IMG/VR virus record: IMGVR_UViG_3300042547_000060 | Span: 1-26,622 of that record | Strand: one strand, 5' to 3' | DNA length: 26,622 nucleotides | Source of the DNA: a virus | Shown here: piece after piece, positions 1 to 26,622 of the stretch | How positions within the stretch are numbered: the stretch's first letter is position 1 | Layout of the letters: every line of letters starts with the position of its first letter | Translations under genes and position numbers: made by a program | The notes under the pieces: generated by a model | Told to the model about the DNA's origin: nothing | What the model saw: only the letters and a program-made list of their open reading frames with translations | Database searches by the model: none

Positions 1-2
1 AG

Positions 3-1664
3 ATCCGCAAGTCTATCGACCAGATTGAGTTGATGGCCGAGATCTACGGCACTGGCATTGGCGAGATCATCGTCAAGACAGAGAAAATCTTTGAGCCAGC
101 AACTCAGCCTATTCCTGGTCAGCCTGGACAAGCAGCCATCGGTGTGATTGAAAAGAACCGCATGGCTGTCAAGCTTAATCCGGTCAACCCGAAAAACTTC
201 CTGTTTGACCCCAATGGTACGTCTATTGACGACTGCATGGGCGTGGCTATCGAAAAGTACGTCTCGATCCACAAAGTCGTCGAAGGCATCGAAAAAGGCA
301 TCTACAAGAAGGTAAACATCGGGACTACCTACGAGGATTCCGACCTTGAGCCGACCCAAGAGCCTAGCCAGTACCAAGACGAGAAGGTTCTGCTGCTGAC
401 CTACTATGGTCTTGTGCCGCGTGAATACCTTCAGGAGAAGGACACCGAGACGGTTGTGCTGTTTCCTGACGACTCCGTGGCTGAAGACTACACGGATATG
501 GTCGAGGCCATCGTGGTTATCGCCAACGGTTCGATGCTTCTGAAGGCAGAAGAGAATCCGTACATGATGAAGGATCGTCCGGTCATCTCGTACCAGGACG
601 ATACTGTGCCGAACCGCTTGCTGGGCCGTGGGACTGTTGAGAAGTCCTACAACATGCAGAAGGCTATCGATGCTCAGATCCGTTCGCACCTGGATTCGCT
701 TGCGCTGACGACTGCTCCGATGATGGGCATGGACGCTACGCGCCTGCCGAGGGGTGCTAGGTTTGAAGTAAAACCAGGTAAGGCGTTCATGGTCAACGGC
801 AACCCTGCCGAGATCCTGTATCCCTTTAAGTTTGGCCAGACCAGCCCTGATAACCTGCGTACCGCCCAAGAATTTGAGCGTATGTTGCTGCAAGCAACGG
901 GTACTCTGGACAGCCAAGGCATGGTCACGAACGGTGCGCGTGACGGGCAAGCAATGTCCACCGCCGTTGCGACGATCATCAAGAAGTACAAGCGCACTCT
1001 GGTGAACTTCCAAGAGGATTTCTTGATCCCGTTCATCCAGAAGGCAGCGTTTAGGTACATGCAGTTCGACTCTGAGCGGTATCCGAGCGTGGATATGAAG
1101 TTCATCCCGACTGCAACTTTGGGCATCATTGCTCGGGAGTACGAGCAACAGCAATTCATCGGTCTGCTGCAGACTCTGGGGCCGAATACGCCGGTTCTGC
1201 CGCTGATTTTGAAGGGCATCCTGAACAACTCCAGCCTGTCGAACAGGTATGAGTTGATTGCAGCCCTTGATCAGATGTCGCAGCCCGATCCAGAAGCCCA
1301 GCAAATGGCGATGGCGGCACGGCAGTTGGAGTTGCAAGCGGCTCAGGCTCAGATCGCTGACAAAACGACCCAGGCCGAGAAGAATCGTGCTGAAGCGCAG
1401 AAATTGCTCACTGAAGCACAGCTTATGCCGCAAGAGGTACAGGCCAAAGTTATCGCTTCGACTACTACGAACCTGCCGCAAGGTCAAGAGGCTAGCGAGT
1501 TTGACAAGCGGGTTAAGATTGCCGAGTTGATGCTCAAAGAGGCAGACATCAAAAACAAGTCTAAGATCGTCGAACTCCAGATGGCCGAGAAAAAGAACAA
1601 GGTAACCGGCATGGAAGAAGACTTCTTGGAAGAATTGTCCAGGGAGTTGAGCAATGGACGTTGA
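3..1664 (+). CDS. Portal protein (5' end cut by window edge)
   Basis: Portal of a podovirus: the ring at the capsid vertex through which DNA is packaged and ejected. The reading frame is open to the left edge, so the N-terminus is missing and about 553 residues are visible; the in-frame TTG at 30 is not a real start. I recognise the family by the stretch around 570-760 (RPVISYQDDTVPNRLLGRGT, then a helix rich in Q and S, then a TAPMM motif). The last ~140 residues are Gln/Ala/Lys-rich and predicted helical or coiled coil, as in portal barrel/crown regions. The stop overlaps the next gene by 11 nt. The terminase large subunit gene is expected just upstream of the window. The family assignment is from memory of related phages, not a search. 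Confidence 0.9.
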   Translation: MRKSIDQIELMAEIYGTGIGEIIVKTEKIFEPATQPIPGQPGQAAIGVIEKNRMAVKLNPVNPKNFLFDPNGTSIDDCMGVAIEKYVSIHKVVEGIEKGIYKKVNIGTTYEDSDLEPTQEPSQYQDEKVLLLTYYGLVPREYLQEKDTETVVLFPDDSVAEDYTDMVEAIVVIANGSMLLKAEENPYMMKDRPVISYQDDTVPNRLLGRGTVEKSYNMQKAIDAQIRSHLDSLALTTAPMMGMDATRLPRGARFEVKPGKAFMVNGNPAEILYPFKFGQTSPDNLRTAQEFERMLLQATGTLDSQGMVTNGARDGQAMSTAVATIIKKYKRTLVNFQEDFLIPFIQKAAFRYMQFDSERYPSVDMKFIPTATLGIIAREYEQQQFIGLLQTLGPNTPVLPLILKGILNNSSLSNRYELIAALDQMSQPDPEAQQMAMAARQLELQAAQAQIADKTTQAEKNRAEAQKLLTEAQLMPQEVQAKVIASTTTNLPQGQEASEFDKRVKIAELMLKEADIKNKSKIVELQMAEKKNKVTGMEEDFLEELSRELSNGR

Positions 1665-3405
1665 AAGCCTCGCCAAACAACTGATTCTCAAGGGGATGAC
1701 GGAGGAACAGCAGAAGGCTGTTCTGATGTCTATCCGCGAATCTGTCCAGAAGACGCGGGAGCTACAGAAACAGAAGGTTGGCGAGAACGCTCAACTGGTC
1801 ATTCAGGCTCTCAAGAAGATCGAGTCTGATATACGCGATAGATACGATGACCTTGGCAACAAGATCGAGTCTCGCGTTAGGTCTATTAAAGACGGCAAAG
1901 ACGGGAAAGACGGCAGGAACGGCGCTAATGGCCGGGATGGCCGCGATGGCTCTATGGGGCCAATGGGTCCAAAGGGCAAAGACGGGCTGAATGGACGAGA
2001 TGGCAAAGACGGTGAAGATGGCGTATCAGTAACTGACGCACACATCGACTTTGACGGCAGTCTGATCATTAGCCTGTCGAGCGGCAGGACGATCAATGTT
2101 GGTGAGGTGGTTGCGCCTGATCTTGCTGAAAAGATCAAGGTGATTACCAATGGTGGTGGCACTAGTCAATCAGTGCTTGACACATTGGCCAGCCTTCAGA
2201 CCCAGATCAACAACCTTATCCCTAGCCAAACTGGCCAAGCAGGCAAATTCCTGACGACGAACGGCTCTGTGTTGTCTTGGGCACAAGTTGCTGGTGGATT
2301 GAGCTACCAGGGCACTTGGAATGCATCGGCAAACACTCCGACTCTAGCGTCTGGTGTTGGTACAAACGGGTACTACTACATCGTTGCAACGGCAGGATCG
2401 ACGAACCTGGACGGCATCACTGATTGGCAGATTGGTGATTGGCTGATGTTCAACGGTACGGTCTGGCAGAAGATCGATCAATCCAACTTGGTGACCTCTG
2501 TCAACTCTCAAACTGGTGCTGTGGTACTTACCACCACAAACATCAACGAGGGCACCAATCAATACTATCTGGACTCTAGGGCGCGTTCTGCTCTGAGTGC
2601 TGGCACAGGCATTAGCTACAGCACTTCAACGGGTGTGATCACCAATAGCGCACCGGATCAGACGGTTGCGCTTACTGCTGGCACCGGGATCAGCACATCT
2701 GGGACGTATCCCAACTTCACGATCACCAATACTGCTCCAGATCAAACTGTCGCTCTTACGGGAGCAGGCACAACCAGCATTAGCGGAACATACCCCAACT
2801 TTACGATCACATCGAACGATCAGTACGTTGGCACAGTCACTTCTGTTGGTGGCACTGGCACTGTCAACGGTATTACTCTTAGTGGCACGGTTACGTCTAG
2901 CGGTAACTTGACGCTTGGCGGCACTCTTTCTGGTGTTGATCTCACCACTCAAGTGACCGGCACGCTACCTATTGGCAATGGCGGTACGGGACAGACAACG
3001 GCCAATGCTGCGTTTAACGCTCTTGCGCCTAGTCAGTCATCTCAGTCTGGCAAGTACCTGACCACTGATGGCACGAACACATCGTGGGCTACGGTCAATG
3101 CTGGTGCATCGATTACTAACGACACCAGCACATCGACAAACCTGTATCCGCTGTTCGCTGCGGCAACTTCTGGTACTCCAACGGTCATTTACACAAGCAA
3201 TGCCAAGTACCTCTACAAGCCATCAACTGGTGAGTTGCAAGCATCTGCTGTAGTTGCAAGCAATGGACTTATAGTCAATAGCACCACTGTTTCTTCCAGT
3301 TATACAGTTGCTACTGGGACCAATGCGCTGTCTGTAGGCCCAATGACGGTTGCCAGCGGAGCAGTTCTGACGGTTGCTTCTGGACAAAGGCATATCATCC
3401 TATGA
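1654..3405 (+). CDS. Collagen-like tail fibre protein
   Basis: Predicted structural fibre of 583 residues. Residues 1-80 are helical and highly charged, probably the virion-attachment coiled coil. Residues 81-123 are a collagen-like run of about 14 G-X-Y triplets rich in GKD and GRD. The remainder is Ser/Thr/Gly-rich beta structure with a duplicated unit (TVALT..GTGIS..GTYPNFTIT type, residues ~333-388) and a PIGNGGTGQTTANAAFNAL segment that recurs in many phage fibres. The start overlaps the portal stop by 11 nt, and the stop overlaps the next fibre gene as ATGA. Such proteins form trimeric fibres that contact the host surface; the receptor cannot be read from sequence. Assignment to fibre is firm, the exact position on the virion is inferred. 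Confidence 0.82.
   Translation: MDVESLAKQLILKGMTEEQQKAVLMSIRESVQKTRELQKQKVGENAQLVIQALKKIESDIRDRYDDLGNKIESRVRSIKDGKDGKDGRNGANGRDGRDGSMGPMGPKGKDGLNGRDGKDGEDGVSVTDAHIDFDGSLIISLSSGRTINVGEVVAPDLAEKIKVITNGGGTSQSVLDTLASLQTQINNLIPSQTGQAGKFLTTNGSVLSWAQVAGGLSYQGTWNASANTPTLASGVGTNGYYYIVATAGSTNLDGITDWQIGDWLMFNGTVWQKIDQSNLVTSVNSQTGAVVLTTTNINEGTNQYYLDSRARSALSAGTGISYSTSTGVITNSAPDQTVALTAGTGISTSGTYPNFTITNTAPDQTVALTGAGTTSISGTYPNFTITSNDQYVGTVTSVGGTGTVNGITLSGTVTSSGNLTLGGTLSGVDLTTQVTGTLPIGNGGTGQTTANAAFNALAPSQSSQSGKYLTTDGTNTSWATVNAGASITNDTSTSTNLYPLFAAATSGTPTVIYTSNAKYLYKPSTGELQASAVVASNGLIVNSTTVSSSYTVATGTNALSVGPMTVASGAVLTVASGQRHIIL
1894..2022 (+). repeat. Collagen-like G-X-Y repeat in fibre gene
   Basis: About 14 consecutive Gly-X-Y triplets, dominated by GKD, GRD, GRN and GPM/GPK, lie in frame inside the first fibre gene. 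Phage collagen-like segments are known to trimerise and act as extended rods. The acidic/basic alternation (KDG, RDG) would favour interchain salt bridges; that last point is inference. Confidence 0.88.
2650..2817 (+). repeat. Tandem two-copy beta repeat in fibre gene
   Basis: Two adjacent units of about 28 codons both begin APDQTVALT, carry G-T-x-S/T-I-S, and end GTYPNFTIT. The copies differ at several codons, so they are an old duplication, not a fresh one. They lie in the beta-rich shaft of the collagen-like fibre. A further VALT/NSAPDQ-like remnant precedes the first copy. Confidence 0.75.
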
Positions 3406-4604
3406 GTACGATCAGCGCATCAACCACGAGCACCACTGGCTATGTGGTGACTTCTGATACCACTGGAACGCTTGTTCTACAAACGGGTGCAACGCCAACT
3501 ACGGCGGTTACGGTTGCGTCCAACCAGCAAGTGACATTTGCACAACCAGCTAACCTGCCAAACACCTTTGGCTTCAAAAACCGCATCATCAACGGCGGTA
3601 TGGTGATCGACCAGAGGAACGCTGGGGCGAGTGTGACGCAGACAACTGTCGACTTATTTCCAGTTGACCGATTCCGTATCCTTGGAAGTGTTACTTCAAA
3701 GTTTACGGGGCAGCGGTCTACGCTTGCGCCTGCGGGGTTCACAAACTCTTTACTTCTAACTTCTTCGGCGGCAACTTCATTGGCTGCCGGTGATTATTAT
3801 GTTTGCACCCAAAAAGTTGAAGGTTTCAACGTCGCGGATTTTGGGTGGGGCACAGCCAACGCAGTTTCTGTTACGTTGTCTTTTTGGGTACGCAGTTCAT
3901 TGACCGGAACTTTTGGTGGGGCATTGCTTAATGACGCAGCAAACAGATCTTACCCATTTACATACACGATCAGTGCAGCAAATACATGGGAGCAGAAGAC
4001 AGTAACCATTGCGGGTGATACTTCTGGAACGTGGCTTACCAATAATGGTGTTGGCGTTTTTGTCAACTTCAGTCTTGGGGCCGGTTCTACATATAGCGGC
4101 ACCGCAGGCGCATGGGCAGGCAGCTTCTTTTTCTCTGCCACAGGCGCAACCTCTGTCGTCGGCACCAACGGAGCCACCTTCTACATCACCGGAGTTCAAC
4201 TGGAAAAAGGCTCTACCGCCACATCGTTTGATTACAGGCCGTATGGGACTGAGTTGGCGCTTTGTCAGCGGTATCTACCTGCAATCTCTTATGCGGGTGG
4301 AGCAAACCCATATTTTGGTGCTGGTATGGCTTTTGGAACAACATCGGCTTACTACACTATTAGTTTTCCAGTAACTCCTAGAGTCCCTCCAACGGGTTTG
4401 ACTGTTTCTTCAGCGGGGCATTTTGCTGGTTTCTTGGCTTCAACCGCAACAAGCAATGCAACAGGTGTTGTTTTTGGCGGCGCACAGAACCATTCTGCGT
4501 TTGTACAACTTACTGGTATGAGCGGTTTAACAGGCGGTAACGCTTCATTGATTTACATGAACAATGCGTCTGCATTGATGACCTTCACGGGATGCGAACT
4601 ATGA
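3402..4604 (+). CDS. Tail fibre / receptor-binding protein
   Basis: A 400-residue Ser/Thr/Gly-rich protein whose ATG overlaps the stop of the collagen-like fibre (ATGA). An N-terminal region with S/T-rich beta repeats (residues 1-60) is followed by FGFKNRIINGGMVIDQRNAG at about residues 56-75, a motif common at the start of phage fibre head domains. The 200 residues after it look like a jelly-roll carbohydrate-binding fold (alternating aromatic/Gly beta strands, ITGVQLEKGSTATSFDYRPY near residue 263). A C-terminal domain of about 120 residues is probably the variable tip. DNA in 3650-4560 is visibly richer in A+T than the first fibre gene, consistent with exchange of this domain. Role in adsorption is inferred from family and context. 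Confidence 0.78.
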   Translation: MSTISASTTSTTGYVVTSDTTGTLVLQTGATPTTAVTVASNQQVTFAQPANLPNTFGFKNRIINGGMVIDQRNAGASVTQTTVDLFPVDRFRILGSVTSKFTGQRSTLAPAGFTNSLLLTSSAATSLAAGDYYVCTQKVEGFNVADFGWGTANAVSVTLSFWVRSSLTGTFGGALLNDAANRSYPFTYTISAANTWEQKTVTIAGDTSGTWLTNNGVGVFVNFSLGAGSTYSGTAGAWAGSFFFSATGATSVVGTNGATFYITGVQLEKGSTATSFDYRPYGTELALCQRYLPAISYAGGANPYFGAGMAFGTTSAYYTISFPVTPRVPPTGLTVSSAGHFAGFLASTATSNATGVVFGGAQNHSAFVQLTGMSGLTGGNASLIYMNNASALMTFTGCEL

Positions 4605-4780
4605 CATACAAACTCTATAAGACAATGCCTTTAAAAGCTGAAGCTGACGCGGCAATGAAGGTTAACGAAGACGGTTCAATGACCAGCTTCTTGTTCGATC
4701 CCGCCAACACCGACTACCAGCAATACCTGAAGTGGCTGAAAGAAGGCAACCAGCCGCTGCCTGCTGAGGAGCAATCATGA
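4601..4780 (+). CDS. Small protein after fibre, possible fibre chaperone
   Basis: 59 residues starting at the ATG that overlaps the fibre stop (ATGA); an in-frame ATG nine bases upstream at 4592 is less likely. The protein is polar, with DPANTDYQQYLKWLKEGNQP near the end. A terminal Y-x-x-Y/W-L-x-x-GN-x-P motif of this kind is seen at the end of several phage tail-fibre assembly proteins, so a chaperone role is plausible, but the protein is much shorter than classical ones. Its stop overlaps the next fibre gene (ATGA at 4777). Function unproven. Confidence 0.72.
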   Translation: MTYKLYKTMPLKAEADAAMKVNEDGSMTSFLFDPANTDYQQYLKWLKEGNQPLPAEEQS

Positions 4781-5286
4781 CGCTGATTCTGAGTGGCAGT
4801 GACGGCCTGTCTGATGTAGACGGCTCTGCGTCTACTCCTGCCATCAGGGGCACGGATGCAAACACAGGCATTTACTTCCCAGGATCTGACAGGATTGGCT
4901 TTGCAGAGGGTGGTGTACAGGTTGGTGAGTTCGATGCCTCTGGCAACTTCCAGTTCAACTCGGGCTATGGTTCTACGGCTATTGCATACGGCTGCCGCGC
5001 TTGGGTTAACTTCAATGGTACTGGGACTGTGGCAATTCGTGCCAGTGGTAACGTCACCAGCATTACAGATAACGGTACTGGCGACTACACGGTGAACTTT
5101 ACGACTGCAATGCCTGATGTAAATTATTCCATCGTTGGCTCTACGATAGGTTCTGACAACGGTGCTACTCTTGTTGATTCCAGAGGTACTAATCTTGCGA
5201 CAGGAAGCGCAAGATGTGGAACATTTTCATCAGCTTCGGGAGCATTAGGTGATCGTAATTTCATCAGTATTGCGGTTTTCCGCTAA
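4777..5286 (+). CDS. Short tail fibre paralog A
   Basis: 169 residues of beta-rich sequence. Residues 1-57 form a distinct N-terminal module (G-S-D, DANTGIYFPGSDRIGFAEGG). Residues 58-118 form a core almost identical in protein to the next gene, and residues 119-169 are a divergent tip ending SIAVFR. The IYFP..DRIGFA segment is a known element of phage fibre modules. The start overlaps the preceding small gene (ATGA). It probably forms, with the next gene, two alternative or additional short fibres or a hetero-oligomer. I saw no catalytic motif. Confidence 0.78.
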   Translation: MTLILSGSDGLSDVDGSASTPAIRGTDANTGIYFPGSDRIGFAEGGVQVGEFDASGNFQFNSGYGSTAIAYGCRAWVNFNGTGTVAIRASGNVTSITDNGTGDYTVNFTTAMPDVNYSIVGSTIGSDNGATLVDSRGTNLATGSARCGTFSSASGALGDRNFISIAVFR

Positions 5287-5613
5287 GGATCATCCATGCC
5301 AAGCATAATCAATAGCGATGATGGTGTTGTATCAGGCTCCTCTGGTCTAAAGACTACAGGAGGCAATGATGGCATCACCAACTTCCAACAAAACGGCACT
5401 ACACAGGCAACCATTACTGCTGCTGGCTTGTTCCAGTTCAACTCTGGTTACGGCTCTGTTGCCACAGCTTATGGTTGCCGTGCATGGGTCAATTTCAACG
5501 GTACAAGTACTGTTGCGATTCGTGCGTCTGGCAACGTGACGAGCATCACGGATAATGGCACAGGTGACTACACGGTGAATTTCACCACGGCGATGCCTGA
5601 TGCAAATTATTCT
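4948..5613 (+). repeat. Duplicated fibre core (4948-5130 and 5431-5613)
   Basis: Two blocks of 61 codons encode proteins identical at 57 positions, but 33 of those 57 shared residues use different synonymous codons. The protein core is therefore conserved while the DNA has diverged widely, which argues for an old duplication or independent import of the same module rather than a recent tandem copy. The interval between them holds the tip of paralog A and the N-terminal module of paralog B. Confidence 0.9.
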
Positions 5614-5796
5614 TTTTCTGCAAATTGTCGTTTAGATTCAGGTGCAGCTAACGAAGATTTCCCAATTGTCGGGGCTTCTAGACGTAATACATATCTTGCT
5701 GGTAGTTTAAGAATAATTACAGTTTTTCGTAGTAGCGCGACAAATACAGCAACACTGCAAGATCCTGATATTGTTGCCGTAAGTATTTTCCGTTAA
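5296..5796 (+). CDS. Short tail fibre paralog B
   Basis: 166 residues, paralogous to the preceding gene. Residues 46-106 match its core with only four substitutions in 61 positions, while the N-terminal 45 residues and C-terminal 60 residues differ. The end (VAVSIFR) resembles the end of paralog A (SIAVFR), so a terminal strand is kept although the tip between diverged. The 5630-5760 tip DNA is A+T-richer than the core. A separation of only 9 bases, with a purine-rich AAGGAT stretch, places it in the same transcript. Predicted receptor-binding fibre; the receptor is unknown. Confidence 0.78.
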   Translation: MPSIINSDDGVVSGSSGLKTTGGNDGITNFQQNGTTQATITAAGLFQFNSGYGSVATAYGCRAWVNFNGTSTVAIRASGNVTSITDNGTGDYTVNFTTAMPDANYSFSANCRLDSGAANEDFPIVGASRRNTYLAGSLRIITVFRSSATNTATLQDPDIVAVSIFR

Positions 5797-5805
5797 GGAG
5801 TCATC

Positions 5806-5994
5806 ATGAACCAACGAATCATTTTCCCAAACGACGACGGCGGTGTGTCCGTCATCGTGCCTGCTGTCGAGTGCGGCCTAACGATTGAAGAGATCGCGGC
5901 CAAGGACGTGCCTGCTGGCAAGCCCTACAAAATCGTGGATGTCGCTGACATTCCAACTGACCGCACGTTCCGCAACGCATGGGAGTACGCATGA
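5806..5994 (+). CDS. Small conserved protein in fibre cassette
   Basis: 62 residues: MNQRIIFPNDDGGVSVIVP at the start, an ECGLTIEEIA segment in the middle, and a D-R-T-F-R-N-A-W-E ending. I have a sense of seeing similar small proteins after fibre genes in uncultured phages, where no function is assigned. It is soluble, with no membrane segment. A good Shine-Dalgarno (AAGGAG, 5795-5800) precedes the ATG. Its stop overlaps the next gene start (ATGA at 5991), so the two are probably translated together. A fibre-assembly role is only a guess from position. Confidence 0.75.
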   Translation: MNQRIIFPNDDGGVSVIVPAVECGLTIEEIAAKDVPAGKPYKIVDVADIPTDRTFRNAWEYA

Positions 5995-6221
5995 TTCAAA
6001 TCAACATGATTAAGGCGAAGGCCATCGCTCACGATGCCCGTCGCGCTGCTCGTTCCGCTGAGTTTGAGCCGCATGACGCAATCATCATGAAGCAGATTCC
6101 TGGCGCTGACTCTTCAGCAGCAGAAACCGCTCGTCAAGCCATTCGTGATAAGTACGCTGCTCTTCAGGCTCAGATGGATGCAGCGCAGACCCCTGAGCAA
6201 CTCAAAGCACTCATGCCATAG
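5991..6221 (+). CDS. Small helical protein in fibre cassette
   Basis: 76 residues when started at the ATG overlapping the upstream stop (ATGA); an earlier in-frame ATG at 5979 lies inside the upstream gene and is not needed. The sequence is mostly helical and Ala/Arg-rich (AKAIAHDARRAARSAEFEPH, then a long amphipathic helix with DKYAALQAQMDAAQTPEQL). It resembles small C-terminal helical segments found in tail-fibre assembly proteins (a chaperone half split from its beta half), but I cannot prove this. It is followed by a GGAGTAGGAC stretch that provides the next ribosome binding site. Confidence 0.75.
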   Translation: MIQINMIKAKAIAHDARRAARSAEFEPHDAIIMKQIPGADSSAAETARQAIRDKYAALQAQMDAAQTPEQLKALMP

Positions 6222-6230
6222 GAGTAGGAC

Positions 6231-6443
6231 ATGGAGCCGACTGAAATCGACCCCATCAAGTATGGAGTTCTTTGGGAACGTGTCCAGAACATGGACAAGA
6301 AGATCGACAAAATGGAAGGTCAGATCGAGGAACTGCTAGCCTTGGCAAACAAGGGCAAAGGCGGTTTCTGGATGGGAATGACTATTGCCAGTTCAGTCGG
6401 CGCTGCTGTAGCATGGATAGCAGGACACTTTAAAGGCGGCTGA
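6231..6443 (+). CDS. Coiled-coil single-pass membrane protein (XhlA-like)
   Basis: 70 residues. Residues 13-45 form an amphipathic heptad helix (WERVQNMDKKIDKMEGQIEE), and residues 47-66 (FWMGMTIASSVGAAVAWIAG) are a single membrane segment, followed by a short basic tail. This helix-then-membrane arrangement is that of XhlA/hemolysin-type small phage proteins, sometimes involved in lysis. It stands far from the holin-endolysin pair at 20623, next to another membrane-anchored coiled-coil gene, so a virion or membrane-docking role is equally possible. Confidence 0.72.
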   Translation: MEPTEIDPIKYGVLWERVQNMDKKIDKMEGQIEELLALANKGKGGFWMGMTIASSVGAAVAWIAGHFKGG

Positions 6444-6444
6444 A

Positions 6445-6918
6445 ATGATTGATCCCATAACCGCACTCGCAGCCATCTCATCAGCCGTCGAGCTTGTAAA
6501 AAAAGTCTCGGCAACCGTTGACGATGTGACATCGCTCGGGCCGGTATTGGGCAAGTATTTCGATGCCAAAGCTGATGCTATCGAGGTCGTCCAAAAGTCT
6601 CAGCGTGGCGAGTTTAAGGGTAGCGCATTGGGCAAGGCTCTTGAATTAGAGATGGCTCTGGAGCAAGCCCGTGAGTTTGAAGAGCAGGTAAAAATGCTGT
6701 TCTTTCAGTCCAACAAAATGGACGTTTGGGCCAGAATTGCAGCTAGAGCGCAGAGGATGGAAGCAGACGCAGCACATGCTGCTAGGCGCAAAAAAGAGGC
6801 TGACAAGCGCAAAAAAGAGGAAATGGACGAGCTTTTCATCATCATTGTCGGCCTGTTAGTCGCCTTGGGATCGATTGCAGCCGTTATTTGGGCACTTCTT
6901 GAAGGGATGAACCAGTGA
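6445..6918 (+). CDS. Coiled-coil protein with C-terminal membrane anchor
   Basis: 157 residues. A short hydrophobic N-terminal segment (MIDPITALAAISSAVELVKK) precedes a long charged helix, including a Lys/Glu/Ala-rich stretch around residues 105-130. The C-terminal residues 131-153 (LFIIIVGLLVALGSIAAVIW) form a clear membrane helix. The 1-nt gap from the previous gene and the GTGA overlap with the next indicate one operon. No family with known function recognised. A tail-anchored or spanin-like function is conceivable, but there is no lipobox and no second partner. Confidence 0.75.
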   Translation: MIDPITALAAISSAVELVKKVSATVDDVTSLGPVLGKYFDAKADAIEVVQKSQRGEFKGSALGKALELEMALEQAREFEEQVKMLFFQSNKMDVWARIAARAQRMEADAAHAARRKKEADKRKKEEMDELFIIIVGLLVALGSIAAVIWALLEGMNQ

Positions 6919-7154
6919 CTCCAGAGCTACAAAGGTACTACGAAGACAGGTTTGACCTGTTGTCGCAGCCTGGATGGGCCGATTTGATGGAAGATGTTGA
7001 CAATATGTTGGCATCTATGAACAATGTAAGTAGTATCCCTGATGAAAAGGCTTTACAATTTCGTAAAGGTGAGATTTCCATTCTTACTTGGCTAAAAACC
7101 TTGAAAAAGGTCAGCGAAGACGCATACGAGGACTTGAATGCGAAGAATGTATGA
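6915..7154 (+). CDS. Small acidic protein before scaffold operon
   Basis: 79 residues, GTG start overlapping the upstream stop (GTGA). The protein is helical and acidic: YYEDRFDLLSQPGWADLMED at the N-terminus, then IPDEKALQFRKGEISILTWL. The N-terminal pattern of Y-x-x-R-F-x-L-L-x-x-P-G-W recurs in phage proteins next to FmdB-type zinc ribbons, but I can give no function. Its stop overlaps the following zinc-ribbon gene by 17 nt. Confidence 0.75.
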   Translation: MTPELQRYYEDRFDLLSQPGWADLMEDVDNMLASMNNVSSIPDEKALQFRKGEISILTWLKTLKKVSEDAYEDLNAKNV

Positions 7155-7365
7155 ATTTGTCTGCGAATGCGGACAGCGCACTGAGAAGCTAGTTGGTTAT
7201 GAGACAGCTACTGTTCAGTGTGGGTGTGGTGGCATCGCCCATCGCATCATGAGTGCTCCTAAATTCAAACTTGAAGGATGGTCTGGTGCTTTTCCGAGCG
7301 AACATGGTCGGTTTGAGCGCAAGCACATCGAAAAGTTGAACGCGGAGCGCAAAGCCAACTCATAA
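7138..7365 (+). CDS. FmdB-like zinc-ribbon protein
   Basis: 75 residues. The N-terminus (MYEFVCECG, then Q-C-G-C-G-G) matches the FmdB/regulatory zinc-ribbon pattern, with metal-binding pairs at Cys9/Cys11 and Cys28/Cys30. The spacing within each pair is C-x-C rather than the usual C-x2-C. The C-terminal half is basic and helical. The start at 7138 is favoured over the ATG at 7147 because GAGGA at 7128-7132 lies five bases upstream of 7138. It overlaps the previous gene by 17 nt. In phages such proteins often sit just before scaffold/capsid genes; a structural or regulatory role is not established. Confidence 0.75.
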   Translation: MRRMYEFVCECGQRTEKLVGYETATVQCGCGGIAHRIMSAPKFKLEGWSGAFPSEHGRFERKHIEKLNAERKANS

Positions 7366-7415
7366 GTCATTGGACCGAGTTGAATCTCCTACAACCATTT
7401 TTGGCAGGAAAAAAC

Positions 7416-8144
7416 ATGCTGATTGACAAAGAACATGACGAGCTAGGCGAACTTGAAGTCGAGGCGGCGAAGTCCGAACTCCCTGAAAAATACAGGGACA
7501 AAAGTTTGGAAGAAATCATTCGGATGCACCAGGAAGCTGAAAAGCTGATTGGTAAACAGGCCCAAGAGGTCGGTGAGGTCCGAAAACTCGCAGATGAGCT
7601 TATAAAGCAGAACATCAGTTCTAAGCAACCAGCAAAACAGGAAGAACCTGAAGTAGACTTCTTTGAGAATCCTCAAAAGGCGGTTCAGGCAACCATAGAG
7701 AAGCATCCTGATGTCCTTGCTGCCCGTCAGGCCAGCATGGAGTTCAAGAGGCTGCAGATTCAGCAGAAGCTGACGCAAGAGCATCCCGACTACACACAAG
7801 TGGTTGGCGACTCGGAGTTCCAGAACTGGGTGAAAGGTTCATCCGTTCGTTTGGCGCTCTATGCGAAGGCCGATTCTGAGTTTGACTATGACTCTGCCAA
7901 CGAACTGTTGTCAACCTTCAAGCAACTGCGCGGGGTGAAGTCCAAGCAAGCAGAGCAAGCAAGCGATGCAAGCAGGGCTAAATCAATGAAAGCCGCACAA
8001 GTTGATGTTGGTGGATCTGGAGAGAGTTCTAAGAGGGTTTATAGACGTGCCGACCTGATTCGGCTAAAAATGACGGACCCTGCTAGGTATGAGGCTTTGA
8101 GTGACGAGATCATGCAAGCCTATTCCGAGGGGCGAGTCAAGTAA
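7416..8144 (+). CDS. Capsid scaffolding protein
   Basis: 242 residues directly upstream of the capsid gene. It is strongly acidic and helical at the N-terminus (DELGELEVEAAKSELPEKYR, then LEEIIRMHQEAEKLIGKQAQ), has a central Pro/Glu patch followed by FENPQKAV, and ends in a Lys/Arg-rich segment after a Gly/Ser linker (SGESSKRVYRRADLIRLK). This charge layout is typical of podovirus scaffolds, where the basic C-terminus binds coat protein. The ATG at 7416 is preceded by AGGA (7406-7409) at six bases; the longer TTG start at 7380 is not supported. It would be expelled or degraded during maturation. Confidence 0.85.
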   Translation: MLIDKEHDELGELEVEAAKSELPEKYRDKSLEEIIRMHQEAEKLIGKQAQEVGEVRKLADELIKQNISSKQPAKQEEPEVDFFENPQKAVQATIEKHPDVLAARQASMEFKRLQIQQKLTQEHPDYTQVVGDSEFQNWVKGSSVRLALYAKADSEFDYDSANELLSTFKQLRGVKSKQAEQASDASRAKSMKAAQVDVGGSGESSKRVYRRADLIRLKMTDPARYEALSDEIMQAYSEGRVK

Positions 8145-8171
8145 ACAACCTTTGTTTCTTGGAGATTTAAC

Positions 8172-9146
8172 ATGGCAAACACTGCTTTCGCACCGAACAA
8201 TGCGGTTACCACCACCTCTGCAGCGAACTTCATCCCCGAAATTTGGAGTGATGAAATTGTTGCCGCCTTTAAAAAGAACCTCGTTCTGGCCAATCTGGTC
8301 AAGCGTATGTCTTTCAAAGGCAAAAAGGGTGACACCGTTAACATCCCGTCCCCCGCTCGTGGCACTGCCAACGCTAAGGTGGCTACCGATGCCGTTACTC
8401 TGATTGCAGAGAGCGACACCAACATTCAAGTGCTGATCAACAAGCACTTTGAGTACAGCCGCTTGATCGAGGACATCGTTGAAGTGCAAGCCCTGACCAG
8501 CCTGCGCGCTTTCTACACGGAAGACGCTGGTTACGCTCTGGCTCGTCGCATGGACACGGATCTGGTTCAACTTGGTCGTGCATTCAATGGCGCAACCGTT
8601 GGCACGAACGACTACGCCACCAGCAACACCTCGACCAAGGCATTCATCGGCTCCGATGGCACGACTGCTTACAACAGCACCTCGTCCAACGCTGCCGCTC
8701 TGACTGATGCTGCTATCCGTCGCACCATTCAGCGCCTGGATGACAACGACGTTCCTATGGACGGCCGTTTCTTCCTGATCCCCCCGTCGAGCCGCAACAC
8801 CCTGATGGGTCTGGCCCGTTACACCGAGCAAGCATTCGTTGGCAACGGCGATGCTATCCGCAACGGTGAGATCGGCCAACTGTACGGCATGGCAGTGTTC
8901 TCTTCGTCGAACGCTGACACTGGTGCTGGTAACTCTGGCAATGACCGTATCTGCCTGATGGGCCACCGCGATGCGATGGTTCTGGTTGAGCAGCTTGGCA
9001 TCCGTTCGCAGACTCAGTACAAGCAAGAGTACCTGGGCACCCTGTTCACCGCTGACACGATCTACGGTGTGAAGGCTCTGCGTACGAACGCTACCAGCAC
9101 TGCTGCTGACGCTTCCGCTGCTTTTGCCCTGGCTGTCCCGGCCTAA
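8172..9146 (+). CDS. Major capsid protein
   Basis: 324 residues with GGAG (8160) before the ATG. The N-terminal half has the layout seen in related podovirus coat proteins: FIPEIWSDEIVAAFKKNLVL, a KKGDTVNIPSPARG segment at about residue 54, and EYSRLIEDIVEVQALTSLRA for the spine helix. The protein should adopt the HK97 fold; this is inference, since no structure can be computed here. The position after the scaffold and before a strong terminator fits the most abundant virion protein. Codon usage is the least A+T-rich and most regular in the window, consistent with high expression. A very long antisense ORF over this gene is a codon-bias artefact. Confidence 0.93.
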   Translation: MANTAFAPNNAVTTTSAANFIPEIWSDEIVAAFKKNLVLANLVKRMSFKGKKGDTVNIPSPARGTANAKVATDAVTLIAESDTNIQVLINKHFEYSRLIEDIVEVQALTSLRAFYTEDAGYALARRMDTDLVQLGRAFNGATVGTNDYATSNTSTKAFIGSDGTTAYNSTSSNAAALTDAAIRRTIQRLDDNDVPMDGRFFLIPPSSRNTLMGLARYTEQAFVGNGDAIRNGEIGQLYGMAVFSSSNADTGAGNSGNDRICLMGHRDAMVLVEQLGIRSQTQYKQEYLGTLFTADTIYGVKALRTNATSTAADASAAFALAVPA

Positions 9147-9157
9147 TTGCAGTTGTC

Positions 9158-9185
9158 CCCTCCCCTTCGGGGGAGGGATCTTTTT
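9158..9185 (+). terminator. Intrinsic terminator after major capsid gene
   Basis: An eight-base-pair perfect C/G-rich stem (CCCTCCCC pairing with GGGGAGGG) closes a TTCG tetraloop, and is followed after three bases by TTTTT. The position just 11 bases after the capsid stop, with a fresh Shine-Dalgarno following, makes this a strong Rho-independent terminator. Partial read-through would set the capsid-to-downstream ratio. Confidence 0.92.
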
Positions 9186-9201
9186 CTTATAGGAGATTGA
9201 A

Positions 9202-9525
9202 ATGGCTGCTGCAACCGCTGTTATTTCCCGCCGTGGAAATGACCAATTCCGAGGCTTGTTCTCGGACACCTGGGAAGTGCAATGTACTCTTGACGCTGGC
9301 GCAGTTTCGGCTGGTGCTACCGACACGGATACTGTTGCTGTTCCCGGTGTGGCACTGGGTGATATGGTTATCGGTTTTTCGCATGGTGTTAGCGAAGCTG
9401 GTCTGGTCAAACGGGCCTATGTTTCTGCTGCTGGCACGGTGACTATCGTTACCTACAACCCGACTGACGGTTCTGTGAATCTGGCTGGAACCACTGTTAC
9501 GCTCATTATCGGGCGCGCTGTGTAA
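9202..9525 (+). CDS. Small beta-rich virion protein, possible capsid decoration
   Basis: 107 residues with AGGAG six bases before the ATG. The sequence is beta-rich: VPGVALGDMVIGF, an AYVSAAGTVTIVTYNPTDGS stretch and a TVTLIIGRAV ending. This V-P-G-V-A-x-G-D plus A-x-N/G-T-V-T pattern recurs in small phage virion proteins. It is the only gene between two strong terminators, so its mRNA level may be controlled separately, as for an abundant decoration or minor head protein. No enzyme motif; structural role is inference. Confidence 0.72.
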   Translation: MAAATAVISRRGNDQFRGLFSDTWEVQCTLDAGAVSAGATDTDTVAVPGVALGDMVIGFSHGVSEAGLVKRAYVSAAGTVTIVTYNPTDGSVNLAGTTVTLIIGRAV

Positions 9526-9528
9526 GGA

Positions 9529-9553
9529 CGGGGGGCCACAAGCCCCCTGTTTT
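9529..9553 (+). terminator. Intrinsic terminator after putative decoration gene
   Basis: Right after the stop codon, GGGGGC (9531-9536) pairs with GCCCCC (9542-9547) around a five-base loop, extended by a G-U and a C-G pair, and is followed by TTTTCTTT. A second terminator 370 bases after the first suggests stepwise reduction of late transcript along this region. Confidence 0.88.
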
Positions 9554-9567
9554 CTTTGGAGATGTAA

Positions 9568-9843
9568 ATGGTTCCTCAGACTTTTCCCTCTAACAACGGG
9601 AAGATGGTTGTTTTCAAGATCACGACTCTCACAGGTCTGACTCGTTGGTCCGATTACATCCCCGTCAAAACTGCTGGTTCTCCTGGAATTCTCAATTCCT
9701 ATGATGGGAACATTGACGCAGACATCCTTGGGTCAACCACTGGCAAGAAAGCCTGGATTGACTACATCCCTGTTTACGAAGACGCATCAGCAACCAAAGC
9801 ATGGCTTGTGAGTGCTGATGGGTACATCCCTATCTACGGATAA
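9568..9843 (+). CDS. Small hypothetical protein with repeated DYIPV motif
   Basis: 91 residues, GGAG followed by ATG. Three similar short strands occur: WSDYIPVKT (~32-40), AWIDYIPVYE (~62-71) and ADGYIPIYG at the end, suggesting a three-strand repeat around D/G-Y-I-P-V/I. I know of no function. The gene begins the unit after the second terminator. It may be a small virion protein; beta-rich and soluble with no membrane segment. Confidence 0.7.
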   Translation: MVPQTFPSNNGKMVVFKITTLTGLTRWSDYIPVKTAGSPGILNSYDGNIDADILGSTTGKKAWIDYIPVYEDASATKAWLVSADGYIPIYG

Positions 9844-9847
9844 GACA

Positions 9848-10048
9848 ATGGCAACCTATCGTTGTTTGGCAAGTGGCAATACGGTTTCGTTCACTTACAC
9901 GCACGACATTGAATCCATGAAAGGTCATGCTGGCTACATCCAGATTGATGAGCCAGAATCTCAACAGGAAGAAAGCCGTCCTCTTCCTATGACTGCCCCT
10001 GTGGTGGCCAAAAAGCCCGGACGACCCCCTAAACCCAAGGAGAAATGA
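9848..10048 (+). CDS. Small protein with AT-hook-like basic tail
   Basis: 66 residues; the ATG at 9848 lies four bases after the upstream stop, and the ATG at 9812 inside the upstream gene is not preferred. The N-terminal half (MATYRCLASGNTVSFTYTHD) is a compact beta segment with one His-Asp turn. The C-terminus ends VAKKPGRPPKPKEK, which contains a G-R-P core resembling an AT-hook and is followed by basic residues. AT-hooks bind the minor groove of A+T-rich DNA; whether this one does is unknown. Followed after one base by the next small basic gene. Confidence 0.72.
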   Translation: MATYRCLASGNTVSFTYTHDIESMKGHAGYIQIDEPESQQEESRPLPMTAPVVAKKPGRPPKPKEK

Positions 10049-10049
10049 A

Positions 10050-10208
10050 ATGCCGATGGTTGGAGATAAAAAGTTCCCTTACACCGCTAAGGGCAAAAAG
10101 GAGGCTAAAGCCTATGGAGCCAAGAAAGCTATGCCTGTGGCGGTCATGGTTGCCATTAGCCGTCCTAAGATGGCCGCTAAAAAGATGCCCAAGGGCAAAA
10201 TGAAGTGA
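10050..10208 (+). CDS. Small Lys-rich protein 1
   Basis: 52 residues: begins MPMVGDKKFPYTAKGKKEAK and ends KKMPKGKMK, with 14 Lys and one Arg against two acidic residues. A hydrophobic patch (AMPVAVMVAIS) lies in the centre. The N-terminal GDKKFPYTAKGK pattern resembles small proteins I recall from aquatic phages next to capsid/tail adaptor genes, where no function is known. The gene is too short for many gene callers. Its start lies one base after the upstream stop, and its stop overlaps the next start (GTGA). Confidence 0.75.
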   Translation: MPMVGDKKFPYTAKGKKEAKAYGAKKAMPVAVMVAISRPKMAAKKMPKGKMK

Positions 10209-10363
10209 AAACCAAGGCTGAGAAGAAAATCTCCCGTGTAATGCGGGAGTACAAGGCTGGGAAGCTGCACTCTGGGTCGAAGAAAGGCCCAGAAGTGACA
10301 TCTCGCAAGCAAGCCATTGCCATTGCACTGTCTGAGGCCGGGAAATCCCGGAAGAAGAAGTGA
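10205..10363 (+). CDS. Small Lys-rich protein 2 (DUF6496-like)
   Basis: 52 residues from a GTG overlapping the upstream stop (GTGA). It contains V-M-R-E-Y-K-A-G-K-L-H-S-G-S-K-K and then TSRKQAIAIALSEAGKSRKK, which is the DUF6496 signature: a short basic protein with a conserved R-K-Q-A-I-A-I-A helix. It holds 13 Lys and four Arg against four Glu. Function of DUF6496 is unknown. The position inside a run of basic overlapping genes suggests a joint role, perhaps with virion DNA, but this is inference. The stop again overlaps the next gene as GTGA. Confidence 0.85.
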   Translation: MKTKAEKKISRVMREYKAGKLHSGSKKGPEVTSRKQAIAIALSEAGKSRKKK

Positions 10364-10515
10364 AAGAGGTCTGGGACAAAAAGCGTCCAAAAGCCTTGGG
10401 CGCTCCTAAACCTCTGACTCCTGCTAAAAAGGCTGCTGCAAAAAAGATGGCTAAGGCTGCTGGTCGGCCTTATCCTAATCTGATTGACAATATTCGTGCG
10501 GCGAGGAAGAAATGA
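10360..10515 (+). CDS. Small Lys-rich protein 3
   Basis: 51 residues from a GTG overlapping the upstream stop (GTGA). The N-terminal W-D-K-K-R-P motif is followed by a Lys/Ala/Pro-rich linker resembling histone H1-like tails (TPAKKAAAKKMAKAAGRP) and a helix ending DNIRAARKK. It has 12 Lys and four Arg against three acidic residues. The GCAAAAAAG stretch near 10437 is in frame for an A-AAA-AAG heptamer, but -1 slippage there leads to a stop within three codons. No function known. It stops on an ATGA overlap with the next gene. Confidence 0.75.
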   Translation: MKEVWDKKRPKALGAPKPLTPAKKAAAKKMAKAAGRPYPNLIDNIRAARKK

Positions 10516-10805
10516 AGACTGCTGCCTGGACTCGAAAAGAGGGTAAAAATCCTGCTGGAGGGCTTAACGCCAAAGGCAGAAAGTCCTATAATGAGTCTAC
10601 AGGCGGGGATCTCAAACCTCCCGTCAAATCAGGCGATAACCCACGAAGGGCCTCCTTCCTAGCGCGTATGGGCAATATGCCTGGGCCTGAGTACAAGAAT
10701 GGCGAACCCACTCGCCTTCTTTTGTCCCTCCGAGCCTGGGGCGCATCGTCCAAAGCAGATGCAAGGTCGAAAGCTAAGGCGATCTCAGCGAGGAACAAGA
10801 AGTGA
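10512..10805 (+). CDS. Small basic protein 4 (DUF6321-like)
   Basis: 97 residues starting at the ATGA overlap. The pattern WTRKEGKNPAGGLNAKGRKS, then PRRASFLARMGNMPGP and PTRLLLSLRAWGA, matches the DUF6321 family of small basic phage proteins of unknown function. It has 13 Lys and nine Arg against seven acidic residues. The internal G-x-P-T-R-x-L-L-S-L-R-x-W helix is amphipathic. It continues the four-gene chain of basic proteins; its stop overlaps the next gene start as GTGA. Confidence 0.85.
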   Translation: MKTAAWTRKEGKNPAGGLNAKGRKSYNESTGGDLKPPVKSGDNPRRASFLARMGNMPGPEYKNGEPTRLLLSLRAWGASSKADARSKAKAISARNKK

Positions 10806-11137
10806 AGCCAGTTTCCGTCGGTGTAAATCCAACAGCGGCAACGCTAACAACCGTTTATACGGTTCCGACGGGTTACTACGCCAAGTTCACGGTGATGTAC
10901 ATCCACAATACTGGTGGATCAACAAAGCACATCACGGTGCAGTGGATTGACTCCAGCGCAAGTGCCACTTACGACATTCTGACAGAGTACACCTTATCAG
11001 CTAAGAACTACTTGCAGTTCGATGGCAATGCGTACATTGTGTTGGAAGAAGGTGATTCGATCAAGATTACGACTGAATCTGGCAGTTCGTTTAGCTTCAT
11101 CGCCACCTTTGAAGAAACAGGATTGACACGGCAATGA
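10802..11137 (+). CDS. Small beta-rich virion-like protein
   Basis: 111 residues with a GTG start overlapping the upstream stop (GTGA). It is beta-rich: LTTVYTVPTGYYAKFTVMYI, NTGGSTKHITVQW, and a VLEEGDSIKITTESGSSF stretch near the C-terminus. A V-P-x-G-Y-x-A opening followed by N-T-S/G-G-S-T recurs in small phage head-tail or fibre-base proteins, which suggests a virion component. It sits immediately before the adaptor gene (ATGA overlap), so a head-completion or collar position is plausible. Specific role unproven. Confidence 0.75.
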   Translation: MKPVSVGVNPTAATLTTVYTVPTGYYAKFTVMYIHNTGGSTKHITVQWIDSSASATYDILTEYTLSAKNYLQFDGNAYIVLEEGDSIKITTESGSSFSFIATFEETGLTRQ

Positions 11138-11781
11138 CCTACCTAGAACTCATCAATGATGTGCTGATTAGGCTGCGGGAGACTACCGTATCTACCAGCA
11201 CGGAAACGACCTACTCCACTCTGGTTGGCAAGTTTGTCAATGATGCAAAGCGCCAGATCGAGGATTCCTACGCCTGGAACGTGTTGGGTCAGACTCTTAC
11301 TTTCAACACTGTTGCTGGCACCTACATCTACTCCATGACCGGCGCTGGTCAGAAGTTCCAGGTGATGGATGGCATCAACGTAACGTCTAACGTTGGCTTG
11401 CGGAACCTGAGTTTTGTAGAGATGAATCGTCTACAGAACTTTTCTACGCCTATCACTGGTATCCCAGAGGCATATGCGTTTGATGGGGTTGACGGAAATG
11501 GAGACACCAAGGTGGTTCTCTACGCTCGTCCAGACAACGTCTATACGATGCAGTTCAGCCTCACAGTGCCTCAGGCTACTCTGTCGTCTGACAGTACATC
11601 TGTACTGGTTCCAGACGTTCTGGTGGTACAGAATGCCTATGCTCGTGCCCTGGTGGAGCGCGGGGAAGATGGTGGGTTAGCTTCATCTGAGGCTTACCAG
11701 CTTTATAGAGCCATGCTAGCAGATTACATCGCTCTTGAAAGCACTCGGTACCCTGAGAACCAAGAATTTGTTGCGATATGA
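11134..11781 (+). CDS. Tail adaptor protein (T7 gp11-like)
   Basis: 215 residues, starting MTYLELINDVLIRLRETTVS, with FVNDAKRQIEDSYAWNVLGQ near residue 32-51 and a C-terminal helical bundle (VQNAYARALVERGEDGG, then YQLYRAMLADYIALE). This is the layout of podovirus tubular tail protein A (adaptor), which forms the 12-subunit ring between portal and nozzle. The ATG overlaps the preceding gene and the stop overlaps the nozzle gene (both ATGA), consistent with fixed stoichiometry. Family recognised by pattern. Confidence 0.88.
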   Translation: MTYLELINDVLIRLRETTVSTSTETTYSTLVGKFVNDAKRQIEDSYAWNVLGQTLTFNTVAGTYIYSMTGAGQKFQVMDGINVTSNVGLRNLSFVEMNRLQNFSTPITGIPEAYAFDGVDGNGDTKVVLYARPDNVYTMQFSLTVPQATLSSDSTSVLVPDVLVVQNAYARALVERGEDGGLASSEAYQLYRAMLADYIALESTRYPENQEFVAI

Positions 11782-13337
11782 GTGAGCCGCTTCAGATTGC
11801 CAGCATTTCAGCCCCAGGCTTTTTCGGGTTGAACACGCAAGACTCGCCTCTTGATCTGGCGGCTGGCTTTGCTCTTGTTGCGACGAACTGCATCATCGAC
11901 CAGTATGGTCGCATCGGTTCTCGCAAGGGCTGGTCTAATGTCAACAGTTCCTCGGGCAATCTTGGGGCTAATCCTGTTGGTGTGATCCATGAGCTTGTTC
12001 AGTCTGACGGCACGCTGACTGTGTTGTTCGCAGGCAATAACAAGCTGTTCAAGCTCGATGGCTCTAATGCTGTCGTGGAATTGACCTACGGGGGGGGTGG
12101 GACGGCTCCTACGATCACTGCTAGCAATTGGTCTTGCTCCTCTCTCAATGGGATCACCTATTTTTTCCAAACGGGCCATGATCCGCTAATCTATGACCCC
12201 GCTGTTAGCACTACGACCTATCGTCGTGTGAGCGAGAAAACAGGCTATGTTTCTACGGTTCCAAGCGCCAACATCGCTTTGTCGGCTTTTGGTAGGCTGT
12301 GGGTAGCCAATACGTCTACCGTCAAGAACACGGTCTACTTCTCTGATCTGCTGGCAGGTCATGTGTGGTCTACCGGCACTGCTGGCTCTCTCAATGTGGA
12401 CAGGATCTGGCCTAATGGCCCTGATGAGATCCAAGGCCTCGCTGCCCACAACGGCTTTCTGATCATCTTTGGCAAGCGGCAGATTCTGGTCTATCAAGAT
12501 GCCACCACGCCATCGACGATGCAGCTTAGTGACACTGTTGGCGGTATTGGATGTATCGCACGGGATACGATCCAGACCACTGGCAAGGATGTGCTGTTCT
12601 TGTCCAACTCTGGTGTCAGGTCGTTCGCCAGGACTATCATTGAGAAGTCTGCTCCGCTTGGAGATCTGTCCAAGAACGTGCGTAATGACATCATGGACAT
12701 TGTTGCTGGCGAAACGCTTGCCAACATCAAGTCTGTGTATTCTGAGAAAGAGGCCTTTTACTTGATTACGCTGCCTTCTGTCAAAGAGGTCTACTGCTTT
12801 GACACAAGGGGCCAGCTACAAGACGGTTCGTTCAGGGTGACTGTTTGGGACTCGATAGAGCCAACTGCTCTGTTGTCGCGCAGAAGCGGCGATGTCCTTG
12901 TTGGCAAAACTGGGTACATCGGTAAGTATGGAACGTTCCAAGATGATGGTGTGGCGTACAGGATGTTGTACTACACCAACCATGCCGACCTTGGCAACCA
13001 GAACGTCACATCGATCCTTAAGAGGCTCAAGGCTACGGTCATCGGTGGCACGAATCAAACGGTCACGATGAAGTGGGGCTTTGACCTGTTGACAAACTAT
13101 CAGTCGGCCAACTCTACGATCCCGACCCAAGGTATTTCTGAGTACGGAATTGCTGAGTACGGTGCTAACGGTGTGCCTGTTGCCTACTACTCCGAGGGCG
13201 TATTGATGCAGATCTTGTCTGTGCCTGCAACTGGCAGCGGAAAGATCGTGCAAACTGGTTACGAGTCAGATATCAACGGAGCATCGCTGTCGATCCAGCG
13301 CATTGAAATCCAATACAAGGATGGGAAACTGTCCTAA
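11778..13337 (+). CDS. Tail nozzle protein (T7 gp12-like)
   Basis: 519 residues. The N-terminal segment FFGLNTQDSPLDLAAGFALV, the ...GRIGSRKGW motif at about 44-52, and the beta-propeller-like middle (for example GRLWVANTSTVKNTVYFSDL near 173-192) match the podovirus nozzle/tubular tail protein B group. It would form the hexameric nozzle below the adaptor and hold the fibres. The start overlaps the adaptor stop (ATGA). A run of seven G after TAC at 12091-12097 encodes GGGG and is not a frameshift here. Followed by 21 bases carrying a Shine-Dalgarno for the collar fibre. Confidence 0.88.
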   Translation: MSEPLQIASISAPGFFGLNTQDSPLDLAAGFALVATNCIIDQYGRIGSRKGWSNVNSSSGNLGANPVGVIHELVQSDGTLTVLFAGNNKLFKLDGSNAVVELTYGGGGTAPTITASNWSCSSLNGITYFFQTGHDPLIYDPAVSTTTYRRVSEKTGYVSTVPSANIALSAFGRLWVANTSTVKNTVYFSDLLAGHVWSTGTAGSLNVDRIWPNGPDEIQGLAAHNGFLIIFGKRQILVYQDATTPSTMQLSDTVGGIGCIARDTIQTTGKDVLFLSNSGVRSFARTIIEKSAPLGDLSKNVRNDIMDIVAGETLANIKSVYSEKEAFYLITLPSVKEVYCFDTRGQLQDGSFRVTVWDSIEPTALLSRRSGDVLVGKTGYIGKYGTFQDDGVAYRMLYYTNHADLGNQNVTSILKRLKATVIGGTNQTVTMKWGFDLLTNYQSANSTIPTQGISEYGIAEYGANGVPVAYYSEGVLMQILSVPATGSGKIVQTGYESDINGASLSIQRIEIQYKDGKLS

Positions 13338-13358
13338 TAAACGGAAACGGAGATTGCT

Positions 13359-14033
13359 GTGTCAAACTACACCAAGAGTACCAACTTTGCGACCAAAGAT
13401 GCACTGTCATCTGGCAATCCTCTGAAGATTGTCAAGGGCACTGAGATTGACACTGAGTTCAATAACATTGCTACGGCTATTTCTACGAAGGCTGATCTTG
13501 CATCGCCTACGTTGACTGGTACGCCTGTTGCCCCAACTGCTTCTTATGGTACTAGCACGACACAACTCGCAACAACGGCGTTTGTGCAAGCTGCTCTTCA
13601 GGCGCTGCATCCTGTCGGATCTATTTATATCAATGCCACAGACTCTACAAATCCAGGAACGCTACTAGGCTTTGGTACTTGGTCAGCTTTTGGCGCTGGT
13701 CGTGTTCCAGTGGGTTTTAATGCTAGCAACTCACTATTTGATACTGCTGAAGAGACAGGTGGTAGTGCTGATGCAATTGTTGTAAGTCACACACATAGCG
13801 CCACATCCAGTGTTAGTGATCCAGGACATCAACACAATATTGGTCGTGTTGCTGGTGGTACTGGTGGTTTGCAGTTTGTTGCAGGTCCTGGCATGGCAGA
13901 CATTACTCCAGATACTACTTCTAATACAACAGGCATTACCGTTTCTACATCTGTTTCTTCTACTGGCTCCTCTGGCACCAATGCCAACTACCAGCCGTAC
14001 ATCACTGTATTTATGTGGAAGAGAGTTTCGTGA
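13359..14033 (+). CDS. Collar-domain tail fibre with HxH motifs
   Basis: 224 residues with GTG start; GGAG lies eight to ten bases upstream. The N-terminal MSNYTKSTNFATKDALSSGN and GTEIDTEFNNIATA segments are common to fibre-attachment modules. The centre carries HPVGSIYINATDSTNPGTLL followed by FGTWSAFGAGRVPVG, the phage collar domain. HxH pairs at His144/His146 and His157/His159 (SHTHSA, PGHQHN) recall the metal-binding HxH motifs of T4 gp12 and gp37. The C-terminal NYQPYITVFMWKR is typical of such fibre ends. It probably binds the nozzle or contacts the host. The stop overlaps the HNH gene (GTGA). Confidence 0.85.
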   Translation: MSNYTKSTNFATKDALSSGNPLKIVKGTEIDTEFNNIATAISTKADLASPTLTGTPVAPTASYGTSTTQLATTAFVQAALQALHPVGSIYINATDSTNPGTLLGFGTWSAFGAGRVPVGFNASNSLFDTAEETGGSADAIVVSHTHSATSSVSDPGHQHNIGRVAGGTGGLQFVAGPGMADITPDTTSNTTGITVSTSVSSTGSSGTNANYQPYITVFMWKRVS

Positions 14034-14431
14034 CTTTTGTCCATTGCGTTGATTGCGGGGAAGGTTTTGAGGCGTCTAGAAGTGACGCTAAAAGATGCCG
14101 TTCTTGCAAACTGGCATATAGAAGACTGCGCGATGGAGCTCCTGAGAGAAGGGTACGCAGGAACATAAGACACCGAGAAATTAGACAGAAAGCGTTTGAT
14201 GGGTATGGTGGAAAATGCAGTTGTTGTGGAGAATTAAGGTTTGAATTTTTGGCGCTTGATCATGTGAACGGTGGGGGTCGTGCTGAAAGACAAAAATTAT
14301 CGACGCGTCAAATTGCAGATAAAGTTATAAGGCAAAATTTCCCTCCTGAATACCGTGTTCTATGTCATAACTGCAATCAATCTCATGGCTGGTATGGATA
14401 CTGTCCACATGAGAAGGAGAGGACTGCGTGA
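14030..14431 (+). CDS. HNH endonuclease with N-terminal zinc ribbon
   Basis: 133 residues from a GTG overlapping the fibre stop (GTGA); an ATG at 14015 would add five residues but has no ribosome site. An N-terminal C-x2-C...C-x2-C zinc motif (Cys6, 9, 23, 26) is followed by an HNH core: Cys63/Cys66, L-D-H (His78) with an N-G-G-G turn, and L-C-H-N-C-N (Cys112/Cys115, Asn116) then S-H-G-W-Y-G. This is a homing-type or free-standing HNH nuclease pattern; Asp77-His78 and His113/Asn116/His119 are candidate metal or catalytic residues. A+T-rich codons (for example GAATTTTTG, AAAGTTATAAGG) differ from its neighbours, suggesting recent arrival. Cutting activity is not shown by sequence. Confidence 0.85.
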   Translation: MTFVHCVDCGEGFEASRSDAKRCRSCKLAYRRLRDGAPERRVRRNIRHREIRQKAFDGYGGKCSCCGELRFEFLALDHVNGGGRAERQKLSTRQIADKVIRQNFPPEYRVLCHNCNQSHGWYGYCPHEKERTA

Positions 14432-14721
14432 TTACACATCACTTCAGTGACGGTCTGTATGCAAAAGAAGCAAGATTCCCTGCTGGATCTGTCATCCTCA
14501 AGCATACACATGAGTTCAGCCATCTATCGATCTTGGCTCATGGAAAAGTTGCAGTGATGATGGGCGATGATGTGAAGATTGTGAGCGCACCTGCTTGCAT
14601 TGAGATCAAGGCTGGTCTTACGCATGGCGTAAAAGCGATTGAAGATTGTGTTTGGTTCTGTATCCACGCAACTGACGAGAAAGATGCGTCAAAAGTGGAT
14701 GATGTTTTGATAGGGGTTTGA
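14428..14721 (+). CDS. Small cupin-domain protein
   Basis: 97 residues with GTG start overlapping the HNH stop (GTGA). Motif 1 of cupins fits well: G20-x5-H26-x-H28-x3-H32-x6-G39, with His where Glu is usual. The second motif is partial (A-G-L-T-H, Gly63 and His66). Residues His26, His28, His32 and His66 could bind a metal. Small cupins occur in several phages beside structural genes with unknown function; an enzyme or a sugar-binding role is possible. Its position between a nuclease and an ejection protein is unusual, and it is followed by a one-base gap. Confidence 0.82.
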   Translation: MITHHFSDGLYAKEARFPAGSVILKHTHEFSHLSILAHGKVAVMMGDDVKIVSAPACIEIKAGLTHGVKAIEDCVWFCIHATDEKDASKVDDVLIGV

Positions 14722-14722
14722 T

Positions 14723-15802
14723 ATGCCTATAGCAGCAGCAGCAATTATGGGTGGATCCTCCATACTTGGAGGTCTTCTAGGTGGACGTTCGGCTCAACGT
14801 GCAGCACAAACGTCTGCTAATGCACAACTTGAAGCAGCGCGTATCGCCGCTGAAGAAGCACGGTTCCGACCTGTAGGCATCACTACTAGGTTTGGTCAAT
14901 CGGCGTTCCAAACCAGTCCTGAAGGACGCGTAACTGGTGCTGGCTACGAGTTGTCGCCTGAGCTTCGTGCTTACCAAGACCGTCTGATGGGCTTGACAGG
15001 TATGGGCTTGGCTCAGGCAGAGGCTGCACCTGAGATGTACCAGCCACTGATGGCTGCTGCTCCTGGCCTGTTTGGGTTGGCGCAAGGCTATCTGGCAGAG
15101 ACTCCACAGCAAGCTGCTCAACAGTACATGGCTCGTCAGCAAGAGTTGCTGGCTCCTGGCCGTGAAAGGCAGCTTTCACAACTGCAAAATCGCCTGTTCC
15201 AAACTGGCCGTGAGGGTCTGGCTATTGGCGCTACTGGCGCTCGTCCTAGTGGCGCTGCTGGCCTTGGTGCTGCATCTCCGGAGATGGAGGCCTATTACAA
15301 CGCTCTGGCTCAACAAGATGCTGAGTTGGCTACTAGGGCACAGCAAGCTGGCATGGAGCAGACTCGGTTTGGTGCTGGGTTGTTTGGCACTGGCGCAGAT
15401 TTGCTGCGAGGCGCTTATCAGGGTCAGATCGGTGCTTTGGCTCCGTTTGAGGCTTATCTTGGTCAGGCAAGAACCATTGAAGGTCTTGGTCAACAACCTC
15501 TCTCGCTTGGCATTGATATTGGCGCAAGGGGTCAGAGTACTGGTGCTGCAAGTGCATTGTTGCAAGGCGGCATGAGCGCCGCTAGGACACTTGAGGCGGC
15601 TAATGCCTACAACCCGTTTGCTGATTTGCTTACTGGCTTGAGCCGAAATCCAGCATTGGGACAGGGTATTTCTAGTGCATTCCAACCGTACCGTGCTGGT
15701 AGAGAGGCTGTTGCCCAATACGGTGCTGGAAATGTTTATGGATATGGTGGTAGCGGTACAGTTCCAGCGGCAATCGATTGGAATTTGGCGGGAGGCATTT
15801 AA
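14723..15802 (+). CDS. Internal virion / DNA-ejection protein A
   Basis: 359 residues. It starts MPIAAAAIMGGSSILGGLLG, a glycine-rich hydrophobic helix of the kind seen in ejection proteins that enter the host membrane, followed by a long Gln/Ala/Arg-rich helical region (RSAQRAAQTSANAQLEAARI). The rest is Gly/Ala/Gln/Leu-rich with many short amphipathic helices, and ends in a Gly/Tyr-rich tail. The three-gene block with the next two large genes matches the order of podovirus internal virion proteins (P22 gp7/gp20/gp16 or T7 gp14-16 analogues). Which analogue is not certain. No signal peptide and no enzyme motif. Confidence 0.78.
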   Translation: MPIAAAAIMGGSSILGGLLGGRSAQRAAQTSANAQLEAARIAAEEARFRPVGITTRFGQSAFQTSPEGRVTGAGYELSPELRAYQDRLMGLTGMGLAQAEAAPEMYQPLMAAAPGLFGLAQGYLAETPQQAAQQYMARQQELLAPGRERQLSQLQNRLFQTGREGLAIGATGARPSGAAGLGAASPEMEAYYNALAQQDAELATRAQQAGMEQTRFGAGLFGTGADLLRGAYQGQIGALAPFEAYLGQARTIEGLGQQPLSLGIDIGARGQSTGAASALLQGGMSAARTLEAANAYNPFADLLTGLSRNPALGQGISSAFQPYRAGREAVAQYGAGNVYGYGGSGTVPAAIDWNLAGGI

Positions 15803-15804
15803 TC

Positions 15805-17820
15805 ATGGCAACTGATATCGTAGGTTCCTTGTTTGGTGTAACGCCAGAGGTATTGCAGCAGCGTCAGATGGAGATGGCTGACAGGCAGGCAATGGAGTAC
15901 GCGCAACTGAGTCCTTTGCAAAGGGCTAGTTACGGTCTTGCTCGTGGCGGCTATCAACTGGCTGGCGCATTGGGTGGCCAAGACCCGCAACTGCGTATGA
16001 TCAGCAATCGCAATGCTATTGCACGTCAGATTGATCCTACAAACCTAGAGTCGATGCAGATGGGCATCCAGGCTCTACAGCAAGCTGGCGACTCTGTTGG
16101 CGCTATGCAGTTGGCTCAGGTGCTTCGGCAGGCTGAAAACGACATGGCGCTTCGCTCTCAACGAGAAGCTGCTGCAATGGCATCTCGTGCGGCTGCTACT
16201 CGTGAGCGCAGTCAGGCTGTACCCGCAAGCATACAAGAAGCAAATCGCATCAGTCAGATTACGCAGGCACTGCAGACGCTAGAACTGCAGCCTTATGAGC
16301 GCATGGCTCTTGAAGCAGAAATGCAACAACTTCGCAAGACATCTACTTCAGATTCGATTGCTGTTGCCAATCGTATTGGCGATCTCACCCGTGCATTGGC
16401 CGATCCCAACCTTCCTGATTTGGATCGTCGCGTTTTGCAAGCTCAATATGATCAACTGACGAAGGCTGCTGGGCAAAAGCCGAATGTGCCAGATGCAATC
16501 CAAGTCGCACAACGCATTAGCGGAATTACGAGGCAGTTGCAAAATCCTGACTTGGCTCCTATCGAGCGTATGGCGCTTGAGGCCGAAATGACTCAACTTA
16601 GGAAGGTAGAACGAGAAAGCGCCCCGCCAGCATCATTGCAACTTGCAGATGCAATTTCTTCTGCTCAAGCCAAGGTTGATGAACTTGAAAGTCAACCACC
16701 AAGCCCAGAACGAGAGAGAGCTTTGGTTGTAGCTAAACGCAGAGTTGAAAATCTACAACAACAAGCTCCTCAACCAAGGGGTCAAGCTCAATCTCCTGCG
16801 CTGCAGCTTGCTGCTGATATTGAAAATACACAGGCGCTAGTTGATGCACTGCAAAACGTACCTGCCAGTGCTGAACGAGATGCTACGTTGCGTAGGGCTG
16901 TCACTAGACTTGATGCGTTGCAGCGTCAGTTGCCACAGCAAAGAGTGGAAAAGCCTGAATCTTTTGGCCCAGATCGAGAAGCTACAGCAAGGGAGCTTTT
17001 CGGCAAAGCTTTTGGAGATCTTACGCAAGATCAGCAAGCGGCTGTTAATCGTAAACTTGCTCGACCCGAATCTTTTGGTACGGATCGAGAAGCTACCTCT
17101 AGAGAGATGTTCAGCAAATCTTTCGCAGAGCTTACTCAAACACAGCAAGCTGCTGTCAACCGTAAGCTTGAGCAAGAAGCGGCCAAACGCGCACCAACTG
17201 TGCAAAATATATTGCCAGGACAACCAGTTCCTCCAAAAGATTGGATTAAATTTGAAGAATACCTACAAGGCCAACCAACTTTCAAGCAGACGGCAGCAAT
17301 GATTTCTGCTGCTCCTAGTGTATTGAATGTGATTCGTCAGTCCACTTCCAACGATTTTGCAGCTAGAGCATTGCCAACCAGTATCGCCAAGTTGTTTGAC
17401 AGCAACCAGCTTTCTGATAAAGATGTTGCTCGTTATGCTCGGACGGGTGGCCTGGATGACCGTCTTGCCGCTATGGCGGCTGAGTTCTTCACAGGCCGCG
17501 TGACTTCTGTCACCAAACAGCAAGCAGAACGCTTTATGACCAATGTTTATCGTGGTGCTTTGCTTGAGCAGCGGAATGTATACGCAAGTCAGGCAGACAT
17601 CTTGGGTTACGCCGACTCTCCAAGTTTCAAGAAACGACTGAAACAGATTGACGACGAGTTGGCGAAATTCCGTGAAGTGCAACCACAGCCAGCTCCTGGA
17701 GCGGCTGCTGCTCCTGGGGCAGGAACGGCTCCTGGAGCGGGTGGCAGGACTATGTCAAGGGAAGAAGAAAACGCGCTTTTGCGTAAGTATGGCCAAAACC
17801 CTGGCCAAAATCCGCGATAA
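15805..17820 (+). CDS. Internal virion / DNA-ejection protein B with repeats
   Basis: 671 residues starting at ATG 15805, with GGAGG nine bases upstream (15791-15795); the ATG at 15778 has no such support and would overlap the previous gene. The protein is Gln/Arg/Ala/Leu-rich and predicted helical throughout. The middle part (16225-17180) is built of repeats: five units resembling ALQTLELQPYERMALEAEMQ, then two units beginning PESFGxDREAT and ending QQAAVNRKLE. The C-terminal third is globular-like helical with a low-complexity Pro/Ala/Gly tail (PAPGAAAAPGAGTAPGAGG) near the end. Flanking genes place it in the ejection block. Function as internal core or tube protein is inferred. Confidence 0.75.
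   Translation: MATDIVGSLFGVTPEVLQQRQMEMADRQAMEYAQLSPLQRASYGLARGGYQLAGALGGQDPQLRMISNRNAIARQIDPTNLESMQMGIQALQQAGDSVGAMQLAQVLRQAENDMALRSQREAAAMASRAAATRERSQAVPASIQEANRISQITQALQTLELQPYERMALEAEMQQLRKTSTSDSIAVANRIGDLTRALADPNLPDLDRRVLQAQYDQLTKAAGQKPNVPDAIQVAQRISGITRQLQNPDLAPIERMALEAEMTQLRKVERESAPPASLQLADAISSAQAKVDELESQPPSPERERALVVAKRRVENLQQQAPQPRGQAQSPALQLAADIENTQALVDALQNVPASAERDATLRRAVTRLDALQRQLPQQRVEKPESFGPDREATARELFGKAFGDLTQDQQAAVNRKLARPESFGTDREATSREMFSKSFAELTQTQQAAVNRKLEQEAAKRAPTVQNILPGQPVPPKDWIKFEEYLQGQPTFKQTAAMISAAPSVLNVIRQSTSNDFAARALPTSIAKLFDSNQLSDKDVARYARTGGLDDRLAAMAAEFFTGRVTSVTKQQAERFMTNVYRGALLEQRNVYASQADILGYADSPSFKKRLKQIDDELAKFREVQPQPAPGAAAAPGAGTAPGAGGRTMSREEENALLRKYGQNPGQNPR
16225..17180 (+). 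repeat. Two families of tandem helical repeats in ejection protein B
   Basis: Family 1: five degenerate units of about 42-56 codons starting near 16225, 16351, 16492, 16630 and 16799. Each opens A-x-I/L-Q/A-x-A-x-x-I and carries a P-x-x-R-x-L/M helix; units 1 and 3 share ERMALEAEM. Family 2: two units of 37 codons starting near 16955 and 17066, both beginning PESFG and ending QQAAVNRKL. The copies differ enough at the DNA level to be old. Each repeat would form a helical hairpin. Confidence 0.8.
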
Positions 17821-17832
17821 CTGGAGCATCCA

Positions 17833-20619
17833 ATGTCAACCTACGAGCAAGTTCTAGAGGCATTGCGCCGTGCTGATGCGGCTGGAAACACGGAGGATGC
17901 GAAGCAACTAGCTGCTATGGCTATCCGTATGCGGCCTCGTGATGTCGCTGACGTTCGCCCTGCTGCTTCTACTGGTGAGGTTTTTGTAGAAGGCTTGCGG
18001 CGAGGTGTTGCTAGTACACCTAGTCTGTTTATGGGTCTTAGTTCAATGGTTGGCCAAGGGATGACTCAAGGTGGTATGCCATTTATGTCTGGTACACCAG
18101 GAGTAGTATTCCCAATGGGTCCCAGGTTCTTTGATGCGTCTTCGCAAGTTGGACCTAGTCCCTCACCAGGACAAGCATTCCAGCAATCCTATCAAAGTAC
18201 TCAGCGAAATATTACTGGGATGCTTGGTGGAGGTAATGTTCGTCCCACCACAGAAACACAGAAATATTTGATGAGTTTTGGAGAAGGATTTGGAGATCTT
18301 GCGAATTTGTTAGGAGGTGCTGGTCTGGCCCGTAAGGGTGTACAAGCACTTGCTGGCGGCATGGCTGGTGTTGGCGGTGAGTTGGGTGGCGAAGTTGGAG
18401 AACAACTTGGTGGTGATTTTGGCCGCGTTCTTGGAGGCGTGACGTTCTCACTGTTCAGTGGCGCTGGCGCTCTCAAAGCAGGTGAAATTGCTCTTGATAA
18501 AGCGCGTGGCGCTGGCAAAGTTGATGTTGCTGACTTGGCAAACATGGAAGGCTTGTCCAGGGCACAGAGCCTCGTTTCCAGAGCAATTGACTCAGATCCT
18601 GATCTGCTCAAGCGAGTCAATGAAATCCAGGCCAGGGTCAAGTTTGTCACCGGGAAAGACATCGGCACTGGCGCTGGCTTCAGTGGTCTTGACAACGCTG
18701 CATTGCGTACTACTCTGACTGATTTGGCCGGTAAGGATCTTAAATTCAGGGGCGAGTTGGCGAAGTTGTATGCTGATCTACAGAGGGCTGTTGCAGCAAG
18801 GGCGCAAACCGAGTTCCCCAGTGGGCCGATGCAGTTCCCGTCGCAAATTAAGGCTTTGGAAGAGGTCAAAGTAGACTTCAACAAGCGTGTCAATGCTATC
18901 AACGATCAGTTGAGCAACATGACCGCTAATTTGAATCTAATGGGCACGACTGCACCTGCCCAACTTGGCGCATCCATTCAGAACCTTGTGGTGGCTCGTG
19001 AGAGAGCAGCTAGGGAAGCGTTGTCTCCTGAGTACAACTCTGTCAAACAGCAGGCTTCTGACCAAGGCGCAATTCTTCCTGCCCAAGACACACAAGATCT
19101 TCTGAACACTGCTTTCGACTTGTTTAGGCGAGATCCTTGGGGTCGTCAGTCTGATTTGCTGCGACTTGTTAACCAGCAGTCTGAGAACTTTAAAGCACTT
19201 AGGGCTTCTCGTGCGCCTGCTCCTAGTGGTGAGATGCTCCCGGCTACAACTGGTCCGGATTTGACTATAGGCCTGGATATTACGAGTTTGGACTCGTTGA
19301 AACGCCGAGTCGCCAAGGATCTTCGTGATGTCCGTGATCCTGCTATCCGTGAAAAGCTGTCTCTGCTGCAACAGCGGGTGGATGAGGCGCTGAACAAAGT
19401 TGAGAACGCCAGCGGTAACATCAATGTCAATTTCCGTGGAGAGAATGTCACCTTTGGTGATGCCATGCGACAACTCGACACTGACTACTACACGAAGGTT
19501 GGAATCCCGTTCCGAGATGCCGATGCTGTGCAGCGTATCAGTTCGCAAGAGTACGCAGAAAAGATTGCGCCTCAGATCGCCTCTTCTCCAACAGCGCTTT
19601 CGCAGTTTCTGCGTGTTGCTGGTGACGAGGGTTTGCCATTGGCTGAAAAGTCGATCATGTCAAGGCTCTATCATCAGTCACTGACCAACGGGTTGATTGA
19701 CTACAACAAGTTGGACAAACTGCTGACCCGTGACAGCAACAACGGTGGGTACAGGGACATCTTGGACATGACTCCTGGCCTCAAAGGTAGGCTACAGGAC
19801 AGCACTCAGAGAGCGCAGGCACTTGCTGCTGAGAAGATCGCTTTGGATGATGCTGTTTCTGCAGAGCGTATTCGCATTGGAACTAGCTTCCTAAGAGACT
19901 ATGACTCTGGTGGGGTTGAGCGTATTGCTTCTAGGATGACAGGCGGCGAAGGCAGGGGCTACACCGCTAGGCTAATGGCTGACATCAACAAGTTGCCAGT
20001 TCAAGAGCAATCCAACGTCAAGATGGCTTTGCGTAATCAGTTGGTCACGCAGATGCTTGATTCTGGTGACCCATTTGCTTACCTCCGAAAGAACAGGACG
20101 GCCTTTAACAGCATCTACACGCCAAAAGAGCTTGATGGCATCACTGCTATGGCCGATGTGGCTCGTCTTTCTCGCAAGATAGATGTAGATAAGCTCCCGG
20201 TCAATAAAGCTGCTCTTGAAGAGCAAAACATGATGCAGAGGTTCTTGGGCGGTGCAAAGCCCCAGGAAGTCAGCAATGTGCTGGTCAACGGCATCTATAG
20301 CGTCTTGCAAAAGGGCTATAGGATTATGGGATTGATTGGGCAGGCGAACATTGATCAGGCCACCAAAGATGCCCAGAGGCGATTGTTCCTTGATCCAAGT
20401 GGCATTGATGCTATTCGCAATGCCTCTATGAAGCTGGTAACTAAGGACGGTAAAGAGATCGACTGGAAGAAAGAGGTTCAAGCCCGTGATTTGCTGAACT
20501 TTGCCAAGGTCATGGGATTGAATGTGGCTCGTACTGGATACATTGGTGGCACTGTGGCCGCAAGCCCAAGTCAGATCATGACGACAGAAACAGAGCCTTT
20601 CTACGTTTACGAGGAGTAA
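17833..20619 (+). CDS. Large internal virion / DNA-ejection protein C
   Basis: 928 residues, the largest protein in the window. The N-terminal motif YEQVLEALRRADAAGNTEDA followed by AKQLAAMAIRMRP recurs in phage internal or injected proteins. A Gly-rich hydrophobic region at residues ~148-220 (FGDLANLLGGAGLARKG; ALAGGMAGVGGELGGE) could insert in a membrane. The rest is mostly long helices with Asp/Arg/Gln/Leu, and no lytic transglycosylase or protease motif is visible. In size and order it matches the last of the podovirus ejection proteins. TGGAG ten bases upstream of the ATG serves as ribosome site. Confidence 0.78.
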   Translation: MSTYEQVLEALRRADAAGNTEDAKQLAAMAIRMRPRDVADVRPAASTGEVFVEGLRRGVASTPSLFMGLSSMVGQGMTQGGMPFMSGTPGVVFPMGPRFFDASSQVGPSPSPGQAFQQSYQSTQRNITGMLGGGNVRPTTETQKYLMSFGEGFGDLANLLGGAGLARKGVQALAGGMAGVGGELGGEVGEQLGGDFGRVLGGVTFSLFSGAGALKAGEIALDKARGAGKVDVADLANMEGLSRAQSLVSRAIDSDPDLLKRVNEIQARVKFVTGKDIGTGAGFSGLDNAALRTTLTDLAGKDLKFRGELAKLYADLQRAVAARAQTEFPSGPMQFPSQIKALEEVKVDFNKRVNAINDQLSNMTANLNLMGTTAPAQLGASIQNLVVARERAAREALSPEYNSVKQQASDQGAILPAQDTQDLLNTAFDLFRRDPWGRQSDLLRLVNQQSENFKALRASRAPAPSGEMLPATTGPDLTIGLDITSLDSLKRRVAKDLRDVRDPAIREKLSLLQQRVDEALNKVENASGNINVNFRGENVTFGDAMRQLDTDYYTKVGIPFRDADAVQRISSQEYAEKIAPQIASSPTALSQFLRVAGDEGLPLAEKSIMSRLYHQSLTNGLIDYNKLDKLLTRDSNNGGYRDILDMTPGLKGRLQDSTQRAQALAAEKIALDDAVSAERIRIGTSFLRDYDSGGVERIASRMTGGEGRGYTARLMADINKLPVQEQSNVKMALRNQLVTQMLDSGDPFAYLRKNRTAFNSIYTPKELDGITAMADVARLSRKIDVDKLPVNKAALEEQNMMQRFLGGAKPQEVSNVLVNGIYSVLQKGYRIMGLIGQANIDQATKDAQRRLFLDPSGIDAIRNASMKLVTKDGKEIDWKKEVQARDLLNFAKVMGLNVARTGYIGGTVAASPSQIMTTETEPFYVYEE

Positions 20620-20622
20620 TCA

Positions 20623-21126
20623 ATGTTGTCCCTTATCTCTACCCTTGGTGGCCTACTCATCAGCGGCCTGCCCAAGCTGCTCGAATACTTTCAGAACAAG
20701 AGCGACCAGAAACATGAGCTTGCATTGGCCAGGATGCAAAACGAGCGCGAGTTGGCTCTGGCTGCACAAGGTTACGCCGCGCAGCAGCGCATCGAGGAGA
20801 TTCGCACGGATCAAGTCATGATGCAGACCGAGGCGCAGATGACGGAAGCCGCGCTCAAGCACGACGAGAAGATTCTGGACAGGGCCAGCCAGTGGGTTGC
20901 CAACTACGTCGGCACTGTGCGTCCGACGGTGACGTACATCTTCGTGATTGAATTGGTGTTGATCAACCTGTTCCTGTGCTACTACCTGTACTCCAACCCC
21001 GGCATGATCAAGAGCATGGACGACGTTCTGAAGTATTCGGACATCATCTTCAGCCCCGACGAAATGGCCATGTTAGGAGGGATTATTGGATTTTGGTTCG
21101 GTACCCGGACCTGGGGCAAGAAGTGA
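20623..21126 (+). CDS. Holin (GTA-type 3-TM family)
   Basis: 167 residues. An N-terminal hydrophobic stretch (LISTLGGLLISGLPKLLEYF), a charged helix with many Gln/Glu/Arg (residues 25-85), and two hydrophobic C-terminal segments (about 100-122, YIFVIELVLINLFLCYYLY; about 149-163, MLGGIIGFWFGTRTW) match the 3-TM holin group first seen in gene-transfer agents. A holin forms membrane lesions that release the endolysin. It is directly followed by the endolysin through a GTGA overlap. The long soluble helix between membrane parts is unusual for a simple holin. Confidence 0.85.
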   Translation: MLSLISTLGGLLISGLPKLLEYFQNKSDQKHELALARMQNERELALAAQGYAAQQRIEEIRTDQVMMQTEAQMTEAALKHDEKILDRASQWVANYVGTVRPTVTYIFVIELVLINLFLCYYLYSNPGMIKSMDDVLKYSDIIFSPDEMAMLGGIIGFWFGTRTWGKK

Positions 21127-21656
21127 AACTGAGCAAGGTCGGCGCTGACTTGATGCACAGGTATGAGGGCTACCGCAACCGCCCATACCTGTGCCCAGCT
21201 CACATCTGGACGATTGGCTACGGCCATGTGCTGTATCAGGAGCAGATCAGGCTGCCGATGGCACGCACTGAAGACAAGCCCGTGCCAATGATCCGCAAGG
21301 AGATGCCGCTCAAGCAGGAGGACAATCGTGTCTGGTCGAAGAAAGAAACCGATGATCTCTTCGCGGCTGATGTCGCAAGTTTTGAACGTGGTGTTCTTCG
21401 ACTTGTTCCCGGCGTTGTTGGCCGTCAAGGCGCTTTTGACGCTCTGGTCAGCATTTCCTTTAACTTCGGGCTAGGTAATCTGCAGCGCTCCACCATCCGA
21501 ATGAAGGCCAACCGGGGCGATTGGGAAGGCGCTGCCGATGCATTCATGCAATGGACAAAGGGCGGTGGGCGTGAACTCCCCGGCCTTGTCAAACGTCGCA
21601 AGGATGAGCGAGCGCTATTTCTGTCGGATAGCAGCCCTGTTGGCTTGCAGCACTGA
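21123..21656 (+). CDS. GH24 endolysin (T4-lysozyme type muramidase)
   Basis: 177 residues from a GTG overlapping the holin stop (GTGA). The catalytic motif is visible: Glu15, nine residues on Cys24, six further Thr30 (YEGYRNRPYLCPAHIWTIGY), which matches the T4 lysozyme spacing Glu11/Asp20/Thr26, with Cys replacing Asp. The Gly-Tyr-Gly-His turn follows. An insertion between residue 37 and about 70 (Arg/Pro/Met/Lys-rich) is longer than in T4. The C-terminal helices include SISFNFGLGNLQRSTIRMKA. No signal peptide or SAR helix, so release should need the holin. Cuts peptidoglycan glycan chains. Confidence 0.92.
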   Translation: MKLSKVGADLMHRYEGYRNRPYLCPAHIWTIGYGHVLYQEQIRLPMARTEDKPVPMIRKEMPLKQEDNRVWSKKETDDLFAADVASFERGVLRLVPGVVGRQGAFDALVSISFNFGLGNLQRSTIRMKANRGDWEGAADAFMQWTKGGGRELPGLVKRRKDERALFLSDSSPVGLQH

Positions 21657-21667
21657 CCCAGTTGTTC

Positions 21668-22048
21668 ATGCCTAAGTCGGTTAACAAGCCGAGCGACGAG
21701 CAGGCACAGCAGTTTGACGAGTATGTCAAACACTGGCAACAAACACTGAATCTAATGGATTGGCGCTTAGAGCGCAGCAGCAAGCCTGTGAAGGCCGCAA
21801 TGGCGGCAGTGCAGTGCGACAGTCAGGCTAGGCTAGGGTCGTACCAGTTGGGCGACTTTGGATCCACACAGATCAACAGCGAGTCATTGTCGATGACTGC
21901 GCTACACGAGTGTTTACATGTCTTCCTATTCGACTTGATTTCGACAGCACAAGACAGGGCAGCAACACCTGAGCAGCTTGATGCGGCAGAACATCGAGTA
22001 ATCAACGTGCTTGAGAGGGTTTTATATGGCGCAGCCAGTAGTCAGTGA
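21668..22048 (+). CDS. Putative HExxH metallopeptidase-like protein
   Basis: 126 residues, started at ATG 21668 (a TTG lies six bases earlier at 21662; neither has a clear ribosome site). His80-Glu81-Cys82-Leu83-His84 is a perfect HExxH zinc motif on a predicted helix (TALHECLHVFLFDL), and Glu108 in DAAEHRVINVLERVL, 24 residues after the second His, is a candidate third ligand. Upstream residues are W/L/R-rich and beta-like (QTLNLMDWRLERSSKPVKA). Similar ALHE.LH proteins occur in other phages with no assigned role. Position after holin and endolysin suggests an envelope or maturation function, but this is inference; the activity is untested. Confidence 0.75.
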   Translation: MPKSVNKPSDEQAQQFDEYVKHWQQTLNLMDWRLERSSKPVKAAMAAVQCDSQARLGSYQLGDFGSTQINSESLSMTALHECLHVFLFDLISTAQDRAATPEQLDAAEHRVINVLERVLYGAASSQ

Positions 22049-23000
22049 GCGAGATTTCATCGATCTATGGGATAAATATAAGTCGGCCTCACAGCTAGCA
22101 AAGGTATTGGGCATTGCTGAACGCAATGTCATGGCCCGTAGAAAGCGCATCGAGGCCAGGACAGGGCAACTCCTGGAGACTCTGGACAGGCGGCATACCA
22201 GATCGTTTGACCACCTTAGCCCATCGAAATCCTCGTCGGCAAGGTATGCCCTTGGCATTGAGAACGGCATCGTGCTTGTCTTCTCAGATGCCCACTTTTG
22301 GCCTGGGATCAGGTCTACAGCCTATAAAGGTCTGCTATGGGCTATCAAGAACTTAAAGCCAAAAGCTATCATTAACAATGGTGACGCTTTTGACGGGGCA
22401 AATATATCCCGTCACCCTAGGATAGGGTGGGACAGTAAGCCTAGTGTAGTGCAAGAACTAAAGGCTTGTGAAGCGGCTTTGGAAGAGATTGAGGAAAGCG
22501 CCAATGGTGCAAAGCTGGTGTGGTCACTTGGCAACCATGATGCAAGGTTTGAGAACCGGCTGGCCAACACAGTGCCAGAGTTCATGCACATCGGCGGGTT
22601 CAAGCTCTCAGATCACTTTCCTGCCTGGATACCATGCTGGTCGTGCTGGCCAACGGATGAGGTGGTTGTCAAGCACCGATTTAAAAACGGCGTTCACGCC
22701 ACCCACAACAACACTGTCAACGCTGGAATTAGCGTAGTTACAGGCCATTTGCACAGCCTCAAGGTCACACCGTTTTCTGACTACAACGGCGTGAGGTTCG
22801 GTGTAGATACGGGCACTCTGGCCGAGATTGACGGCCCCCAATTCACGGATTACATGGAAGACAATCCAGCGAATTGGAGGTCGGGCTTTGCTGTGCTAAC
22901 GATCCACAATGGTAGGCTTTTGTGGCCAGAACTTGTGCATCGATACGCACACGACAAGATAGAGTTCAGGGGTCAGGTGATAGACGTAGAGGCCTTCTGA
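22026..23000 (+). CDS. Calcineurin-like phosphoesterase with N-terminal helix-turn-helix
   Basis: 324 residues, started at ATG 22026 with GAGAGG seven bases upstream; it overlaps the previous gene by 23 nt. Residues 20-45 look like a helix-turn-helix (SASQLAKVLGIAERNVMARR). The phosphoesterase core motifs are complete: Asp88-x-His90, Gly119-Asp120, Gly169-Asn170-His171-Asp172, His224/His227 and Gly240-His241-Leu242-His243, which hold two metal ions. It could act on DNA (Mre11/SbcD-like) or on phosphorylated small molecules; the DNA-binding-like front favours DNA but does not decide. It is the last gene of the late strand, convergent with the early strand. Confidence 0.88.
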   Translation: MAQPVVSERDFIDLWDKYKSASQLAKVLGIAERNVMARRKRIEARTGQLLETLDRRHTRSFDHLSPSKSSSARYALGIENGIVLVFSDAHFWPGIRSTAYKGLLWAIKNLKPKAIINNGDAFDGANISRHPRIGWDSKPSVVQELKACEAALEEIEESANGAKLVWSLGNHDARFENRLANTVPEFMHIGGFKLSDHFPAWIPCWSCWPTDEVVVKHRFKNGVHATHNNTVNAGISVVTGHLHSLKVTPFSDYNGVRFGVDTGTLAEIDGPQFTDYMEDNPANWRSGFAVLTIHNGRLLWPELVHRYAHDKIEFRGQVIDVEAF

Positions 23001-23215
23001 GCCTTCTGAGCCTCTTGCTCTTGCACTATAGCGCGATAGGCCTGTAGAGCAGAGCGCAGATCTTGCCTCATGTGGGAGACTTGATCTTCAAGGTCATTGA
23101 TCTTCTGTAGGGATTCGTGAGCGAACCGGATCAACTGGTCGGTCTTCCAGCTTGCGAAATCGTGCACCTCCGTGCTTTGCTTTTGGGATTGGGCGTTCTT
23201 CTGTGTGGAAATCAT
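22973..23215 (-). CDS. Small coiled-coil protein (start uncertain)
   Basis: 80 residues if the ATG at 23215 is used, but no good ribosome site precedes it. Other possible starts are GTG at 23167 (directly adjacent to a GGAGG) and TTG at 23134 (GGAAG eight bases upstream). The body from about residue 24 (KTDQLIRFAHESLQKINDLE) is a convincing charged helix ending in QEQEAQKAQKAS, so the C-terminal two thirds are probably real. It overlaps the zinc-ribbon gene by up to 122 nt in another frame, and its 3' end overlaps the convergent phosphoesterase gene by 28 nt. Function unknown. Confidence 0.6.
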   Translation of the reverse strand: MISTQKNAQSQKQSTEVHDFASWKTDQLIRFAHESLQKINDLEDQVSHMRQDLRSALQAYRAIVQEQEAQKAQKASTSIT

Positions 23216-23309
23216 GCTCGTTGCCGCATTTTCTGTGTCTGTAGATTAACCCGTTTCTCTGGCTCGTTCTTTCTACTGTCGTCCATGTTCCGCAAACGGG
23301 GCATTTCAC
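23094..23309 (-). CDS. Small zinc-ribbon protein
   Basis: 71 residues from GTG (GTGAAATGC) with GGAG about eight bases upstream. The pattern MKCPVCGTWT...YRHRKCGNEHDFHTEE gives Cys3, Cys6, Cys28 and His32, typical of a C-x2-C...C-x3-H phage zinc ribbon of the kind often used in nucleic-acid-associated small proteins. The C-terminal 30 residues (KAKHGGARFRKLEDRP) are basic. The gene overlaps the upstream 63-residue gene by 98 nt and the next by up to 122 nt, all in different frames. The zinc motif itself is good evidence that this frame is translated. Confidence 0.7.
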   Translation of the reverse strand: MKCPVCGTWTTVERTSQRNGLIYRHRKCGNEHDFHTEERPIPKAKHGGARFRKLEDRPVDPVRSRIPTEDQ

Positions 23310-23403
23310 TTGGTGGACTCCATCCGAATTTTCTCCATGTTTGCTGTACGTCTGTTGCAGCGGCAGGAATATACCTGAATTTCGGGTCTAAGATGCTTAA
23401 CAT
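23212..23403 (-). CDS. Small hypothetical protein
   Basis: 63 residues. ATGTTAAGC overlaps the upstream gene stop, with GGAG seven bases before the ATG. The N-terminus ILDPKFRYIPAAATDVQQTW, followed by RKFGWSPPSE, resembles a group of small phage proteins that begin F-K/R-Y-x-P-A-x-x-T-D-x-x-x-T-W/F. The remainder after PPSE is basic and has no clear feature; at the DNA level it is the same stretch that encodes the zinc-binding front of the next gene. So the second half may be an extension after loss of an earlier stop. Confidence 0.6.
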   Translation of the reverse strand: MLSILDPKFRYIPAAATDVQQTWRKFGWSPPSEMPRLRNMDDSRKNEPEKRVNLQTQKMRQRA

Positions 23404-23630
23404 TTTTCTACTCCAAAAGCCTTTCTGATGAGGTCGGCAGAGTGGTACGGCTCGGCCTCGTATGCGATCTCAGCGCAGCGGTCTGCGACAAGGGCTGCGA
23501 AGCGTTCAAGCATCGGGATGCCAAACTTAAACATGTCGAAGGTGGCAAACATTCCCGTACCGTTGTCGTCTTTTTCTGTGTAGCGAATGCCACCAGCCTC
23601 CCGCGCCATACGGATGATGTCTTCTTTCAT
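23397..23630 (-). CDS. Small hypothetical protein
   Basis: 77 residues started at ATG 23630 (overlapping the upstream stop as ATGA and preceded by AAGGGGG); a longer frame to 23711 is not supported. The N-terminal MKEDIIRMAREAGG and LERFAALVADRCAE segments are typical of a common small phage protein with a short helix-turn and a C-terminal helix ending in AFGVEKC. No function known. It belongs to a chain of short overlapping genes in the early strand. Confidence 0.8.
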   Translation of the reverse strand: MKEDIIRMAREAGGIRYTEKDDNGTGMFATFDMFKFGIPMLERFAALVADRCAEIAYEAEPYHSADLIRKAFGVEKC

Positions 23631-23815
23631 GCTTGCCCCCTTGCTCGGATAGCGCGGTTTATTTCCTCGGAGTTGTTGTCGCTGATACACAAGCCCGTAA
23701 CGATGCGGCACACTGCCTCTCGCTCATCGGCCCGAACGATAGCCTCGACTGCCTTGGCGAATTCATGCACCTCCTGGTGCTTGCGCCAAAGCTCTACTAT
23801 TTCTTTGTGGATCAT
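23627..23815 (-). CDS. Small hypothetical protein
   Basis: 62 residues. ATG overlaps the stop of the upstream gene (ATGA) and the stop overlaps the next start (ATGA). The helical protein has KAVEAIVRADEREAVCRIVT followed by EINRAIRARG, a pattern of R-A-D-E-R-E-A-C and I-R-A-R-G seen in many small phage proteins whose role is not known. A purine-rich AGAGAAGAA stretch upstream may serve as ribosome site. Confidence 0.8.
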   Translation of the reverse strand: MIHKEIVELWRKHQEVHEFAKAVEAIVRADEREAVCRIVTGLCISDNNSEEINRAIRARGQA

Positions 23816-24054
23816 GTGTTCTTCTCTCTGAGCAGCTTTTCGATGTCCATGACGACATCTCGAACTTCATAGTCCCACTCTTCAATCTCAGCGTCCGTTA
23901 GCCCGACCCATGTGCGCTGTGCTGGTTGCTTCTCAGCCTGCTCGATTGCGGCGCTCAATGCGTTTATGGCTGCGCCAATTTTGTTTTCAGGCCACTGACG
24001 AGTATTTGCCAGATACAGCGCCTCCAGCGCCTGCTTCATTGCTTCGATGCTCAT
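23812..24054 (-). CDS. Small hypothetical protein with MKQALEAL motif
   Basis: 80 residues. The N-terminus MSIEAMKQALEALYLANTRQ and the IEQAEKQPAQRTWVGLTDAE segment are recurring building blocks of small phage/prophage proteins (a helix with A-L-E-A-L, then a linker, then W-V-G-L-T-D-A-E-I). The last 30 residues form a charged helix. Start and stop overlap neighbours as ATGA. Function not known. Confidence 0.82.
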   Translation of the reverse strand: MSIEAMKQALEALYLANTRQWPENKIGAAINALSAAIEQAEKQPAQRTWVGLTDAEIEEWDYEVRDVVMDIEKLLREKNT

Positions 24055-24269
24055 CTGCGACTCTTCTTCATCTTTGGCATTTCTACCGTTACCTTGCGAG
24101 GATTGATGCCCTCAAAAGCCCCGACTCTGGAGGCCAGTGAGGGGTAAGGCTCTACGCCTGTCTTGCGCTTGTCGTTGAGAACTCTAGAGGCCTGATAAGA
24201 GCGTTTCCTATCAGTCTCTAGATCTCTGAACGACAGTTGCGCCTTGTAGTCTTTGTCGAATGGGTTCAT
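24051..24269 (-). CDS. Small basic hypothetical protein
   Basis: 72 residues, rich in Arg and Lys (18 of 72 by eye), with MNPFDKDYKAQLSFRDLETD at the N-terminus and a KMKKSRR end. It is not recognised. The ATG has no clear ribosome site (GGCCACCTTTTT upstream), and a 95-base gap separates it from the cysteine-rich peptide gene. The stop overlaps the next gene (ATGA). The basic tail suggests nucleic-acid contact; this is inference. Confidence 0.65.
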   Translation of the reverse strand: MNPFDKDYKAQLSFRDLETDRKRSYQASRVLNDKRKTGVEPYPSLASRVGAFEGINPRKVTVEMPKMKKSRR

Positions 24270-24364
24270 AAAAAGGTGGCCTACTCGCTGCGTCTGTGAT
24301 AGCTAAACGGGACGGAGTTGCACCGCGACCTGACACCCGCACAGCATCCGCTTTCGGCCATTGA

Positions 24365-24514
24365 TTAGAAGCAGTTGGTCGTACAGTTGCCGAAATAACA
24401 GCAGGTAGTACATGTAACCATACGTCCATTCATGGTGTAAGTATGGGTAGAACAAGATGCCCAGGCTCCGGTGGTTACCAGGGCGATTCCAATGGCTGCA
24501 AAAAACTTCTTCAT
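24365..24514 (-). CDS. Exported six-cysteine peptide
   Basis: 49 residues, too short for usual length cut-offs. It starts ATGAAGAAG with a near-perfect Shine-Dalgarno (AGAGGTGA) just upstream, and the ATG overlaps the upstream stop as ATGA. Residues 1-19 form a classical signal peptide: KK, a hydrophobic FFAAIGIALVTTG core, and an A-W-A cut site. The predicted mature part is about 30 residues with six Cys (Cys21, 35, 38, 39, 44, 47) and Thr-rich spacing, ending N-C-F. No lipobox is seen. It is likely exported to the periplasm and disulfide-bonded. Function unknown; the pattern may have relatives in other phages, which I cannot check. Confidence 0.78.
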   Translation of the reverse strand: MKKFFAAIGIALVTTGAWASCSTHTYTMNGRMVTCTTCCYFGNCTTNCF

Positions 24515-24708
24515 GCTGTCACCTCTTTAACTTTGGCTTGGGTTTGTTCCAGGGCTTTGATCAACTCTTCAACTTGTCCTTGATCAAGAGAGATGTTCAT
24601 GCTGCCGTTGAGGGCATAGATGGACAGCAGGATCTTGTTTTGCAGCAAGGATACGAAGACGTTTTGCTCTCCGTTTTTGACTTTGACTTGCATCGTGTGA
24701 TGGTTCAT
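24511..24708 (-). CDS. Small hypothetical protein
   Basis: 65 residues, ATG overlapping the upstream stop and preceded by GGAG (GGAGAAATC). A short N-terminal beta part (MQVKVKNGEQNVFVSLLQNK) precedes a mid segment GSMNISLDQGQVEELIKALE and a helix ending KVKEVTA. A second ATG at residue 6 is also possible. The stop overlaps the exported-peptide gene (ATGA), so the two are probably translated together. Not recognised. Confidence 0.72.
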   Translation of the reverse strand: MNHHTMQVKVKNGEQNVFVSLLQNKILLSIYALNGSMNISLDQGQVEELIKALEQTQAKVKEVTA

Positions 24709-24914
24709 GATTTCTCCAGTGTGTAGTACCAGTAGGGGCCTTTGCGTTGACAGGCAATGTTGATGCCGTTTTGTCTCAACTCTGAGATGATTGAGTTGAC
24801 AGCGCAGACATTCGCATGTCTGATGATGTCCAGAGTGCTAAATTCGCCTCCAACTTCCAGCAACTTCAACACCCTGTTTAGCCGATCACTTTTATCGAGT
24901 CGGGCGCTGTTCAT
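24705..24914 (-). CDS. Winged-helix DNA-binding protein
   Basis: 69 residues. Residues 9-38 carry two helices (SDRLNRVLKLLEVGG; STLDIIRHANVCAVNSIISE), followed by LRQNGINIACQRKGPYWYYT as a beta-wing, which fits a small winged helix-turn-helix. The A-N-V-C-A-V-N-S segment would be the recognition helix. Similar phage proteins with DIIR-ANVCAVNS are known to me by pattern only. ATG is two bases after the upstream stop and has no strong ribosome site; the stop overlaps the next gene (ATGA). It may regulate early genes. Confidence 0.8.
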   Translation of the reverse strand: MNSARLDKSDRLNRVLKLLEVGGEFSTLDIIRHANVCAVNSIISELRQNGINIACQRKGPYWYYTLEKS

Positions 24915-24916
24915 GT

Positions 24917-25174
24917 TCAGAACGGCAGGTCTGCGTCATCAATGTCAGGAGCCTGACGAACTGGCTTGCGCTCTTCCTCTTCCTTCTTGGGATTGTTGAT
25001 GTAAGCCCAGCCATCCCAGCCACCCTCTTTGAGCGGGATGCTATCGATTTTGAGCATCGGGCCGTTCTTGGTGTCAATGATGCTGCCAATACGGCTATAC
25101 CGCTTCTTAACCTCACCCTGGGCATTCTTGTACTCGCCAACAACGCAGGTAATTTCTTTCAACACTTTGCTCAT
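24917..25174 (-). CDS. SSB-like mini-protein with acidic tail
   Basis: 85 residues from ATG 25174, with GGAG six bases upstream (the TTG at 25186 is not used). The N-terminal 60 residues are beta-rich (ITCVVGEYKNAQGEVKKRYS; IGSIIDTKNGPMLKIDSIPL; GGWDGWAYINN). The C-terminus ends DIDDADLPF, which copies the conserved acidic tip of bacterial SSB (DDDIPF) that docks replication and repair partners. The body is shorter than a usual OB-fold SSB, so it may be a compact or altered one. It follows the exonuclease gene in a recombination operon, which supports ssDNA binding. Confidence 0.78.
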   Translation of the reverse strand: MSKVLKEITCVVGEYKNAQGEVKKRYSRIGSIIDTKNGPMLKIDSIPLKEGGWDGWAYINNPKKEEEERKPVRQAPDIDDADLPF

Positions 25175-25175
25175 T

Positions 25176-25793
25176 TCATTCTCCAATCTTCTGTTTCAAC
25201 GCTTGCACTTTTTCTTCCACTTCAGCCAGGAACTTCTTGACTTCAGTTTCAGCCTCTTCAATCCACCTGTCATCCCGATTTACCCTAACGATGAATAGTT
25301 GGGCTTTCGGTGGAAACCGTGGGTCAAAAACAACATAGTCACACCATGGCCGGTCAGCACAGCGCATCTGCCATTGCATCTGAGCAAAGTACTTTGACTC
25401 TACCGGATTGTTGGACAGCATCACTTCCAGGAAAGTCTTGGACTCTGGGCACTTGATCTCAACCATGCCACCCTCTACCAGCCCATCAGGAGACGCTCCA
25501 GCCATCGCAATGTTCGGGTGAGTGATAAACCCCACCTCCTCCACCAGAACGCCCCTATAGGCCTCGTATGCAGCCCTGGCGAACTGCTCTTGCTCAATGC
25601 CCCACTGGATGGCCGCACTGGTGTAGCCGTCTGCTCTGTTGCCAGTGATGCGCTCCAGGACTAGCTGAGTCATGTAATGGCCGCGATCAGCGCCGTAACC
25701 GGTCTTGGTCTTCGCTAGCACTTTGTGCAGATTGCTGGCGGTGACTTTACCCAGACGCTGCTGGAACCACTCGTCGGTGCGCTGCTCATCCAC
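25176..25793 (-). CDS. YqaJ/lambda-type recombination exonuclease
   Basis: 205 residues, GTG start with AAGGAG five bases upstream; it overlaps the previous gene by eight nt. The PD-(D/E)xK core is visible: Glu67 in WGIEQE, then Asp103 (GASPDG), Glu112 and Lys114 (VEIKC), followed by the YFAQMQWQM helix. These match the YqaJ/lambda exonuclease family, which resects one strand of double-stranded DNA 5'-3' to prepare ssDNA for an annealing protein. The annealing-protein gene lies upstream in the same operon, making a Redα/β-like pair. The stop is inside the ribosome site of the SSB-like gene. Confidence 0.9.
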   Translation of the reverse strand: MDEQRTDEWFQQRLGKVTASNLHKVLAKTKTGYGADRGHYMTQLVLERITGNRADGYTSAAIQWGIEQEQFARAAYEAYRGVLVEEVGFITHPNIAMAGASPDGLVEGGMVEIKCPESKTFLEVMLSNNPVESKYFAQMQWQMRCADRPWCDYVVFDPRFPPKAQLFIVRVNRDDRWIEEAETEVKKFLAEVEEKVQALKQKIGE

Positions 25794-26013
25794 GGTAACT
25801 CCTTACTTTTAACATTTCGTCTGCCATCTCATAAGCCACTTGAGCAATGTCAATTTCGTGTTCTGCCCAATCAGGCAAAAAGCCCCCTGATTTACTCCAA
25901 ATACCCTGCAAAACTTGAGCCGCAAAGTAATCGCGCATGGTCATGCTGTTGGCATAGCCGCCGTATTTGGACAGCCATGTGTCATAAGTTTCAATTGTGT
26001 TGGTGTCTTTCAT
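25786..26013 (-). CDS. Small protein between annealing protein and exonuclease
   Basis: 75 residues when started at ATG 26013, which overlaps the annealing-protein stop (ATGA) and is preceded by GGAGAAAGCAGC. Features include TYDTWLSKYGGYANSMTMRD, YFAAQVLQGI, and a helix IAQVAYEMADEMLKVR near the C-terminus. The M-x-x-R-D-Y-F-A-A and A-x-x-A-Y-x-M-A-D-x-M-L motifs occur in a frequent small phage/prophage protein of unknown function. A role in recombination is inferred from position only. Confidence 0.85.
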   Translation of the reverse strand: MKDTNTIETYDTWLSKYGGYANSMTMRDYFAAQVLQGIWSKSGGFLPDWAEHEIDIAQVAYEMADEMLKVRSYRG

Positions 26014-26579
26014 GCTGCTTTCTCCTGTTTGGCACGAGCGATCCTGGCTGCTTTGGCCTCGATCACCTTCTTGATGGATTCCTGGTGGCCTTGGCAAGCC
26101 TCGTAGGCCTGTTTGTAGACCGTCTGAAGCTCTTCCCCGGTCACAGTGGCCTCGATGGCTGCAAGCCAATCTGTAATGTCAGGCGCATCACCCTCTGGCA
26201 GATCTTCCCCGGCATAGATGTACAGGCCCAAACCGTGTAGGCTCAGAGCCTTAGTCATGCAGCGCATGATGGCCGTATTGACCGCAAACGCATCTGGGTT
26301 AGGGATAGCCTTGTTGCGGTGATCCATAACCGGAAGCTGGCAGGTCATGGGCTTGCCAAAGATCGTCACAGTGACCCAGACCAGCGCAGTGCCTCCTGGC
26401 AGGGTCATGAACGGCTCTTCGGTGTACTGGTCGCGCTTGAAAGTCTCGACCTTGAATGTGGCTGTTGGATCAGCCTTCAGTGCTTCAGCCCAGGCCCAAG
26501 CCCACGATAAGTAGGTCAGGTTGGACTTCTTCTCGGTATGCTCGTTGACGTTAGTCTTGAGCAGATTCTCGATACTCAT
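26010..26579 (-). CDS. Single-strand annealing protein (Sak/DUF1071)
   Basis: 189 residues, ATG with AAGGAG upstream. The N-terminal KTNVNEHTEKKSNLTYLSWA and WAEALKADPTAT segments and the LPVMDHRNKAIPNPDAFAVN core followed by TAIMRCMTKALSLHGLGLYI are the signature of the DUF1071/Sak family of phage annealing proteins. These bind ssDNA and anneal complementary strands for recombination. The C-terminal ~55 residues form a basic helix (KKVIEAKAARIARAKQEK). It acts with the exonuclease two genes downstream. Its promoter must lie to the right of the window edge or in the last 43 bases, where none is obvious. Confidence 0.9.
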   Translation of the reverse strand: MSIENLLKTNVNEHTEKKSNLTYLSWAWAWAEALKADPTATFKVETFKRDQYTEEPFMTLPGGTALVWVTVTIFGKPMTCQLPVMDHRNKAIPNPDAFAVNTAIMRCMTKALSLHGLGLYIYAGEDLPEGDAPDITDWLAAIEATVTGEELQTVYKQAYEACQGHQESIKKVIEAKAARIARAKQEKAA

Positions 26580-26622
26580 CTTCTCTCCTTGAAAGACCCC
26601 GGCGGGATTGCTAGGGCATGGG

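Follow-up and report, generated by a model that had tools for sequence, protein, structure and literature searches.

A predicted exported six-cysteine peptide family encoded in the recombination operons of environmental phages

Is an open reading frame of 49 codons, lying between two other small genes in the recombination operon of an environmental virus, a real gene, and what might its product do? We addressed this question for the minus-strand ORF 24514..24365 of the window, i.e., the whole 26,622-nucleotide stretch under analysis (IMG/VR record IMGVR_UViG_3300042547_000060), whose DNA has no match to known phages. The portal, connector and tail genes of the window look podovirus-like, with no tail-tape-measure family above cut-off. 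The ORF encodes a 49-aa product, MKKFFAAIGIALVTTGAWASCSTHTYTMNGRMVTCTTCCYFGNCTTNCF, with six Cys residues downstream of an A-W-A motif; cleavage at the predicted site would split it into a signal peptide, MKKFFAAIGIALVTTGAWA, and a mature part, SCSTHTYTMNGRMVTCTTCCYFGNCTTNCF. A ribosome-binding site, AGAGGTGA (24526..24519), is separated by 4 nucleotides (CAGC) from the ATG, whose overlap with the TGA that ends the 65-aa gene upstream forms an ATGA. An earlier, sequence-only reading had described the ORF in these terms (49 residues, A-W-A, six Cys, AGAGGTGA and ATGA coupling), accurately in each of them. The features of the locus are as follows.

24365..24514, minus: gene of the predicted exported six-Cys peptide, 49 codons, stop included; supported by its family and by purifying selection
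24458..24514, minus: predicted signal peptide, residues 1-19, with A-W-A end; A-x-A kept in the family
24368..24457, minus: predicted mature peptide of 30 residues, with AlphaFold2 strands at 2-9, 12-21 and 24-29
24519..24526, minus: ribosome-binding site, read from the sequence
24511..24708, minus: upstream 65-aa gene, ATGA-coupled, of no known family
24705..24914, minus: 69-aa winged-helix-like protein (phrog_35777; weak HTH_39 match)
24917..25186, minus: 89-aa protein with DIDDADLPF end, an SSB-like acidic C-terminal tail that suggests an SSB
25176..25793, minus: YqaJ/RecE-type exonuclease (phrog_149, E 1e-47)
26010..26579, minus: Sak-like ssDNA-annealing protein (phrog_659, E 7e-51)
24051..24269, minus: downstream 72-aa gene, of no known family
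24276..24361, minus: structured RNA element (covariance model [CM] match of 63.3 bits, E 2.3e-18, this copy being one of the 27 sequences in the model that scores it)
24273..24520, minus: stretch of about 248 bp with the peptide gene and the RNA element, absent from three related phages (L173-L175)

Relatives of the peptide are encoded on 533 IMG/VR stretches in a protein scan, from which the best 80 of the 533 were kept, and on at least 525 stretches in a second scan, which used a divergent alignment. The two scans overlap and their contigs are redundant; 103 loci were left after removal of those with near-identical surroundings. Among 97 distinct ungapped nucleotide sequences, the mature part had a pN/pS of 0.23 and the signal peptide one of 0.46, with a pS of 0.74-0.84 that is close to saturation. 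TGC and TGT are both used freely at all Cys positions in the same 97 sequences. Together, the pN/pS values and the free choice of Cys codons make it unlikely that overlapping ORFs on the opposite strand are the selected product. The claim that this is a real gene was thus borne out by the relatives and by the selection on the mature part, and the minus-strand ORF is almost certainly a genuine phage gene.

The second IMG/VR scan selected on VTCTTCC, and the motif filters required the Cys pattern. Because of this selection bias, members were also sought through the adjoining RNA element rather than through their own sequence, by examining the sequence immediately before the 222 RNA elements with enough flank for small ORFs whose start resembles a signal peptide. 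This search yielded 23 distinct ORFs, 18 of which belong to the six-Cys family, and all 18 have six Cys residues. The residues beside the Cys vary in these members (VIC, TTC, ATC, TVCC). The sequence-only reading had held that a lack of syntenic homologues with conserved Cys in related phages would count against it; the outcome favors it, since homologues occupy syntenic positions and keep the six Cys.

The same reading had called the gene hidden, which does not hold: UniProt/BFVD entry A0A6J5M8Q5, from an uncultured Caudovirales phage, is a 49-aa protein named “Lipoprotein” whose mature part is 100% identical. It is the same protein as that of the window or a very near copy, and the entry has no function attached. 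A 55% identical homologue is present in two Manatee Spring phage records. In MW202462, the deposited annotation at 33654-33896 is an ORF opposite a homologue of the peptide, and the homologue itself was missed. No Pfam, NCBIfam or PHROG family above cut-off covers the window peptide, a profile search of PDB sequences gave nothing below E 1, T4 Spackle (gp61.3) included, and plasmids gave only weak MerP-type matches. We found no description of the six-Cys family in the literature on exported phage peptides, in which subscription journals were thinly covered.

The company of the gene is that of a recombination operon. On the minus strand of the window, the order is Sak-like gene, YqaJ, SSB-tailed gene, winged-helix-like gene, 65-aa gene, peptide, RNA element and small genes. 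Within 6 kb of the peptide, a Sak-type gene was found in 65 and a YqaJ gene in 58 of the 103 non-redundant loci. For the 95 loci with enough upstream sequence, a strict pattern identified an SSB-tailed gene no farther than 700 bp upstream in 39, several more having looser tails, and a replication gene follows the peptide in 26, of which 9 are preceded by a Cro-like gene. As the peptide gene sits among recombination and replication genes, we infer that it is read early in infection; the earlier claim of an early-type strand is supported to the extent that timing can be taken from neighbors. No integrase (PF00589) was detected in 32 family contigs of 22 to 66 kb, with 14 of 14 control genomes positive; the search covered contig fragments, in which absence is no proof of a lytic life.

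The peptide gene is accessory, near-identical phages being without it. In three of them (L173, L174 and L175), identity to the window is 96% until the 65-aa gene ends and 91% once the 72-aa gene begins, the 248 bp between being absent. In another (L184), the RNA element is kept, whereas all that is left of the peptide is its final codons, fused to the 65-aa gene. This remnant represents a loss of the peptide gene, so peptide and RNA need not go together. Outside viruses, the only match in 84,980 species genomes is on a 5.3-kb contig of a Burkholderiales metagenome-assembled genome (MAG; homologue at L083:3536-3685, plus strand), which carries MerR, VIT/VWA and WYL genes, none of its genes being evidently from a phage. 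It may be a rare chromosomal copy, or a misbinned or captured piece. Some 700 Burkholderiales genomes otherwise gave partial matches only, mostly to residues 1-38, which, judged collectively and with a frame length of about 96, are taken to be of the MerP type.

The RNA element is built of a helix P1, a GAAA/GAGUA internal loop, GC pairs, a GGAUG/ACGCA segment, a helix P2 and a variable apex; the internal loop fits the loop-E (sarcin-ricin) consensus. Its covariation score was 0.477, versus 0.139 in shuffles, for the 27-sequence alignment, and among more than 210 distinct elements the excess over shuffles was 10-18 sd for pairs 1-5 of P1 and 10-14 sd for the initial three pairs of the inner helix. 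With at least 235 copies on IMG/VR viral stretches in two scans and no match in Rfam, it is a well-supported structured element. It lies 5 to 8 nucleotides past the peptide stop (offset as counted by the script) in 32 of 102 non-redundant loci, versus 2 of 4,120 random windows in the same search. Conversely, a VTC-type peptide gene is directly upstream of 14 of the at least 235 copies. Most elements are located within 15 nucleotides past a stop, with a start 5-30 nucleotides further on, and the gene that precedes them is often an SSB-tailed or a recombination gene, so that the RNA belongs to the operons and not to the peptide alone. Further copies include L001:2042-2112, L086:9645-9710 and L213:1829-1905 (minus), and the element is possibly of greater interest than the peptide. 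The apex of two copies (L013 and L110) contains a tRNA T-arm-like stretch, GTGAGTTCGAATCTCAC; ARAGORN called no tRNA in either.

Other elements also occupy the 3′ side of the peptide gene. In L143, an int-alpA RNA (Rfam RF02996, 38.6 bits) is found directly past it at 10162-10230 (plus), and segments resembling that RNA follow the peptide in L105, L112, L114, L115 and L130. A third element, a long hairpin, GGGUUACACAUGnnGUCUGCUGG...GAGACnnCAGGUGUAGCCC, followed by T8 (folding z-score of -4.9), is present in L082 at about 923-1018, and the hairpin-T8 arrangement also follows the peptide gene in L091, L149 and L107.

The claim that the peptide is exported is supported by the conservation of the cleavage motif. 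Of 108 distinct members, 107 have A-x-A (or V/T-x-A) before the first Cys, and the features expected for signal peptidase I are present, i.e., a charged n-region, a hydrophobic h-region and small residues at -3/-1 (107 of 108 members). The name “Lipoprotein” given to A0A6J5M8Q5 raises another possibility, namely that signal peptidase II cuts before the first Cys, yielding a small lipidated outer-membrane protein. The superinfection-exclusion proteins of the Cor/Llp type are small exported phage lipoproteins of this kind, acting at the outer membrane. A loose PROSITE-like lipobox is indeed matched by 57 of the 108 members, and there are weak LPAM_1 matches below cut-off. However, the canonical lipobox [LVI][ASTVI][GAS]C at the first Cys occurs in 0 of 108, residue -3 is Trp or Tyr in 106 and residue -1 is Gln, Asn, Met or Thr in 34. 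Lipidation of that Cys would moreover make the number of thiols odd, and the predicted disulfide bond 2-19 would be lost. On the grounds of residues -3/-1 and of the missing canonical lipobox, we rejected the lipoprotein reading as most improbable; unlike the Cor/Llp proteins, the six-Cys family does not look like one of lipoproteins, and the UniProt name is probably wrong, the lipobox not being conserved in the family. The retention of A-x-A together with the lack of any canonical lipobox argues that the peptide is very probably exported through signal peptidase I and not lipidated.

AlphaFold2, run with a 58-sequence alignment, predicted three strands in the mature part with a mean pLDDT of 91.2 and a pTM of 0.42, a low value that is expected for a 30-residue model. 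The two-residue turns at 10-11 and 22-23 set the registers i+j=21 and i+j=45, and therefore place Cys 2 opposite Cys 19, Cys 20 opposite Cys 25 and Cys 16 opposite Cys 29 (mature numbering; pairs were read from strand register, not from distances). The predicted disulfide pattern 2-19, 16-29, 20-25 is likely on the basis of this model, and the three bonds would probably lock the peptide into a three-stranded meander. Relatives with eight Cys bear on this point. Their extra Cys are found solely at positions 8 and 13, which are paired in the predicted register (8+13=21): among 107 scorable members, 9 have both, none has a single one and 98 have neither, the nine partly sharing ancestry and thus representing few independent events. 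That the extra Cys come as a pair supports the predicted cross-strand register. The turns differ among eight-Cys members (DQGR, DSGR, NANG, GPNG), and the model of one of them has the same strands as the window peptide (pLDDT of 88.9). The peptide thus appears to be of the disulfide type, as had been proposed, with six conserved Cys, a predicted cross-strand pairing and the paired 8+13 gain.

Six Cys and a common His, along with the weak MerP matches, would also suit a periplasmic peptide that binds metal or buffers thiols, in a metallothionein-like or MerP-like manner. We consider this very improbable: the MerP model (NCBIfam TIGR02052) scored 12.8 bits on the window protein and 14.5 on a relative, against a cut-off of 92.55, and the gain of two Cys paired across a hairpin suits disulfides better. 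Fold searches returned common beta arrangements only, the best Z of 3.2 being tied with unrelated chains. The small, disulfide-rich toxin Ms13-1 of Metridium senile (PDB 8bvc) aligned over 27 residues (rmsd 1.4, Z 2.7), a Z likewise tied with many unrelated chains, which indicates a common arrangement and not kinship with the phage peptide. A C-terminal aromatic residue mimicking outer-membrane proteins was weakened as an idea by three members that end in Asn, and a presumed likeness to the insect TxT antifreeze proteins was dropped, the peptide having just one partial repeat.

The slot past the upstream genes is not reserved for one family. Of the 23 ORFs reached by way of the RNA, four encode an exported peptide of another kind, which has four Cys (SCPxGxxYxCxxxxNGKMxCGC). 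Scanning for this family gave 29 loci; for 7 of 24 distinct proteins, the RNA comes directly past the stop. Peptides of this four-Cys family (CPxxxxYxCxxxxNGKMxCGC) occupy the same operon position in L371, L405, L292, L299 and L485-L513. The presence of two unrelated exported disulfide-type peptides in one slot suggests one job with different partners. A broader scheme, in which recombination operons would contain an exchange slot, the loop-E RNA marking its 3′ side and regulating the cassette or aiding its movement, and the six/eight-Cys and four-Cys families would interchange as periplasmic effectors, is rather doubtful.

Two unrelated families of small, exported, disulfide-rich peptides in one slot might also be expected of antimicrobial or competition peptides, released at lysis and acting on other cells. 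Nevertheless, 94 of the 108 members have a mature net charge of +1 and the remaining 14 a net charge of 0, hence no cationic peptide, and the gene lies among replication genes with no recognizable release or immunity gene beside it. We regard this role as quite improbable; a membrane-lysing peptide in particular appears unlikely because of the net charge.

An early effector in the periplasm or envelope, which would shut out superinfecting phages or block an envelope-level response of the host, is the likeliest reading, held tentatively. As envisaged, the gene of the recombination operon would give a Sec-exported peptide cut by signal peptidase I after A-W-A, and the host periplasmic Dsb system would oxidize its six Cys, so that disulfides 2-19, 16-29 and 20-25 would lock the three-stranded beta-meander of 30 residues. 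Once folded, this neutral peptide, rich in Thr and Asn, would work in the periplasm of the infected cell or at its outer membrane, where a single protein would most likely be its binding partner. We count in favor of such an effector the conservation of the family, A-x-A, the meander, the paired Cys, the place in the operon, the lack of integrase, the accessory status and the second family. Export and an early-type position, together with an endolysin gene on the opposite strand in the carrier phages, might equally suit a modulator that tunes lysis or protects the envelope of the infected cell itself rather than excluding other phages; the peptide gene is nonetheless outside any lysis cassette, and we hold this to be unlikely. 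The bacterial-chromosome-like copy (L083) is left unexplained by a purely phage-serving role.

If the effector reading is true, a 30-residue, three-disulfide domain would be an exported protein that is widespread among environmental phages, one from a family so far without a family model and under a misleading lipoprotein name. Such peptides would form a class of periplasmic phage effectors that can be put to the test, and the domain would be a naturally occurring scaffold locked by disulfides.

No homology to known exclusion proteins was found in Pfam, NCBIfam, PHROG or PDB sequences. A functional model of an exclusion effector is nevertheless provided by T4 Spackle (gp61.3), which is cleaved in the periplasm and inhibits the gp5 lysozyme (PMC7650644). 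Like the window peptide, Spackle is phage encoded; its signal peptide is cleaved and it contains a disulfide (PMC7650644), two features that are predicted for the window peptide. In contrast, it is larger, with a fold of its own, one disulfide and no sequence similarity, and a counterpart of the gp5 lysozyme is hypothetical here. We claim no membership of the Spackle family for the six-Cys peptide; the most economical reading is that it would work like T4 Spackle in kind.
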